The translations under genes and the position numbers were made by a program. From NCBI RefSeq assembly GCF_026229185.1, contig NZ_JAGGJA010000006.1, positions 186,001-250,000 of the forward strand: DNA of 64,000 bases, read 5' to 3'. Source of the DNA: Fodinibius salsisoli (GTDB lineage: Bacteria > Bacteroidota > Rhodothermia > Balneolales > Balneolaceae). The notes under the pieces are model-generated. The model did not search any database. It was not told the DNA's origin and saw only the letters and a list, made by a program, of their open reading frames with translations. Shown piece by piece: positions 1 to 64,000 of this stretch. Within the stretch, counting starts at the first letter, position 1. Each line of letters begins with the position of its first letter.

Positions 1-711
1 TCCTATTTTGAGAAAAATAATAACAGCCCCTCGCTCAGCTCCTTTCTGCAGGAGATCAGCTTAATTACCGATACTGACAAGTATGATGAAGATAAACCCG
101 CTGTTACCATGATGACCGTCCATGCGGCCAAGGGGCTCGAGTTTCCGGGAGTGTTTGTTGTCGGTTTGGAAGAAGAGCTCTTCCCCGTGGGGAGCCGTAA
201 TAACGAAGATGTTAATATCGAAGAAGAACGACGCCTCTTCTATGTGGCCATCACGCGGGCGGAAGAAGTACTATTTTTCAGTCACTGCCGAAGCCGCTAC
301 AAGTACGGCGAGGAACAACGCAAGAAACGATCTCGCTTCCTGGATGAGGTCAGCCCTGATGTGGTGCGAACAGAAACAGGGGCTTCCATTAAGCAGAGTA
401 ATAATAACTTCCAGGAGAATAAAAAAGACACTAAGACTACTAATAACAACACAACGGTAGAGTACGACTGGAAGCAGCCGCTTTATCAGAAGAAGAACCG
501 TTCTTCGAATAATACCCAAATCCATTATGACAATCCTGATGAAGATCCTTTTCAGGTGGGGGCCAAAGTGGAACATAATATCTTCGGTCCGGGTAAAATT
601 ATTAGTCGAAGCGGCAAAGGTGAACGAACGAAGGTTGTCGTCTATTTTAATGAACGGAAACAACGGAAGACGTTAATGCTCAGGGTTGCTAAATTAAGCG
701 TCATCGGTTAG
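1..711 (+). CDS. pcrA: UvrD/PcrA-type superfamily I DNA helicase, C-terminal part (5' end outside window)
   Basis: The reading frame is open from base 1, so about 236 C-terminal residues are visible and the gene starts upstream of the window. Two SF1 helicase motifs are clear: motif V (TVHAAKGLEFPGVFVVGLEE) and motif VI (EEERRLFYVAITRA), which form the ATP-coupling surface of UvrD/PcrA/Rep 3'-5' helicases. A low-complexity Asn/Lys-rich linker follows. The end (VEHNIFGPGKIISRSGKG) resembles the small Tudor-like domain at the PcrA/UvrD C-terminus that binds RNA polymerase. The expected role is DNA unwinding in nucleotide excision repair and in clearing replication and transcription blocks. The choice of PcrA over UvrD is only a naming matter; Rep lacks this tail. 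Confidence 0.93.
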   Translation, partial: SYFEKNNNSPSLSSFLQEISLITDTDKYDEDKPAVTMMTVHAAKGLEFPGVFVVGLEEELFPVGSRNNEDVNIEEERRLFYVAITRAEEVLFFSHCRSRYKYGEEQRKKRSRFLDEVSPDVVRTETGASIKQSNNNFQENKKDTKTTNNNTTVEYDWKQPLYQKKNRSSNNTQIHYDNPDEDPFQVGAKVEHNIFGPGKIISRSGKGERTKVVVYFNERKQRKTLMLRVAKLSVIG

Positions 712-735
712 ATACATTTTTTTATTGCTTCACTA

Positions 736-2289
736 ATGATTTCCAAACGTACAACTATTAAAAAACAATTTGGGGCAGCCTTAATCGGCTTGCTCTTTAT
801 GGGATGGCTAAGCCCGGCGGTCTCTTCTGCGCAACCCGTCATTACAGCTGAAGGTACGGCCATGGGTGGCAGTGGCACTGCTTATTATAATGGATTTGAG
901 GCCACCTTTTGGAATCCCGCCAACCTGATGATTCAAGACCGGCCGGGGCAGTTCCATATCGGGGTTGGGTCAGGGGGCGGACATTACGAGCCGATCCTGG
1001 CTGGATCATCTATAAGGCATCAGGCCTCGAATTTTCTGGATGGTTATTTCCCTTACAAACGCAAGACGGTCACCATCACAGAAAAAGAGCGAGCCACCAT
1101 CCTGGATACCCACTTTCAGAATCAGAAGCTGCAAGCAGAAAACCAGCAACAGTCGGAATTAATTTTAGGAGGAGCCTTATGGCAACGAAAAGACTATGCC
1201 TTTTCGATCGTAGCCAGGGCCCGTTATGCTTCCCGTGTTACGGTCGGGCGGGGATGGTATGATGATGCTTTTGTCAATCAAAATAGCCAACAGTTACGGG
1301 ATTTTTCGCTCAGCCAGCAACGCAGTGAGTACTATGAGCTTGCCATTGGCTATGCCCAGGAGTTTGCTTTTATCAATGGACTACTGCCCCAGCTCAACAA
1401 ACTTTATATCGGTATTTCCCCAAAAATTATTGTCGCCGGACCCTCTTTTAATGCCAGCTATGATGCCCGGTATATTCGTAACAATAGCAGTATTCGCAAC
1501 CCGCTGGTCACAGCATTTTCACTACAAAGCTCCGGCTCTTTTAGCGATGCAACTGTCGAATACCTGGAATCGCGCAATCCCCGACAGGCAATAGACCAAA
1601 ACTTTAGCGACCGGTATAAATTTCAGCCAACGGGTTATGGGATTGGCTTCGATTTTGGCCTCAATTATATTATCCCGCTGACGAAAGGCACCTCTGATTT
1701 GTCGGAAGAAGGTTCTTTAGCTCCTCAAAAATCGTTTCGAATTGCCTTTTCGCTGAATGATATTGGGGGCATACGATACAACGAGCAACCACTGAGTCTC
1801 ACTTCCACAAAAGATACCCTGCAGGCCGGACAACCCGCTTCTGTGGATGAAATGTTTATCGGTTCTGGCGGGCAGTATCTCAGCTACCTTCATCAACGTC
1901 CTTTTCATCCGAATCCATTGCTAACGGCAGATGAAGAGTCCTCAGAAAAATATTCGGTCCTTCTTCCTACTTCGATTAATGCGGGTATCCTGCTCGACCT
2001 GTCTGGTTTTAAATTCACAGGAGATTTATCAGTGGGGCTCAATAAAACCGCTTTTACCAACACCAACCTGTCGTTAAAGGCAGGCATTGAGGTTCGGCCT
2101 GTCGAACAAATTCCGATACGCCTGGGAACTCGTCTGGCCAAAGAACAGCCTTTCCAGTTAGGCTTTGGCACCGGTATCGAGACCCGGTACTGGGACCTCA
2201 TGATCAGTGCGCAAGCCCTATTTCAGGCACCACATCAACCAAATACCCTTTCCGGTGGAGCATTCGGCGGCATGCAGTTCCACTTCTGA
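736..2289 (+). CDS. DUF5723-like outer-membrane beta-barrel protein
   Basis: This 517-aa protein starts with a signal peptide (positive N-terminus, hydrophobic stretch, cleavage near AVSSAQP). The mature start contains GTAMGGSGTAYYNGFEATFWNPANL. This resembles the 'AMGGT...NPA' opening of FadL/PorV-like and DUF5723 barrels of Bacteroidota. The rest alternates short amphipathic strands and ends in the aromatic FGGMQFHF, typical of BAM-inserted outer-membrane proteins. The gene lies 24 bp after the helicase gene and could be read through from it. The ligand is unknown. The DUF5723 assignment is by recognition of the N-terminus and overall form and would need a profile search. Confidence 0.75.
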   Translation: MISKRTTIKKQFGAALIGLLFMGWLSPAVSSAQPVITAEGTAMGGSGTAYYNGFEATFWNPANLMIQDRPGQFHIGVGSGGGHYEPILAGSSIRHQASNFLDGYFPYKRKTVTITEKERATILDTHFQNQKLQAENQQQSELILGGALWQRKDYAFSIVARARYASRVTVGRGWYDDAFVNQNSQQLRDFSLSQQRSEYYELAIGYAQEFAFINGLLPQLNKLYIGISPKIIVAGPSFNASYDARYIRNNSSIRNPLVTAFSLQSSGSFSDATVEYLESRNPRQAIDQNFSDRYKFQPTGYGIGFDFGLNYIIPLTKGTSDLSEEGSLAPQKSFRIAFSLNDIGGIRYNEQPLSLTSTKDTLQAGQPASVDEMFIGSGGQYLSYLHQRPFHPNPLLTADEESSEKYSVLLPTSINAGILLDLSGFKFTGDLSVGLNKTAFTNTNLSLKAGIEVRPVEQIPIRLGTRLAKEQPFQLGFGTGIETRYWDLMISAQALFQAPHQPNTLSGGAFGGMQFHF

Positions 2290-2448
2290 TGGCCAATCTC
2301 TGCCAAGCTGTCAATTAAATCAATAAATATTCTTACAAATTGTTATTTTGCCAGTAAGCATGACTAATTGGTAGGGACTATAAACTTGGCTCCTTATTTG
2401 CACTTTACCTTTTTCAAATACTGAAATTTTGATATAAATTATTGCTAA

Positions 2449-4983
2449 ATGAAGGATATGTTCAAAAATATGGTCAATTTTGAGGATATTGATGATCAGT
2501 TCGATGATTTTGAGCAGGCTATACCTCTTATGTCTGAAGAAGAGGAAAAAGCACTTACTGAATCGGAGGTGCCTGAAGAGCTGCCCATCCTGCCCCTCAA
2601 AAATACCGTTTTATTTCCCGGTGTTGTCGTTCCTATTACCGTAGGCCGTGACCGCTCGCTTGAATTAGTCAAAGAAGCGTATGAATCGGATAAAACGATT
2701 GGTGTCGTAAGCCAAAAGAATGAAGAAGACGAAGATCCCAATGGCAAGGATCTTTATAAGATAGGCACCGTCGCACAAATCCTGAAGCTCATTAAAATGC
2801 CCGACGGCAGTAAGAGCATTGTCATCCAGGGTAAAACGACCTTCAAGGTCACAGAATTTACACAGAAGGACCCCTATTTTAGAGCACAGGTTGAGCCCTA
2901 TCGTCAACAAATGGATCTTGATGGTGTTGAGCTGGATGCTTCTATCCGTTCCGTTAAGGAGACCGCTTCCAAGATTGTCAATCTCTCGCCTAACATTCCG
3001 TCGGAGGCGTCTATAGCAATTAACAATATCAACAGTCCTAATTTTCTGTTGAACTTTATCTCCTCTAACCTGAATGTCTCTACCTCAGACAAGCAAGAGG
3101 TACTGGAGATACGGACGTTTTCGACCCGAATGGAACGGGTGATGGAGTTTCTGAATAAGGAGCTGCAGGTCCTTAACTTGAGCGAAGAGATTCGTACAAA
3201 GGTAAAATCAGATATTGATGACCAACAGCGCGACTTTTATCTGCGTCAACAGATGAAGGCTATCCAAGAGGCTCTTGGCGAAGACGGCGAACACCAGGAA
3301 GTTGAGAAGCTTCGAAAACGAGCCAAAGAGAAAAATCTTCCCGAAGAGGCTCAGGAAACCGTCGATAAGGAAATTACCCGCTTGGATCGCACCCCAAATT
3401 CTTCGCCGAATTACGGAGTCATCCACAGTTATATCGAATGGATATTGGATCTGCCATGGGATACCTTCTCCGACGATAACCTTGATCTAAGCCATGCCCA
3501 AGAGGTACTGGATGAAGATCACTATGGGTTAGATAAAGTCAAGAAACGTATCATTGAGTACTTGGCGGTCCTGAAACTGAAGAGCGACATGAAGGCACCG
3601 ATCCTCTGTTTCTATGGCCCTCCGGGAGTGGGTAAAACCTCACTGGGTAAATCAATCGCGCGAGCGTTGAACCGAAAGTTCGAACGTTTTAGCCTTGGTG
3701 GCATCCACGATGAAGCTGAAATTCGAGGCCACCGCCGCACTTATATTGGGGCGCTTCCCGGACGTATCTTGCGGTCCATGAAAAAGGCGGAGACCAGTAA
3801 TCCGGTCATCATGCTGGATGAAATTGATAAGGTTGGATCTGACTATCGTGGAGACCCTACCTCTGCCCTCTTAGAGGTACTGGATCCTGAGCAAAATGAT
3901 AGCTTTGCTGATAACTACCTGGAGCTGGAATATGACCTCTCCAAAGTGCTCTTTATTGCTACGGCAAACTCTCTGGATACCATTCCTGCCCCGCTTCGCG
4001 ATCGAATGGAGATCATCAACATCAGCGGCTACACCCTGCAGGAGAAAACCGAGATCGCTAAGGCTCACCTGATTCCCAAGCAAATTAAGGAAAACGGCCT
4101 TACCGAAGATCAGATTAAGATTACTCACCAGGGCATCGGTAAGATTATTGAAAAGTACACGCGTGAATCGGGTGTACGTTCCCTGGAACGACAAATCGGA
4201 TCTGTATGCCGTGGCGTAGCAGCTAAAATTGCCAAAGGCGAAGAAGGTCCGCACAAAGTGGGCGTCAATGAGCTGCAAGAGTATCTTGGCAAACGTAAAT
4301 ACTTCTCTGAAGTTGCCGAACGCACCAAAGTTCCGGGCGTTGCTACCGGACTCGCATGGACCCCCTATGGTGGAGATATCCTCTTTATTGAAGCCAGCGT
4401 CTCCAAAGGGAGTGGTAAATTGCACATCACCGGGCAGTTGGGCGATGTGATGAAAGAATCCGCAATGCTCGCGATGTCTTACCTGAAAGCACACTCTGAG
4501 GAGCTCAATATTCCGGAAGAGGCCTTTAAGTATTGGGATCTGCATATTCACGTTCCCAAAGGCGCGGTTCCCAAGGATGGTCCTTCGGCTGGTGTATCTA
4601 TCTTCTCGGCCGTTTCTTCTATATTTACCCAACGTAAGGTGAAAGGAACACTGGCTATGACGGGCGAAATTACGCTGCGCGGCCTTGTCTTGCCGGTCGG
4701 CGGCATCAAAGAGAAAGTACTCGCTGCTAAACGATCTGGCATTGAGAAGGTGCTGCTGCCCAAGAAGAATGAAAAAGATGTGGCCGAAATTGAGAAGGAT
4801 GTTCTTGGTGATCTCGACGTTCAATATTTAGAGCGTATGGATCCGCTGCTCGATATCGTCCTTGAAGACGAAGTCGTGGTCCCTCCCAAAGAGCGGTTTA
4901 AGGTGAGCGATGAATATAAATCCAAAAATGGTAAATCGCCCAAAAGTAGCGACTCTTCGGAAGAAACCGTAGTGATGGATTAG
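2449..4983 (+). CDS. lon: ATP-dependent protease Lon
   Basis: This 844-aa cytoplasmic AAA+ serine protease degrades damaged and regulatory proteins. An acidic N-terminal extension of about 45 residues precedes the LON substrate-binding domain (starting at LPILPLKNTVLFPG). Then come a coiled-coil region, the AAA+ module with Walker A GPPGVGKT at residues 390-397 and Walker B MLDEID near 453-458, and the protease domain. The Ser-Lys dyad is visible as PKDGPSAG (Ser713) and GGIKEKV (Lys756), spaced 43 residues apart as in E. coli Lon. A hydrophilic Lys/Ser-rich tail follows. It is a single gene with its own leader and ends at a strong intrinsic terminator. Extended N- and C-termini are usual in Bacteroidota Lon. 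Confidence 0.98.
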   Translation: MKDMFKNMVNFEDIDDQFDDFEQAIPLMSEEEEKALTESEVPEELPILPLKNTVLFPGVVVPITVGRDRSLELVKEAYESDKTIGVVSQKNEEDEDPNGKDLYKIGTVAQILKLIKMPDGSKSIVIQGKTTFKVTEFTQKDPYFRAQVEPYRQQMDLDGVELDASIRSVKETASKIVNLSPNIPSEASIAINNINSPNFLLNFISSNLNVSTSDKQEVLEIRTFSTRMERVMEFLNKELQVLNLSEEIRTKVKSDIDDQQRDFYLRQQMKAIQEALGEDGEHQEVEKLRKRAKEKNLPEEAQETVDKEITRLDRTPNSSPNYGVIHSYIEWILDLPWDTFSDDNLDLSHAQEVLDEDHYGLDKVKKRIIEYLAVLKLKSDMKAPILCFYGPPGVGKTSLGKSIARALNRKFERFSLGGIHDEAEIRGHRRTYIGALPGRILRSMKKAETSNPVIMLDEIDKVGSDYRGDPTSALLEVLDPEQNDSFADNYLELEYDLSKVLFIATANSLDTIPAPLRDRMEIINISGYTLQEKTEIAKAHLIPKQIKENGLTEDQIKITHQGIGKIIEKYTRESGVRSLERQIGSVCRGVAAKIAKGEEGPHKVGVNELQEYLGKRKYFSEVAERTKVPGVATGLAWTPYGGDILFIEASVSKGSGKLHITGQLGDVMKESAMLAMSYLKAHSEELNIPEEAFKYWDLHIHVPKGAVPKDGPSAGVSIFSAVSSIFTQRKVKGTLAMTGEITLRGLVLPVGGIKEKVLAAKRSGIEKVLLPKKNEKDVAEIEKDVLGDLDVQYLERMDPLLDIVLEDEVVVPPKERFKVSDEYKSKNGKSPKSSDSSEETVVMD

Positions 4984-5018
4984 CATCCATACTCTATTAT
5001 TATTTATTAACTTATTCG

Positions 5019-5053
5019 AAAGAGCCCGTACTACTCATTACGGGCTCTTTTTT
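5019..5053 (+). terminator. Intrinsic terminator of lon
   Basis: An 11-bp perfect stem, AAGAGCCCGTA (5020-5030) with TACGGGCTCTT (5039-5049), has an 8-nt loop and is followed by a T run. It sits 36 bp after the lon stop. Confidence 0.93.
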
Positions 5054-5179
5054 GTTAAGATTATAAAAAGAAGCACAAAGTTATGGCTCCAATTAGCGTG
5101 AGTCCAACATAGTTTTGACTTTAAAACCATAATGATAGATTCAAACCTTTTATTATAGCTATCAAAGACATGGATTCTG

Positions 5180-5502
5180 TTGTTACGTCACTATTTTTTG
5201 AACGATCAAATCCCGATGACTTTCGGGACCAGCAAAGCTGGAACCCAAAAAATCGCCGGCTGAAATCCTGAAGCCGCGCCGCTACTACGGGCGGGACCAA
5301 ATCGATGGTCCGTCTCGTTGGGTACTTGCTTCAATCGTTGAGCCGGTACGATTTGCTCCTGAACGCCCTCCGGCTCCGCACAGGATATTATGCCGGTGGG
5401 ATTTGACTCCTCACCAAGGCAATATTCTTATCCCCCTTGTGGCAGATTAGTGGAAATTGGTATTTGGAGTCATCGAAGGGGGCCAGGGGGATGACGTAGC
5501 AA
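5180..5502. repeat. Inverted-repeat-bounded structured element (MITE-like or noncoding RNA candidate)
   Basis: The ends form an imperfect terminal inverted repeat: TTGTTACGTCA (5180-5190) against TGACGTAGCAA (5492-5502), 10 of 11 matching. Nested inside are perfect inverted pairs: TCAAATCCC/GGGATTTGA (5206-5214/5398-5406), GGACCA/TGGTCC (5294-5299/5306-5311), GAGCCGG/CCGGCTC (5340-5346/5370-5376) and TGACTCC/GGAGTCA (5404-5410/5466-5472). A further pair, ATCCCCC/GGGGGAT (5430-5436/5486-5492), competes with these. No transposase is nearby. It could be a miniature mobile element or a folded RNA; the sequence alone does not decide. Confidence 0.45.
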
Positions 5503-5576
5503 CCCTTGATTAAAAATAAATATCCAGACAAATAAACATTTGCAAACCGATATGAGTTCTTAAATTGGATTATTAT

Positions 5577-5620
5577 CCCGTATTCTTGCCAAATTAGTCA
5601 AAATGCGGGTCTTTTATTTT
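5577..5620 (+). terminator. Possible intrinsic terminator upstream of rsgA
   Basis: CCCGTATT (5577-5584) can pair with AATGCGGG (5602-5609) with one G-T wobble. The loop is 17 nt and a TCTTTTATTTTT tract follows. The long loop makes it weaker than the next hairpin. Confidence 0.45.
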
Positions 5621-5624
5621 TATC

Positions 5625-5658
5625 AAAAGTCACCTCGATTTATCGGGGTGACTTTTTT
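5625..5658 (+). terminator. Terminator-like hairpin about 40 nt before rsgA
   Basis: AAAAGTCACCTCGA (5625-5638) pairs with TCGGGGTGACTTTT (5643-5656) through a TTTA loop, with one T-G wobble; T residues follow. It would end any transcript coming from the structured region at 5180-5502, or act as a leader attenuator of rsgA. Confidence 0.8.
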
Positions 5659-5698
5659 ATGTTACTATTCCCTTTAATTAAAACCAAGATACAACCAT

Positions 5699-6628
5699 TT
5701 GGCACACCGAGGACGCGTCGTAGAATCAACAGGCAGCTGGTATGAAATTGCCTATGAAAAAAATGATCACACGGCTACTATTAAATGCCGGTTGCCCGGG
5801 CGATTCCGATTAGAAGACCACCATCTTACTAATCCCATTGCCGTAGGAGATGTCGTTCAATTTGAAATTAATGAGGATCAGTCCGGGAGTATCGAAGTCA
5901 TTGAGGATAGGGAAAACTATCTCATACGCAAGTCGACCCATCACCAGGAAGGAAATCAAATTCTTGTGGCTAATATCGATCGGGCCTATGTGGTCCAATC
6001 CCTCAAGAAACCCCGGATAAAGCCCGGCTTTCTGGATCGTTTTCTTGTTACCTGCGAAGCCTACCAGGTGCCTGTCCACATTATCTTAAACAAGCTTGAC
6101 CTGGCTAATGAATCGGATCAGGGAACTATAGATAAATTTAGAAACCTTTACAGTTCATTGGGGTATAAGGTATTACTGACAAGCATTAAAAATGAGGCCG
6201 CTCTTGAAAAACTCAAGCAGGATCTAAAAGACAATACGTCTGTCTTCATAGGTCCTTCAGGAGTGGGTAAAACCAGTTTGATGAATTACATTGAGCCCTC
6301 AATTAATCGAAAAGTTGGGGCTATATCCAGTTATAATGAAAAAGGAAAGCATACCACTACATTTGCGAAACTTTTACCCCTGCATTTTGGGGGATACCTT
6401 GTGGATACGCCGGGAATCCGCGAATTTGGCCTTGTTAATATTGAACCCTGGGAACTTTCGCTTTTTTTCCCGGAAATGCTCGAATACCGTCAGCAGTGTA
6501 AGTTTAATAATTGCACTCATAGCCATGAGCCCGGTTGCGGTGTTATGCAGGCCTTTGAAGAAGGTTATATCCACCCCGACCGATATGACTCTTATCTCAA
6601 TATCCTGGATTCGCTTGAAAATAAGTAA
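5699..6628 (+). CDS. rsgA: Ribosome small subunit-dependent GTPase A (RsgA)
   Basis: This 309-aa GTPase releases assembly factors during late 30S maturation. The domain order is an OB fold (about 1-75) and then a circularly permuted GTPase core with G4 (NKLD, 131-134) before the P-loop (GPSGVGKTS, 185-193) and G3 (DTPGI, 236-240). The C-terminal zinc knuckle has ligands C267, C272, H274 and C280. The start is a TTG at 5699: the frame is closed by a TAA at 5675-5677 and no ATG lies between. The N-terminus from this codon (AHRGRVVESTGSWYEI) matches the usual RsgA opening. Two terminator-like hairpins lie just upstream. Confidence 0.95.
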   Translation: MAHRGRVVESTGSWYEIAYEKNDHTATIKCRLPGRFRLEDHHLTNPIAVGDVVQFEINEDQSGSIEVIEDRENYLIRKSTHHQEGNQILVANIDRAYVVQSLKKPRIKPGFLDRFLVTCEAYQVPVHIILNKLDLANESDQGTIDKFRNLYSSLGYKVLLTSIKNEAALEKLKQDLKDNTSVFIGPSGVGKTSLMNYIEPSINRKVGAISSYNEKGKHTTTFAKLLPLHFGGYLVDTPGIREFGLVNIEPWELSLFFPEMLEYRQQCKFNNCTHSHEPGCGVMQAFEEGYIHPDRYDSYLNILDSLENK

Positions 6629-6722
6629 TTATTAATATATCACTCAAAGGTTGTAATCTAATACTCGGACTCATACTTTTATATTACTATCTACGGACAT
6701 TACTCTCAACTATTCCACTGTT

Positions 6723-7784
6723 ATGATGAAAAAGATACTGCCCTTACTTTTTGGATTGATGTTGTTCTTCGGTTCCTCACCCGCTACTGCACAATTTAGC
6801 GATATAGGAGACGCCCTGCGCGCCGGTGCTGAAGATGCTGAAACGATTATGCGCGCTTATCTAAAGCCTATTCCCTCGGGTTTAGGAGCCGATATTAATT
6901 CTGGCTGGACCAACAGAGCCAAACCACATGGCACCTTGGGGTTTGATATTCAGGTTCGGGCTGCCCTTTCCTTCATCCCAAAATCCGACCAGACTTTTGA
7001 CCTCAACGACCTGGATTTACAAAAAGTGCGGCCGGCTGACCCAAATCAAACCATTGCTCCTACCGTTGGCGGTGACAGTGAAATAGGTCCCAAAGTAATT
7101 GTAGAGGAAGATGGTGAACAAGTTGCTGATTTTAACCTGCCGGAAGGATCCGGCTACTCGTTCGTGCCTGCCCCGATGGTACAAGCAGGGTTGGGGACGG
7201 TTAAGGACACCGATCTGATTGTCCGCTATATGCCAGAGGTCACTATCGATGAAACCAAATTCAATATGTATGGCTTTGGTCTGAAGCATGGTATTAACCA
7301 GTGGCTTCCCGGCGGTAATTTGCTCCCGGTAAACATCTCAATCATGGGGGGCTTTACCAAGATCGACCTCGATTCCAATTTTGATCTCAGGCCAGAGCAA
7401 GGGGCTATCCCCAATCCAGAAAACCCTGACGCTGCACAAGCTGACTTTGACGATCAGGAAGCAGACATTTCATTAAATACCTTTACGCTTAAAGCTCTGG
7501 TAGGTAAAAACCTGCCGTTTATTTCGGTCTATGGGGGCGTTGGGTACGAATCCTCAACCATGGATGTCAATGTTGAAGGTCAATATCCGGTGAGCGGCCG
7601 TTTCAATGGCATTGAAGTGTACGATGTTGTTGAGGATCCATTTACTTATAACGCTGACGGGCAGAACAAGTTCAGCCTGCTTGGTGGCGTTACCCTTAAG
7701 ATGGCGGTCTTCCATATTTTCGGTGAATTTAGTCTCTCCAAATATTCTACTGCTAACGCAGGTATTGGGTTCAGTTTCCGATAA
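6723..7784 (+). CDS. DUF6588-like secreted/outer-membrane protein
   Basis: This 353-aa protein begins with a signal peptide ending near SSPATAQ. It then has a conserved-looking block (GLGADINSGWTNRAKPH) that recalls DUF6588 proteins of Bacteroidota. The body is rich in amphipathic beta strands with the pattern of a barrel. It ends in the aromatic residues GIGFSFR, preceded by many Gly/aromatic alternations. It lies 94 bp after rsgA and 9 bp before the TRIC channel gene, so the latter two may be co-transcribed. No catalytic motif is visible and the function is unknown. Confidence 0.7.
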   Translation: MMKKILPLLFGLMLFFGSSPATAQFSDIGDALRAGAEDAETIMRAYLKPIPSGLGADINSGWTNRAKPHGTLGFDIQVRAALSFIPKSDQTFDLNDLDLQKVRPADPNQTIAPTVGGDSEIGPKVIVEEDGEQVADFNLPEGSGYSFVPAPMVQAGLGTVKDTDLIVRYMPEVTIDETKFNMYGFGLKHGINQWLPGGNLLPVNISIMGGFTKIDLDSNFDLRPEQGAIPNPENPDAAQADFDDQEADISLNTFTLKALVGKNLPFISVYGGVGYESSTMDVNVEGQYPVSGRFNGIEVYDVVEDPFTYNADGQNKFSLLGGVTLKMAVFHIFGEFSLSKYSTANAGIGFSFR

Positions 7785-7793
7785 TATTACTTC

Positions 7794-8423
7794 ATGAGCT
7801 GGGAAGAACTTCAACTGTTATACTGGCTTGACCTATTCGGGGTGGCTGTTTTTGCCATTTCGGGGGTCTTGGCAGCAGGTAAAAAAAGCCTGGATTTATT
7901 GGGCGTTGTCATCATTGCCGTTGTTACAGCTGTTGGCGGCGGTACCACACGTGACCTATTATTAAATCGTCATCCGGTATTCTGGATTTCCGACCCCAGC
8001 TATCTTTCCGTTATCATCATCGCAACATTGGCGACCATCTGGTATACGCGCCATATGGAGCCTCCGCAAAAGGCCCTGCTCTTTGCCGATGCCCTTGGGC
8101 TTGCCGTCTTCACTATTACCGGGGCACAAATAACGCAGGGCATCGTATCCAGTGATGTCATCATTGTCATAATGGCTGCGATTACAGGTACTGTCGGTGG
8201 ACTCATTCGTGATGTCCTGACCAATAAGATTCCCATGATTTTGCAACGGGATATTTATGCCACTGCAGCCCTGGCCGGGGCAACCGTTTATTTGCTGCTA
8301 TTCCAGCTTACCAGACTCCCCTCGTCGGTAAGTATCATAACGGGCATGTTTGTCGTCATAGGCCTGCGCCTGGCGGCTATCCAGTGGGAGCTTCACCTGC
8401 CCCGCTTTAAGCTGGAAGAGTAG
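7794..8423 (+). CDS. TRIC/UPF0126 family membrane cation channel
   Basis: This 209-aa protein has seven predicted membrane segments built from two related halves. Each half has the family signature with small residues followed by a charged loop: TAVGGGTTRDLL near residues 43-54 and TGTVGGLIRDVL near 127-138. This duplicated 'GG..RD' motif is diagnostic of UPF0126/TRIC proteins, which form homotrimeric monovalent-cation channels in bacteria and archaea. It starts 9 bp after the preceding envelope gene. The ion specificity cannot be read from sequence. Confidence 0.92.
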   Translation: MSWEELQLLYWLDLFGVAVFAISGVLAAGKKSLDLLGVVIIAVVTAVGGGTTRDLLLNRHPVFWISDPSYLSVIIIATLATIWYTRHMEPPQKALLFADALGLAVFTITGAQITQGIVSSDVIIVIMAAITGTVGGLIRDVLTNKIPMILQRDIYATAALAGATVYLLLFQLTRLPSSVSIITGMFVVIGLRLAAIQWELHLPRFKLEE

Positions 8424-8487
8424 AATCTATACCCTCCCCGGATACAGATAGATATAAGACGACCGGCCAGAAGCATCTCCCCCTACC

Positions 8488-8576
8488 CTTCGTATAGATC
8501 ATACGTAGTACTACGTGTAGACTATACGAGGCCTACGTAAAGATAATACGAGCACTACGTACAGCCTTTACGAGCC
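8488..8576. repeat. Four-unit tandem repeat, period about 22 bp, each unit imperfectly palindromic
   Basis: Units start at 8488, 8511, 8533 and 8555 (steps 23, 22, 22). Each begins CT(A/T)CGT and ends TACGAG or TACGTAG, with AGA or AGC in the middle. The first unit, CTTCGTAT-AGATC-ATACGTAG, is close to a perfect palindrome. There are no unique spacers, so it is not a CRISPR array. Confidence 0.8.
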
Positions 8577-8650
8577 CTTGACACAGGGTATCTCAGGGTG
8601 CTAACACAAGGTCTGCGCGATCCTGACAAAAATGGATGGAGGCTGTTATT

Positions 8651-8683
8651 ACGTACCAGGCACTTCCGAAATGTCTGGCACGT
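8651..8683. repeat. REP-like hairpin, copy 1 (CCAGGCACTTCCG type)
   Basis: ACGTACCAGGCA (8651-8662) pairs with TGTCTGGCACGT (8672-8683) with one mismatch and one G-T pair. The core CCAGRCACTTCC...CTGGCAC is shared with the hairpin at 26218-26250. Confidence 0.75.
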
Positions 8684-8696
8684 TTGTCATTATTTA

Positions 8697-8772
8697 GCTC
8701 CGAGGGAGTTATACTCCCGATCTTCGGTAGCGTTTTTTAACTCATAGAACGGGAGTGCAACTCCCTTCGAGC
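8697..8772. repeat. Large inverted repeat made of two GGGAGT hairpins
   Basis: The left arm (8697-8719) and right arm (8750-8772) are reverse complements with about four mismatches over 23 nt. Each arm is itself a small palindrome: GGGAGT-TAT-ACTCCC and GGGAGT-GCA-ACTCCC. This arrangement of paired hairpins recalls BIME/REP units. Confidence 0.75.
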
Positions 8773-8857
8773 CCGGAAAACGGTCCAAAAGGGAACAAAG
8801 CTCACACCATCAAATGGATAGTTCCCCCCGGGATGGGCTGGCACCTCATCTCTACTG

Positions 8858-11638
8858 CTAATGCGCCTCTAACCAGTTATCAGCCAGTCCCATTTCCACT
8901 TCGAGCGGAACCGCCAGCTCATAGGCTGTTTCCATCAGTTCCTTCAACCTTTCAGGCACCTCATCAGCCTCCTCATCCGGAATACTGAAAATAAGTTCAT
9001 CATGAACCTGCAGTAGCATCCGCGTGCCGAGTGATTCTTCTTCGATATATCGCTGGATGTCAATCATCGCTTTTTTGATGATATCAGCAGCTGTTCCCTG
9101 GATGGGCATATTAATAGCCGTTCGCTCGGCGAAGGCCCGCACATTCCAATTACCGGAATTGATTTGTGGAATATACCGGCGGCGCCCCATCAGGGTTTTA
9201 ACATATCCATTTTCTTTGGCAAAGGCTTTGGTATCATTAATGTAATCCTGAATGGCCGGGAAGCGCTCGAAGTACTGATCGATCATCTCTTTCCCTTCAT
9301 TATTGCTGACCCCCAACCGGTTGGCCAACCCATAGGCACTCACACCATAGGGTATGCCGAAGTTGACCTCTTTGGCTTTGCGGCGCTGGTTGCCCGTCAC
9401 ATCATCCAGGGAATCCAGATCAAAAATCTCTTTGGCCGTTCGTGCGTGGATATCTTCTCCACCCTTGAAGGCCTGGATCATATTTTCGTCCTCAGCCATG
9501 GATGCGATAACTCGCAGCTCTACCTGAGAGTAGTCGGCCGACAACAGCTGATGTCCTTCCTCCGCTATAAAGGCTTTGCGGATTTCCCGCCCTCGCTCAG
9601 TTCGAATAGGGATATTTTGCAGGTTGGGATTGGATGAGGAGAGCCGTCCTGTTGCAGCGACGCTCTGGTTGAAATCGGTATGGATACGCCCGGTCTCCTC
9701 ATTGATAAGCTTTGGCAGTGCATCCACATAAGTAGATTTAAGTTTACTAAGCGCCCGATATTCCAGGATGAGTTCAGGCATCTCATAATCAGCAGCCAAC
9801 TTTTTAAGTACTGATTCGGCCGTAGAATATTGACCCGTTTTGGTCTTTTTACCGGCAGGCAGCCCCATCTTGTCAAACATGATCTCGCCCAGCTGTTTGG
9901 GTGAATTCAGGTTAAACTCTGTTCCCGCCTTTTCATAGACCTTTTCTTGGAGAGCCCGTAAATCATCACCCAGAGTAGCTGAAAACTCTTCCAGCATAGC
10001 GCGATCTACCAGTACCCCTTCCATCTCCATCTTGGCCAGCACTTCCATCAGTGGAAATTCCAGCGTCTCAGCAATCTCCTGTAGTTCATCCTCTTCAAGT
10101 TCATCGATCAGTACTTCATAAAGCCGGAGCGTGATGTCGGCATCTTCACAGGCATATACGGTTATCTTTTCCGGGGGAATTTCATCCATAGTTTTCTTCT
10201 TACGCCCGGAACCAATCAGCTCTTCGATAGGAACGGGCTCGTATTTCAGATACTTCTGTGCCATCGTATCCATCTTCAGCTTCTGGTCAGCATCGATCAG
10301 GTAACCTGCAATCATGGTATCAAAAGCCGGTCCCTCAATCTCAAGACCTGCCCGTTGCAGCATCATGTAATCGAACTTGTAGTTGTGGGCAATCTTCAGG
10401 CTTTGCTCTTCAGCAAACAGTGGTTGAAGGGTTTTGATAGCCTTATCCTCGGCCATGCCTCCATCCACATTCACCGGTATGTAGTAGGCTTCTTCTACCA
10501 TAGTCGATAAAGAGATACCAACCAATCGATTTTCCATCGGGTCCACTCCGTCAGTCTCCGTATCGAAACAGAGGGTCTCAGAGTCCTTTAGCTTTTCAAC
10601 TAAAGTTGCCAGAGACTCTGCTTCATTAACCAGTTCATACGTTACAGTTTCCTCCTCATAGGACTGTAGCTCGTTCTCTTCAACCGGCTCCTCACCTTCC
10701 CCAAACAGGTCGCCCTGGTTCTTATTCGACTTTTGCGTCTTCTTTTTTGACGAACGCGTAATTTCTTCGCCCAGGTATTTCTTCGTCAATGTGCGAAATT
10801 CCATGCGCTTAAAGAACGAACCGAGTTCTTCATTTTTGGCGCCTTCCCAGTCCAGTTCTTCCCACTTTTCGGTCCCCGGCACATCGGTTTTGATGGTGAC
10901 CATCTCTTTCGCATGCAGGGCCTCCTCTTCATATTTTTGTAAGCCCTCGCGGTGACGTTTGGAAGACATGTTGGGGGCATCCTCAATCGCAGCCTCCAAG
11001 GTTCCATATTTATTAATAAGTTTGGGGGCTCCTTTCTTGCCAATGCCCTTAACACCCGGTATGTTATCCGAGGTGTCGCCCAAAATGGCCAGTACATCGA
11101 TTACTTTCTCCGGATAGACCCCGAAATAATCCTTTACCCCTTCCCGGTCGATGAGGTTAAACCCACCATTTTGATTATCCGGCTTATACATCATAATGTG
11201 ATCGTGCACCAGCTGCATAAAATCTTTATCCGGGGTCACCATATAGACATCAACATCCTCGGCGTTGGCATCACTGGCAATGGTACCAATCAGATCATCT
11301 GCCTCAAAACGATCTTTTTCAATATTCTTTATTCCATAGCCCTTGATCATCTCCTTGATGAGTGGAATCCCTACCGTCAATTCTTCGGGCTGCGGAGGAC
11401 GGTTGGCCTTATATTCTTCATCCATTTCGTGGCGGAACGTAGGTACATTCGTATCCCAGGCGACGGCAATGTGGGTGGGTTTATGTTCATCCAGCAGCTT
11501 TTCGAGCGTATTGGCAAAACCCAAAATCGGCCCCGTGGGAATCCCCTCGGAGTTTTTTAAATTACTTCGGATGAAGGCGTAGTGCGAGCGATAGGCTAAC
11601 GCCATACCGTCTAACAAAAAAAGGAGGCTTTTAGACAT
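8858..11638 (-). CDS. polA: DNA polymerase I
   Basis: This 926-aa enzyme acts in Okazaki fragment maturation and excision repair. The three domains are in order: an N-terminal 5'-3' flap nuclease (about 1-300, starting LLFLLDGMALAYRSHYAF, with the helix-hairpin-helix GVKGIGKKGAPKL), a 3'-5' exonuclease (DTETDG with D359 and E361, YACED later) and the polymerase domain. Polymerase motif A is DYSQVELR with D702, motif B is RRKAKEVNFGIPYG, and motif C is VHDEL with H879-D880-E881. The proofreading residues are intact, unlike in Taq polymerase. A charged low-complexity linker near 300-330 joins the nuclease to the rest. It is a single gene with a short leader. Confidence 0.98.
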   Translation of the reverse strand: MSKSLLFLLDGMALAYRSHYAFIRSNLKNSEGIPTGPILGFANTLEKLLDEHKPTHIAVAWDTNVPTFRHEMDEEYKANRPPQPEELTVGIPLIKEMIKGYGIKNIEKDRFEADDLIGTIASDANAEDVDVYMVTPDKDFMQLVHDHIMMYKPDNQNGGFNLIDREGVKDYFGVYPEKVIDVLAILGDTSDNIPGVKGIGKKGAPKLINKYGTLEAAIEDAPNMSSKRHREGLQKYEEEALHAKEMVTIKTDVPGTEKWEELDWEGAKNEELGSFFKRMEFRTLTKKYLGEEITRSSKKKTQKSNKNQGDLFGEGEEPVEENELQSYEEETVTYELVNEAESLATLVEKLKDSETLCFDTETDGVDPMENRLVGISLSTMVEEAYYIPVNVDGGMAEDKAIKTLQPLFAEEQSLKIAHNYKFDYMMLQRAGLEIEGPAFDTMIAGYLIDADQKLKMDTMAQKYLKYEPVPIEELIGSGRKKKTMDEIPPEKITVYACEDADITLRLYEVLIDELEEDELQEIAETLEFPLMEVLAKMEMEGVLVDRAMLEEFSATLGDDLRALQEKVYEKAGTEFNLNSPKQLGEIMFDKMGLPAGKKTKTGQYSTAESVLKKLAADYEMPELILEYRALSKLKSTYVDALPKLINEETGRIHTDFNQSVAATGRLSSSNPNLQNIPIRTERGREIRKAFIAEEGHQLLSADYSQVELRVIASMAEDENMIQAFKGGEDIHARTAKEIFDLDSLDDVTGNQRRKAKEVNFGIPYGVSAYGLANRLGVSNNEGKEMIDQYFERFPAIQDYINDTKAFAKENGYVKTLMGRRRYIPQINSGNWNVRAFAERTAINMPIQGTAADIIKKAMIDIQRYIEEESLGTRMLLQVHDELIFSIPDEEADEVPERLKELMETAYELAVPLEVEMGLADNWLEAH

Positions 11639-11789
11639 TCTTTATCTTATTATTAACTTCTGTTTTAAATCTAATTTCGTTGCAGTAGCAATATAACTGA
11701 CCATCGATTGGCCAATTACAGGAAAGGTAAAACTTTTTAGTTTTGTTTTCGAATAAGGATATTGATATCAATTAATAACCATTTTTTAC

Positions 11790-12938
11790 ATGGGTTTAAA
11801 GAACGAAGCTCAATCGGCATTTCAAAATACAAAATCGGTTTATAAGGAGTATATTTCCGGCATGACCCGGGAACGTATTGGCAAAGAATTCTACAAAGAT
11901 ACCGATCGGCTTAAGCAGTTATATGAGGAAGCCATTGGGGAAGAGCTTCAACAAAAAGAAAGCGAAGAGATCCCCGGACATCTTAAGTTTTTGCGTCTTT
12001 TTTCTGCTCTAACCCAGCGTTTAAATCCAACACGGCGGCTGCTATTCGGATTATCTATCATTGCTTTTTTATTCTACTACTTGTTCCAATTTCTACAGAT
12101 AACCGGCTATGTGCTGTTTTATGACCTGCTGATTCCGTTTGCCTTTGGATCCATGCTGATGCTGCTGCTGGTAGAATTGTTGGAAAAATCAGATGTGAAG
12201 CGAGAAATTGACCTTGCGCGTGAAATCCAGTTAAGCCTGCTTCCCAACACCCAACAGCGCTGCCACCGCCTTGAGGTTTCCTCTTTTGCCAATACCGCCA
12301 AAGAAGTCGGTGGCGACTATGTTGATATCATAGAAACAGCCCAAGGCACCTATATCATCATTGCTGATGTTTCGGGCAAAGGGTTAACGGCTGCCCTTTA
12401 TATGGTACGGATGCAGGCCCTTGTTCATCTGATCATCGAAAAGAATCAGCCCACACCCAAGGAACTTTTCCTGGAGCTCAATAATTATGTAAAATCTGAT
12501 ATCGCCGATAAAACGTTCGTTACGGCCTGTGCAGCCTTCTTTCCCAAGGATGAAAATCATTTTACCTTTGCGCGCGCCGGGCATAACCCGCCGATCCTGT
12601 TCAATAAAGAACGCGATGCCACTTTTAACCTCCGTTCCGATGGTTTTGCCCTTGGGATGACGTCTTCCCAAAATTTAGAACTCCACCTTCAGGAAAAGAA
12701 ATTTCAGTTTCATCCGGGGGATAGCGTACTCTTTTATACCGACGGACTTACGGAGGCCCGCAATGCAATGGGCGAAGAATATGGCCAGGATCGCCTGGAT
12801 GCCCTTCTCAGTATCTACGGCTCTCTCCATGCCCAAACCATTATACAGAAGGTTCAATCTTCTCTTGAGAATTTTATTGGTCAGGAAAAACCGGCCGATG
12901 ATATTACTTTTACCTGCGTGCATCACGGGGGAGAATGA
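11790..12938 (+). CDS. Membrane-anchored PP2C-type (SpoIIE/RsbU) serine phosphatase
   Basis: This 382-aa protein has a hydrophilic N-terminus and two adjacent membrane segments around residues 80-135. A short linker helix (REIDLAREIQLSLLP, the usual lead into RsbU-type domains) precedes the SpoIIE phosphatase domain, about 150-378. Metal-binding PP2C motifs are visible: GGDYVD, ADVSGKGLTAALYM, FYTDGLTEARN and the final DDITFTCV. Such proteins dephosphorylate anti-sigma-factor antagonists in partner-switching pathways. No STAS antagonist or RsbW-type kinase gene is adjacent, so partners must lie elsewhere. It is flanked by convergent tkt and divergent polA and is probably monocistronic. Confidence 0.92.
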   Translation: MGLKNEAQSAFQNTKSVYKEYISGMTRERIGKEFYKDTDRLKQLYEEAIGEELQQKESEEIPGHLKFLRLFSALTQRLNPTRRLLFGLSIIAFLFYYLFQFLQITGYVLFYDLLIPFAFGSMLMLLLVELLEKSDVKREIDLAREIQLSLLPNTQQRCHRLEVSSFANTAKEVGGDYVDIIETAQGTYIIIADVSGKGLTAALYMVRMQALVHLIIEKNQPTPKELFLELNNYVKSDIADKTFVTACAAFFPKDENHFTFARAGHNPPILFNKERDATFNLRSDGFALGMTSSQNLELHLQEKKFQFHPGDSVLFYTDGLTEARNAMGEEYGQDRLDALLSIYGSLHAQTIIQKVQSSLENFIGQEKPADDITFTCVHHGGE

Positions 12939-13023
12939 CTCTTTTTCTTATGCATCCGATATTATTGGATGCCCGGCCCTGTTGTACATTTGAGAACTAT
13001 TGGGCCTGGCATTAAATAGCGTT

Positions 13024-13066
13024 AAAAATAAAAATGGCACAAACGCAACAAACGCTTGTGCCATTT
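13024..13066 (-). terminator. Terminator of tkt (hairpin also faces the phosphatase gene)
   Basis: AAATGGCACAA (13032-13042) pairs with TTGTGCCATTT (13056-13066). Read on the minus strand, the stem is followed by TTTTTATTTTTAA, a good T tract, so it serves the leftward tkt transcript. Confidence 0.88.
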
Positions 13067-13090
13067 CGAATATAATAGGGACTTAAGATA

Positions 13091-15106
13091 CTATCCTACC
13101 AATTGTTCGGCTTCTTTAACGATACGATCAACGGTAAGGTCATATTTTTCAAAGATTTTTTTGTATGGAGCTGAAGCGCCAAATCGATCCACACCGATAG
13201 CCACTCCTGCATCCCCGACCCACTCTTTCCAGCCAAAGGTAGCTGCCGCTTCAACAGAAACGCGTGCTGTTACTTCTTTGGGCAGTACTTTTTGCTTGTA
13301 GGCCTCATCCTGCGCTCTAAAGAGCTCCCAAGAAGGCATACTGACAACACGAGCGTCTATTCCTTGTTCACTAAGTTCACGTTTAGCTTTCATCGCAAGA
13401 TGTACTTCAGAGCCTGTTCCAAGTAAAATAGCATCGGGCTGCTCTTTATCCGAGTCAGCTAATATATACGCTCCTTTTGATGTGTTGGAGGCTGCATTTT
13501 CTTCATTCCGTTCAAACGTCGGCACGCTCTGACGAGTTAATGCCAATAAGGCCGGGCCATCCGTATATTCAACAGCTGCTTTCCAGGCCCAAGCTACTTC
13601 GTTGGCATCGGCCGGACGCAGTACGAGGGCATTTGGCATGGCGCGCAGCGATGCTAAGTGCTCAATCGGTTGATGGGTAGGTCCATCGCCCCCTAATCCA
13701 ATGCTATCGTGTGTAAAGACAAATATGGATGGAATATGAGACAGCGCAGCAATACGGATAGCCGGGCGACAGTAATCAGAAAAAATCAAGAAGGTTCCGC
13801 CAAAAGGAATCACCCCTTTGTGCAAAGCCATACCATTGAGAGCGGCTCCCATTGCATGCTCACGTACACCAAAGTGGATATTTCTTCCGGCATAATTACT
13901 TTCTCCAAAGATGCCCTTATCATCCATCCAGGTTTTATTACTGCCCGTAAGGTCGGCTGAACCGCCAACCAGCTGTGGAATGTGGTCTGCTAAGGTCTTT
14001 AAGACTGAGCCAGAAGATGCACGTGTGGCCAATCCTTCTTTATCGGACTCAAATTCCGGTAATAGCGAATCGAAATCCGCTGGCAACTGTCGTTCTACCG
14101 AAGACGTAAATTGAGCAGCCTCATCTTCAAATGCTTCCTGATATTCCTCAAAAAGAGTTTCCCATTTTTGATGTGCTGCTGCTCCATCGTCTTTTGCTTT
14201 CCGGAAATGGGCTAAGGCTTCTTCCGGAATGTGGAATTTCTCTTCATACTCCCATCCTAGGTTTTCCTTGGTCTTCAGGATCTCCTCTTCGCCAAGTGCG
14301 GCACCGTGAGAGGCAGAAGTGTCCTGCTTATTCGGACTTCCATATCCAATATGCGTCCTACAAATAACCAATGAGGGCTTGTCCTCAACCGACTGGGCCT
14401 CCTTAATAGCTTCTTCTACGGCTTGCTGATCGTGTCCATCAACTTTTATCGTATGCCATTGATTTGCTTTGAACCGCTGTTCTACATCTTCAGTAAAGGC
14501 TATATCGGTGCTTCCATCAATAGAAATACCATTGTCATCATACAAGTAAATAAGTTTACCCAGTTTCATATGGCCCGCCATAGAAGCAGCTTCCTGCGAT
14601 ATTCCTTCCATCAAATCGCCATCACTGACAATGCCATAGGTATAATGATCGGTAATGGAATAACGCTCTTTATTAAACTTAGCTGCCAGATGGGCCTCGG
14701 CCATTGCCATACCAACACCGGTGGCAAAGCCTTGTCCCAGTGGACCCGTTGTTGTTTCCACACCTGGTGTTAGATGAACTTCTGGGTGACCCGGAGTTAA
14801 ACTATCAAGCTGGCGAAGGTTCTTTAATTCTTCCAGCGGAAGATCATAGCCTGTAAGATGAAGTAAGCTATATAGTAAAATAGAACCATGCCCTGCCGAC
14901 AAGATAAATCGATCACGGTTATACCAATCAGGATTATCAGGATCGTGTTTCAAAAATTTTGTCCATAGAACATATGCAGCATCGGCCATTCCCATCGGCA
15001 TGCCCGGATGGCCCGAGCCAGCCCGTTGAACGGCATCCATTGATAATGTTCGGATAGTGTTAGCACAAAGCTCATCAAGAGCACTTACAGTAGTAGTAGG
15101 ACTCAT
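13091..15106 (-). CDS. tkt: Transketolase
   Basis: This 671-aa thiamine-diphosphate enzyme of the pentose phosphate and Calvin-type carbon rearrangements matches the full family length. The N-terminal half carries the ThDP motif beginning GDGDLMEGISQEA and ending in DDN (YLYDDNGISIDG), plus the HGS substrate motif. The middle domain shows the catalytic glutamate in GVREHAMGAALNGMA, and the binding stretch THDSIGLGGDGPTHQPIEHL follows. It is transcribed leftward with its own terminator. The upstream 164 bp contains the terminator of the next gene, so tkt needs its own promoter. Confidence 0.97.
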   Translation of the reverse strand: MSPTTTVSALDELCANTIRTLSMDAVQRAGSGHPGMPMGMADAAYVLWTKFLKHDPDNPDWYNRDRFILSAGHGSILLYSLLHLTGYDLPLEELKNLRQLDSLTPGHPEVHLTPGVETTTGPLGQGFATGVGMAMAEAHLAAKFNKERYSITDHYTYGIVSDGDLMEGISQEAASMAGHMKLGKLIYLYDDNGISIDGSTDIAFTEDVEQRFKANQWHTIKVDGHDQQAVEEAIKEAQSVEDKPSLVICRTHIGYGSPNKQDTSASHGAALGEEEILKTKENLGWEYEEKFHIPEEALAHFRKAKDDGAAAHQKWETLFEEYQEAFEDEAAQFTSSVERQLPADFDSLLPEFESDKEGLATRASSGSVLKTLADHIPQLVGGSADLTGSNKTWMDDKGIFGESNYAGRNIHFGVREHAMGAALNGMALHKGVIPFGGTFLIFSDYCRPAIRIAALSHIPSIFVFTHDSIGLGGDGPTHQPIEHLASLRAMPNALVLRPADANEVAWAWKAAVEYTDGPALLALTRQSVPTFERNEENAASNTSKGAYILADSDKEQPDAILLGTGSEVHLAMKAKRELSEQGIDARVVSMPSWELFRAQDEAYKQKVLPKEVTARVSVEAAATFGWKEWVGDAGVAIGVDRFGASAPYKKIFEKYDLTVDRIVKEAEQLVG

Positions 15107-15217
15107 TGGTTGTTGGTACCCAAGGGTATTTTGGAGGTTAAAATCAGATTTTGAAACAGAAAATAGCCAAAGCTAAGCTTACATAAAAGAGAAATCGAGA
15201 CCTTATCCTATCCCATA

Positions 15218-15249
15218 AAAAAAGGCCTCCGAAATCGGAAGCCTTTTGA
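15218..15249 (-). terminator. Terminator of the TPR protein gene
   Basis: AAAAGGCCTCCGA (15220-15232) pairs with TCGGAAGCCTTTT (15235-15247) with one mismatch. On the minus strand the stem runs into seven T residues. Confidence 0.9.
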
Positions 15250-15270
15250 AAAATCTAAAATGGCATTGAG

Positions 15271-16284
15271 TTATGAACCACACTTCAGTTCATATTCCAT
15301 TTTATGTTCAGCTGACGATTTAAACGTTCCATAAGCTGCATTCGTAAAAGCATCACATGCATCCGAGGACTGGCCTAAACCTTGGTAGGCTGTGCCTAAA
15401 GCAAAATAAGTCTTAGCTTTATCAGTACGTCCTCCATTACTTAATTCAAGTGCTTTATTCGCTGCACTAACGGCTTGTTGCCAATTTTGCTGACCGTTAT
15501 AGGCCTCTGCAAGGCGAAAGTAAGCATCAGAAGAAGCATCATCATACTCCAAGGCACGATTCAGCAAAGTAATAGCTTCGCTGTAACTATTGTTCTGATT
15601 GGCTTGAGAACCGCGGTAAACCAGCTCGTCGGCGGCAGCAGATTGCGCCCGTGCTACAATCTGGTTGTTATTATTCTGTGTCCCAAGCTCGATTGCTTTA
15701 TCAAAGAAGCCAAGTGCATCGTCCAGGCTTCCACTGTCCATCTTTTTGGTGATAATCCCTTTCTGATAATATGCTTTGGCATAGTTAGGATTATCTTCAA
15801 TTACCTGGTCCAGGGTAGCCAGAGCCTGGTCAAAACTTTGCTGCTGGTATTGCAGTAATGATTTGGTGTAGGTAAGCTGCGTAAGGATATTCGGTACTTT
15901 ATCAGCAATCTGAGAATTTCCGTACTCATCAGCTACTTCACCTGCTTCACCAAAGGCATCAATAGTAGCTTCCAGACTACTCATCGACTTTGCACTTTGG
16001 AAATTACGGTATTCTTGTTTTGCCATGCTGAAGTAGACGCCGGGTAGCTGACCTTGCGACCGTTCCACTATATCATTCCCTTCTTCACCTAATTCTTCTG
16101 CCTGAGCTATTGCCTGAGTGAACATATTGGCCGCCTGCTCAAACTCGTTAGCCTTCATCAATTCTAACGCTTGATTATAGGTTTTTATGGCCTCACGTTT
16201 ATCCTGTGCCTTAACATTTGTTGTTAAGCCAACGATAAAAAGACCCACTAACAATGTTGTAAGGCTATTTTTAAAAAACTTCAT
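15271..16284 (-). CDS. Secreted tetratricopeptide repeat protein
   Basis: This 337-aa protein has a signal peptide (LLVGLFIVGLTTNVKAQ). Tetratricopeptide repeats fill the mature part: several 34-residue units with the A..Y..G pattern are visible, such as YNQALELMKANEFEQAANMF near the N-terminus and AKAYYQKGIITKKM and AYFRLAEAYNGQQNWQQAV later. TPR proteins are scaffolds for protein-protein contact; the partner is not evident. It probably acts in the periplasm. It has its own terminator and a 227-bp AT-rich leader, so it is likely monocistronic. Confidence 0.88.
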   Translation of the reverse strand: MKFFKNSLTTLLVGLFIVGLTTNVKAQDKREAIKTYNQALELMKANEFEQAANMFTQAIAQAEELGEEGNDIVERSQGQLPGVYFSMAKQEYRNFQSAKSMSSLEATIDAFGEAGEVADEYGNSQIADKVPNILTQLTYTKSLLQYQQQSFDQALATLDQVIEDNPNYAKAYYQKGIITKKMDSGSLDDALGFFDKAIELGTQNNNNQIVARAQSAAADELVYRGSQANQNNSYSEAITLLNRALEYDDASSDAYFRLAEAYNGQQNWQQAVSAANKALELSNGGRTDKAKTYFALGTAYQGLGQSSDACDAFTNAAYGTFKSSAEHKMEYELKCGS

Positions 16285-16511
16285 GGTACGTTCGGTTTTG
16301 ATTGAATGTTAAAAGCAACTAATGTAATGAATTAAACCATTTATTTAAAAGTAAAACTATTCTGTGCCCTTATTTATTGCATTGTTTATTATTTAGGGTG
16401 TTAAGCTATTAATTTCAAACAATCTGTTTGCGGTTAAATAGCCACCTATTTAAATCCATTTAAATGTATTTTGTTTCCATTAAAACAAGCTAAATATGCA
16501 ACAAACTTCAA

Positions 16512-17213
16512 TTAAAAATTTGGTCCCAGTGTATGCTGCTGATAAAACTTGCAGATAATCTCTACGGCCTCTTCAGGATCGTCCGTCAGTTGAAAAAGAT
16601 TCACATCTTCTTCCGAAATTGTCCCATTGTTCACCATTGTTGTTTTAATCCAGTCTACTAAGCCACCCCAGTAGTCGCTTCCTATTAATACAATGGGGAA
16701 AGCCGTAACTTTAGTAGTCTGGATGAGTGTTAAAGCCTCAAAGAATTCATCCATGGTACCAAATCCTCCCGGGAAGACAATAAATCCCTGCGCATATTTT
16801 ACAAACATAACTTTCCGGGCAAAGAAATAATTAAAATTGATCACATAATCTTCATCCACAAAAGAATTTAAGCCCTGTTCATGGGGCAGAGTAATCCCCA
16901 ATCCAACCGATTTTCCCTCCCCTTCCTGGGCACCTTGATTGGCAGCCTCCATAATTCCGGGCCCGCCTCCTGTTATAACTCCAAAGCCCTGTTCTGTTAT
17001 CTTTTTTGCGGTATAACGGGCCATTTCGTAATACTTATCGCCCTCAGTTGTCCGTGCCGAACCAAATATTGACACACAAGGGCCAATTTTAAAGAGCTTG
17101 TCGTACCCCTCCACAAATTCACCCATTATTTTAAAGATACTCCAGACATCACTGTCATGACTTTCATCAAAATTTTTGGGAACCGTTAATTTTTTGTTGT
17201 TCTGCTCATCCAT
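16512..17213 (-). CDS. LOG family protein (TIGR00730-type Rossmann fold)
   Basis: This 233-aa protein carries the LOG signature PGGFGTMDE at residues 148-156 (PGGxGTxxE) and a preceding ITGGGPGIMEAANQGA nucleotide-binding loop. Characterised members are 5'-monophosphate phosphoribohydrolases that release bases from nucleotides, including cytokinin nucleotides. Older annotations as lysine decarboxylase are not supported for this fold. It lies 8 bp downstream of the DUF5683 gene and forms the end of the parA-parB-DUF5683 operon. Whether it has a functional link with chromosome segregation is unknown. Confidence 0.93.
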   Translation of the reverse strand: MDEQNNKKLTVPKNFDESHDSDVWSIFKIMGEFVEGYDKLFKIGPCVSIFGSARTTEGDKYYEMARYTAKKITEQGFGVITGGGPGIMEAANQGAQEGEGKSVGLGITLPHEQGLNSFVDEDYVINFNYFFARKVMFVKYAQGFIVFPGGFGTMDEFFEALTLIQTTKVTAFPIVLIGSDYWGGLVDWIKTTMVNNGTISEEDVNLFQLTDDPEEAVEIICKFYQQHTLGPNF

Positions 17214-17221
17214 AGTCTCTG

Positions 17222-17908
17222 CTATTTTGTAATTAAATCTATTGACAGGGTAAATCCCGGAGTAGCCTGGGCCATCACAGATGGTTTAATGCGTGTTTTC
17301 ATACTTAGGTCCTCTGACACGTCAAAAGAGCGCATATGTGCAAATACATAAGCATCGATAACATTTAGTCCATAAGCCAGGCCTATTCCTATATATACCA
17401 TGTCCCGGCGATTTCGATAAGTGTTCCGAATCGATTTAAGCTCTTGCAGATTGGCACTTTCTGGAATATAGTCTGGAGTAGGACCAAATCTCATATCGTC
17501 ATCAGTTTCACTATTGAGATTATAATAAGCGGCTCGATAATCATGGTATCTTTTGGTCAGATCCATACTATACCAAGCGAGTCCGCCCAGCAGCCCATAA
17601 ACGATAGGTACCTTCCATATTTGACGATTGGTTATCTGCCCCCACCCCGGAATTATCATCGACTTGTACATTACGCTTTTGGGAGAGGGAAATGAATCTG
17701 AAGATGAGTTCTCTACAGAATCTTGGTTTAACTGGAAGGAAGGGTTAAGGAAAACCACATTGTTTTTCTGATGCGCATATCCCCTCTTTTGATGTAACTG
17801 GGCATTGCTCAGCGTTTGGCTATAACTGCATATCGAACATCCCAGAAGCAACATGCCCAGGCTAAGAAAGCTCTTCAAACAACTCCAGCAGGCGGTCCAG
17901 CTCTTCAT
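17222..17908 (-). CDS. DUF5683 envelope protein
   Basis: The chosen start at 17908 gives 228 aa and an N-terminal signal-like segment (LSLGMLLLGCSICSYSQ). The frame is open further up to 17941, but that extension looks unlike a signal sequence. The DUF5683 core is recognisable: PKSVMYKSMIIPGWGQI and a following hydrophobic segment KVPIVYGLLGGLAWYSMDL. The 5' end overlaps the 3' end of parB by 47 bp, which suggests translational coupling. A cysteine in LLGCS could be a lipobox, so it may be a lipoprotein. The function is unknown; the parAB linkage may be only positional. Confidence 0.75.
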   Translation of the reverse strand: MKSWTACWSCLKSFLSLGMLLLGCSICSYSQTLSNAQLHQKRGYAHQKNNVVFLNPSFQLNQDSVENSSSDSFPSPKSVMYKSMIIPGWGQITNRQIWKVPIVYGLLGGLAWYSMDLTKRYHDYRAAYYNLNSETDDDMRFGPTPDYIPESANLQELKSIRNTYRNRRDMVYIGIGLAYGLNVIDAYVFAHMRSFDVSEDLSMKTRIKPSVMAQATPGFTLSIDLITK

Positions 17909-18797
17909 TCGAATAATATTCGATACGTATTTCGCCACCATTCTTTTTGGACTTAATATTAACTTTGGTACTTAACTTGCTTCTTAGCCGGTTTGAGATT
18001 TCTTTTAAAAAAGCACTTTGACGATCTTCGGACTTACTTTTTTGCGGCTTGTCTTTGTCTTCAGCTAACGCTTTAACAGCCTTTTCTGTTTGACGAACAG
18101 AGTATCCCTTTTTTATGATTTTCTTAAAAATTGCTTTTTGGTCATCGGGGTTCTCTACCGATATAAGAGCCCGGGCGTGTCCCATTGAAATTTGCTCATC
18201 ACGAAGAGCTGCCTGGATAAAAGGCGGCAAGTTTAAAAGTCGCAGCATATTGGTCACTGTAGACCGGTTTTTACCAACCCGTTCTGCTACTTCCGCCTGC
18301 GTATAATCCGCTTCTTCAATCAATCGTTGATAGCCCAAAGCTACCTCCATGGGATTCAAATCCTCGCGCTGAATATTTTCAATAAGCGCATAGGAGATAA
18401 TATCCTCATCATTGACCTCCCGGATGTAAGCAGGCAACTTTTCTATACCCGCAATCTTCGCCGCTCGCAGCCGTCGTTCTCCACTAATCAGTTCAAAACG
18501 CTTCTCACCTATGTAGCGTACTGTTATCGGCTGGATCAAGCCATGCTCCTCAATGGAATGCGATAATTCCTTCAGCCGTTCTTCTTCAAACTCTTTGCGT
18601 GGCTGATGCGGATTAGGTCGTATGTTATCTACCGGAACCTCCAATACGATGTTAACTCTCTTCTGAGGTTCAATAGGAGTCTGGGCCGTTTTCTCTTTCT
18701 TCGACGATTTAGATTTCTTTTTCCCTTCCGATTCTTCATCGTCATACTCTGGGAAAAAAGCGCCGAGACCTCGACCTAAAACCTTTTTTGATGCCAT
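17862..18797 (-). CDS. parB: Chromosome-partitioning protein ParB
   Basis: This 311-aa DNA-binding CTPase loads on parS sites and spreads to organise the origin region. After a Lys/Ser-rich N-terminal tail comes the ParB/Srx domain with NPHQPRKEF, then the CTP motif region ISGERRLRAAKIAG and the helix-turn-helix block ENIQREDLNPMEVA through VGKNRSTVTNMLRLL. The C-terminal dimerisation segment follows a charged linker. It is 16 bp downstream of parA in the same operon, and its 3' end overlaps the DUF5683 gene. A parS-like half site is seen only within parA and is not convincing. Confidence 0.97.
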   Translation of the reverse strand: MASKKVLGRGLGAFFPEYDDEESEGKKKSKSSKKEKTAQTPIEPQKRVNIVLEVPVDNIRPNPHQPRKEFEEERLKELSHSIEEHGLIQPITVRYIGEKRFELISGERRLRAAKIAGIEKLPAYIREVNDEDIISYALIENIQREDLNPMEVALGYQRLIEEADYTQAEVAERVGKNRSTVTNMLRLLNLPPFIQAALRDEQISMGHARALISVENPDDQKAIFKKIIKKGYSVRQTEKAVKALAEDKDKPQKSKSEDRQSAFLKEISNRLRSKLSTKVNIKSKKNGGEIRIEYYSNEELDRLLELFEELS

Positions 18798-18813
18798 AAT
18801 ATTCTACTATTTC

Positions 18814-19614
18814 TTAACTACCTGCAAAAACAGGACTATCTTTAAAGAGATCTTTATTGCGATGAATAATTTCACGTGCCAGTGCTAAATAATTTTTAGC
18901 TCCCCGACTGGTGGAATCATAGAGCAAAGCAGGTTTTCCAAAACTGGGGGCTTCCGCCAACCGTATATTCCGCGCAATAATGGACTCGAAAACCCGATCC
19001 TCAAAATATTTTCGGACCTCATCAGCCACTTGATCAGACAGTCGGGTTCGGGTATCAAACATAGTTAATAGCACGCCTTCAATTTCTAAATCGGTATTTA
19101 AGTGCTGGCGTACAATCTTAATCGTATTTAACAATTGGCCAAGCCCTTCAAGCGCAAAATATTCGCACTGTACCGGAATAATAACCGAATCTGAAACCGT
19201 AAGAGCGTTAATGGTAAGTAAACCAAGAGAAGGAGGACAATCAATGATGACAAAATCGTACTGTTCTCGCAGATCACCAACGGCTTTCTCCAAGATGCGT
19301 TCGCGCTCTTCGCGATCAATCATCTCAATTTCGGCCCCCACCAAATTGATATGGGAAGGTATTATTTCCAAGAATGGAAGCTCTGTCTCGCGAATTGCAT
19401 CAGAAGCATCAACCCCTCCTACCATAACTTCATATATGGAATTCGACACCGTCTTCGATTCAATGCCCAATCCACTGGTCGTATTGCTCTGTGGGTCAAT
19501 ATCGATAACAAGAGTGGTATGCTCAATCGCTGCAAGACTGGCAGCAAGATTAATGGCCGTTGTTGTCTTACCAACCCCTCCTTTTTGATTCGCTATGGAA
19601 ATTACTTTGCCCAT
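18814..19614 (-). CDS. parA: Chromosome-partitioning ATPase ParA (Soj)
   Basis: This 266-aa Walker-type ATPase works with ParB to move replication origins. The deviant Walker A motif KGGVGKTT is at residues 11-18 with the signature lysine at 11. Walker A' is [15 protein letters not shown], and Walker B is [14 protein letters not shown]. Its length and lack of an N-terminal HTH match chromosomal Soj rather than plasmid ParA. It is the first gene of a leftward operon parA-parB-DUF5683-LOG. This suggests the replication origin may not be far, though no dnaA or gidAB is in view. Confidence 0.97.
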
Positions 19615-19831
19615 ATAAAAAATCCTGTTACAACGATTACCTATCTAATGTTCCGAAAATATAATGGGATGTCTTATGGTAAACAAAAATACTTATTAAC
19701 AAGTTGTTAACCAATTGTACATATACCTATTAACTTGTATAGCAATATTTTATAACCTCTCATTTAAGAGATTATTTTATATGATTAACATTTTCTTATG
19801 TCCGTACTTCATTTAGTATCCTTTTTCTTAT

Positions 19832-19868
19832 AAAAAACCGGGTTCTCCATTTTTTAGAGACCCGGCTT
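19832..19868 (-). terminator. Terminator of ald
   Basis: CCGGGT (19838-19843) pairs with ACCCGG (19860-19865), extended by further pairs inside. On the minus strand a run of six T residues follows the stem. Confidence 0.85.
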
Positions 19869-19888
19869 TATATTGTAAAGCTAAAGAT

Positions 19889-21001
19889 TTAAAGTGCACT
19901 GTCGATTGCTGAGTATTCCAAACCAAAAGCATCAGCAACTGGTTCATATACAATTTCGCCACCAGTAATATTAAGGCCTTTTTGCAATTCAGCATCTTCC
20001 TTCACCGCCTTTTTCCATCCCTTATTGGCAAGGTCAATGGCATAAGGTAAGGTTACATTTGTGAGTCCCAGCGTTGAGGTATAGGGAACAGCACCGGGCA
20101 TGTTGGTTACGCAGTAGTGGACAACCCCATCAACCTTGTAAATAGGATTATCATGGGTAGTGGGCTTAGAAGTTTCAAAACATCCTCCCTGATCAATAGC
20201 TACGTCAACCAGTACCGCACCATCCTGCATGTCGGAAAGCATTTCTTTGGTCACCAGGTGGGGGGCCTTGGCTCCCGGCTTAAGCACCGCTCCAATTATC
20301 ATATCAACATCGGGCAGCAAACTTCGAATGTTGGCCTCTGAAGAGAAAACAGTATCCACATTTTTTGACATTACATCGTCAAGGTAGCGCAGTCGAGGCA
20401 TGCTGATATCCATGATCGTTACATTTGCCCCCATTCCTGCGGCTATTTTAGCAGCATTAACTCCGACAATACCACCCCCCAGTACCATAACATTGGCTGG
20501 TTTAACTCCGGGAATGCCCCCTAATAATAGCCCACGGCCACCCAGGGGTTTCTCCAGATACTTTGCTCCTTCCTGCGAGGCCATTCGCCCGGCAACCTCA
20601 CTCATCGGAATCAGCAATGGAAGTGAGCCGTCTTGCTTTTCCACGGTCTCATAAGCAATGGCTGTAGCCTTAGATTCAATGACGGCCTCAGTAAGGGCCT
20701 CACTTGCTGCAAAGTGGAAATAAGTAAATATCACCTGCCCCTCTTTCATCCGGGAGTATTCAACTTCAATAGGCTCCTTGACTTTCATGATCATCTCTGA
20801 CTGCTCCCAGAGCTTTTCAATATCTTCCAGAATGGTTGCACCGGCTTCTACATACTTTTCGTCCGAAAAACCACTGCCCTCGCCGGCCCCTTTTTCTACA
20901 AGCACTTGGTGCCCGTTTCGTTTCAACCTTGTGACGCCACCGGGTAACAGTGATACGCGATTTTCGTGGGTCTTAATTTCTTTAGGTACGCCTATGATCA
21001 T
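19889..21001 (-). CDS. ald: Alanine dehydrogenase
   Basis: This 370-aa NAD-dependent enzyme interconverts L-alanine and pyruvate plus ammonia. The N-terminal catalytic domain starts with the family block GVPKEIKTHENRVSLLPGG. It contains the conserved KVKEP lysine and the YFHFA histidine region. The Rossmann domain shows VLGGGIVGVNAAKIAAGMGA followed by the acidic MDIS end of the second strand. The VDVAIDQGGCFETSKPTTH stretch near residue 270 is typical. The full length and all key regions are intact. It is monocistronic, with its own terminator and a 290-bp upstream region. Confidence 0.97.
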   Translation of the reverse strand: MIIGVPKEIKTHENRVSLLPGGVTRLKRNGHQVLVEKGAGEGSGFSDEKYVEAGATILEDIEKLWEQSEMIMKVKEPIEVEYSRMKEGQVIFTYFHFAASEALTEAVIESKATAIAYETVEKQDGSLPLLIPMSEVAGRMASQEGAKYLEKPLGGRGLLLGGIPGVKPANVMVLGGGIVGVNAAKIAAGMGANVTIMDISMPRLRYLDDVMSKNVDTVFSSEANIRSLLPDVDMIIGAVLKPGAKAPHLVTKEMLSDMQDGAVLVDVAIDQGGCFETSKPTTHDNPIYKVDGVVHYCVTNMPGAVPYTSTLGLTNVTLPYAIDLANKGWKKAVKEDAELQKGLNITGGEIVYEPVADAFGLEYSAIDSAL

Positions 21002-21293
21002 GTATCCAAGTTTTTAGTTAGAAAGTACATCGATGAAGGGTTTGCCGTCATTTCCTGGTTAACTCCAGTGCAAACAACAAGCAGGATAAAATACAGAATA
21101 CTCTCGGGTTACTCTACATGCTTGTATGGCTGCAAGGATGATAAAACAGTCTGTCAGCAAATCCTCCGGAATAAAATCCGTGACAAAGGTAGGTAATTTT
21201 TGGGAAAAAATTTAGGACTGGAAATGATAAAAGAAGTAACAATTTACGCTACAACAACGCTCTCGGTTATAGCATTGCTTATCGAGCCACTAT

Positions 21294-21557
21294 TTATGAT
21301 AATTTATTGTACTTATTCAACCCGGCAGCCGTTATGGTTATGTGTCCATACAGAAAGGGGCCACCGATAGTTTCAATATTGATAAAACCGAGTTCCTGAA
21401 GATATTCAAGGGCATTTTTAATTTCAGTACGATCTAAATGTACGTGGTCATTGACTTTCTTAACTGAAATCTTTTGGCCGGTATTTCCTTCGGAGAGATC
21501 TCCAATTTTTTGTAAAAACTGATGATACTTTTTACTGAATTTGCTACCAATCATCAT
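21294..21557 (-). CDS. Small winged-helix-like protein
   Basis: This 87-aa protein has an N-terminal basic helix, then a predicted helix-helix-wing arrangement: ISVKKVNDHVHLDRTEIKNA forms the recognition pair and LEYLQELGFINIETIG with ITITAAGLNKY the wing and last helix. This resembles MarR/PadR-like or 'DUF' winged-helix modules that bind DNA or sense ligands. No known family was recognised with certainty. It sits alone, with ald downstream in the same direction and the DUF58 gene diverging. Coding likelihood is supported by the coherent fold pattern despite the short length. Confidence 0.65.
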   Translation of the reverse strand: MMIGSKFSKKYHQFLQKIGDLSEGNTGQKISVKKVNDHVHLDRTEIKNALEYLQELGFINIETIGGPFLYGHITITAAGLNKYNKLS

Positions 21558-21755
21558 ATGCTAATCAGGCCATTTATATTGGCTTTTTCATTCACATATA
21601 AGACAAAAAACTATTCTCAACATAACGTTACCTCAATGTTATCAAATTATTAATTCCGGGTTTGATGCATCACATACAATGTGAGCTATTTTTCCCTTTC
21701 AACTGCTCTCGATTTCTCTTATTCTTTCGCTACCCGATAAGCCAAATATGTAGAT

Positions 21756-22631
21756 ATGATTTCAAAGGAAATCCTTAAGAAAGTCCGTAAAATTGAAATT
21801 CGCACCAAAGGAATGGTCAACAACATCTTTGGAGGTGAATATCAATCTGCGTTTAAAGGGCGCGGCATGGAATTTTCAGAAGTTCGACAGTACACTTTTG
21901 GAGATGACATTCGCCAGATTGACTGGAATGTTACCGCTCGTTCGGGCGACCCATTTATTAAGCAGTTTGAAGAAGAGCGCGAACAGACCCTGATGCTCTG
22001 TGTTGACATTTCACCCAGCGGGGTTTTCGGCAGTAAAGGCCAAAGTAAAATGGAACTGGCTATCGAAATTTGTGCTGTGCTCGCATTTAGCGCTATCAAA
22101 AATGGAGATAAAGTTGGGTTAGTTCTTTTTACGGATACCATTGAAAAAGTCATCCCCCCAAAAAAAGGACGAATTCATGTTCTCCGGCTTATTCGTGAGC
22201 TCCTCACAACCGAACCCAAGGGAAAAGGAACAGATCTCAGCGAAGCACTCTCCTATGTGAACAGACTGCTGAATCGACGAGCGATTATTGTCATGGCCAG
22301 CGACTTCCAAGATGCCTCTTACGACCGGCAACTTAAAATAACCAATCGTAAACACGACCTCGTTAATATCTTTATCAATGATCAGTTAGAAGATGAGTTG
22401 CCTAATCTGGGATTACTACCCCTTAAAGATGCCGAAACAGGCCAGGAAATTATGGTAGACACCTCCAGTTCGACTGTACGGCAGGAATATCGGAAAAGGC
22501 GTCATCAACAGAAAGAGAAACTCCGCGATAAGTTCCTCCGCATGAAAATAGATATGATTGAGCTGGAGACCAATGCCTCCTACATACGACCCCTAATCTC
22601 TTTCTTCCGTCGCCGAATGCACCGTTATTAG
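21756..22631 (+). CDS. DUF58 domain protein (Bat aerotolerance locus)
   Basis: This 291-aa protein carries the DUF58 core: GRGMEFSEVRQYTFGDDIR followed by IDWNVTARSGDPFIKQFEEE. After that comes a degenerate von Willebrand A-like fold (LCVDISPSGVFGS, then VGLVLFTDTIEKVIPPKKG). Such proteins are encoded directly after a MoxR AAA+ ATPase and before Bat proteins. They are thought to help assemble or activate large complexes at the membrane. No moxR gene is adjacent here; the upstream gene is a small winged-helix protein on the other strand. The rest of the Bat locus continues at 24157, past an M23 gene on the opposite strand. Confidence 0.93.
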   Translation: MISKEILKKVRKIEIRTKGMVNNIFGGEYQSAFKGRGMEFSEVRQYTFGDDIRQIDWNVTARSGDPFIKQFEEEREQTLMLCVDISPSGVFGSKGQSKMELAIEICAVLAFSAIKNGDKVGLVLFTDTIEKVIPPKKGRIHVLRLIRELLTTEPKGKGTDLSEALSYVNRLLNRRAIIVMASDFQDASYDRQLKITNRKHDLVNIFINDQLEDELPNLGLLPLKDAETGQEIMVDTSSSTVRQEYRKRRHQQKEKLRDKFLRMKIDMIELETNASYIRPLISFFRRRMHRY

Positions 22632-22634
22632 CTA

Positions 22635-23951
22635 TTAGAGCGTAGCGTTATCGGTATAGGTGAGAACCGGATTTTCCTGTTCCTGCTCGTTCTCCTTTTC
22701 ATTTAGTTGTTCATCCAGTGTATCCCGAACCTGCTCGAAATCAGCCATCAGACTGTCGGGAATGGACTCTGAGGAAGGTAAGTCCATTGTCAAGGGATTG
22801 ATAGCCTTTCGGTTCCGGCTTACCTCGTAATGTAAATGGGGGCCCGTTGATCGGCCGGTCGTTCCCACATACCCAATCACTTGTCCCTGTTCTACATGCG
22901 CGCCCGGATGTACCCCGTCAGCAAACGCCCGCATGTGCATGTAAGTTGTTTCATAGGTCTTATTATGCTTTATTTCCACCATATTTCCAGCGCCGCCATA
23001 ATATCCGGCCCGTTGTACCACGCCCTGTCCTGTTGACAAGATAGGCGTGCCAGAGGGCGCCGCATAATCAACACCGTTATGTGGGCGGCGGCGGTTAAGG
23101 GTTGGATGCATCCTGTTTTTTGAGAAAGGAGAACTAATGCGGTGATCATATTCAAACGGAGCTTTCAACAGGGCCCGTTGAACACTTTCCCCTTCTTCAG
23201 TATAGTAACCCTCAAAATCTCCTTTGGAAAAATAGTACGCCCGGAACATTTTGCCCCTGTGCTTAATTTGTGCAGCCAACAGATCTCCTACCCCAAAAAA
23301 CTGGTCATCTACATATCGTTCTTCGTACAACGTTTTAAAAGTATCTCCGCTGCGGATGCTAAAAAAGTCTATCTGCCAGGCAAAGACCGTCGATAATTTA
23401 TGAGCTAACATCGGACTCCCCCCATTGTGGCTGATCGTTTGATACAGAGAATTTTCAATCTCACCAGTTGTCACGGCTGTTTGGGTAAAGAGGGGGCGTG
23501 CCGCCTTATAGATCTCTAAAGAATCCTGCTGCCAGTCGAAAACAACATATTCCATACTATTTGGTTGCCACACTAAATGAGCTAGAGCGGCACTGCTATC
23601 ACTTCCCCCCTTCGAATAGGTGTAGTACGGCTGACCCGGTTTCATCTTCTTGGGATCTATAATATTTTTGGCTTCCTCACTGATCGAATAAATCTCTTGT
23701 GGACTAAAATCCAGGTTATCCAGGATAAGGTACAAACTCTCATTCCGCTGGATGGTATACTCATCCACCTCAAATTTATCTACTTCTAACCCAAAAGCAT
23801 CCAGCGAATCTAACGGTTCGGTGGCCGTCGTGTCTTTGGATACCGGAGTTGGCTTGGCTGTAAGAGATTGTGATTTCTGTTGGCTGGAATTGTGGGTGCA
23901 GGAAATCAGAGCACAGAGGGCAAATGCTCCCAATAGTAATGTCCTTGGCAT
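22635..23951 (-). CDS. M23 family peptidase lipoprotein
   Basis: This 438-aa peptidoglycan endopeptidase-like protein starts with a lipoprotein signal (LLGAFALCALISC, lipobox cysteine near residue 18). It has an N-terminal region resembling the opening domain of E. coli MepM/YebA, containing RNESLYLILDNLDFSPQEI, a LysM/OapA-like fold. The C-terminal LytM domain is intact with zinc ligands H291 and D295 (HNGVD) and the HxH pair H372/H374 (HLH). A Glu/Gln-rich tail ends the protein. It is convergent with the DUF58 gene, only 3 bp apart, and divergent from the BatD-like gene, so it splits the Bat locus. Confidence 0.94.
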   Translation of the reverse strand: MPRTLLLGAFALCALISCTHNSSQQKSQSLTAKPTPVSKDTTATEPLDSLDAFGLEVDKFEVDEYTIQRNESLYLILDNLDFSPQEIYSISEEAKNIIDPKKMKPGQPYYTYSKGGSDSSAALAHLVWQPNSMEYVVFDWQQDSLEIYKAARPLFTQTAVTTGEIENSLYQTISHNGGSPMLAHKLSTVFAWQIDFFSIRSGDTFKTLYEERYVDDQFFGVGDLLAAQIKHRGKMFRAYYFSKGDFEGYYTEEGESVQRALLKAPFEYDHRISSPFSKNRMHPTLNRRRPHNGVDYAAPSGTPILSTGQGVVQRAGYYGGAGNMVEIKHNKTYETTYMHMRAFADGVHPGAHVEQGQVIGYVGTTGRSTGPHLHYEVSRNRKAINPLTMDLPSSESIPDSLMADFEQVRDTLDEQLNEKENEQEQENPVLTYTDNATL

Positions 23952-24156
23952 ACCTTTATTTTGGATTCGGAGTTATCAGCCTGTAAACATACTATTTTCC
24001 TGACCTTAATGCACATACAATTTTCATTTTTTGACTCCAATCTGACTTTATTTTTTCCGAAAGGAGAGATTTTTTCTATTTTGAGCGCCGACATTGTGAG
24101 ATCTTCTACAATATTTTTTTTGTGGCTCTGTTTTAAGTACTAATTAACGACTAACG

Positions 24157-25167
24157 GTGGCAGTGATCCGATCAAATTTTTCCTACATTATTTTGGGACT
24201 GGTGCTCTCAATATTCCCGATCACCAGTCAGGCTCAAACCATCAATGAGTATTCTACTGTTGACTCGCTTCGGGTGGGCGATACGTTCGACTTTTCGATC
24301 ACTCTTAATAGAGACCGGGAATATGATGATATCATATTTCCGGACAGCAGTGACCTGCCCTCAAATTTTGAAGTGCGGTCCCAATCCCAATTCAAGGTTA
24401 CTTCTTTCAAAGACAGCGTTCATTATAAACTTCAGTTTTTTGCTACGGCCGATACCGTTCTCCCCAAACTGCCGGTATCATTAGTGCAGGGGCAGGATAC
24501 CACAACCTTATACACCAACTTGGTGCCTGTTGGATTCCAAAGCGTATTGGCGAGCCAAGATGAAAGCTTGCGTCCCCTGAAACCTATTTTTGACTTTGCT
24601 GCTGCATGGTGGCCCTATATTTTAGCATTCCTTCTTCTTTGTATAGCAGGCTACTTTCTGTACACCTATTTTACCAAACCAGCTCCGCCCAAGGCCAAAG
24701 AGCCCGAACCTTTTGTCCCTACGCCTTTTGTAGATCCACTTCAAAATTTACAGCAACACATTGCTCATCTGGAACAGATGAAACCGAGTACACACGAGGA
24801 GTTCAAAGAATTCTATATCGAGTTGGGAGATGCCATCCGGCAGTATTTTGAAGACCTCCACCATATTCCTGCCCTGGAATCAACCAGCAGCGAAATTTTG
24901 CAGAACCTAAAAAATCAGTCTATTGACAAGCAATTGGTTGACGATACCCGGGCAGTCTTACAGGAAGCCGATATGGTAAAATTTGCCAAATTTACGCCTA
25001 CTACCGAACAAGCAGGCAGAGCCCTGGAAAAAGCACATAACTTTTTGGAACAAGCCAGAAATATTGATGCTCCCCGGGTTGAACAGCTCCGCAGAGAGCA
25101 CCAGTCCAATATGGAAACCTTACGCGAACGCCATGAACAACAAAATGCAGAAGAGGTTACCGCATGA
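24157..25167 (+). CDS. BatD-like membrane protein of the aerotolerance locus
   Basis: This 336-aa protein has a signal peptide (LGLVLSIFPITSQAQ), a beta-rich periplasmic domain (about 27-145), one membrane segment (WWPYILAFLLLCIAGYFLY) and a cytoplasmic helical part with charged C-terminal coiled coil. This layout is that of the 'BatD/DUF4381-like' partner usually encoded between DUF58 and BatA. Translation starts at a GTG (24157); a second GTG two codons later is possible. Its last codons overlap the batA start in an ATGA arrangement, so the two are translationally coupled. Confidence 0.8.
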   Translation: MAVIRSNFSYIILGLVLSIFPITSQAQTINEYSTVDSLRVGDTFDFSITLNRDREYDDIIFPDSSDLPSNFEVRSQSQFKVTSFKDSVHYKLQFFATADTVLPKLPVSLVQGQDTTTLYTNLVPVGFQSVLASQDESLRPLKPIFDFAAAWWPYILAFLLLCIAGYFLYTYFTKPAPPKAKEPEPFVPTPFVDPLQNLQQHIAHLEQMKPSTHEEFKEFYIELGDAIRQYFEDLHHIPALESTSSEILQNLKNQSIDKQLVDDTRAVLQEADMVKFAKFTPTTEQAGRALEKAHNFLEQARNIDAPRVEQLRREHQSNMETLRERHEQQNAEEVTA

Positions 25168-26156
25168 GTTGGGCAAATCCGCAATGGCTTTGGCTATTGC
25201 TGCTTTTAATTCCCCTGGCCGGCTATCACCTTTGGAATCACTGGCAGTCCAGGCATCCAAACTTAACTTTCTCGGATACATCACATGCCGTAAACCTGTC
25301 TGGAAACTGGAAAAGGTACGGCATCCATCTGGGGCCGCTCTTGCAGTGGATCGCCTTCGCCCTGGTTGTTTGTGCTATGGCTCGTCCGCAGTATCAAAAC
25401 ACCACCGTAGAGCGTAATGCCGAAGGTATCGACATCGTGATAACGCTGGATATTTCGACGTCGATGAAAGCCGAGGATTTGAAACCCAATCGATTGGAGG
25501 CTGCCAAGACCGTTGCTGCAGACTTTATTGATGACCGCATATCCGACCGAATTGGCTTAGTACTTTTCGCCCGCAAAAGTTTTACGGCGGTCCCCCCTAC
25601 CCTCGACTATGAACTCCTGAACCGTTTGTTGGGCGAAGTGGAAATGGGCGTTGTTGAAGATGGTACTGCTATTGGGATGGGCATTGCAACCGCTGTAAAC
25701 CGACTTAAAGAAAGTGAGGCCGAAAGTAAGGTCATTATCCTGCTTACCGATGGGCAAAATAATTCCGGCGAAATTGATCCTGTTACGGCAGCTGATTTAG
25801 CGGTCTCGCACGACATTAAGATCTATACAATCGGCGCTGGAACTCGCGGAACGGCCCCCTACCCGGTTCAGGACCCCATCTTTGGCAACCGCTACCAAAA
25901 TGTTGAAGTTAATATTGATGAAGAAATGCTTACTGAGATAGCCAATATGACCGGCGGAAATTATTTCAGGGCAATCGACACCGAACAGCTCAAAGAGATT
26001 TATAATCAAATTAATGAGCTGGAAACAACAGAAATTGAAGAAGTTATTTACACTGACTATCAAGATCTCTATCCCCGATTTCTGCTGCCGGGTATTCTGC
26101 TGTTAATTTTAGGTATTATCTCTGATCGTTTTGTTTTTCGTAATGCGATGGAATAA
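25164..26156 (+). CDS. batA: VWA domain protein BatA
   Basis: This 330-aa membrane protein has an N-terminal hydrophobic helix pair (about 5-75), a von Willebrand A domain (about 88-270) and a final membrane helix (FLLPGILLLILGIISDRFVF). The MIDAS metal-binding motif DISTS is complete at residues 96-100, with the later threonine and TDGQNNSG motifs also present. BatA proteins are part of the Bacteroides aerotolerance locus and are thought to scaffold a periplasmic stress complex. BatB, BatC and the usual later genes are missing downstream; the next thing is a REP-like hairpin and then mfd. Confidence 0.92.
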   Translation: MSWANPQWLWLLLLLIPLAGYHLWNHWQSRHPNLTFSDTSHAVNLSGNWKRYGIHLGPLLQWIAFALVVCAMARPQYQNTTVERNAEGIDIVITLDISTSMKAEDLKPNRLEAAKTVAADFIDDRISDRIGLVLFARKSFTAVPPTLDYELLNRLLGEVEMGVVEDGTAIGMGIATAVNRLKESEAESKVIILLTDGQNNSGEIDPVTAADLAVSHDIKIYTIGAGTRGTAPYPVQDPIFGNRYQNVEVNIDEEMLTEIANMTGGNYFRAIDTEQLKEIYNQINELETTEIEEVIYTDYQDLYPRFLLPGILLLILGIISDRFVFRNAME

Positions 26157-26520
26157 CTACGCTTGATGCGAGATGCCAGTTTTCAGGATAACAGGATAAA
26201 AGATGCAGGATTATTGTATGTGCCAGACACTTCCAAAGTGCCTGGCACATTGGTTCGTGCAACCCTCTACTCGCACCAAGATTGGACACATAATCTTAGC
26301 TTTAACTGGCTTCATGAGGCTTCTGAAGTTTTATAAAGCTTTCTGTATGATGGGCTACCGAATTATTGGCGCAGCAATTAATTCCGCGCGAGAAACAGGA
26401 CTTTATGGTCAAAGTTCACGCTTATCCTTCAAAACCCCCTCCAAAAAGAACGAAAAAATCCTTATCTTTGGTGTTTGAATTTATTGATTCAATAATCGAG
26501 ATCTCATCTTAGTATTTTCT
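26157..26520. other. 364-bp gap between batA and mfd
   Basis: The gap contains a REP-like hairpin at its left part and otherwise no feature that can be supported. A 91-codon open frame starts at 26203 and covers the hairpin itself; its protein has no recognisable domain, so it is not called. Confidence 0.6.
26218..26250. repeat. REP-like hairpin, copy 2
   Basis: ATGTGCCAGACACTT (26218-26232) pairs with AAGTGCCTGGCACAT (26236-26250) through a CCA loop, 14 of 15 pairs matching. The core is shared with 8651-8683. Confidence 0.85.
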
Positions 26521-29500
26521 ATGGCGCTACAGTCTGTGTTAAAAACATTTTCCGGCCAAATTCCCTGGCAAGACCTGAATGACCATATTGGCGAGCATAA
26601 TAAAGTTCTACTCGATCATTTTATTGGCTCGACCCCCGCACTGTTAGCAGCAAAACTGGCCGAAAAGTACAATAAGCTGGTCATCATTCATCCGGAGGCC
26701 GAAGCCGCCCAATTTATGAAGGATGATCTTGAAGCACTGGATGTAGCACATGCAAGCTACTTTCCGGCAACAGGTCAAAAACCCTATGACGACCAGCAAA
26801 TTACAGACAGCTCTATTGTCGTTCAGCGTTCGGAAGTACTGGAAAATATCAAACACTATGAACAAGCCGTATTAGTCAGTTCTGCTGCAGCTCTTTTCGA
26901 TAAACTTGTTGCCCCGGAAGTATTTACGGATGCCTCAATTACTATCAACAATGGGGATTCTGTCAATTTTGAAAAACTTCGGAAAGAATTAGTCGACCAG
27001 GAATATGAGCCGGTCAAGTTTGTAAACCAACCGGGAGAGTTTGCCCACCGTGGGGGCATCCTGGATGTGTTTCCTTATACTGGCGAGTATCCCATCCGGC
27101 TGGAATTCTTCGGAGATGAAGTAGATTCCATCCGTGAGTTTGACCCTGACTCACAGCGTTCCATTGCCTTTCTCGAGACCGTCCGCTTTGTGCCCGATGC
27201 CTCCAACTTAAATCAAGGCGAAAAACGAGGGCTTCTCTCCTATTTTGACGAAGATACCCTCATACTTATCGCTAATCAGTCGCTGGTACAGGCAGAACTC
27301 GAGGATCGCTATGAGCAGGCTATCGATCGTTTTGAACAGATTGAAGATGAAGATATATTGCCGCCTGAAGATTTATATGTCGGCCCTAATCAGTTTACAC
27401 AATCCATACAGAAATGCGCACAGTTACACCTTGGCGGGTTTTCTAAAGAACAAAAGGCCGACTGGACCTACCGACTGGAGGCCAGCCCTCAACCCGATTT
27501 TAATGGCAACATTAAGCTACTTCGTGAAGATATTGAAAGCCTGAGCAAGCAAGGCTATGACACCTACATTTTATGCGATAATGAAGGCCAGCGCGACCGA
27601 TTTGAAGAACTCCTGGGGGAACCATCCAAAAACTTACGGTACCACTTATCGGTAGAAACTATCCATCAAGGCTTTCTGCTGAATGAAAAGGGATTGGCTG
27701 TTTATACAGACCATCAAATTTTCAATCGCTATCACCGACCGAAAGTCCGCAGAAAACGTCATACCAACAGTATCTCCTTCAAGGAACTACGCGATCTTAA
27801 TATTGGAGATTATGTTGTACATGTTGACTATGGCATCGGTAAGTTTGCAGGCTTCAAGACTATTGAGGTTCGGGATGTAGAACAGGAATCAGTTGTGCTT
27901 CGCTATAAAGAAGATTCTGTACTTTACGTCAATGTCTCCAGCCTGCATAAAATCCAGAAATACTCTGGAAAAGAAGGTACGCAGCCCCGTATCGATAAAT
28001 TAGGTTCGGGGCGGTGGGCCCGCAAAAAGGCCGAGACCAAGACAAAAGTTAAGGATATCGCCCGTGACCTTATTAAGCTGTATGCCAAACGTAAATCTCA
28101 GGATGCCTTTGATTTTGCTGCCGACAATTCCTGGCAAACAGAAATGGAAGCCCGCTTTGAGTTTGAAGAAACACCCGATCAGCGCAAGGCCATCAAAGCC
28201 GTCAAACAAGATATGCAGAGTGATACTCCGATGGATCGCCTTATCTGTGGAGATGTTGGTTTTGGTAAGACAGAGGTAGCTGTACGCGCCGCATTTAAGG
28301 CCGTTATGGATCATAAGCAAGTAGCCGTTCTGGTGCCTACGACCATTTTAGCCGACCAGCACTATAAGACCTTCAAAAAACGGATGAAGGATTTCCCCGT
28401 TTCTATTGATGTCATCTCCCGCTTCCGCAGCCGCAAAGAACAGAAAGAAACACTGCAACGCCTCGAAGAAGGAAAGGTGGATATCATTGTCGGGACTCAC
28501 AGGTTGACATCCAAGGATGTTAAGTTTGATGACCTCGGTTTGCTGGTTGTGGATGAAGAGCAACGATTTGGGGTTTCCGCGAAAGAAAAACTTAAAAAGT
28601 ACCGTGCTACCGTTGATGTACTCACGCTTACCGCCACGCCCATCCCGCGTACACTGCAATTTTCGTTAATGGGCGCCCGCGATCTGAGTATCATCCATAC
28701 TCCACCACCCAATCGCCAGCCCGTTGAGACCGAGATTCACAGCTTCAATGAGGATCTTATTCGTGATGCCATCACGCAAGAAATATCTCGTGGGGGACAA
28801 GTGTTCTTTATCCATAACCGGGTTAAAAATATTGAGGCTGTGGCTAATATGGTCCGTAAGCTGGTTCCCAATATTAGAATCCGGCATGCACACGGGCAGA
28901 TGAGCTCCAAAAAGTTGGAGACCATTATTGAAGACTTCTATGATCACAAATTTGATGTGCTGCTCTCGACTAATATCGTTGAAAACGGCATCGATATATC
29001 CAATGCCAACACCATGATTATTAACCGGGCCGATCGATTTGGGCTGGCAGAACTCCATCAGTTGCGGGGACGCGTAGGCCGCTCCAATCGCAAAGCCTTC
29101 TGTTATTTAATTACTCCGGATATAAAATCCCTTACCGATGAAGCACGCAAACGACTGTTAGCACTTGAAGAATTCTCTGATTTAGGATCCGGATTTAACA
29201 TCGCAATGCGCGACCTCGATATACGTGGTGCCGGTGACATCCTGGGAGCCGAACAAAGTGGCTTTATCAATGACCTTGGCTTTGACTTATATCAAAAAAT
29301 TCTAAATGACGCCGTTAAAGAGCTGAAAGAGAATGAATTCAGTGATGTATTCGACGATGTAGAGGTACAACCAGACTTGCCCGAAACGCAGGTTGAGTTT
29401 GATCTTCCAGCGTTGCTCCCGAGCAATTATGTAGCGGATAATGTGGAACGATTAAACTTATATCGCAAACTGTCTGGGGCTGATGAACTGGAAGAAATAA

Positions 29501-29865
29501 AAGACTGGAAAGAAGAAGTCCAGGATCGCTTTGGTCCCGTGCCCAATGCCACTCAAAACATTATTACATCTACCGTCATCAAGCTCTTCGCTTCGCGCCT
29601 GTTTATGACCAAAGCACGTATCCGGTCAAACCGGATGTGGTTATCCTGCCCCAAACATGATTCTGAGCTGGGGGAAGAGTTCTATGGTAACCGGTTCCAA
29701 AAATTGCTTAAAACACTTCAGGAAGAAGCGGAAGATCGGTTTAAAGTGATCCAAAAAGATGACCGGGTACGGTTTGTAATCCATGATATTTCCGACCTGC
29801 AGGCAGCCGCATCATTCCTGAAAGAACTTTCATCCGTATATAATCGAGAGGTCAGTTTTGCTTGA
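26521..29865 (+). CDS. mfd: Transcription-repair coupling factor Mfd
   Basis: This 1114-aa ATP-driven translocase removes RNA polymerase stalled at DNA lesions and recruits UvrA. The N-terminal UvrB-like part contains HRGGILDVFPYTGEYPIRLE. The RNA polymerase-interacting domain follows (near 430-490, with IGDYVVHVDYGIGKFAGF). The RecG-like motor has Walker A GDVGFGKTE (577-585), DEEQ at 678-681, the TATPIPRTLQFSLMGARDLS segment and GRVGRSNRKAFCYL. The C-terminal TRCF domain begins near LPETQVEFDLPALLPSNY. The full length is as expected. The stop overlaps the start of the Sua5-type gene by 8 bp. Confidence 0.98.
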   Translation: MALQSVLKTFSGQIPWQDLNDHIGEHNKVLLDHFIGSTPALLAAKLAEKYNKLVIIHPEAEAAQFMKDDLEALDVAHASYFPATGQKPYDDQQITDSSIVVQRSEVLENIKHYEQAVLVSSAAALFDKLVAPEVFTDASITINNGDSVNFEKLRKELVDQEYEPVKFVNQPGEFAHRGGILDVFPYTGEYPIRLEFFGDEVDSIREFDPDSQRSIAFLETVRFVPDASNLNQGEKRGLLSYFDEDTLILIANQSLVQAELEDRYEQAIDRFEQIEDEDILPPEDLYVGPNQFTQSIQKCAQLHLGGFSKEQKADWTYRLEASPQPDFNGNIKLLREDIESLSKQGYDTYILCDNEGQRDRFEELLGEPSKNLRYHLSVETIHQGFLLNEKGLAVYTDHQIFNRYHRPKVRRKRHTNSISFKELRDLNIGDYVVHVDYGIGKFAGFKTIEVRDVEQESVVLRYKEDSVLYVNVSSLHKIQKYSGKEGTQPRIDKLGSGRWARKKAETKTKVKDIARDLIKLYAKRKSQDAFDFAADNSWQTEMEARFEFEETPDQRKAIKAVKQDMQSDTPMDRLICGDVGFGKTEVAVRAAFKAVMDHKQVAVLVPTTILADQHYKTFKKRMKDFPVSIDVISRFRSRKEQKETLQRLEEGKVDIIVGTHRLTSKDVKFDDLGLLVVDEEQRFGVSAKEKLKKYRATVDVLTLTATPIPRTLQFSLMGARDLSIIHTPPPNRQPVETEIHSFNEDLIRDAITQEISRGGQVFFIHNRVKNIEAVANMVRKLVPNIRIRHAHGQMSSKKLETIIEDFYDHKFDVLLSTNIVENGIDISNANTMIINRADRFGLAELHQLRGRVGRSNRKAFCYLITPDIKSLTDEARKRLLALEEFSDLGSGFNIAMRDLDIRGAGDILGAEQSGFINDLGFDLYQKILNDAVKELKENEFSDVFDDVEVQPDLPETQVEFDLPALLPSNYVADNVERLNLYRKLSGADELEEIKDWKEEVQDRFGPVPNATQNIITSTVIKLFASRLFMTKARIRSNRMWLSCPKHDSELGEEFYGNRFQKLLKTLQEEAEDRFKVIQKDDRVRFVIHDISDLQAAASFLKELSSVYNREVSFA

Positions 29866-30793
29866 TCGATATATTCAGCTGCTTAAAAATGGACAAATTG
29901 TTGCATTCCCTACGGAGACGGTCTATGGATTGGGAGCTGATGCATGGAACCCCACCGCCATCCAAAAGGTGTTCGACCAGAAAGGGCGGCCCTCAGATAA
30001 TCCACTGATTGTGCATGTTTCTTCAGTAGCTATGGTAGAAGATTTTGCTCAGCACATCCCTGACGATGCCCGAACTTTGATGCAAGCTTTCTGGCCGGGT
30101 CCGCTGACCCTCATCTTTAAAAAGAAGACCGAGGTTCTGGATCTTGTTACTGCCGGACTGGATACGGTAGCTGTTCGCTGGCCCAGTCATCCGCTTTCAC
30201 AGGATCTTATTGCCAATGTGGGGCCATTAGTAGCCCCAAGTGCGAATTCCTCCGGCCGGCCCAGCCCTACACATCCAGATCACATCCGGGAAGATTTTGG
30301 CGATGACTTCCCTATTATTGATGCCGGGAGAACAGCCATTGGCCTGGAATCTACGGTACTGGATGTTTCTCAGAAACCCTATCAAATTTATCGTCCCGGG
30401 GCCATCTCAGCCAAAGACATTGAGCAACGGATCGACAAGGAAGTGCTACTCAAAAGCGATCAGAGCGAAAGTACTGCAGCCAAAAGTCCGGGTACCAAGT
30501 ACAGCCATTATGCACCGGATGCCACCGTGCAATGGCTGAACGCTAATGAGGATCCCGACCAATCCAAGACCCTCTACTTGCTACATACGAATGTGGAATA
30601 TCAGCCTTCCAAAAATATTATCCACTTCAAAGGCGACTTCAAAAAAATGGGCCGAGAGCTCTATGACCGGTTTCGCCAGGCCGACCATCAAGGCTATGAC
30701 AACATTGTTGTTGAACCCTTCTCAAACTCGATTTTAAAAGCTACCCCCTTTACAGAAGCTCTTAAAAACAGGATTAGCAAAGCGGTAAGTTAG
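29858..30793 (+). CDS. L-threonylcarbamoyladenylate synthase (Sua5 type)
   Basis: This 311-aa enzyme makes threonylcarbamoyl-AMP, the first step of the t6A37 modification of ANN-decoding tRNAs. The YrdC domain is clear: IVAFPTETVYGLGADAW and the KxR-type nucleotide pocket FDQKGRPSDNPLIVHV, then VAPSANSSGRPSPTH. Unlike TsaC, it carries a Sua5-type second domain joined through the linker SPGTKYSHYAP. Start is TTG at 29858, which overlaps the mfd stop by 8 bp; no better start is present without a deletion of the N-terminal strand. It is likely coupled to mfd translation. Confidence 0.95.
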   Translation: MLDRYIQLLKNGQIVAFPTETVYGLGADAWNPTAIQKVFDQKGRPSDNPLIVHVSSVAMVEDFAQHIPDDARTLMQAFWPGPLTLIFKKKTEVLDLVTAGLDTVAVRWPSHPLSQDLIANVGPLVAPSANSSGRPSPTHPDHIREDFGDDFPIIDAGRTAIGLESTVLDVSQKPYQIYRPGAISAKDIEQRIDKEVLLKSDQSESTAAKSPGTKYSHYAPDATVQWLNANEDPDQSKTLYLLHTNVEYQPSKNIIHFKGDFKKMGRELYDRFRQADHQGYDNIVVEPFSNSILKATPFTEALKNRISKAVS

Positions 30794-30940
30794 ATCATTT
30801 TTTATGCAACTACACTTTGCAGTAATTAGAGCGCATGCCTGCGTTATCTGGCCATAGGGCAGTAAATAAGGATTTTGCAGGAGCCGTAGGTTCATTTCTT
30901 AAAAAATCGCCCAAATATATTTCAAAAAAAATAAATATAG

Positions 30941-30973
30941 AGTAGTCATTGCCCTCTTTTTTCGTGTATAACC
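30941..30973 (+). promoter_or_regulatory. Candidate ECF sigma-factor promoter of the sigma-FecR-receptor operon
   Basis: AGTAGTCATT (30941-30950), a 13-nt spacer, GTGTA (30964-30968), then NNACC. The same elements with the same spacing lie at 35369-35401. It is 30 bp before the sigma-factor ATG, where an autoregulated ECF promoter is expected. The roles as -35 and -10 boxes are inferred. Confidence 0.6.
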
Positions 30974-30998
30974 ATCTACAATAAGAACATAATTGTGT

Positions 30999-31586
30999 AT
31001 GGGTTCCCGGGAACAAGAACAAATTACGGTGTGGGCACGAAGGATAAAAGCGTCTGACGAAGGTGCTTTTTCTGAGCTATTTCACCATCTGTATGCGCGG
31101 TTGGTAAAATTTGCGTGGCGCTACACAAAGTCAAAGGCACTGGCTAAAGATATTGTTCAGGAGTCTTTTGTGAAGCTATGGAAAAAGCGACAAGCTATCG
31201 ATCCTGATCAGTCATTATTGGCGTATGTGTTCCAGATTGTACGAAACAGCGCATTGAATTATCTCCGGGATCATCCTACCGAAAGCATTGCACTGGATGA
31301 TCTGTCCCCGGGATCCCTGAGCTCAAGCGATCATATACCAGAAGTGATATCATCCGACGATGAGACCGGCAAACAGATGATCAAGCTGATTAATCAACTG
31401 CCCAATCGCCAGCGTGAAGCCATACGGTTAAGCCGGTTTGAAGGATTAGACCACGAAGAAATTGCTTATGTGATGGATATTTCTTCCCGAACAGTAAATA
31501 ATCATATTGTGAAAGCAATTAAAACGCTTAAAAAAGAATGGAGCCAGCATAAGCAGAATCAAAGTAGCAACATTTATTATGACTGA
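30999..31586 (+). CDS. RNA polymerase ECF-type sigma factor
   Basis: This 195-aa sigma-70 family factor shows region 2 (FHHLYARLVKFAWRYTKSKA through IVQESFVKLWKKR) and region 4 with a helix-turn-helix (LPNRQREAIRLSRFEGLDHE, then MDISSRTVNNHIVKAIKTLK). The ATG at 30999 was chosen over an upstream in-frame TTG at 30993. It overlaps the following FecR gene by 8 bp. Such factors are held by a FecR anti-sigma protein until a TonB-dependent receptor reports substrate binding. The target promoters are suggested by the shared motif upstream of this gene and of the first FAS1 gene. Confidence 0.96.
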   Translation: MGSREQEQITVWARRIKASDEGAFSELFHHLYARLVKFAWRYTKSKALAKDIVQESFVKLWKKRQAIDPDQSLLAYVFQIVRNSALNYLRDHPTESIALDDLSPGSLSSSDHIPEVISSDDETGKQMIKLINQLPNRQREAIRLSRFEGLDHEEIAYVMDISSRTVNNHIVKAIKTLKKEWSQHKQNQSSNIYYD

Positions 31587-32493
31587 CCCCCAAAAATACC
31601 TCCATCCTGATCAGCCGGACAAAAAAATAGATGCTCTTCTGAATGAGGCCGCACGTGTGGATAGGAAACACAGTGTAACGGTTTCCAATTCCGAAACAAC
31701 CGCTGCTTTTCAGCAAGTCAGTGAACGAACAGGCCTTGCTTCGAAACCATCCAAAACCAAGACGCCTCTGTGGAACTGGAAGTTTGCCGCAGCAGCGGTC
31801 ATACTGCTTGGGGCTATAGGCATCGGTTACCTTTCGATTCCTAATCATATAGCGGTGCCTCATGGAGAGACTAAAACCATTACGTTATCTGATCAGACCA
31901 CCATTACACTAAACAGCGGTTCCACTTTAAGCTATCCAAAATGGTTCAATATCTGGGAGCGGACGGTTGCACTCAATGGAGAAGCTTTTTTTGAAGTTAC
32001 CACTACAGGAATGCCCTTTCAAGTGGAAGCCGGACGAGGCCTGATTACAGTGATGGGTACTAAGTTCAATGTCCGTTCTTGGCCCGATGATAAAAATGCC
32101 ACCTCGGTTTTTCTAGAAGAAGGACGGGTTTCTTTCTCATCAGCGGATCGGGAATCAAAAGAGGTTGTACTTGAGCCCGGTCAGTTTAGTCAGCTTACTC
32201 CCAAGAGTGAACGTCCATCACCACCTACAGCCGCTGATCCTTCAAAAGCTACGGTCTGGATGCAACAGGGATTGGCTTTTGAAAATCAGCCTCTGTCAGA
32301 CATTTTTAATGAGTTGAGCCGAAGGTTTAATATCAAAATAAAAGCAGAGTCCGAAAGCTTACTCCAAGAAAAACTGACGCTTTACCTCTCAAAGGTTAAA
32401 AATGCCGAACAGACCCTGGGTGATATTTGTCGTGTCAAAGGACTAACTTATTCGAAGTCTGGCGATACCTTTGTGGTTTCTGAATCATTCTAA
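31579..32493 (+). CDS. FecR-family anti-sigma factor / transmembrane signal relay
   Basis: This 304-aa single-span protein has a short cytoplasmic N-terminus (about 1-75), a membrane helix (FAAAAVILLGAIGIGYLSI) and a periplasmic FecR domain (GETKTITLSDQTTITLNSGS and following). It ends in a DUF4974-like C-terminal domain (LSDIFNELSRRFNIKIK..., then VKGLTY). It should bind the ECF factor on the cytoplasmic side and the STN domain of the receptor in the periplasm. Translation is coupled to the sigma gene; the receptor gene follows after 9 bp. The domain order is that of Bacteroidota surface-signalling regulators. Confidence 0.96.
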   Translation: MTDPQKYLHPDQPDKKIDALLNEAARVDRKHSVTVSNSETTAAFQQVSERTGLASKPSKTKTPLWNWKFAAAAVILLGAIGIGYLSIPNHIAVPHGETKTITLSDQTTITLNSGSTLSYPKWFNIWERTVALNGEAFFEVTTTGMPFQVEAGRGLITVMGTKFNVRSWPDDKNATSVFLEEGRVSFSSADRESKEVVLEPGQFSQLTPKSERPSPPTAADPSKATVWMQQGLAFENQPLSDIFNELSRRFNIKIKAESESLLQEKLTLYLSKVKNAEQTLGDICRVKGLTYSKSGDTFVVSESF

Positions 32494-32502
32494 CCCTTTT
32501 TT

Positions 32503-35301
32503 ATGCGGACCGTAATTATATATTTTGGGGTAATCATTGCGCTTTCTCTTGGAATAGCCCTCCCTTTATCGGCGCAACAGACTGAGAATAATTCAAAATC
32601 CGAAACCCATACTTTTATCTACCGGGGTGAGCCTATTGCTTACGCGCTGCAGCAGCTTGTTCAGCAAACGGATCTCGACCTTATTTACGATCCGGCCATC
32701 CTTCCGGACCATGCAGTATTTGTAACAGCAAAACAGAAGTCCCCGGAAGACATCCTTCGGCTTATTCTTAAAGATAGCGGCCTGGACTTTATCCAGCTTT
32801 CTTCAGGCACCTATGTGCTAACCACAGCCCCGGGCGATCGCAATCTCAAAGGAAATTTGACCGGCAAAGTAACCGACAGACGCACAGGCGAGCCCCTGGT
32901 TGGCGCCAATGTGATGCTTGCAGACGCCAGCGGTGGAACAGCAACCAGCCCAACAGGTGTCTTTAAGATACCACAGCTTGAAAAAGGATATCACGAGGTC
33001 ACCATCAATTATGTGGGCTATAGACCGGTTAAAGATACGGTCTGGATTCCAGCCAACTCCACTACATCACTCAACTTTTCAATGACTGCTGAGCCGGTTC
33101 TAGTTGAGCCCATCGTGGTCAAGGGCATTCAAAAACGTATTCCGGCCTCACGCTCATTTACATCTGAGCTCTCGGCAACCCAAATTAGCCGTCGACAGTC
33201 ACTGGGTGCTGCCGATGCTCTCAAAAGTATGGATGCTATTTCAGGAATCGATTTTAGTCTTCCCCTCGCCGACTTCAGCATTCAGGGCGGCGGCAGCGGT
33301 GACCATCAACTCCGACTTGATGGGGTTCCTATTTACAATCCGGTGAGCATGGGACGCATGATTGGCGCCTTTAGCCCATGGTCGATTAAAAAAATTGAGA
33401 TTAATAAAGCAGGCTTTTCTGCTCCGGTCGGAAGCCAGCTGGCCGGCATCGTCAATATTGTACAGGATGTGAGCCATGCGCCCGGCAGCCAGTTTTTACT
33501 ACAGGCAAATTCCACCGATATCAATGGCCGTTTTGATCATCATCTTGATTTCGATGATGGCCCTTCCATCAATCTGATGCTTGCCGCTCGCACCAATATC
33601 TGGCAATTATATCAGGAACCAAACCTAAAGCAGATGTTTCAAAACTGGGATCGGCTTGACCCGCTGCTTACACTTCATCTTTTCCAGAGAGATTCCTCTA
33701 ATACTATTTTCAAAGCACGAGATCATTCCTACGACATCACCTATTACGATTTACATGCTGCTGCACAAATTGAGCATACCCCCTTTCATCAGACCCGTAT
33801 TTCCGCCTATCATGGAAAAAATAGACTCAAGACTAATTTATTCTCAAAGAATGTAGCTCTGACTACTCAGCCTACCGACCTTTACTACTCCATTGACGAC
33901 TACGACTGGAGCAATAGTATGGTTAAAGTTGAACATCAATGGTTAGTCAACGCCCGCCTCGATGCTAACCTAAGTGGATATATTACAAGCCACTCTTTCG
34001 ATCACCATTACTTTCTTACCAATAATCAGCGGGCGAACATTTTTCCCTTCACCTATACTTCCACCGCTCGGCAAGAGCTACAGGAATTTGCGGCACAAGC
34101 CATGGAAACCGGGGACCGTAATGCTATGGTCCAGTCATCAGCAAAAATGAGCCTTAACTACAGTGCCACCAAAGACTACACGCTCAGCGGCGGTCTTAGT
34201 GTCACTCATCTTGACTACCGATTTAGCCTTTCTGATCAGTATTACAACCAGGCCCGTTCAGATGCCGACAGTTTTCTGATTGCGGGGTATATTCAAAATG
34301 ATTTCCTGCTGAGCCCAAAAACCAGCCTCTCGGCGGGCAGCCGCCTGACCTTTATTCCCAGCCGTGATTTGGTTTTTGCCGAACCCCGGCTCTCATTCAA
34401 ATACGAAGAGCCCAACACCTCAATAGGATATCTCTCCGCTAAATTATCGGGCGGTATTTACCGCCAATTTATTAACCAGTTCGATGTGTCCAATGTTGGT
34501 CCTTCTTCACTGGTGCCCTCCCTTCGGTTCTGGGTACCGGTAGACTATACTACCGATGTGCCCAAGGCGTATCACCTTGCCCTTGATGGACTTTGGGAGC
34601 CCTCCCAAAACTGGAAGTTTCAAATTGAATCCTATTACAAGTGGATTCCTTCTCGCCTTACCCTCAATTACCATAAACTTTCTGCCTTTCCTATGCTCAA
34701 CAGGACATCCGCATTTTCGAAACAGCAGGAGTTTATAAACACTACCCGGGGATATGCTTATGGGGCGGGCTTATCGATCCAGCGGACTATTCCTTCACTA
34801 AATATGGAGCTTAAAGGAAGTTATCAATCCAGTATCGCCCGTCAAATATATCCCTCCCGCTTTGGAAAAGGCTATCAGCCTCTGCCCTCCAGCCAACCGC
34901 ACCAGCTTGATGCTTCAGTTAACTGGAAAGTTGTTACCAATTTAACATTCCTATTGCAGTGGCAGGGAGTCTGGGGGCGCAGTTGGGGCTTTCGGAAAGC
35001 ATATTACGATTATTTATCCATTCGTGAAGCACGTACCTACGACGCATACTCCTTCAATGATCCCGGTAATGATACCCTCCCCCGTTATTCCCAACTCAAT
35101 ACAAGCCTTAGTTATCGATTTAGTATTGGAGCATCAAACCTCCAACTGCGAATGGACGTTTTTAACTTGCTCGACAACCAAAACGTCATCAATCGCTGGC
35201 TCTCGCCTTATAAAGATGAAACCGGAGATATCTCATATGAACTGAGAGAACGAACAATGCCGGGCCTGCGGCCCTCACTAAGTATCAAGCTGAGTTATTA
35301 A
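32503..35301 (+). CDS. TonB-dependent receptor with STN signalling domain
   Basis: This 932-aa outer-membrane receptor has a signal peptide (ending near LSAQQ), then an STN secretin/TonB domain (about 45-110, GEPIAYALQQLVQQTDLDL). After that come a carboxypeptidase-regulatory-like domain (GNLTGKVTDRRTGEPLVGAN), a plug with DALKSMDAISGID and LRLDGVPIYNP, and a 22-strand-type barrel ending in the aromatic LSIKLSY. The STN domain is the part that contacts FecR. Its substrate is unknown: siderophore or oligosaccharide are both possible. No SusD-like lipoprotein follows; instead two FAS1 lipoproteins are found. Confidence 0.95.
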   Translation: MRTVIIYFGVIIALSLGIALPLSAQQTENNSKSETHTFIYRGEPIAYALQQLVQQTDLDLIYDPAILPDHAVFVTAKQKSPEDILRLILKDSGLDFIQLSSGTYVLTTAPGDRNLKGNLTGKVTDRRTGEPLVGANVMLADASGGTATSPTGVFKIPQLEKGYHEVTINYVGYRPVKDTVWIPANSTTSLNFSMTAEPVLVEPIVVKGIQKRIPASRSFTSELSATQISRRQSLGAADALKSMDAISGIDFSLPLADFSIQGGGSGDHQLRLDGVPIYNPVSMGRMIGAFSPWSIKKIEINKAGFSAPVGSQLAGIVNIVQDVSHAPGSQFLLQANSTDINGRFDHHLDFDDGPSINLMLAARTNIWQLYQEPNLKQMFQNWDRLDPLLTLHLFQRDSSNTIFKARDHSYDITYYDLHAAAQIEHTPFHQTRISAYHGKNRLKTNLFSKNVALTTQPTDLYYSIDDYDWSNSMVKVEHQWLVNARLDANLSGYITSHSFDHHYFLTNNQRANIFPFTYTSTARQELQEFAAQAMETGDRNAMVQSSAKMSLNYSATKDYTLSGGLSVTHLDYRFSLSDQYYNQARSDADSFLIAGYIQNDFLLSPKTSLSAGSRLTFIPSRDLVFAEPRLSFKYEEPNTSIGYLSAKLSGGIYRQFINQFDVSNVGPSSLVPSLRFWVPVDYTTDVPKAYHLALDGLWEPSQNWKFQIESYYKWIPSRLTLNYHKLSAFPMLNRTSAFSKQQEFINTTRGYAYGAGLSIQRTIPSLNMELKGSYQSSIARQIYPSRFGKGYQPLPSSQPHQLDASVNWKVVTNLTFLLQWQGVWGRSWGFRKAYYDYLSIREARTYDAYSFNDPGNDTLPRYSQLNTSLSYRFSIGASNLQLRMDVFNLLDNQNVINRWLSPYKDETGDISYELRERTMPGLRPSLSIKLSY

Positions 35302-35368
35302 ATAGTGTATGAAAAAATAAGCAGTAGCTTTGTCCCTCTTCAATCTTTTTTAAAAAATCTGATTTAAA

Positions 35369-35401
35369 AGTAGTCATTCCTTCCCTGAGCTGTGTAATAC
35401 C
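35369..35401 (+). promoter_or_regulatory. Candidate ECF promoter of the first FAS1 gene
   Basis: AGTAGTCATT (35369-35378), 13 nt, GTGTA (35392-35396), NNACC, identical in bases and spacing to the motif before the sigma gene. The ATG of the FAS1 gene lies 42 bp after GTGTA. Confidence 0.6.
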
Positions 35402-35438
35402 CTGTTAACTATTTACCAACCAAAATTAATCTACATTT

Positions 35439-35942
35439 ATGCTAAACGTTATACCAAAATCATTGAAATTGTGCTTAGCACTGGTATTAGGTGTCACTTT
35501 ATTCACTGCCTGTGATGACGATAATGGATCCGGGCCAGACAATGATATGAATATATCCGAGACCTTGGAGCTTGAAGATAATCTCTCTTCAGCCTACGGT
35601 CTCATTGATGACCAAGGATTAGCCGATACCCTCTCTTCAGACGGCCCCATAACGGTATTCATCCCAACAGACACCGCATTGGATGAGGAAGACCTGGGCG
35701 ATATGAGCGATGAAGAGATCCAAACGCTGCTCAAATATCATATTGTTTGGGAAAATCTAACCTTTGATAACCTGAAGGATACCGAATCCGTAGAATCTTT
35801 CAACGGCGATTCTTTATACTTCAGTGCCGACAGCGATACCGTAACTATTAACGAAGATCAGACCATTATTACAGATGAGGGTATTGAAGCAACCAATGGT
35901 ATAATTTTCAAAGTTGATACTGTGTTAACGGCTCCCGAATAA
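35439..35942 (+). CDS. Single fasciclin (FAS1) domain lipoprotein
   Basis: This 167-aa protein has a lipoprotein signal (LALVLGVTLFTAC, cysteine near residue 25) followed by an acidic DDDNGSGPDND linker. One FAS1 domain follows, with the family landmarks GPITVFIPTDTAL (first conserved block), LKYHIV and the final GIEATNGIIFKVDTVL (second block). FAS1 proteins act in adhesion or ligand binding at cell surfaces. The gene follows the TonB receptor by 137 bp, carries its own ECF-type promoter candidate, and ends at a strong terminator. Confidence 0.95.
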   Translation: MLNVIPKSLKLCLALVLGVTLFTACDDDNGSGPDNDMNISETLELEDNLSSAYGLIDDQGLADTLSSDGPITVFIPTDTALDEEDLGDMSDEEIQTLLKYHIVWENLTFDNLKDTESVESFNGDSLYFSADSDTVTINEDQTIITDEGIEATNGIIFKVDTVLTAPE

Positions 35943-35965
35943 ACATCGGGTTCCCCTCATAATAA

Positions 35966-36008
35966 TAGAGTCCGCCTATCCCTGAATGGGGCGGACTCTT
36001 TTTTTGTT
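35966..36008 (+). terminator. Terminator of the first FAS1 gene
   Basis: AGAGTCCGCC (35968-35977) pairs perfectly with GGCGGACTCT (35991-36000), followed by seven T residues. Confidence 0.95.
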
Positions 36009-36103
36009 TTTATGGGAACCAATCAATGAATTTGCTATCAAAACTATTGTATTAATGATAACACAATTCATATTTTCTGTTTCTGAGATAAGTTATTATT
36101 ACC

Positions 36104-36154
36104 TTTGCCTAAATCATGAAACTTGAAAATTTCCCGATATATATTTTAGGCAAA
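36104..36154. promoter_or_regulatory. 10-bp perfect inverted repeat in the leader of the second FAS1 gene
   Basis: TTTGCCTAAA (36104-36113) and TTTAGGCAAA (36145-36154) are perfect reverse complements separated by 31 nt, 38 bp before the ATG. No T run follows on either side, so it is not a simple terminator. It could be an operator or a 5'-UTR stem. Confidence 0.45.
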
Positions 36155-36192
36155 AAATAGTTCCTAATACTAATCCCATTTAATATTTAATT

Positions 36193-37104
36193 ATGCAATC
36201 TCTTATTTCCAAATATTCATTCCTCCCCCTACTCCTACTGTTTTGCCCTTTTGTGTTAACCTCTTGCCTGGATAGCAGTACTAACAGTGGTCAGCAGCGG
36301 CAAAACATCCTTGAAACCGCCAAAGAGGTTACGCAGGGACAAGGTGGTGACCAAGTATTAACGACCTTTGTTGGTTTACTGGAAGATGCCGACCTCGATT
36401 CTACGGTCGCCAACAATGGCCCCCTAACGGTTATTGCCCCTACCAATGATGCCTTTTCCAATTTGCCTGAAGGGCTTCTTGACTCATTGGAAACCCCTGA
36501 TTTAGTCAATATCTTGCGGTACCATGTGGTCGAAGAAATTGTCAATTACACCCAAATTAGTGGCGAAGAAGAGATTCAAAGCATGCTGGGAGAAAACCTG
36601 TTCTTTGAAAGGGTCCAAGGAGCTACTCAAGACAGTTTATTTATTAATAACAGCTACTTTCTTGGTGGCCTCCAAGCGACGAACGGACTCATTTTCGTAG
36701 TTGACGAGGTGCTCTTCCCCGATACCTATCTCAACGCTGCAGGATTGATTGCCAAGCGCCCCCAGCTCAATTCCCTGGAAAGTGCCATTGAAGGAGCTAA
36801 CCTGACAACTACGCTTAGCGATACTACTGCGGCCTATACCGTCTTTGCTCCCACTAATGAAGCTCTTGAAAATACGGACCTGTCTGGTGATGAAATCCAA
36901 TATCATGTACTCCCTGAAAAAGTCTTTTCTAATGGACTAAGTTCCGGAACGTATACAACCTTGAGCGGTGAGGATATTACCGTAGAAGTGAGTGGAGGTA
37001 CCATTACTCTTAACGGTGAAGCAACTATTACCGAAGCAAATATCGAAGGTACCAATGGCGTGGTTCACATTATTGATATGGCCCTCTCCCCTCCTTCTGA
37101 GTAA
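36193..37104 (+). CDS. Two-domain fasciclin (FAS1) lipoprotein
   Basis: This 303-aa protein has a lipoprotein signal (LFCPFVLTSCLDS) and two FAS1 repeats. The first covers about 40-178 (GPLTVIAPTNDAFSNLP, LRYHVVEE, GLQATNGLIFVVDEVL); the second covers about 190-300 (YTVFAPTNEALEN, IQYHVLPE, GTNGVVHIIDMAL). It is separated from the single-domain FAS1 gene by a terminator, so it has its own promoter, which does not contain the AGTAGTCATT motif. A surface-adhesive or ligand-binding role beside the TonB receptor is likely by context but unproven. Confidence 0.95.
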   Translation: MQSLISKYSFLPLLLLFCPFVLTSCLDSSTNSGQQRQNILETAKEVTQGQGGDQVLTTFVGLLEDADLDSTVANNGPLTVIAPTNDAFSNLPEGLLDSLETPDLVNILRYHVVEEIVNYTQISGEEEIQSMLGENLFFERVQGATQDSLFINNSYFLGGLQATNGLIFVVDEVLFPDTYLNAAGLIAKRPQLNSLESAIEGANLTTTLSDTTAAYTVFAPTNEALENTDLSGDEIQYHVLPEKVFSNGLSSGTYTTLSGEDITVEVSGGTITLNGEATITEANIEGTNGVVHIIDMALSPPSE

Positions 37105-37127
37105 GATCTGATATAGCGTTTTTATAC

Positions 37128-37162
37128 ACAAAAAGCCTGTCCTTTTCGGACAGGCTTTTTGT
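37128..37162. terminator. Bidirectional terminator between FAS1 (+) and M42 peptidase (-)
   Basis: AAAAAGCCTGTCC (37130-37142) pairs perfectly with GGACAGGCTTTTT (37148-37160) with a five-base loop. T runs exist on both strands. Confidence 0.94.
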
Positions 37163-37187
37163 TTTACAAGACTTTTGCAAAACCTGA

Positions 37188-37272
37188 CTTGTCATCTTGA
37201 ATTTAGTTCAGGATCTCCTTTCTAAGGCTCTCAAAAATATCTGAGATTCTGAAACGAGTTCAGAATGACAAG
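37188..37272. repeat. 30-bp imperfect inverted repeat near the M42 gene end
   Basis: CTTGTCATCTTGAATTTAGT... (from 37188) and its counterpart ending ...GTTCAGAATGACAAG (to 37272) are inverted copies over 30 nt with several mismatches. This type of 'tgtcat..tgaa' hairpin is frequent between genes in Bacteroidota genomes. Confidence 0.7.
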
Positions 37273-37300
37273 ATGTGATAGTTTTTTTCTATCAATGTTG

Positions 37301-38377
37301 CTAAAGAACCTGGAATGTTTGGTCAGGATTGAGCTCCAGCACTGACTTTGTCATAAGATCAACAAGAGCTTCAAGGTCGCTTAATGAAGTGGTCTCCACC
37401 GGCGAATGCATATACCGAAGCGGCAGTGAAATAAGAGCACTGGGTATGCCTGTTTTCTGATAATAAATGCTATCCGTATCGGTCCCTGTTCGAATACTGG
37501 TCGCTTCATGCTGGATAGCAATATCGTGCTGGTCGCTAACCTCTTCCAGGTATTCCACAATTTTAGGGTGATTAGCGCCCCCATGCTGCAGGGATGGACC
37601 TTCGCCCAGCTTTACCCGACCATGCTGTTTTTGATTAATGCCCGGCGTATCGGTGGCATGCGTCACATCGGTCACCAGTGCTAAATCAGGTTCTATGCGA
37701 TAACTCATCATCCGGGCTCCGTAGCCCCCAATCTCTTCTTGTACCGAATTCAAGGCCACCACATTTACATTGAGCTTATCACGGCGCTCGTTCAACCGAC
37801 GTAGTACCTGGGCAATCATAAATCCTCCGATGCGGTTATCCAATGCTCTTCCGGACAGGATATCATCCGACAGGTAGTCAAATTCATCGGCATAGGTTAT
37901 CGGATCTCCCACCTGCACCATCTTAAGTGCTTCCTCACGGCTACTGGCTCCTATATCCACATATATATCTTTCCAGGCCGGCTGCTTGCCTTTTCCGTTA
38001 CGCTTATCCTGCAAGTGTATAGCCGTATTCCCGGTTACTCCTGCAACGACTCCATCTCTCGTATGAATATTCACTCGTTTGGCCTTTGCTATCGTAGAAT
38101 CACTGCCCCCGAGCTTGTTGACAAAAATAAATCCATTCTCCGTGATGTGTTGCACAATCATGCCAATTTCATCGCAATGCGCCTCCAACATTACCGTGAC
38201 AACATCAAAGCTGGTGTTAAGTCGTGCGCAAGCAGATCCATATGCATCGACTTCAACATCGTCGGCGAAATCGGTTACATAATCTTTCCATACTTTTTGT
38301 CCCTGCGATTCAAAACCCGTTGGACTTGGGGTAATAAGTAATTCTTCTAAAAACTTTTTCTCGTTAGATTCCATCAT
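37301..38377 (-). CDS. M42 family metallo-aminopeptidase/endoglucanase-like
   Basis: This 358-aa cytoplasmic enzyme (start MMESNEKK at 38377; an upstream in-frame ATG at 38422 gives an unlikely extension) has the M42 zinc-binding set. EAHCDEIGM carries the first histidine, GRALDNRIGG the bridging aspartate, SVQEEIGGYGA the catalytic glutamates, TDVTHATDTPG an aspartate and LRYMHSPVE the last histidine. Family members are dodecameric TET-type aminopeptidases. It is monocistronic; the leader faces the HerA-like gene divergently. Confidence 0.94.
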   Translation of the reverse strand: MMESNEKKFLEELLITPSPTGFESQGQKVWKDYVTDFADDVEVDAYGSACARLNTSFDVVTVMLEAHCDEIGMIVQHITENGFIFVNKLGGSDSTIAKAKRVNIHTRDGVVAGVTGNTAIHLQDKRNGKGKQPAWKDIYVDIGASSREEALKMVQVGDPITYADEFDYLSDDILSGRALDNRIGGFMIAQVLRRLNERRDKLNVNVVALNSVQEEIGGYGARMMSYRIEPDLALVTDVTHATDTPGINQKQHGRVKLGEGPSLQHGGANHPKIVEYLEEVSDQHDIAIQHEATSIRTGTDTDSIYYQKTGIPSALISLPLRYMHSPVETTSLSDLEALVDLMTKSVLELNPDQTFQVL

Positions 38378-38615
38378 ATTTTCGGTCTCATCTGTTGGAG
38401 TTAAGCGGTTGAATATAAGCATTCAACAAGCATCCGTTAAGTGAAATTTCAACCTTTTTGGCAGGTAGTCTAATATTTCAACGATAGCATTATGCAAATT
38501 TTGAAATTACTTAATTTTATCTAACTTCATTTTCTAATGATTTATTCATGTGGATAGATGCTAATATTAATTTTGAGATCATAAAAGATTACGATCTTAG
38601 TAACAGGACAATCAG

Positions 38616-40157
38616 ATGAGTAAAAAATTCAGAGAACAGATCGATCAGGGATACACTTTTGAAGGCGATTCCATCCCACTCGGTGGGGCTATGCTGAATG
38701 GAGAATGCCAAACCAACTGTTTCATTAAACTACCCCTGATGACCTTAAACCGTCATGGCTTAATCAGCGGAGCCACTGGAACCGGAAAATCCAAAACATT
38801 GCAGATTATTGCAGAACAACTTTCAAAAAATGGCGTGCCTGTTCTGTTGATGGATGTTAAGGGTGATCTTTCGGGCATTGCCAAGGCTTCGCCCGGCCAT
38901 CCCAAAATTGATGAAAGGCATAAGCAAATTGGAATGGATTTCACCCCACATGGAAGTCCGGTAGAATTTTTAAGTATCTCTGAAGAACCGGGCGTTCGTC
39001 TCAGGGCCACTGCCACTGAATTTGGCCCCATCCTGCTTGCAAAAATATTGGGACTTAATGACTTACAGCGAGGTGTTCTTGCCGTGGTCTTCAAATACTG
39101 CGATGATAACCAGATTCCGCTTGTGGATCTTGACGACCTTAAAGATGTACTTCAATACCTCTCGGATGAAGGTAAGGAAGAAGTAGAAGACGAATACGGT
39201 CGTATCTCTACCGCCTCAGTCGGGGCGATCATCCGTCGGCTTGTAGAACTTGAACAGCAGGGCAGTGAACAGTTTTTTGGCGAACCTTCTTTTAACGTAA
39301 AAGACCTGTTGCGCAAAACAGAAGCGGGAGAAGGTATGATCAATATTTTGCGGGTAACCGACATCCAGGCTAAACCGAAGCTTTTCTCGACCTTTATGCT
39401 GCAGATGTTAGCTGAAATTTATGATAAAATGCCCGAAGAAGGCGACCTCCCGAAACCCAAATTCGTGATGTTTATCGACGAAGCGCACCTGCTTTTTGAG
39501 GAAGCCTCCGATGTGTTGCTGGACCAGATTAAAGCCACCATAAAACTGATCCGGTCTAAAGGAATCGGGATATTTTTCGTAACTCAAAATCCCACGGATA
39601 TACCGGAAGAAGTACTGTCTCAACTGGGGCTCAAAGTTCAGCATGCCTTGCGGGCCTTTACGGCTAAAGATCGCAAAGCCATTCGGATGGTAGCCCAGAA
39701 CTATCCCCTCACAGAATACTACGACATTGAACAAGAAATTACTGATTTGGGGATTGGTGAAGCCCTGGTTACGGTACTTAATGAAGATGGCCGCCCTACT
39801 CCGTTGGCACGTACCTTGCTGCGGGCGCCGGAATCGAGAATGGACATCCTTAGTGAACAAGAAATTTCGGAGATCATCAGTCGCTCTGCTCTTATTCCGC
39901 AATATCAGGAAGCTATTGACAAAAAAAGTGCCGAAGAAATCCTGCAATCCAAAATATCAACGGCTCAATCGGATGAAAAACAGCAGGAGCTACAGACTGC
40001 GAACCAGAAAGCCAAAGAAGAAACGGATGGCGCCGGTTTTTCATGGTTAGACACCTTCAAAGATGCCATGGATTCGACCGCCGGTCGCCAGGTGAGTCGA
40101 ACGATAGCGCGCGAGGTAACCCGCGGACTGATGGGCATTCTGGGCGGCAAAAAATAA
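38616..40157 (+). CDS. HerA-like ATPase (DUF853 family)
   Basis: This 513-aa P-loop ATPase has Walker A GATGTGKS at residues 52-59, Walker B VMFIDEAHLLFEEA near 284-297 and a following arginine-rich TQNPTDIPEEVLSQLG segment, as in DUF853 proteins of the FtsK/HerA superfamily. Members form hexameric rings thought to move on DNA or protein substrates; the exact role is unknown. The C-terminal 90 residues are a charged helix plus a small Gly-rich tail. It starts 36 bp upstream of a thioesterase gene in the same direction. No NurA-type nuclease is adjacent, so it does not look like the archaeal repair pair. Confidence 0.92.
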   Translation: MSKKFREQIDQGYTFEGDSIPLGGAMLNGECQTNCFIKLPLMTLNRHGLISGATGTGKSKTLQIIAEQLSKNGVPVLLMDVKGDLSGIAKASPGHPKIDERHKQIGMDFTPHGSPVEFLSISEEPGVRLRATATEFGPILLAKILGLNDLQRGVLAVVFKYCDDNQIPLVDLDDLKDVLQYLSDEGKEEVEDEYGRISTASVGAIIRRLVELEQQGSEQFFGEPSFNVKDLLRKTEAGEGMINILRVTDIQAKPKLFSTFMLQMLAEIYDKMPEEGDLPKPKFVMFIDEAHLLFEEASDVLLDQIKATIKLIRSKGIGIFFVTQNPTDIPEEVLSQLGLKVQHALRAFTAKDRKAIRMVAQNYPLTEYYDIEQEITDLGIGEALVTVLNEDGRPTPLARTLLRAPESRMDILSEQEISEIISRSALIPQYQEAIDKKSAEEILQSKISTAQSDEKQQELQTANQKAKEETDGAGFSWLDTFKDAMDSTAGRQVSRTIAREVTRGLMGILGGKK

Positions 40158-40193
40158 ATCGCTAAGAACAATTTCTGATTTTCACCCTAAACT

Positions 40194-40643
40194 ATGATCA
40201 AACCTTCCTACCAACAGAATCTTTTTCCCCATTGGGCCACCATCCCGATTCGTTTTCGGGATCTTGATCCCCTAAACCATGTAAACAATGCGCTATTTAG
40301 CACCTATTACGAGGAAGCCCGAATTAAGTTTATCCAGAAAATCCCGGAATTTTCGAAACAGGTGCAACAGGGATTTAGTTTTGTTCTGGCCAATATTCAA
40401 ATTAATTTCATCAGGCCGGCCGAATACCCTGGAAACTTACTCATTGGATCCGGCATTAAATCTACAGGTAATACCAGCATTTCCAGCTTTCAGGCAATTT
40501 ATACAGCATCTGACCATACGTTGATTTCAGTAGCCGAAGCCCATGGCGTCTGGTTTGACCTGGGGAAACAACAGCCCAGCCGTCTGCCTGAGATAGCCCG
40601 CCGGGACGAGTTTCTACTTCCCGGTTCTCTTTTTGAATCGTAA
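40194..40643 (+). CDS. Acyl-CoA thioesterase (4HBT hot-dog fold)
   Basis: This 149-aa protein has the hot-dog signature IPIRFRDLDPLNHVNNALFS with the catalytic aspartate in DLDPLNHVNN, followed by YYEEARIKF. This is the YbgC/FadM-like arrangement of the 4-hydroxybenzoyl-CoA thioesterase superfamily, which hydrolyses short- or long-chain acyl-CoA. It lies 36 bp after the HerA-like gene and 32 bp before the HD gene, so an operon is likely. Substrate chain length cannot be inferred. Confidence 0.92.
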   Translation: MIKPSYQQNLFPHWATIPIRFRDLDPLNHVNNALFSTYYEEARIKFIQKIPEFSKQVQQGFSFVLANIQINFIRPAEYPGNLLIGSGIKSTGNTSISSFQAIYTASDHTLISVAEAHGVWFDLGKQQPSRLPEIARRDEFLLPGSLFES

Positions 40644-40675
40644 TTATTAGCAACAACGTTCTACCTTAGCAGTTT

Positions 40676-41938
40676 ATGGATAAAAGCACGCAATATAAAA
40701 TTTTCAATGATCCCATCCATGGATTTATTACCGTCCCAAAAGGCGTTATCCTGGATCTGATTGACCATCCATATGTGCAGCGATTGCGGCGTATCAAACA
40801 AATGGGGCTTGGGTACCTGGTTTTTCCGGCGGCTGAACATTCCCGGTTTTCTCACGCCCTGGGCGCCATGGAACTAGCCCAACGCACGCTCAATAACCTC
40901 CGGGAAAAGGATACCACCATCAGTCCCGCGGAATATGAAGGCACACTGATTGCTGTCTTACTTCATGATATCGGTCATGGCCCCTTTTCTCATACCCTTG
41001 AATTCAGCCTGATTGAAGATTTCCACCACGAGATGATGACGCTGGCTATAATGCGTCAGCTTAATCAGAAAATGAACGGCGCCCTGGATACCGCCATCAA
41101 AATTTTTACTGATCAATATCCTAAGAAGCCCTTTTTAAATCAGCTGATATCTTCTCAACTCGATATCGACCGCTTAGATTACCTAAAACGGGATAGTGTC
41201 TTTACCTCTGTTTATGAGGGATCCGTCGGCATTGAACGTATCCTAAAGACGATGCGCGTCTACAAAGGAAATATCGTCATCGAAAAGAAAGGCATCTATT
41301 CTATCGAAAATTACATCCTGGCCCGGCGTCTGATGTACATGCAGGTTTACCTGCATAAAACCGTTTTAAGTGCCGACAAACTGCTCCACAAGATCTTCCA
41401 TCGGGTACGGGTGCTTATCGAGGATGGCTATAACCTGTATCAGGCTTCTCCGGCCCTGCAATTTTTTATGGAAAACAATCCCAGTGCCAAACGAGGGGTC
41501 AGTACAGAGGTTATGCAGAAATACCTTCAATTAGATGACAATGATGTGTACCAAAGCATTAAGTATTGGCAGCACACGGATGATCTTATCCTCTCTGATC
41601 TCTGCAGGAGGTTTCAATCCCGGTCGTTGTTTCGTACTACTTTTTTGGATGGCCAACCCACCAAAGAGCTTCAGGAAAAGGTTAGCATCAAAACGCAGAA
41701 AGTTCTCAAGGAACGAGGACTGCCCCACGATGAGACGACAGCTCAGTATTATTATTCGTTTGATGAGAGCTACAGCGAAGCCTACCGTTATGAAAATGAA
41801 GGTATCTGGATTTTAGAAGAGAAAGACAAAGCCGTGGAGTTCTCCAAAGCGGCAGATACGCAAAATATTATTGCCTTAACGCAGCCTGTAGTAAAGCCGT
41901 ATGTGGTTCACCTTAAAACTATTGATGTAAAAGAATAA
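40676..41938 (+). CDS. HD domain phosphohydrolase (SAMHD1/YwfO-like dNTP hydrolase family)
   Basis: This 420-aa protein begins with the family N-terminus NDPIHGFITVPKGVILDLID and has the metal site HSRFSHALG, the HD pair in LLHDIGHGPFSH (H97-D98, H101) and the later aspartate in SQLDIDRLDYLKRDS. These are the ligands of HD phosphohydrolases related to SAMHD1, which hydrolyse dNTPs or other nucleotides. Substrate is not provable from sequence. It ends 14 bp before the folA stop on the other strand; together with thyA/folA it gives the patch a nucleotide theme. Confidence 0.93.
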   Translation: MDKSTQYKIFNDPIHGFITVPKGVILDLIDHPYVQRLRRIKQMGLGYLVFPAAEHSRFSHALGAMELAQRTLNNLREKDTTISPAEYEGTLIAVLLHDIGHGPFSHTLEFSLIEDFHHEMMTLAIMRQLNQKMNGALDTAIKIFTDQYPKKPFLNQLISSQLDIDRLDYLKRDSVFTSVYEGSVGIERILKTMRVYKGNIVIEKKGIYSIENYILARRLMYMQVYLHKTVLSADKLLHKIFHRVRVLIEDGYNLYQASPALQFFMENNPSAKRGVSTEVMQKYLQLDDNDVYQSIKYWQHTDDLILSDLCRRFQSRSLFRTTFLDGQPTKELQEKVSIKTQKVLKERGLPHDETTAQYYYSFDESYSEAYRYENEGIWILEEKDKAVEFSKAADTQNIIALTQPVVKPYVVHLKTIDVKE

Positions 41939-41952
41939 GTGTACCTGCTTAT

Positions 41953-42429
41953 CTATTTCTTAACGCGTTCATAAACAACAAAACTAAATTCTGGATGCCG
42001 GTCTCTCTTGATCTCTTTCCAAACGGAACTGATTTGATCGCGATATTCAGGGAAATAGGTATCCCCATCATGTGATTTATGAATCTCGGTCACAAACAGT
42101 TTATCCACCTGGGGCAAAAGTTGTTTATAAATCTCAGCTCCTCCGATGACAAAAGCTATCTCTTCGCCTTCAACGTGGTCCAAAGCCTTATCTATAGACG
42201 AAAAAGTAGGTACATGGTCGTAATCCCTGGATCGACTGAGAACAACATTTTCGCGCCCCGGCAGTGGTTTCTCATTGATCTCTTCAAAAACCACACGCCC
42301 CATAATAATCGGATGTCCCGTGGTTATTTTCTTAAAGTATTTAAGATCCTCCGAATAATGCCAGGGCAACTCACCATCCTTTCCAATCACCAAATTAGGA
42401 TCATGTGCCACAATTGCGGCTAATGTCAT
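41953..42429 (-). CDS. folA: Dihydrofolate reductase
   Basis: This 158-aa enzyme of typical DHFR length starts TLAAIVAHDPNLVIGKDGELPWHYSEDL. It contains the conserved Trp and the acidic residue in the active site, and the NADPH-binding AFVIGGAEIYKQLLP near residue 95. It regenerates tetrahydrofolate from the dihydrofolate made by ThyA. The gene overlaps the thyA stop by 4 bp (ATGA-type), so the two enzymes are translationally coupled, a common arrangement. No upstream promoter between them. Confidence 0.97.
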   Translation of the reverse strand: MTLAAIVAHDPNLVIGKDGELPWHYSEDLKYFKKITTGHPIIMGRVVFEEINEKPLPGRENVVLSRSRDYDHVPTFSSIDKALDHVEGEEIAFVIGGAEIYKQLLPQVDKLFVTEIHKSHDGDTYFPEYRDQISSVWKEIKRDRHPEFSFVVYERVKK

Positions 42430-43274
42430 ACTGCTACCTCAAATTTTATAGAGGGATCCGGATCGTATCCTTTTAGGGTGAAATCATCAAACTCAAGCTC
42501 ATCAATAGGTTTATCCGCAATAGATAGCTGGGGAAGTTCTTTAGGCTCTCGATTCAACTGTTCTTTAAGTCCTTCAACATGATTTTCGTAAATATGAGCA
42601 TCAACAATGGTATGGGCGAAGGTGCCGTAGTCGAGCCCTACCTCGTTGGCGATGGCCATCGTTAAAGCCGAATAGCAGGCCAGATTAAAGGGAATGCCCA
42701 AGGCGATATCGCCGGATCGCTGCGTGAGATGACAGTTTAGCTTACCATCGGAGACATTAAAAATATACATCAGATGACAGGGCGGCAGTGCCATTTGCTC
42801 AAGCAGACCCGGATGCCAGGCGCTGACTACAATACGGCGGCTGTTGGGATTTTCTTTCAGCATGTCGATGGCTCTCTGCACCTGGTCAAATTCTTTTTTA
42901 ATCCAAACCGTCTTACAGATATGCGAGGCATCGCCTTCAAACCGAATCTCTTCTTCCTCGTGATAGGGAAACCGGCGCCACAGTACGGGGTAAATCGGTC
43001 CCACATGACCATCTTCATCCGCCCATGCATCCCAGATATGGCAATCATTCTCGTCTCGCAACCAGCGGATATGGTCCTCCCCTCTCAGATACCAAAGCAG
43101 TTCCAAAATGACAGACCGAAAGTATACCTTTTTGGTTGTCAACAAGGGGAATCCTTCTGATAAATCTACTTTATAAAATTCAGAAAAATTAGAAATGGTA
43201 TCGGTTCCGGTACGGTTCTCTTTCCTTACCCCATTCTCTAATACGTTTTTAACCAGGTCAAGATATTGCTTCAT
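42426..43274 (-). CDS. thyA: Thymidylate synthase
   Basis: This 282-aa enzyme makes dTMP from dUMP using methylene-tetrahydrofolate. The active-site cysteine is C166 in MALPPCHLMY. The phosphate-binding arginine block NSRRIVVSAWHP precedes it; the usual WNP is WHP here, a mild deviation. The dUMP-contacting LTQRSGDIALGIPFNLA and a complete C-terminus (ending FEVAV) are present. It is about 18 residues longer than the E. coli enzyme. It is the first gene of a thyA-folA operon. Confidence 0.98.
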   Translation of the reverse strand: MKQYLDLVKNVLENGVRKENRTGTDTISNFSEFYKVDLSEGFPLLTTKKVYFRSVILELLWYLRGEDHIRWLRDENDCHIWDAWADEDGHVGPIYPVLWRRFPYHEEEEIRFEGDASHICKTVWIKKEFDQVQRAIDMLKENPNSRRIVVSAWHPGLLEQMALPPCHLMYIFNVSDGKLNCHLTQRSGDIALGIPFNLACYSALTMAIANEVGLDYGTFAHTIVDAHIYENHVEGLKEQLNREPKELPQLSIADKPIDELEFDDFTLKGYDPDPSIKFEVAV

Positions 43275-43304
43275 GAGATTCTGCCCTTTTATACAATTTA
43301 TGAA

Positions 43305-44687
43305 TTACAGTACGATGCCTTCAAGTAAGGCAATTGCGATGGAAAAATAAATGATAATTCCGGTAACATCACTTAAAGTGGATACAAATGGAGCCGATGT
43401 TACAGCCGGATCCAGCCCCATTTTTGAAAGAATAAACGGAAGCATGGAGCCACTCAGGTTGCCCCAAAGTACAACCCCTATTAAGCTTAGGCCGACGACT
43501 GCAGCACTCAGCACCAGCTCCTGGGTAAAAGCATCGCTCACCAGATAGCCCCAGCCCAAAATTACTATAAAACCGATCCCCGCCATAATCAGGCCCAGCA
43601 TAAGCCCGGATAACAGTTCACGTCCCAATACCTTCATCCACTCGTTCATATCAATATCATCGGTAGAGAGGGCGCGGATAATAAGAGTAGCCGCCTGCGT
43701 GCCCGAGTTACCCCCGCTGGAAATAATCATGGGGATAAACAACGACAAAAATACCGCATTGGCTATTACACTCTCATAGGCGCCCATTGCTGTTGTCGTA
43801 AAAAGCTGTCCTACAAAGAGAAAAGCCAGCCATCCAATACGTTTTTTAACCATCTCAAAGACGGTTGTCTGCGAGTAATAGTCATCCAGTACATCCATAC
43901 CAGCCATCAGCTGCATATCCTCGGTGGTTTCTTCTTCTGCAACATCGATGACGTCGTCCACCGTAACAATGCCGACCAAAATTCCATCCGAATCGACCAC
44001 CGGCATAGCCACACGGTCGTACTTACTGAGCATCTTCACCGCATCTTCTTGGTCATCGAAAGCGCTGAGAGCCTCAAAACTTTCGTCCATTAAAGATGAA
44101 ATGGGAGCTTCAGGGTCAGCCAGAATAAGCTGGTTAAGCCGGAGATCATCAATCAGGTGTTCTTGGTCATCGACCACATAAATGACGTTCACTGTTTCCG
44201 CACTGTGACCAAATTTGCGGATGTGGTTCATCGCTTTTTGGATAGTCCAGCCCTGGCGGACCTTCACATACCGAGGCGTCATCAACCGCCCTACACTTTC
44301 ATCCGGGTAGCCCAAAAGCTTTTGCACCTGTCGGCGATCTTCGGTATCCATGGAGTTCATGACTCGCTGGGTGAGGCGGCCGGGCAGTTCCTCCATCAGC
44401 GTTACCCGCTCATCGGGCTCCAGGTTAGACATAACCTCACTGAGCTGCTGAACGGTAAACAGATCGAGCAGTTCCATCCCCTTTCCGGAGCTGAGATATG
44501 TAAATACATCGGCGGCTTTCTGCTTCTTAAGAAGCCTGAAAATTACAATAGCCACTTCATTTTCGAGTTCTTCCAAAAGCTCAGCCACATCCACGGCAGG
44601 AACATCGTTGAGAATATCCTTCAACGCCACCCAATCCTTGGCCTCAATCAATTCATCAAACTCGGGTTTTAAAAGGTCAACGATCAT
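43305..44687 (-). CDS. mgtE: Magnesium transporter MgtE
   Basis: This 460-aa channel has the three-part MgtE architecture. A cytoplasmic N-domain of helical repeats (about 1-125, with ELLEELENEVAIVIFRLLKK) comes first. Two CBS domains (about 130-255: VGRLMTP, then VAMPVVDSDGILVGIVTVDD) sense magnesium and gate the pore, and a five-helix membrane domain follows. The membrane part shows the hallmark FIPMIISSGGNSGTQAATL and an aspartate-containing pore region near SKMGLDPAVTSAPFVSTLSD. It is monocistronic and divergent from trkA. Confidence 0.96.
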   Translation of the reverse strand: MIVDLLKPEFDELIEAKDWVALKDILNDVPAVDVAELLEELENEVAIVIFRLLKKQKAADVFTYLSSGKGMELLDLFTVQQLSEVMSNLEPDERVTLMEELPGRLTQRVMNSMDTEDRRQVQKLLGYPDESVGRLMTPRYVKVRQGWTIQKAMNHIRKFGHSAETVNVIYVVDDQEHLIDDLRLNQLILADPEAPISSLMDESFEALSAFDDQEDAVKMLSKYDRVAMPVVDSDGILVGIVTVDDVIDVAEEETTEDMQLMAGMDVLDDYYSQTTVFEMVKKRIGWLAFLFVGQLFTTTAMGAYESVIANAVFLSLFIPMIISSGGNSGTQAATLIIRALSTDDIDMNEWMKVLGRELLSGLMLGLIMAGIGFIVILGWGYLVSDAFTQELVLSAAVVGLSLIGVVLWGNLSGSMLPFILSKMGLDPAVTSAPFVSTLSDVTGIIIYFSIAIALLEGIVL

Positions 44688-44923
44688 GAAGAATGTTACT
44701 CATTTGAAATTATCGTTGGCTGGATATGCGCCTAAGAATCGCACTAATTACACAAAAAAACAAGCTCTCTTTCCAGAAGTAATGGTAATTTTAAATTCAA
44801 AACCCCTTCCTTAGATCTATGGCTATGCTAATGAGGGCCTGAATGAATATAACGTCTTTGTTGCGTTTGTGATTTCACTTTTCGACTTTTAGCTTACTTC
44901 TGAACAAAATAGGAGTTACTACT

Positions 44924-46273
44924 TTGAAGATTGTTATTATTGGAGCTGGCGAGATTGGATATGATTTGGCCAGTGTTTTGTCACAGGAAAAGCACGACGT
45001 TATTGTTCTTGACAGGGACAAGCAAGCACTTGAACGGGTGGTAGCTAACCTGGATGTACTCTGTTTCGAAGGCAACGCCACGTCGGCTAAAGATCTGGTC
45101 GATGCCGGGGTTAAAGATGCGGATATTCTTATTGCCGTAACCAGTATTGACGAAGTAAATATGATTGCATCGATGATGAGCAATCGTCTGGGAGCCGAGA
45201 TGGTCATTGCTCGTGTGCGCAGTGATGAGCTCTCACGGCCTAATGCTCCGCTTAAGTCAACCGACCTTGGCATTGATGTTCTCATCCATCCCGAGCGTAG
45301 TGCGGCCCTTGAGATCGTACGCCTGATTAAGCGTGCGTCTGCCAGTGACCTTGTCAACCTTGCAGATGGACGGATGCAGATGATTGGTCTCCGTATTGGC
45401 AAAGATTCGCCCTTGGTGGGCAAAACACTTGTAGAATACGCCGAGGATTTTTCCGACATCACATTCCGGGTGGTTGCTATTTCGCGCAAAGGTCTGACTA
45501 TTATCCCCAGCGGTTCGGTCCGTATCCAGGCCTATGACCAGCTCTTCCTCATGGCCAAGACGGAAACCATACCAGCTGTTATTAAAACAACGGGCAAGCC
45601 GGATGTTGAAATCAATCGTATCATGATTGCCGGCGGCACTCCCATTGGAGCCATGATTGCCCGTATTTTGTGCCAAGAAGAGAAAAAATGGAATATTAAG
45701 CTTATTGAACCGGATCAAGATACGGCCATAGAGCTTGCCGAAGAACTCAAGGATGTACTTGTTCTTAATGGCAATCCTACCAATCCCGATTTATTGGCTA
45801 CCGAGGGGATCACCGATACTGATGCCTTTATTTCAGTAACAGACGATGAAGAATCGAATATTATTTCATGCCTGATGGCCAAGCATCTCGAAGTACAGAA
45901 GACGGTGGCGCTGGTCTCGAAGTCGGATTATATCCCTCTCAGCCAAACCATTGGTCTCGATGCAGCCGTCAATAAGAAATCAGCAGCTTCTAATGAAATT
46001 CATCGCCACGTCCGAGGTGGACGTGTGATATCCGTGACGGCCCTTCAGGGAATCAAAGCAGAAGTAATAGAACTTCAGGCCGCTCCAAAATCTAAAGTTG
46101 TTAAAAAGCCTATTCAAAAAATTCGATTCCCAGACGGCTGTGTGGTCGGAGGGATATTAAGTAATGGTTCAACCGATATTGCCACGGGGCAGTCCCAGAT
46201 TAAACCTAACGATCGTGTCATCATTTTCTGCCTGCCGGAAGCTGTAGATAAAGTAACTTCACTGTTCAACTAA
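44924..46273 (+). CDS. trkA: Trk potassium uptake regulatory subunit TrkA
   Basis: This 449-aa peripheral protein controls TrkH. It consists of two RCK units, each with a Rossmann (TrkA_N) and a TrkA_C part. The first nucleotide-binding loop is intact (IIGAGEIGYDLASVLSQ), the second is degenerate (IAGGTPIGAMIARILCQ). The start is a TTG at 44924, supported by an AGGAG ribosome binding site at 44911-44915, 8 nt upstream. This is one of few clear Shine-Dalgarno sites in the window. It shares one base with the trkH ATG (TAATG), so the pair is coupled. Confidence 0.96.
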   Translation: MKIVIIGAGEIGYDLASVLSQEKHDVIVLDRDKQALERVVANLDVLCFEGNATSAKDLVDAGVKDADILIAVTSIDEVNMIASMMSNRLGAEMVIARVRSDELSRPNAPLKSTDLGIDVLIHPERSAALEIVRLIKRASASDLVNLADGRMQMIGLRIGKDSPLVGKTLVEYAEDFSDITFRVVAISRKGLTIIPSGSVRIQAYDQLFLMAKTETIPAVIKTTGKPDVEINRIMIAGGTPIGAMIARILCQEEKKWNIKLIEPDQDTAIELAEELKDVLVLNGNPTNPDLLATEGITDTDAFISVTDDEESNIISCLMAKHLEVQKTVALVSKSDYIPLSQTIGLDAAVNKKSAASNEIHRHVRGGRVISVTALQGIKAEVIELQAAPKSKVVKKPIQKIRFPDGCVVGGILSNGSTDIATGQSQIKPNDRVIIFCLPEAVDKVTSLFN

Positions 46274-47787
46274 TGCAGAATACATCCATAAAAAGCTTTA
46301 AACGCCCTCAAATTGATTTTCTGACGGTATTGGGAATTCTGGGAGCATTCGTCTTTTTCCTGGGCTTTGCCTTACTCATTCCTATGGGCATTGCTTTTAT
46401 CTATGACGAAGCAGTGTGGCATACCTTTTTGTACTCAGCGTCAATCGCTTTTGTGGTAGGTGGCGCACTCTATTACCTCTTTAAGCCTGAAGAAGAAGTA
46501 CGTATTCGGGAAGGGTTTTTGGTTGTCAGCCTTACCTGGCTTTTTCTTTCCCTTGTGGGAGCCCTTCCATTTGTCATTTCAGGTATCCTGCCCAGCTATA
46601 CGGATGCTGTTTTTGAAACCATGAGCGGACTGACTACCACCGGGGCAACCATCTTTGGGGGCGAGACCAGCTCGGGTTTTATGAACCCCCAAATTGAGTC
46701 CCTGCCCAACAGTATGCTCTTTTGGCGTTCTCTGGCTCACTGGCTGGGTGGTATGGGGATTATCGTGTTAACGCTGGCTATTCTTCCACTTTTAGGCGTT
46801 GGGGGTATGCAGCTTTTCCAGGCCGAATCACCGGGACCTACCACCGACAAGCTTACTCCCCGTGTTCAAGAGACAGCCAAACTTCTCTGGGGCGTCTATG
46901 TAGCGTTTACAGGTGTCGAATTCTTGCTGCTCTGGCTACACCCCTCCATGGATTGGTTCGAGGCTATAAACCATGCTTTTGCTACTCTGGCTACCGGTGG
47001 ATTTTCTACAAGGAATGCCAGTATACAAGCCTTTGATTCGGTCTACATCGATAGCGTGATTACGTTATTCATGTTCCTGGCTGGCATTAACTTTGCCATG
47101 CATTTTCGGCTCCTCAAGGGCGATAAGGAATCATTTTTTAATAATCGGGAAACACGGTTCTACGCCCTTATAACCGGTATTAGCATTGTCGTTATTAGTG
47201 CTTCACTCTGGATATTCGATGAATACTCCTTTGGTAACGCAATTCGCTACGGGGCTTTTCAGGTGGTCTCCATTATAACCACCACAGGATTTGGCACCGA
47301 TAACTATGAACTTTGGTATTCGTTTGGAGGATTTTTTCTTTTTCTGCTCTTTTTTACAGGAGGCTGTGCTGGCTCTACCGGCGGTGGACCTAAAATGATT
47401 CGGTGGATGATTATCATCCGAAACTCATTCCGGGAATTCAAACAGATTGTTCATCCCAAAGCAGTACTGCCCATCCGAATTGGGAATAAGACGATCGATT
47501 ACCAGATACAGCGAACGGTCCTGAGCTTTTTCGTGCTCTATCTCGTTGTTTTTGGAGTTGGTGCCCTGGTTATGGCGACTATGGGGTTTGATCTCGAATC
47601 TTCTATCGGGGCCAGCATCGCCTGCCTCGGCAACATTGGCCCGGGATGGGGAGCGTTTGGCCCTACCGACAACTTTGCCCAAATTCCCTATATTGGAAAA
47701 TGGGTCCTTATCTTTCTGATGATGGTTGGCCGGCTTGAAATTTTTACGGTACTTCTCCTTTTCACTCCTACCTTCTGGAAGCAGTAG
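46273..47787 (+). CDS. trkH: Trk potassium transporter membrane subunit TrkH
   Basis: This 504-aa membrane protein belongs to the TrkH/KtrB superfamily. Four M1-P-M2 repeats are recognisable by filter-like glycines: TMSGLTTTGATIFGG near residue 115, FATLATGGFSTRN near 238, STITTTGFGTDN-type (VVSIITTTGFGTDNYELW) near 330 and IACLGNIGPGWGAFG near 455. The loop GGCAGSTGGGPKMIR is also typical. It passes potassium together with TrkA. It ends at a large inverted repeat shared with the convergent MMPL gene. Confidence 0.96.
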   Translation: MQNTSIKSFKRPQIDFLTVLGILGAFVFFLGFALLIPMGIAFIYDEAVWHTFLYSASIAFVVGGALYYLFKPEEEVRIREGFLVVSLTWLFLSLVGALPFVISGILPSYTDAVFETMSGLTTTGATIFGGETSSGFMNPQIESLPNSMLFWRSLAHWLGGMGIIVLTLAILPLLGVGGMQLFQAESPGPTTDKLTPRVQETAKLLWGVYVAFTGVEFLLLWLHPSMDWFEAINHAFATLATGGFSTRNASIQAFDSVYIDSVITLFMFLAGINFAMHFRLLKGDKESFFNNRETRFYALITGISIVVISASLWIFDEYSFGNAIRYGAFQVVSIITTTGFGTDNYELWYSFGGFFLFLLFFTGGCAGSTGGGPKMIRWMIIIRNSFREFKQIVHPKAVLPIRIGNKTIDYQIQRTVLSFFVLYLVVFGVGALVMATMGFDLESSIGASIACLGNIGPGWGAFGPTDNFAQIPYIGKWVLIFLMMVGRLEIFTVLLLFTPTFWKQ

Positions 47788-47872
47788 AAATAGTTGAATT
47801 ATTGATTTGTTGAATGAATGACTGAGTGATTGATAATTTAACCATTCAATAATTCTACAATTCAACCATTTC
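47787..47872. repeat. Large inverted repeat between trkH and the MMPL gene
   Basis: GAAATAGTTGAATTATTGAT... (47787-47816) is inverted at 47843-47872 with a few mismatches over 30 nt. The left arm starts at the trkH stop and the right arm reaches into the last codon of the convergent MMPL gene. It could form a stem in either transcript, but no T run follows. Confidence 0.75.
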
Positions 47873-50381
47873 AAAACCGTATCCACTCACGATCTTCAAG
47901 GCGCTCAATCAGTGCGGGCAAAAAGGTAAGGGCTGCGACCAACGTCATACCAATTCCAATCACAGCCATTTGTCCCAGTGACTGCAGCCCCGGATGGTTG
48001 GTAAACAGCAAACCTGAGAAGCCCAGCATTGTTGTTAGCGAACCAATGGTAACATGCTGGCCTGTACTCGACAGTACATCCCACATACTACGCTCTCCTT
48101 CCTCACGATAGCGATGCGCCAGATGCACACCATTGTCTTCACCAATCCCAAGTATGGCCGGCAAGACGACCAGGTTATAAAAATTAAACATCATACCTGT
48201 CAGCATCATGATTCCAAATAACCACAGTAAGCCTACCAGAAGCGGAAGCATAGCAATAATGGCCCAACGCAGAGAACGGAACGAAATAAGCATCAACAGA
48301 AATACTACCAAAAATGTAGCTCCTACCATATAAGGACTTTCCGTACGCATTAAATCCAGCATCTCTGCAGCAATAATAGAGGTACTGGCAGCATAGAATG
48401 TTTCACCGCTGTCGAGCTGTATTTCGCCAATATCATTTTTAAAGGCGATTGATTTCTCCCCGTCAGATAATCCCACGCTGGGATATACAATCACAAAATT
48501 ACCTATTTCTCCCTGCTTGGTCACGAACTGGCTTTTGAAATAGTCCGGTATTTGATCAATAGCAAGCTGGGTTTTGGTCTGGGCTGCTCGTCTTAGCTTA
48601 TCCAACTGGGAGTCGTCCTGTCCCTTAATAAATGGATCATTCAATAACTCCCGGATGCGAGAAATTTCTTTAAGTTTTTCGTTAGCGCCCGCTTCGGTAG
48701 GTGGAAATCGTTCCGGCAAGGCCTCAACATCCAGGATAGTCGGACTTGTGGTATCCGTTTTCATCTTATACCGGATTTTTTCGAGGATCTGAATCACCTG
48801 CTCTTGGTTGTCAGCCAGAATATAGGCCGGGTTTCGCTTATCTGAATGAGAGACCTGACCGGCAAATTTATTAAAGGATCGATATTCTGGAAACTCTGGT
48901 TCTAACTCCCCAAAATCATACTGGAAATCCAGCTTTTGGTAATTCATCCCTACAAAAACAGCAATCAACAAGCCGACGACTACTACCGAACGCGCCATCG
49001 GGAATCGGTTGAACGTTGAAGCCCCCTGATCGTGGGTGCTGCGATTGGTATTTAACAGAATCCAGTTTCGGCGCTCTGAGATAACCAACAACGAAGGCAA
49101 GACGAAAAGCATACAGCTTAAAGCCAAAATAATACCTGAACCTGCAATAAAGCCGAACTCTGAAAACCCTCTGAATTTTGCAATAATCAGCACAAAGAGC
49201 GAAAAGGCCGTCGTCAATCCACTTACGACAATGGCAGAACCGGTATTATCATAAGTCTCATAAAGCGCTTCTAAGATTGGTTTGCCTTTAGAACGGAACT
49301 CTATATAGCGCGCATAGTAATGGAGCCCGTAGTCAATACCCATCCCGAACAGGATAACAAAAAGCACGGAGGTCATGGTATTTAGCGTACCTAAGACAAA
49401 ATAAGTTACGCCAAACGTCCACGATAGACTAATTAACAAAGGCAGCCCTATCACCAATACGGGTACCGGCATGCGGATAAGGTGCTCCCAAAAACGGTGC
49501 TCTTTTTCCTGTTCATTGCCCTTTCGATAATTGATGTACTTTTTGATAAAGAAATAAAGCATCACCAAAATGATGACACTGGATATACCGGAGGCAAAAC
49601 TGCTAAAAACGTCGTTCATAATCGAATCGATCTCAGCCAGGTGACGCTTTAACCGGCCGCCGTATCGCACTTCCATTGCGCTATTGTATGACTGAGGATT
49701 GGCAGCTACCAGCAGCGAATCATAGGATGAAAACATACTCCGCAGATAGTCAAGGTCACTCTTAGAGCCGGTAGGATAGAGCTTGAAGACCATGACGGTG
49801 CTGTCAGCATTCACGGGGTATTCCGATGGAATCAAATCCTCATAGGTCTGTTCAAAATCGGCTAACTCCTTGTTATTTCCGGTTTCTTCCTCTTCTTCAC
49901 TTCCGAAATCTACTAAAAAAGGATTGGCATCTTCTTTAGCTGACTGTATTTCATCCTGCAAATACGTCTTAATATCCCCCAGTTCACCGGGGGTAGCAAA
50001 GTAAAGAGCATTATCTCGCAGAAACGTTGTTTCTTTGTGGAATTCGGCCCGCTCAAAAAATGGCCGGCTGCCCTGCTCATCATACAGCTCCAGACTTTTG
50101 TCGATTAAGTCTTCGGCAAACCGTTTGTTGTCCTCAAAGCTGGGCGACTTGATAGCCACCTCCATAGCCGTTTCGCCTCCTACCGTTTGTTGTAGCTCTT
50201 CCAAGGCTTTGACATGGGGATTTTTCTTCGGCAAAAGATTTGCTAAATCTGTATCAATTTTAAGCTGTACAGCAAAGCTCCCCAGTATGACTGCTGCCAA
50301 CACCGTAATACCGACTACCCAGAACGGATGGTTATAATTGAATTTAACAAGAGGCCGAAAAAAACGTAGAATTTTCTCCAT
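47871..50381 (-). CDS. MMPL/RND family exporter
   Basis: This 836-aa protein has the twelve-helix RND layout: one N-terminal helix, a periplasmic loop, five further helices, then the same again. Duplicated transmembrane blocks with the glycine/aspartate motif are visible, such as ILFGMGIDYGLHYYARYIEF and, in the second half, LPAILGIGEDNGVHLAHRYRE. The substrates of such 'hydrophobe/HpnN-like' exporters are lipids or hopanoids. It starts 68 bp after the DUF3047 gene on the same strand, so the two may be co-transcribed. Confidence 0.93.
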   Translation of the reverse strand: MEKILRFFRPLVKFNYNHPFWVVGITVLAAVILGSFAVQLKIDTDLANLLPKKNPHVKALEELQQTVGGETAMEVAIKSPSFEDNKRFAEDLIDKSLELYDEQGSRPFFERAEFHKETTFLRDNALYFATPGELGDIKTYLQDEIQSAKEDANPFLVDFGSEEEEETGNNKELADFEQTYEDLIPSEYPVNADSTVMVFKLYPTGSKSDLDYLRSMFSSYDSLLVAANPQSYNSAMEVRYGGRLKRHLAEIDSIMNDVFSSFASGISSVIILVMLYFFIKKYINYRKGNEQEKEHRFWEHLIRMPVPVLVIGLPLLISLSWTFGVTYFVLGTLNTMTSVLFVILFGMGIDYGLHYYARYIEFRSKGKPILEALYETYDNTGSAIVVSGLTTAFSLFVLIIAKFRGFSEFGFIAGSGIILALSCMLFVLPSLLVISERRNWILLNTNRSTHDQGASTFNRFPMARSVVVVGLLIAVFVGMNYQKLDFQYDFGELEPEFPEYRSFNKFAGQVSHSDKRNPAYILADNQEQVIQILEKIRYKMKTDTTSPTILDVEALPERFPPTEAGANEKLKEISRIRELLNDPFIKGQDDSQLDKLRRAAQTKTQLAIDQIPDYFKSQFVTKQGEIGNFVIVYPSVGLSDGEKSIAFKNDIGEIQLDSGETFYAASTSIIAAEMLDLMRTESPYMVGATFLVVFLLMLISFRSLRWAIIAMLPLLVGLLWLFGIMMLTGMMFNFYNLVVLPAILGIGEDNGVHLAHRYREEGERSMWDVLSSTGQHVTIGSLTTMLGFSGLLFTNHPGLQSLGQMAVIGIGMTLVAALTFLPALIERLEDREWIRF

Positions 50382-50449
50382 TAACTGTGGGTCAAGATAT
50401 TTTTTGAATAGCCGTGAAGTTAACCATTTTAGCAGAACTTATTTAGTCA

Positions 50450-51238
50450 CTATTTTGATGATCTCTCGGGCTTTAACATAATATCATCATAATCCGCTTT
50501 GACCCACGACCCTGTGCTATCTCCGTCGCTAAGAATTAAGATTGCAAGAGGAGTTTTAGGTGGGGGATCTCCAAAAAGTCGTTTATAATCTTCCACAATA
50601 TTTCTTTGAAACGTCATCCATTCTCCTTTCTTCTCTGGCCCTGATTCTATGACAACAATTTTTTGGTTGCCAAAAAATTTAGAAAGCTCCGTGCCCTTTT
50701 CAAGCGTACTACTCCAGGTATATCGTATGGTTTTAGGCACCTTTTTGAACAAGGCCACCCTGCCCATATCAAAAGCTACATAAATACTTGCTACCGAATC
50801 ATTGCGGTCATCATCATCTTCACTGGCATTCATTGGCAATTTATGAGCCCGAACTTTCCACGATAAAATCGGAGTTTCATAAATATCGATACCATAGATA
50901 TTATCCTTATCCTCATTGACTAATGGCAGGCTAATATGTTTAGCCGCTTTCCCTTCGAATCGCAAGAAGTTGTTACGACCACGATTTTTGACCTTGTACA
51001 AATAATCTTGTAGAAAGCTTTCACTGTGGTTGACCAGCTTTTTGTTGCCGTCACGGTCATACCATTTATGAGGGTAGTTATGCTTTGTATCATTTTCAAA
51101 GTTTTCCAATAAGACTGCATTATTATCCAAATGCACCGGTTGCTGTGCCCTGGCATGCAGCGGTAAACAACCCACTAAAAATGCCATAACAAAGCAACGT
51201 AACGTCTTCTCTTCCAAATGACTATCAAATAAATTCAT
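50450..51238 (-). CDS. DUF3047 secreted protein
   Basis: This 262-aa protein has a signal peptide (VMAFLVGCLPLHARAQ). The DUF3047 pattern follows: LSWKVRAHKLP, an acidic insertion DDDDRNDSVASIYVAFD and the conserved IRYTWSSTLEKGTEL, then EKKGEWMTFQRNIVEDYKRLFG and a final ILSDGDSTGSWVKADYDDIML. The fold is a predicted beta sandwich; no activity is known. It sits upstream of an RND/MMPL exporter in the same orientation and is the first gene of that pair. Confidence 0.88.
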   Translation of the reverse strand: MNLFDSHLEEKTLRCFVMAFLVGCLPLHARAQQPVHLDNNAVLLENFENDTKHNYPHKWYDRDGNKKLVNHSESFLQDYLYKVKNRGRNNFLRFEGKAAKHISLPLVNEDKDNIYGIDIYETPILSWKVRAHKLPMNASEDDDDRNDSVASIYVAFDMGRVALFKKVPKTIRYTWSSTLEKGTELSKFFGNQKIVVIESGPEKKGEWMTFQRNIVEDYKRLFGDPPPKTPLAILILSDGDSTGSWVKADYDDIMLKPERSSK

Positions 51239-51514
51239 TTAATCGATTGATTTATATGATGCTTTAAATTGTATTCTTAACGCTGTAGATACTGTCTGTG
51301 AGATATTATAATACACCTTTTGCTGTCATAACGTTTACTGGTCCTCTTTATTTGCATTCTTTTGAGATTTCTTGACCAAGAAGCACTTATAAAAATGAAA
51401 AATAAGTACTTTTTACTACCTAAATGGATTGAAAAAGTATAAATTTGTGTTAGTTATTCATCAACAAAATATACCGACTAAACATCAGTTATAAATTTTT
51501 CGCGTGTAAAAGCA

Positions 51515-51982
51515 ATGCAAAAGTATAAACATATCATTTATACGGTATTGTTGATCAATATCGTATTGGTAAGTACGCACGAAGGCGAGTTTTGGCCTTT
51601 TAGTATTTTTCCCATGTTCTCACAAGCCGGCATTCCCTGGTCACGGGGAGTTGTTGAAAATGTGCAAGATACCACACGCGCAGACTTGTGGGACAGCAAG
51701 CCCATTACTGCTATTGACAACCGTATTTTACCCTTGGAAAAGCATGGTATCCACTCCATCGATTATGCCAATTATATTTCCAAAACCAAAGACTGGAACA
51801 CCAAAAAAATTAATGGCTTGCGATCTACTTTTGGCATCGATAACCATCCCGGCCAAATGTGGATGGCGACTCGCGTTGTAGGTTCTATAAACGAACAAGA
51901 TTCTGTAGTTATCCAAGCGATACCGATGTTTTTATTTACGGCAGATAGTACTTATAAAAATCCCAGGCTCTTTTCGGAATAA
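51515..51982 (+). CDS. Small N-terminally anchored protein of unknown function
   Basis: This 155-aa protein has a hydrophobic N-terminal helix (IIYTVLLINIVLVS) followed by a conserved-looking EFWPFSIFPMFSQAG stretch and a soluble remainder with no recognised domain. The anchoring suggests periplasmic exposure. It is followed after 13 bp by an HTTM-like membrane protein, so the two probably act together. The family was not recognised; similar small partners are frequent next to HTTM genes (inference from context). Confidence 0.75.
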   Translation: MQKYKHIIYTVLLINIVLVSTHEGEFWPFSIFPMFSQAGIPWSRGVVENVQDTTRADLWDSKPITAIDNRILPLEKHGIHSIDYANYISKTKDWNTKKINGLRSTFGIDNHPGQMWMATRVVGSINEQDSVVIQAIPMFLFTADSTYKNPRLFSE

Positions 51983-51995
51983 ATACTTCATCAAC

Positions 51996-52889
51996 ATGGA
52001 CCGTCTATTTCATAATCTATTCAACTTTGAGGCTCCGGAATCTGCAGGCACAAAAATACAGCTCCGGGCATTCGAATTATTTACCGTTGTTTATACCCTC
52101 ATATACACTTGGGAGTGGGCTTTCTATGTTCCCCGGCTCAGCAATGTGGTCCTTCCACTCGGCCTGGCAAATTATATTAACGTTGAATTCTTTTTCGGCG
52201 AATGGGCAACCGTCAATGCTATTATAATTACGCTTTGCTGTATCATTCCTTTTCTTTTCAAGCGATTGCGATGGCTCTATGCCCTGGCCTTTATTTTATT
52301 TCACCTCCAGTATGTTGTTCGGTTTTCGCAAGGCGAAATTCCCCATAGTGCCAACTTAGTGGGATTTAGCCTTATGGGGCTCGCTCTTGCGGGACTCTTT
52401 ATCAGGGACATTAAAAAATCGCTCCCCTTTGCCTTTGGGTTTACTCTTTTTTATATCGGTCTGGGATATACTTCTGCCGGCATTTCAAAATTGGTAGCCA
52501 CCGGTGTTACCTGGGTCGATGGCCATCACCTTTGGCTGTGGATTGGAGAAAAAGGCATTGATATCCTATCCTTAACTGGTTCATTTGAACTAAACTGGCT
52601 TCAAGAATTAGCGTTGAGCAGTCGTTTTATTGCCACTCTTATTCTCACTTTTGGTTTAGTAACTGAACTATCCGGTTTACTCATTTGGTGGAAACGATGG
52701 CGCCCTTATATCACTGTTTTTCTCATTGGAATGCATATAGGCATAGACCTAACCATGAATATCTTTTTTAAGACATTCACCATCCAACTTATCATAATGG
52801 GTTTCCCCTGGAATAAACTGATGAACAAGCTCAGGAACTCTGTCTACTTTTCTCGGTTGAAACCGTTGAAACATATTCTCCTATATTGA
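51996..52889 (+). CDS. HTTM-like polytopic membrane protein
   Basis: This 297-aa protein has about six to seven hydrophobic helices, with the pattern YIGLGYTSAGISKLVATGVTWVDG and later LIWWKRWRPYITVFLIGMHIGID. These resemble the HTTM domain shared with vitamin K-dependent gamma-carboxylase. Whether it has any carboxylase-like activity cannot be read; the key residues were not identified. It forms a two-gene unit with the preceding small protein. An alternative is a DoxX/MauE-like quinone-linked membrane protein. Confidence 0.65.
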   Translation: MDRLFHNLFNFEAPESAGTKIQLRAFELFTVVYTLIYTWEWAFYVPRLSNVVLPLGLANYINVEFFFGEWATVNAIIITLCCIIPFLFKRLRWLYALAFILFHLQYVVRFSQGEIPHSANLVGFSLMGLALAGLFIRDIKKSLPFAFGFTLFYIGLGYTSAGISKLVATGVTWVDGHHLWLWIGEKGIDILSLTGSFELNWLQELALSSRFIATLILTFGLVTELSGLLIWWKRWRPYITVFLIGMHIGIDLTMNIFFKTFTIQLIIMGFPWNKLMNKLRNSVYFSRLKPLKHILLY

Positions 52890-53003
52890 TTCCGGCTTCT
52901 TCACCTTTACTACCCGGTTATGGGTTAAAAATACTTATGAGCTTGCCAAATATTTCATTAATATTAGTGCTCTTTTTAAGAATTTTATCTACCAGTTCTT
53001 TCT

Positions 53004-53813
53004 ATGTCAGATTCTTTGCAGACCAACCAAAATAATGATCAGCCTAAAGTTAGCTGTCTAACGGTTACCGCTAATCGAAAGCACCTGATGAAGCGAGCCA
53101 TTCAATGCTTCCAAAATCAGACCTATCCCAATAAGGAATTGGTTATTATTGATGATGGCGAACAGGATCTGGATGATCTGCTAAGCCCCCTCCCCTCGAA
53201 CCAAGTGAAATATGTGAAGTTAGAAAACACCCCTGATAATACGCTTGGGAAACTGCGCAATCGATCGCTGGAAGAAGCTAATGGTGATTTTTTAGTACAG
53301 TGGGATGACGATGACTGGTACCATCCGGAGCGTATCTCAATTCAAGCTCAAACCCTGCTGGATGGCTATGATGCCTGCTGCCTTTCAGGGGCTCTTATGC
53401 ATCTGGATGAAGAACCCTATATGCAGCACCCCTATGTAGGCTATCTACCGGATGGTATTCCCGGAAGTATTATGCACCGATCGGATGACAATATCCGCTA
53501 CCCACATACGCGTCGGGCCGAAGATACCGTCTATTTAAAGGAATGGATGGCCCAACGCTATCTTCAGCTCCCCAACCATTATTCCCACCTGTTTATTCGG
53601 TGTTATCATGGTTCTAACACTTGGGAAAAAGACCATTTCCTTCGAAGAGTTCGAAACAACCCTAAAGATGCCGTGCTCTATGTCTGGCACAAAATTGTAA
53701 AGGGAAAGCTTTTTGAACATCCACGGTTTGACTTAACTGAAAAGCAAAAAAAGGCCTTCACGATGTACCTTGATGATTCCCGACAGTTAGATTTATTCGC
53801 CTCTTCAAACTAA
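53004..53813 (+). CDS. Family 2 glycosyltransferase
   Basis: This 269-aa cytoplasmic GT-A enzyme has the nucleotide-sugar site VSCLTVTANRKHLMKRAI and the acidic motif WDDDDW (D101-D104), with the following WYHPERI. No membrane segment is seen. It likely adds a sugar to a surface polysaccharide or glycolipid. It precedes a sulfotransferase by 6 bp, so an operon is likely. Confidence 0.92.
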   Translation: MSDSLQTNQNNDQPKVSCLTVTANRKHLMKRAIQCFQNQTYPNKELVIIDDGEQDLDDLLSPLPSNQVKYVKLENTPDNTLGKLRNRSLEEANGDFLVQWDDDDWYHPERISIQAQTLLDGYDACCLSGALMHLDEEPYMQHPYVGYLPDGIPGSIMHRSDDNIRYPHTRRAEDTVYLKEWMAQRYLQLPNHYSHLFIRCYHGSNTWEKDHFLRRVRNNPKDAVLYVWHKIVKGKLFEHPRFDLTEKQKKAFTMYLDDSRQLDLFASSN

Positions 53814-53819
53814 TATACC

Positions 53820-54677
53820 GTGGATACAAAACGAGCTTTTATAGTCGGATGTCCCCGGTCGGGTACGACCCTGTTACAGAGCATGATCGCCAGTCATCCC
53901 CGGGTTATCTCCTTTCCTGAGACCCATTTTTTCTCTTCTACCCTACCCATAAATACTTTCTTGCGAAGACTTAAACTCCATGGCAAGAGAAGTCGAAAAA
54001 TAGTAGACCAGTTTCTCAGACAAAATGGTTACAGCAACCTGCACCCTTTTGAAAAGGTCTCACCTTATAAGCTTTTTAGCTGTAAGGAATGGTGCCAACT
54101 GTTGCTTAAAGTAATTGACCAGATGACCGTACATGATGCCAAAGGGCTCGGAGGAGATGAACCCATAATCGGGCTTGAAAAAACGCCCCGCCACGTGCAC
54201 TATATTTCATCTATTGAGCAAACAGATACATCCAACAAATTTATCCATATTTTGCGCAATGGCAGCGATGTTGTGGCCAGCTTACATCTTGCTACCAAAC
54301 AGTATCCTGAACACTGGGGCGGGGAGCGCTCCATAAAAAAATGTATCAGCTGGTGGAATAAAAGCATCGAACAATCGCTGCAATACCAACATCAATCGAA
54401 TCACTTTTTTGTTGTCTATGAGCAGCTCATTGCCAGTCCCGAACGGGTGTTGGAAGCTCTCTGTTGCTTCCTGAAGCTTGATTACAAACAATCAATGACG
54501 CAAAATTTTCACCAGGTTGCCGGCTCGCTGACCCAGAAAGAGGAGGCCTGGAAAGATCAAAATACTCGCCAGTCTTTGGATAAAAGTAATAAACTTACCG
54601 AGCATTTTGATGCCTCAACTGTTGCTTATATCCGAGCTGAAACCAAAGAGATAAACCTTAAACAGTTCTTCCATTAA
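53820..54677 (+). CDS. PAPS-dependent sulfotransferase
   Basis: This 285-aa protein carries the 5'-phosphosulfate binding loop GCPRSGTT (residues 10-17) and the 3'-phosphate region HILRNGSDVVASLH. It belongs to the sulfotransferase superfamily. The start is GTG at 53820, 6 bp after the GT2 stop. It could sulfate the product of the adjacent glycosyltransferase. The substrate is not known, but sulfated cell-surface glycans are common in marine and saline Bacteroidota. Confidence 0.93.
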   Translation: MDTKRAFIVGCPRSGTTLLQSMIASHPRVISFPETHFFSSTLPINTFLRRLKLHGKRSRKIVDQFLRQNGYSNLHPFEKVSPYKLFSCKEWCQLLLKVIDQMTVHDAKGLGGDEPIIGLEKTPRHVHYISSIEQTDTSNKFIHILRNGSDVVASLHLATKQYPEHWGGERSIKKCISWWNKSIEQSLQYQHQSNHFFVVYEQLIASPERVLEALCCFLKLDYKQSMTQNFHQVAGSLTQKEEAWKDQNTRQSLDKSNKLTEHFDASTVAYIRAETKEINLKQFFH

Positions 54678-54689
54678 CACTTATTTTTA

Positions 54690-55655
54690 CTATTCCTCTT
54701 CAAAGGACTCAGCTTGTTCCAACTCATCCGAGTCAACGGACTTTGGGTTAACTGGGAGCTGGTTCTGAGTAAAGGATGATACGAGAAATGAAATGGCTCC
54801 GATTAGCTTCTTCAGCATTAAGTTAGCCGTTAAAACCCCTACCAGCTGTGTTTCGGGTACGTTAAGCGCTACCGACATTTCAATGGCCACGCTTACGTAC
54901 AGTACATCCCGGCTCGGCAGAAATGGAATCCGCGTGGACATGATTTGTACCGCCATCAGGCTAAACCATACCGCCCAGGGTACGGTTGGCTCCGCAATTT
55001 TGTACTGAATGATCTGTATCAGGTTGGTCAGGATGAGCCGTCCGGTATAGATCCCCGCTATTTTAGAGGCATCCTTAAGGCTGATACTCAGAATATAATT
55101 TCGGAACTGGTAAATGAGTATCCCTACAACAACAATTCCTATAAAAATCCACAGGTACGTTAACCTGTTTTCTATCTGTGGGATATAATCCTCAGGATTA
55201 ATATACCCCTGGGTCAGAAAAAAGATCAGTAGCACAACAGAGATAAAAGTGGAAGAAATAGACGACAGGATATTGTTATCCTTAATAAACTTCATCGCCT
55301 CTACTGTTGGAACTTTTAGCTTATCCCGGGCCCAATAGAACAAATAAAACTCCCCCGAATAGCCCAGCACATCAGTGTTGAGTACTTTTTTCTGGACAAA
55401 AACCAAAAAGGCACGGAAACCCCGAAAATTCCATTTAACTCCATAAATGAAAATCTCAGCTACGGGAAGAGAAAAGTAAATCAGAAAAAACAGACCATAG
55501 AAAAGCGGGTTCAGCGGTAGCGAATCTACTACATTTGCCAGACCGATATCATATAGTTTATACGCCAGATAGCCAATTATTCCGGCTTGTAAAAGGTAAC
55601 GTAATCCTTTTTTTAGATACGTTTTCCAATTTTTTTCTTCCGACTTCTGGCTCAT
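54690..55655 (-). CDS. Multispan membrane protein, flippase/LPG-synthase-TM-like
   Basis: This 321-aa protein has about seven to eight hydrophobic segments, such as AGIIGYLAYKLYDIG, LFYGLFFLIYFSLPVAEIFI, FISVVLLIFFLTQGYI and WAVWFSLMAVQIMSTR. The overall pattern recalls the LPG_synthase_TM/UPF0104 (flippase-like) superfamily, but no decisive motif was seen. A C-terminal acidic tail is cytoplasmic. It is convergent with the sulfotransferase (12 bp apart) and transcribed with the Wzi-type gene behind it. Membrane glycolipid handling would fit the neighbours. Confidence 0.55.
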   Translation of the reverse strand: MSQKSEEKNWKTYLKKGLRYLLQAGIIGYLAYKLYDIGLANVVDSLPLNPLFYGLFFLIYFSLPVAEIFIYGVKWNFRGFRAFLVFVQKKVLNTDVLGYSGEFYLFYWARDKLKVPTVEAMKFIKDNNILSSISSTFISVVLLIFFLTQGYINPEDYIPQIENRLTYLWIFIGIVVVGILIYQFRNYILSISLKDASKIAGIYTGRLILTNLIQIIQYKIAEPTVPWAVWFSLMAVQIMSTRIPFLPSRDVLYVSVAIEMSVALNVPETQLVGVLTANLMLKKLIGAISFLVSSFTQNQLPVNPKSVDSDELEQAESFEEE

Positions 55656-55749
55656 TATGTTATCTGTTCCTTTCTGCTAAACTTAAGATTGGAAAATCGT
55701 TTGTAGAGATGGTTCAAAGATAAGGTTCTACTGGACTTTTTTGCTTATA

Positions 55750-57219
55750 CTAATTCGAGCGCTGTTCCCAGCGGATGCCTATTTGAAATCCGAACCGATT
55801 ATCAGCATAGAGATTACCAACATCATAAGCCAACGAGCTGTTTAAGCTAAGGCCATAATCGGGGGCAATATTATAATTCACCTTAAGGTATGAAGAGAAT
55901 TCATCAGTACGGAGATCATCCAAGGGGATGTAGTCTGGCCCTTCTCCCTGGTCAACAGAAGTCCCATAGTTTCTGGAATAGGTAAAAAACGCTTTATAGG
56001 TCAATCGATCCAGTGGCTTACCTTTAATTCCGATATGGTGAGCAACAATAATATTATTTGAAATGGGGTAATGGCCTCCATCAAACCCACTAACCGGTCT
56101 ATTGATGATGAGGGGATTCCCCAACACCTTGCCTTGATAGGCCCACCCCGAACGATATACTCCATTGTTATAATAGTTTGTCCGACCATAGGGATCATCA
56201 ATCCAGGCATTTTGTCGCTTGGTATTCATATGCTCCCAAAGGATCTTTGTTACAAATCCATTGGAATTATCGAGTTCGATAGCGGTCCCCCACATGCCAT
56301 CCCACGGGCTTCGAAACCTTAGGGCAACCTTATCCTCCAGGTAGAACAATCGATATACTTTAAAACGAAAATGCTCGAAGTTAATACCCAGCTTACCCTC
56401 ATAAGCAGCAACTGAGTTACCGACCGTATTAGTAATCTCATTATCCGGAACATTATCGCTATCTTCTGAAGCCGACTGACCTAAGACTACCTTTAAATAA
56501 TCTGAAAAAGAAGACGGTAACTGATAGGGTGATTGCTCTCCGACCCCCGGATGGGTACCGCCCCAGACCGCATTATGTGCAGCACCAACGGTAAAATCAA
56601 ACCGATCGTGCTGATACCTCACGTACAGATATTTTTGATGAAGGTTGGGATTATCAATATAACGTTTCTCCGTAAACCAGCCGTGCGAAACCATTCCTCT
56701 GGCTAACAGCTGACCATTAGTACCGGGAAGCAGGACAAAACCATCAGTACCAAGTTGCACTTTCGGAACGGGCACAGTATTTCTACTCACCAGTAGCGAT
56801 CCCATCGACAAATCATGTTCATTGAGTCCCATTGGATCATAAAATCGGCCTGCCGTCAGGCGTATCCCGTGGTATTGCAACTGTCCATATAATTGGGAAA
56901 AAACAATAGTATTATCCCCTGAAAGCCTTGCATGGGCATCAATACCACCACTAAACTGTACGGAACGGGTAGAATCGTGCCGAGTAAAAGTACCAAAGAA
57001 ATGGTTGGTAAAGTTAGTGGAGGAAGGATCTATAATTCCATTAGCATTCGAATAGAACCAGAAAGGCAAGCTTCCTGCATCGGCGGCATAAACCGAAGAT
57101 TCTAAACCATATTGTATTTGCTGATATTGAGCCTTCGCTTCGTAAAAAACCAGCGTTAATAAAATAAGCGTGCCAAGTCTAACTACACGGCAACACAGAT
57201 TTCGTATCCCTGGAATCAT
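55750..57219 (-). CDS. Wzi-family capsule assembly outer-membrane protein
   Basis: This 489-aa beta-barrel has a signal peptide (LGTLILLTLVFYEAKAQ) and a mature start similar to Wzi (YGLESSVYAADAGSLPFWFY). Many amphipathic strands follow, and it ends near GFQIGIRWEQRSN. Wzi anchors capsular polysaccharide to the outer membrane in Klebsiella/E. coli; Bacteroidota homologues are encoded in glycan clusters. The start overlaps the preceding GT-like gene (TAATG). With the GT2, sulfotransferase and membrane protein it suggests a surface glycan locus. Confidence 0.9.
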   Translation of the reverse strand: MIPGIRNLCCRVVRLGTLILLTLVFYEAKAQYQQIQYGLESSVYAADAGSLPFWFYSNANGIIDPSSTNFTNHFFGTFTRHDSTRSVQFSGGIDAHARLSGDNTIVFSQLYGQLQYHGIRLTAGRFYDPMGLNEHDLSMGSLLVSRNTVPVPKVQLGTDGFVLLPGTNGQLLARGMVSHGWFTEKRYIDNPNLHQKYLYVRYQHDRFDFTVGAAHNAVWGGTHPGVGEQSPYQLPSSFSDYLKVVLGQSASEDSDNVPDNEITNTVGNSVAAYEGKLGINFEHFRFKVYRLFYLEDKVALRFRSPWDGMWGTAIELDNSNGFVTKILWEHMNTKRQNAWIDDPYGRTNYYNNGVYRSGWAYQGKVLGNPLIINRPVSGFDGGHYPISNNIIVAHHIGIKGKPLDRLTYKAFFTYSRNYGTSVDQGEGPDYIPLDDLRTDEFSSYLKVNYNIAPDYGLSLNSSLAYDVGNLYADNRFGFQIGIRWEQRSN

Positions 57220-58241
57220 TACCCGTTTTCTACTAACCGATTTTTATTCTCTACGAGTTGACCAAACTTCTCTTTTTTCAAAGCATTCCATGTGCGTTCT
57301 GAAAACTCATAAAACGGCTGCTTTTGATGATACCATCCAAAATGGAGGCAATAAGGCGTTGTTTTCAGATAATCTCCTTTACCCGGTATGAGTGACAACG
57401 CTTTGATCAGAAATCTACGCATCCATTTGGTTTTTAAGCCCCGGAGGTTATATACAAACTTGTCGGAGTAATATTTACAAACCACGTACTCAAAATCATT
57501 ATCGTGCGAAGTCAGGTCTCCAATATAATCCAGTTGTGGGCTGGTATGTCCCTGCAGCCACGGATATACCGGAAGGTCAAGTTTTGACATTGCCATGGCC
57601 ATACTCCATTCGCAGGACTCTTCGCTGCGTCCCTGCTCCAGTGTACGACTCCGAAAATGTGTTTCATCCTTCCGGCTCAGCATCTTTTGAGCCAGATCGC
57701 ATACCCTTTTTGTCAAATTATAATCCTGGGCATAAATAATACCGGTCTGGACCCGACTGAGATAGGTTAACCCAAAATGGTTTAATGTGCGCTGCCTGCG
57801 ACGTAAAACAATATCCGCCAGAATGCCGATATTTTTAGGCCCTCCAAAGAAATTATCGGAAACCTGAGTACCCGTAATCGTAAACGGATAAGGCTCAAAT
57901 GATTGCCAAAGCGAATCAGGATCTTTGCACCAGACAATATCACTATCCAGAAAAATATTCTTCTCAAAGAACATATAATCCTGGATGTTATGCTTAAATC
58001 CTACAATAGATGCGCGCTCGGATGCCATCACGTGGATGACATCAAATATCTCACTGAGATCATGCTCCTCAAGTACCTTTTTGTGCTTCTCCTCACACAC
58101 CAAGGCTACGGGTCGTTCCTCATCATATCGTCTCAGTGACACCACAGAAGCGACGGCATGCTTTAAATACTTGAGATGCCCATAAGTGGTATAAACGTAT
58201 CCCTCGGGGGCTAATTTATTGTTTTGAATAGATCGCAGCAT
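57219..58241 (-). CDS. GT-A-like protein (glycosyltransferase candidate)
   Basis: This 340-aa cytoplasmic protein has a putative DxD nucleotide-sugar motif FLDSDIVW (D99/D101) in an otherwise unrecognised sequence that resembles family 8-type enzymes: YGHLKYLKHAVASVVSLRRY at the start and a glycine-rich middle. It directly precedes the Wzi-type gene, with one base overlap, so it likely acts on the same glycan. The family was not recognised with certainty. Confidence 0.7.
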   Translation of the reverse strand: MLRSIQNNKLAPEGYVYTTYGHLKYLKHAVASVVSLRRYDEERPVALVCEEKHKKVLEEHDLSEIFDVIHVMASERASIVGFKHNIQDYMFFEKNIFLDSDIVWCKDPDSLWQSFEPYPFTITGTQVSDNFFGGPKNIGILADIVLRRRQRTLNHFGLTYLSRVQTGIIYAQDYNLTKRVCDLAQKMLSRKDETHFRSRTLEQGRSEESCEWSMAMAMSKLDLPVYPWLQGHTSPQLDYIGDLTSHDNDFEYVVCKYYSDKFVYNLRGLKTKWMRRFLIKALSLIPGKGDYLKTTPYCLHFGWYHQKQPFYEFSERTWNALKKEKFGQLVENKNRLVENG

Positions 58242-58302
58242 ATAATAAATCTAAGTAAATTTGATGCCAATATACGGCTATTCTCTGCTAATTATAAATC
58301 TA

Positions 58303-58923
58303 TTATCGTGCTGCACGTTTACGGAGTGTCTCAATGAGTGAATCGTATCCTTTCTGTCGAATGATTTTCTGGAATTGCCGATGATATGAATCCGCTGTGG
58401 AAACATCATCAATTATCATATCCGTAACCACCCATTGTTCACTACCTGTTCTATACTCCATTATATATCCGACCGGTGTACGAACATCTTCCAGTTGTGC
58501 CAGCGTTTCAACCTCGGCCGTGTTTCCATCAACGGTAATATCTTCATACTTCACCTCCGCCCGGTAAATGTCAAGTTTATTAAGGGACTGATCACGAATA
58601 ATTGTTGAAAAAAGATCGACAAACTCCTCCTGTTCTTCTTGGGACAGGCTATCATAAGTGTCTGCCAATGCATGCCGAGCCATGGCACTGTAGTCGATAA
58701 CCCCGTTAATAATATCTTTCAGCTTATCTCTTTGCTCTTGATCATATTCGGTGCCTTTTGGCCCCATGAGTTCTTTTATCTCAGCATCCCGTTCTTCTAA
58801 AAGTTGCTTCACGGAGGCCTCATTATTCTGGGCTTGTGCCGTCTGAGCCATAGATACAATGCTGAAAAATGCGATTAATAATGTATAAGAAAAATACTTT
58901 AATCGTATCATACTATTCTTCAT
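58303..58923 (-). CDS. MlaC-type phospholipid/toluene-tolerance substrate-binding protein
   Basis: This 206-aa protein has a signal peptide (FSIVSMAQTAQAQ) and the MlaC (Ttg2D) fold: DIINGVIDYSAMARHALADT followed by EEFVDLFSTIIRDQSL and the conserved EVETLAQLEDV...GYIMEYR. MlaC carries phospholipids through the periplasm between MlaFEDB and the outer-membrane complex. Here the gene overlaps a TolC-type gene by 11 bp and no MlaD/E/F is near, so the partner pump is encoded elsewhere or this pair has another role. Confidence 0.9.
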   Translation of the reverse strand: MKNSMIRLKYFSYTLLIAFFSIVSMAQTAQAQNNEASVKQLLEERDAEIKELMGPKGTEYDQEQRDKLKDIINGVIDYSAMARHALADTYDSLSQEEQEEFVDLFSTIIRDQSLNKLDIYRAEVKYEDITVDGNTAEVETLAQLEDVRTPVGYIMEYRTGSEQWVVTDMIIDDVSTADSYHRQFQKIIRQKGYDSLIETLRKRAAR

Positions 58924-60301
58924 CTTTAAAAATTTGAATTATCGGTAAACCCGATTTACGATACAACTGCGTCATATTTTTATTGAAGTCGAATATTTCT
59001 CGCTTCATTTGTACACGCAGTTCAAGCTCTTTTTTTAACGCATCAATGAGATCTTTGGTATCACCTATACCAAAATCGTAATCTAATTGTTCCTGCCGAA
59101 GCCACTTCTTACTAACTACATGTGCTTCATCAGTATTCTCGACTTTTACTTTCGATAATGAGGCATTTTTATAAGCTTCATTAATTTCCAGTACGATACC
59201 ATCAACGGCCGCTTCTTTCAAATATTCTGCCTGTCGTTTCTGAAGTTTTCGTTTTTCTACATCCGTCCTGATACTCAGAAAGTCCAGATTTTGGCGGATG
59301 GCCAGCCCAAATGATCCACTGGCATAGTTCGAATTATTGATAATAAAGGGATTACTCTGTCGGGGTCGGTTTGGCGTATTTGCATAACTACCCGTAAACC
59401 CAAGCACCAAAGCTGGCAATCCCCTGCTCTTTTCAGCTTCTATCCCATGGTCAGCAGCTTTAATGCCCGCTTCAACTGCTTTAATCTCGGATCGCCGTTC
59501 GATGGCATTCATCTTATAAAAATCGATTTCTTTGAGCCCTTGGGGAACCGGATCCAAAAACCGTGTTTCTGGCAGATAGACTGTTCCTTTCTCCGCTTTT
59601 AAAACATAAGCCCAAATGCGATGGGTCATTTGTGCACTCTTTCTTACTTCTGCTGCACGTGTAGCAAATTCTGATTTAAAAATTTTGAACTTAAAAAGAT
59701 CAGACTCATCAAAGTCTTCCGCTCCTTCTTTCTGTTTCTCTTCAAGCTGACCTTCGATCTTTTCGATCTTTCCAGCCGCCTCATCTAACAACCGTAAAAT
59801 TTCTTTGGTCAATAGATGGCTTTGGTACAATTCAATTAATCGTACCCTAAGGTCGGCCTCCTGCTTCTGAAATTGTTCCCTGGCGGCTACTGCCGAAGCC
59901 TCAGCCGCTTTTACTGCGTTTCGTAATGCACCCCATGTAAATAACGGTTGTACGCCCTGTAACTCAGCACGAGTAAAGACGGCCCAATTTTCCCAGTCAT
60001 TTTCCAGGTTGGGGTCCAGATAATATTCGTTTTCTGACAAATCACCTCGCTGGCTAACCACTCCCGGTACTACACCATGCTGTGTACTTATCTCCAGCCT
60101 GGGCAGGTAGCGTTGAGAGTTAACCTGGGATACTTGATTCTCCGCCAGATTTATTTTTTGACGCTCATACTTTAACTGTCCGGCATGCTCGATTCCTCTC
60201 TCTATAAATTGCTGAAGCGAAACCCGAACTGTATCCTGTGCAGCTGCTTGATGAACGACACAGAAAAAGCTTAAAAGGAATACAAACGTTAATTTTTTCA
60301 T
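58913..60301 (-). CDS. TolC-family outer-membrane efflux protein
   Basis: This 462-aa protein has a signal peptide (FLLSFFCVVHQAAAQ) and the two long helical-hairpin repeats of TolC: SLQQFIERGIEHAGQLKYER at the start and NLDFLSIRTDVEKRKLQKRQ in the second half. Such proteins form trimeric outer-membrane channels for efflux or secretion. It is upstream of the MlaC gene with an 11-bp overlap. The inner membrane parts of a pump are not adjacent, although an RND/MMPL exporter lies 8.5 kb away. Confidence 0.94.
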   Translation of the reverse strand: MKKLTFVFLLSFFCVVHQAAAQDTVRVSLQQFIERGIEHAGQLKYERQKINLAENQVSQVNSQRYLPRLEISTQHGVVPGVVSQRGDLSENEYYLDPNLENDWENWAVFTRAELQGVQPLFTWGALRNAVKAAEASAVAAREQFQKQEADLRVRLIELYQSHLLTKEILRLLDEAAGKIEKIEGQLEEKQKEGAEDFDESDLFKFKIFKSEFATRAAEVRKSAQMTHRIWAYVLKAEKGTVYLPETRFLDPVPQGLKEIDFYKMNAIERRSEIKAVEAGIKAADHGIEAEKSRGLPALVLGFTGSYANTPNRPRQSNPFIINNSNYASGSFGLAIRQNLDFLSIRTDVEKRKLQKRQAEYLKEAAVDGIVLEINEAYKNASLSKVKVENTDEAHVVSKKWLRQEQLDYDFGIGDTKDLIDALKKELELRVQMKREIFDFNKNMTQLYRKSGLPIIQIFKDEE

Positions 60302-60357
60302 AATGACTTTTTTAGGCCTATAATTGCATTAACTAACGCAGGTTTCTCTCATTTATT

Positions 60358-60400
60358 TAAAAAAATAGCCCCTTCCATACTTAGGAAGAGGCTATTAACT
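60358..60400 (-). terminator. Terminator of the atp operon/tRNA
   Basis: AATAGCCCCTTCC (60364-60376) pairs with GGAAGAGGCTATT (60384-60396) with one mismatch; on the minus strand seven T residues follow. It lies directly after the tRNA and is the only clear terminator downstream of atpG. Confidence 0.92.
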
Positions 60401-60405
60401 GAAAG

Positions 60406-60492
60406 CGGAGAGAGAGGGATTCGAACCCCCGGAGACCATAAGGCCTCAACGGTTTTCAAGACCGCCGCATTCGACCGCTCTGCCATCTCTCC
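60406..60492 (-). tRNA. tRNA-Ser (anticodon UGA)
   Basis: This 87-nt tRNA on the minus strand has a 7-bp acceptor stem (GGAGAGA with TCTCTCC), anticodon loop CUUGAAA with anticodon UGA flanked by a CGGT/ACCG stem, a long class-II variable arm and the T-loop GGTTCGAATCC. CCA is not encoded. The discriminator base is G, as in serine tRNAs. It begins 8 bp after the atpG stop. Confidence 0.96.
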
Positions 60493-60500
60493 AATAATAT

Positions 60501-61388
60501 CTACGCATTCTCAAGTGCTTGTGCACCAGAAATAATCTCAGAAATCTCGGTAGTAATAGCGCTTTGACGAGCTCTATTGTACTCAAGCTCCAGATCATCC
60601 TGCAGTTCATTTGCATTTTCAGTTGCGTTATCCATCGCCGTCATTCGAGCACCTTGCTCTGCAGCATTCGACTCAAGGATAGCCTTCCACAACTGCAAAT
60701 TCAAGTGAGAAGGTAATAATTTTTCAAGAATTTCATCAACGCCCGGTTCGTAAATATATTCCTTTTGAGAAGTTTGTTCATCCTCCTCCACTAATGATTC
60801 CGGATCAATGGGAAGTACTGTCTCAACAATACGTTCCTGGGCAATTACGGACTTAAACTCGTTATAAGCCAATTTAACTTCATCATATATCCCAGTGTTA
60901 AATTGCTTAATAACTCGTTTCATCATTTCAGAAGCATTTGAGAATTCAACTTCATCAAAGAAGTTGGGATACTCGGCAGCAATATTGTAGTTACGCTTGC
61001 CAAAATGCTTAATCGTTTTGCGTCCTACACATACCAAAGAGAGCGTGCCTTCTTTTTTATGTGTGGCATAGTTCTCTTCAACCGCTTGTTCAACGACTTT
61101 GAAAAGATTATTGTTAAATGCCCCGCAAAGTCCACGATCAGAGCCGATGACAATAAGCAATACGTTATCAACCGATTCCGGTTTACGGAGCAGTTCATGC
61201 TCCTCGGAAGCATTATTGACCAATCGGGCCGCTACCTCTTTCATTTTGGACGCATATGGACGCGTCTCAATAATACGGTTTTGAGCCTTTCGCAACTTAG
61301 CAGCGGCAACCATCTTCATGGCTTTCGTAATCTGCTTGGTATTCTTTATAGACTCAATCCGATTTCGTATGTCGCGAAGATTCGCCAT
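60501..61388 (-). CDS. atpG: ATP synthase F1 gamma subunit
   Basis: This 295-aa central stalk protein begins ANLRDIRNRIESIKNTKQIT and ends with the matching helix ELEYNRARQSAITTEISEII; the two form the rotating coiled coil. The middle domain has a family-typical IGSDRGLCGAFNNNL. It is the last protein gene of the atpF-atpH-atpA-atpG operon, starting 3 bp after atpA. The beta and epsilon subunits are absent here, as is common in Bacteroidota, where atpDC lie elsewhere. Confidence 0.97.
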   Translation of the reverse strand: MANLRDIRNRIESIKNTKQITKAMKMVAAAKLRKAQNRIIETRPYASKMKEVAARLVNNASEEHELLRKPESVDNVLLIVIGSDRGLCGAFNNNLFKVVEQAVEENYATHKKEGTLSLVCVGRKTIKHFGKRNYNIAAEYPNFFDEVEFSNASEMMKRVIKQFNTGIYDEVKLAYNEFKSVIAQERIVETVLPIDPESLVEEDEQTSQKEYIYEPGVDEILEKLLPSHLNLQLWKAILESNAAEQGARMTAMDNATENANELQDDLELEYNRARQSAITTEISEIISGAQALENA

Positions 61389-61391
61389 AAT

Positions 61392-63008
61392 TTAGGACTC
61401 GTCAGAAGCTGTAATTTGATCGATTACGGTTGTGGCTGTTTCCATTAATTTTTCGCCAAAATCATCACCCAGCTTTCCAGATTCTGCCAGGGCCTTCATT
61501 TGATCAGCATATTTAACGTTGACCGTTTCAAGGTAATTCTCCTCGAACTCCCGGATCTGATTGACTTTAAGTTCTTCTAACAGGCCTTCACTGTTAATCT
61601 TAAGCAAGGCAATTTGCTCCTGAACGGAAAGCGGTTGATAGATATCCTGCTTAAGCAGTTCTACCGTACGCTCACCTCGCTTAAGCTGACGCTGTGTTGA
61701 GGGGTCTAAGTCAGACCCAAACTTTGCAAAAGCCTCAAGTTCTCGGTACTGCGCAAGATCAAGCTTCATCGTACCCGCCAGCTTCTTCATGGACTTAACC
61801 TGAGCGGAACCACCTACACGAGATACTGAAGTACCAACATCAATAGCCGGTCGAACACCGGAGTTAAACAGGTCCGTATCAAGGAAAATCTGTCCGTCTG
61901 TAATCGAAATTACGTTTGTTGGAATATAAGCCGAAACGTCGCCAGCTTGTGTTTCAATAATCGGCAATGCCGTAAGCGAGCCGCCCCCTTTCATCAAAGG
62001 TTGCAACTGTTCGGGCACATTATTCATCTGCTGGGCGATATCATCATCATCAATAATTTTTGCGGCACGCTCTAAAAGACGGCTGTGCAAATAGAAAACA
62101 TCTCCGGGGTAGGCTTCACGTCCGGGGGGGCGCTTCAACAGCAGAGAAAGCTCTCGGTAAGCAACGGCCTGCTTAGAAAGATCATCATAAATCACGAGTG
62201 CATGCCGGCCGGTATCACGGAAATACTCACCGATAGCAGCTCCCGCAAATGGCGCAATGAAACGCATCGGTGCACTGGAACTGGCCGGAGCAGAAACAAT
62301 AGTAGAATAATCAATGGCGTCGTTTTCTTCCAACGCCTTGGCGATACCAGCTACCGTTGAACCTTTTTGCCCTACTGCTACATAAATACAGTGAACAGGT
62401 TTGTCAGTGTCCTGAGTTTCTCGCTGGTTAATAATAGTATCAACGGCAACAGATGTTTTACCGGTTTGGCGGTCACCAATAATAAGCTCTCGCTGTCCAC
62501 GTCCAATGGGAATCAATGAGTCAATGGCCTTAATACCGGTCTGTACAGGTTCCGTTACCGGCTCTCGGTAGATAACTCCCGGTGCTTTACGTTCCAGTGG
62601 AATCCGGATAGTGTCACCAGATATGGGTCCTTTACCATCAATAGGATTTCCCAGCGGATCGATAACACGTCCCAGCAGCCCGTCGCCTACATTAATAGAA
62701 GCAATATCTTTAGTTCGGCGGACCGTATCTCCTTCTTCTACCGCACTGGTAGAACCAAACAAAACGATACCGACATTATCTTCCTCAAGGTTTAGCACCA
62801 TGCCCTGAACAGAGCTCCCATCCTTATCTTTCGAATCGGGAAGGTCTACAAGTTCACCGGCCTGCACTTTTGACAAGCCATAAACACGAGCGATACCGTC
62901 ACCTACTTCAAGAACGGTGCCTACATCATAGACATCCGCTTCGCTATCGAAGCCTGACAGTTGCTTACGTAATATTGCTGAAACTTCGTCTGGTCTTACT
63001 TGACTCAT
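61392..63008 (-). CDS. atpA: ATP synthase F1 alpha subunit
   Basis: This 538-aa subunit of the catalytic hexamer has Walker A GDRQTGKT at residues 178-185, a clear beta-barrel N-domain ([20 protein letters not shown]), the [13 protein letters not shown]-like [20 protein letters not shown] segment and the DELSEED-free C-terminal helical domain. Alpha binds nucleotide non-catalytically; the ATP synthase signature ending in [17 protein letters not shown] is complete. It lies between atpH and atpG in a leftward operon. Confidence 0.98.
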
Positions 63009-63042
63009 TGGTATTGATATATTTTAAGACGTATTTAATTTC

Positions 63043-63591
63043 TTATTCAACAGCAGTTGTTAGCAGAGATTCTTCGAGTTGCTCCAACTGATGTTTAACC
63101 GTACCATCAATTACGGTATCATCGATACGAACCGCCATCCCACCTTTCAGGGATTCGTCCACGCTAATATTCATATCGACTTTTTTCTGTGTTTTTTCTT
63201 CCAACTTTTGATGTAATAATTGCTGATGCTCCTCACTTAAGCCTTCCGCAACAAATACATTAACGGTTATGATACCGACATGCTTTTTATACTGTTGGAT
63301 AAAAGCTTCCACAATTTGATCCAATAAATTGACGCGATCTTTTTTGGCCAACAGCTTAACAAAAAGCTTAGTAGCCTCTTGAAGATCTTCAAAAAACAGC
63401 TGCTCTAACACAGCTGTTTTATCATCATATTTTATGATTGGACTCTTCAGGAAGGTAACCAACTCTTTTGAGCCTTCCAGCGTATTCTGGATAAATTCAA
63501 TATCCTCAAGTATCTCGGCCAGCTCATTTCTTTCCTGAGCAAGTTCTAAAAGAGCCTTTGCATACCGTCTCGCCGCCTTGGTTCTAAGCAT
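63043..63591 (-). CDS. atpH: ATP synthase F1 delta subunit
   Basis: This 182-aa subunit links the peripheral stalk to the alpha3beta3 head. It starts RTKAARRYAKALLELAQERN and ends in a conserved-like domain with LKGGMAVRIDDTVIDGTVKHQ, both usual for delta/OSCP. The length matches the bacterial family. It lies 34 bp before atpA and 5 bp after atpF. Confidence 0.96.
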   Translation of the reverse strand: MLRTKAARRYAKALLELAQERNELAEILEDIEFIQNTLEGSKELVTFLKSPIIKYDDKTAVLEQLFFEDLQEATKLFVKLLAKKDRVNLLDQIVEAFIQQYKKHVGIITVNVFVAEGLSEEHQQLLHQKLEEKTQKKVDMNISVDESLKGGMAVRIDDTVIDGTVKHQLEQLEESLLTTAVE

Positions 63592-63596
63592 CTACT

Positions 63597-64000
63597 TTAG
63601 TTTTTAGAGATATCTTTGATAAAGTTATCTACCAATTTGCTATTTTTCTGCTCATCCAATTCAGCATCGATAATCATTGAGGCCGACTGCACCGCTAACC
63701 GTGCCACTTCATCACGAAGTTCTGTAAGGGCACGCTTTTTCTCTTGCTCAATGGTTTCTTTTGCCTGAGCAATCATATCGGAAGCTTCCTCCTTAGACTT
63801 TTCAAGTCGTTCGGCCCGAATAAGTTCGGCTTCTTCGATAGCCTCCTTGCGGATTTTTTGAGCCTTCTGCTCTGCCTCACGGAGTGCCTTTTCATTATCT
63901 TTGGATATTTTCTCAGCACGACTAAGTGCTTTCTCTGCCGATTCAAGAGAATCCTTAATGCGGCTTTCCCGCTCCTGTAGAGCATCCATAATAAGCGGGA
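63597..64000 (-). CDS. atpF: ATP synthase F0 subunit b (N-terminal part outside window)
   Basis: The frame stays open to the window's right edge, and the residues before the internal methionine (PLIMDALQERESRIKDSLES) match the b-subunit motif after the membrane helix. So the N-terminal membrane anchor lies beyond the window and about 133 residues are seen. The visible part is a long charged coiled coil that dimerises as the peripheral stalk and ends ELDEQKNSKLVDNFIKDISKN. It is the upstream neighbour of atpH; atpE and atpB are expected further right. Confidence 0.95.
   Translation of the reverse strand, partial: PLIMDALQERESRIKDSLESAEKALSRAEKISKDNEKALREAEQKAQKIRKEAIEEAELIRAERLEKSKEEASDMIAQAKETIEQEKKRALTELRDEVARLAVQSASMIIDAELDEQKNSKLVDNFIKDISKN

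Follow-up and report, generated by a model that had tools for sequence, protein, structure and literature searches.

An ECF sigma operon of Fodinibius salsisoli and an adjacent FAS1 gene share a promoter-like motif whose variants follow a sigma4 helix residue in related operons

Sigma-FecR-receptor systems and the F. salsisoli operon

The closest described systems are FecI-FecR-FecA of Escherichia coli and the ECF sigma/FecR/SusC-type systems of the Bacteroidota (TIGR02985). The first has the gene order ECF sigma factor, FecR-type regulator, and TonB-dependent receptor with an N-terminal signalling domain. Its fecIR genes depend on sigma-70 for transcription and are under Fur repression (PMC9249621); according to a review, FecI-like sigmas form an exception to autoregulation (PMC8103513).

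The window analyzed here, a 64,000-nt stretch of the Fodinibius salsisoli genome, contains genes in the same order on the forward strand. The ECF sigma (30999..31586) scores above the TIGR02985 cut-off, has the Pfam domains Sigma70_r2 and Sigma70_r4_2 and thus only sigma2 and sigma4, as defines the ECF (group IV) sigmas. Of 59 related genomes, 42 encode relatives of it (E<=1e-25). Its reading frame was listed from TTG 30993, but ATG 30999 is preferred, since its orthologues start at the corresponding ATG. The FecR-type anti-sigma or sigma regulator beside it (31579..32493; Pfam FecR, FecR_C) is followed by a TonB-dependent receptor (32503..35301) with an N-terminal STN, a carboxypeptidase-regulatory-like domain, and a plug. 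The plug is above its cut-off; the STN is counted as present at E 2.7e-6 and 27.5 bits, 0.9 bit below the curated cut-off of 28.4 bits. Downstream is a gene for a single-domain FAS1 (fasciclin) lipoprotein (35439..35942; Pfam Fasciclin, E 2.6e-25), with a lipobox-like signal sequence recognized by eye; it is the predicted target discussed below. An intrinsic terminator, a hairpin followed by a T run (35965..36008, forward strand; -21 kcal/mol, z -4.5), lies immediately 3′ of it. A second FAS1 gene (36193-37104), with two domains, is directly downstream; it lacks the motif described below and has the strong terminator ahead of it, so it is probably under separate control and was rejected as a regulon member.

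Unlike its E. coli counterpart, the window operon carries a predicted promoter for its own sigma, and the predicted output of the system includes a fasciclin lipoprotein. Since that promoter is conserved before the sigma gene, the operon appears to depart from the lack of autoregulation in Fec; this lowers the case that it is a Fec system, but leaves intact the case that it works like one. With FecI-like sigmas listed as exceptions to autoregulation (PMC8103513), the window system is best described as a variant. It shares its sigma subfamily and FecR_C domain architecture with the Bacteroidota systems; unlike in these, however, no SusD-like partner was seen adjoining the receptor, whose match to SusC/RagA is weak (37 bits, against a cut-off of 368 bits). 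The operons of the window and of genomes G013, G004, G021, and G017 all follow a Sua5 gene and, on contigs that extend far enough, are themselves followed by an M42 peptidase gene; by this common neighborhood they are positional orthologues.

Two copies of a promoter-like motif and their distribution

The motif AGTAGTCATT-N13-GTGTA-NN-ACC occurs at 30941-30973 and 35369-35401, with unlike spacers. The trailing ACC is not conserved among other copies and was dropped, leaving a core of the -35/-10 type, TAGTCAT-N14-GTGTA, at 30943..30968 and 35371..35396 (both forward strand). The first core lies before the sigma operon, its GTGTA 30 bp from the sigma ATG (30999); the second begins 70 bp past the receptor stop codon, its GTGTA 42 bp from the FAS1 ATG (35439). 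The preliminary description had reported these two copies, at these positions, with fixed spacing, unlike spacers, and no third copy in the window, 30-45 bp upstream of start codons, and all of this was reproduced. Only the two are found in the window at zero mismatches, and the 4.85 Mb genome contains no other perfect copy of the 10+5 motif. At up to three mismatches there are five window matches where 1.28 are expected, which puts the three imperfect ones, with two or three mismatches each, near chance level. Extended to the genome, the three-mismatch scan was rejected as a basis for a regulon: its matches are mostly chance, and the reversed control outnumbers the real pattern.

A relaxed pattern (TAGTYAT, a gap of 13-15 nt, GTGTA) has 16 matches in the genome, compared with nine for its reversed control. 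All 16 have a gap of 14 (binomial p about 2e-8 against an even split over the allowed gaps), and all but one, 15 in total, are intergenic. These 15 are found ahead of two sigma operons or of genes whose products are secreted proteins, lipoproteins, or outer-membrane proteins. The motif is therefore not spread over unrelated sites, which the preliminary description had named as grounds for refuting its proposal. The wider TAGTYAT family marks not only the window operon but a second, paralogous sigma-FecR-TonB receptor operon on contig C41 (locus L136, C41:172000-184000), with TAGTTAT before its sigma gene. The other 13 intergenic copies are up to 192 bp ahead of genes that include FAS1, serpin, LVIVD-repeat, DUF6174 lipoprotein, and beta-barrel protein genes; two of them are directly 3′ of the C41 receptor, where two TAGTTAT sites precede an outer-membrane-like gene (LINLKTAPVATGDQF...). 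A serpin-like lipoprotein gene at C43:180582 (L046) is a predicted target with a TAGTTAT site, in keeping with the residue type of a resident sigma.

When the two middle bases of the -35 element are left free, the genome has 15 matches with TT, three with TC, and six with all other pairs together. TAGTCAY-N14-GTGTW finds just one site besides the window pair, within a reading frame. The TAGTCAT match at C43:140668, inside a signal-peptide reading frame, was judged to be chance and excluded from the regulon. The TIGR02985 model has 39 genome matches at E<=1e-8, the weakest of which may be something other than ECF sigmas of this type; among the 30 sigma loci read, only the window and C41 sigmas have the motif upstream.

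Once loci obtained by scanning 84,980 species genomes were included, 83 distinct sigmas were examined with the two middle -35 bases left free. A site precedes the sigma gene in 66, from Balneolota, Rhodothermota, and Gemmatimonadota, with a gap of 14 in all but one; none was found by this pattern for the other 17. The first window element is thus one of a set kept upstream of orthologous sigma genes throughout the order and in other phyla, mostly shortly 5′ of the sigma start and including the variants TAGGTAY and TGGTCAY. Motif abundance is also tied to the sigma clade: genomes with a TAGTY-type sigma have a mean of 3.2 further copies, compared with 0.33 in those without (p about 1e-5), whereas the reversed control hardly differs (2.2 and 1.9).

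Very probably, then, both window copies are -35/-10 elements of the sigma encoded at 30999-31586, which would drive its own operon and the FAS1 gene from them. The preliminary description had proposed just this for the sigma-FecR-receptor operon and the FAS1 lipoprotein, and both the genome scan and the conservation in orthologues argue in its favor.

A sigma4 residue and the -35 bases

The sigma4 recognition helix enters the -35 major groove. In the sigmas considered here this helix has the form S-x-X-T-V-N-N-H, where X is the residue that was scored; in the window sigma (SSRTVNNH) it is Arg164 (codon 31488..31490, forward strand). X aligns with Gly168 of E. coli sigma-E (numbering obtained by counting), where the helix begins. 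It matches the middle -35 dinucleotide in all 66 cases: Arg with TC (43/43), Lys with GT (15/15), and Asn, Ser, or Trp with TT (8/8). No other alignment column explains the dinucleotide fully, the next best reaching 85% leave-one-out accuracy. The 66 cases are related, so that the independent events amount to about five class changes, some on weakly supported branches. Even so, a tree from which the helix stretch was left out requires five or more changes of promoter class, and the match is therefore not a single inherited event; the Asn/TT (L094) and Trp/TT (L176) sigmas, for example, nest in a group that also holds Arg/TC. A weaker second rule is suggested by the helix position two before Arg164, where Ser occurs mostly with TAG, and Ala, Arg, or Gln with TGG (the second -35 base).

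The code of Todor et al. 2020 for ECF promoter specificity reportedly predicts -10 and -35 bases from sigma2 and sigma4 residues, using autoregulated sigmas. It resembles the present rule in that residues predict bases; the comparison rests in part on a review (PMC8103513). The residue/dinucleotide rule for this Balneolota-centered clade was found here.

One sigma residue thus appears to set which promoter version is read, TAGTCAT or TAGTTAT. An unlikely alternative is that the sites are real ECF promoters read by both the window and C41 sigmas, or mainly by the latter, as a shared TAGTYAT-N14-GTGTA regulon. The two sigmas are about 47% identical, their motifs are one base apart, and both operons have the layout motif-sigma-FecR-receptor-motif-surface gene, all of which could be expected of a shared regulon. 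C occurs with Arg, however, and T with Asn, Ser, or Trp, in all 51 sigma promoters of these two classes and nearly always at the second sites considered below. Genomes with a single type of sigma split the same way at their other sites, with 11 C and 6 T where only Arg is present and 2 C and 18 T where only Asn or Ser is (p 0.0013). If each sigma reads its own version, as we prefer, the Asn-type C41 sigma would take TAGTTAT, and the two regulons appear to be kept apart by a single base, C or T, which leaves the window sigma just its two window sites. By the Arg164/TC rule, it most likely drives its own operon and the FAS1 gene.

Targets, mechanism, and significance

Among the 53 operons whose receptor is complete, 30 have a second copy of the motif after the receptor gene. 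The residue rule was read from sigma promoters, so agreement at these second sites is a separate check; their -35 class agrees with the sigma residue at 29 of 31, the exceptions being G004 and L190. Where an Arg-type sigma is accompanied by a complete receptor (32 operons), a FAS1 gene (by Pfam or profile) comes next in 19, Gemmatimonadota included, and the motif is ahead of 17 of these genes. The comparison with related genomes proposed in the preliminary description thus supports both of its parts: the motif is kept before orthologous sigma genes, and the second copy, where Arg-type operons retain it, is in most cases before FAS1. The window follows the Arg pattern throughout: residue 164 is Arg, both sites read TAGTCAT, and the FAS1 gene that comes next has a strong terminator immediately 3′ of it. 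In 20 operons with Lys-, Asn-, or Ser-type sigmas no FAS1 gene was detected 3′ of the receptor, and their second sites precede other surface proteins.

Several individual loci deserve mention. In Fodinibius halophilus (G004), with an Arg-type sigma, the operon promoter has a gap of 15; TAGTTAC-N14-GTGTA persists just 3′ of the receptor (L138) with no FAS1 gene following, possibly as a relic of gene loss. That genome also has three TAGTTAT sites, although no Asn-type sigma was found there. In G022, a serpin-like lipoprotein gene (L146) with TAGGTAT, after a Lys-type operon, is a predicted target that fits the resident sigma type. Short FAS1 genes are common near Lys-type operons, as at L162, L165, L168, L171, L173, L174, L178, L180, L187, L199, and L144. 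FAS1 genes near Lys-type sigmas are mostly upstream and divergent, without the motif, and were rejected as targets; many have a GGAAC-type leader (by eye), which suggests control by a different ECF sigma.

Together with the FecR-type regulator and the STN-bearing TonB-dependent receptor, the sigma would constitute a cell-surface signalling system. An outside ligand would engage the receptor, whose STN domain would relay the signal to FecR, whereupon the sigma would become active. The active sigma would transcribe its own sigma-FecR-receptor operon, which amounts to positive feedback; the second copy would let it transcribe the neighboring gene for the FAS1 surface lipoprotein as well. Arg164, located where the recognition helix begins, would select the C of TAGTCAT, while the C41 paralog, with Asn at this position, would read TAGTTAT at about 13 other sites. 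The promoter part of this scheme is well supported by the motif, its conservation and linkage, and the residue-base covariation, from which we infer sigma binding. The signalling part, including its direction and the ligand, is most likely as outlined, judging from domain content and known Fec systems (PMC9249621).

The sites might instead be targets of a different regulator, for example a repressor or a Fur-like protein, and not sigma recognition elements, given that operons of enteric FecI-type sigmas are often under regulators other than themselves (PMC9249621, PMC8103513). This seems highly improbable, as the two half-sites are unlike and keep one fixed spacing, the motif covaries with one sigma4 helix residue, and its occurrence is tied to the presence of the sigma clade. 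That the second copy is a functionless leftover from local duplication of the operon leader is scarcely credible: the copies do lie in one locus, 4.4 kb apart, but their spacers and flanks are unlike, and the second is retained in distant lineages with a -35 class that tracks the sigma.

Literature searches found no paper joining such a sigma system with fasciclin. The operons probably represent a previously undescribed family of self-activating sigma-FecR-TonB receptor cassettes for surface signalling that extends over Balneolota, Rhodothermota, and Gemmatimonadota. In this family, Arg-type members would usually have fasciclin as their output, paralogs sharing a cell would be insulated by one helix residue and one or two -35 bases, and a sigma and its promoters would change together in the course of evolution. 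For a little-studied phylum, this provides a concrete, testable regulon for one sigma, with a FecI-like layout and apparent autoregulation, which a review lists as an exception (PMC8103513). Bacterial fasciclin proteins are poorly understood, and this would connect them with surface signalling. The operons also offer a clean natural case (66/66) of the insulation of duplicated sigmas, in which a single residue is paired with one or two bases and the targets follow suit.
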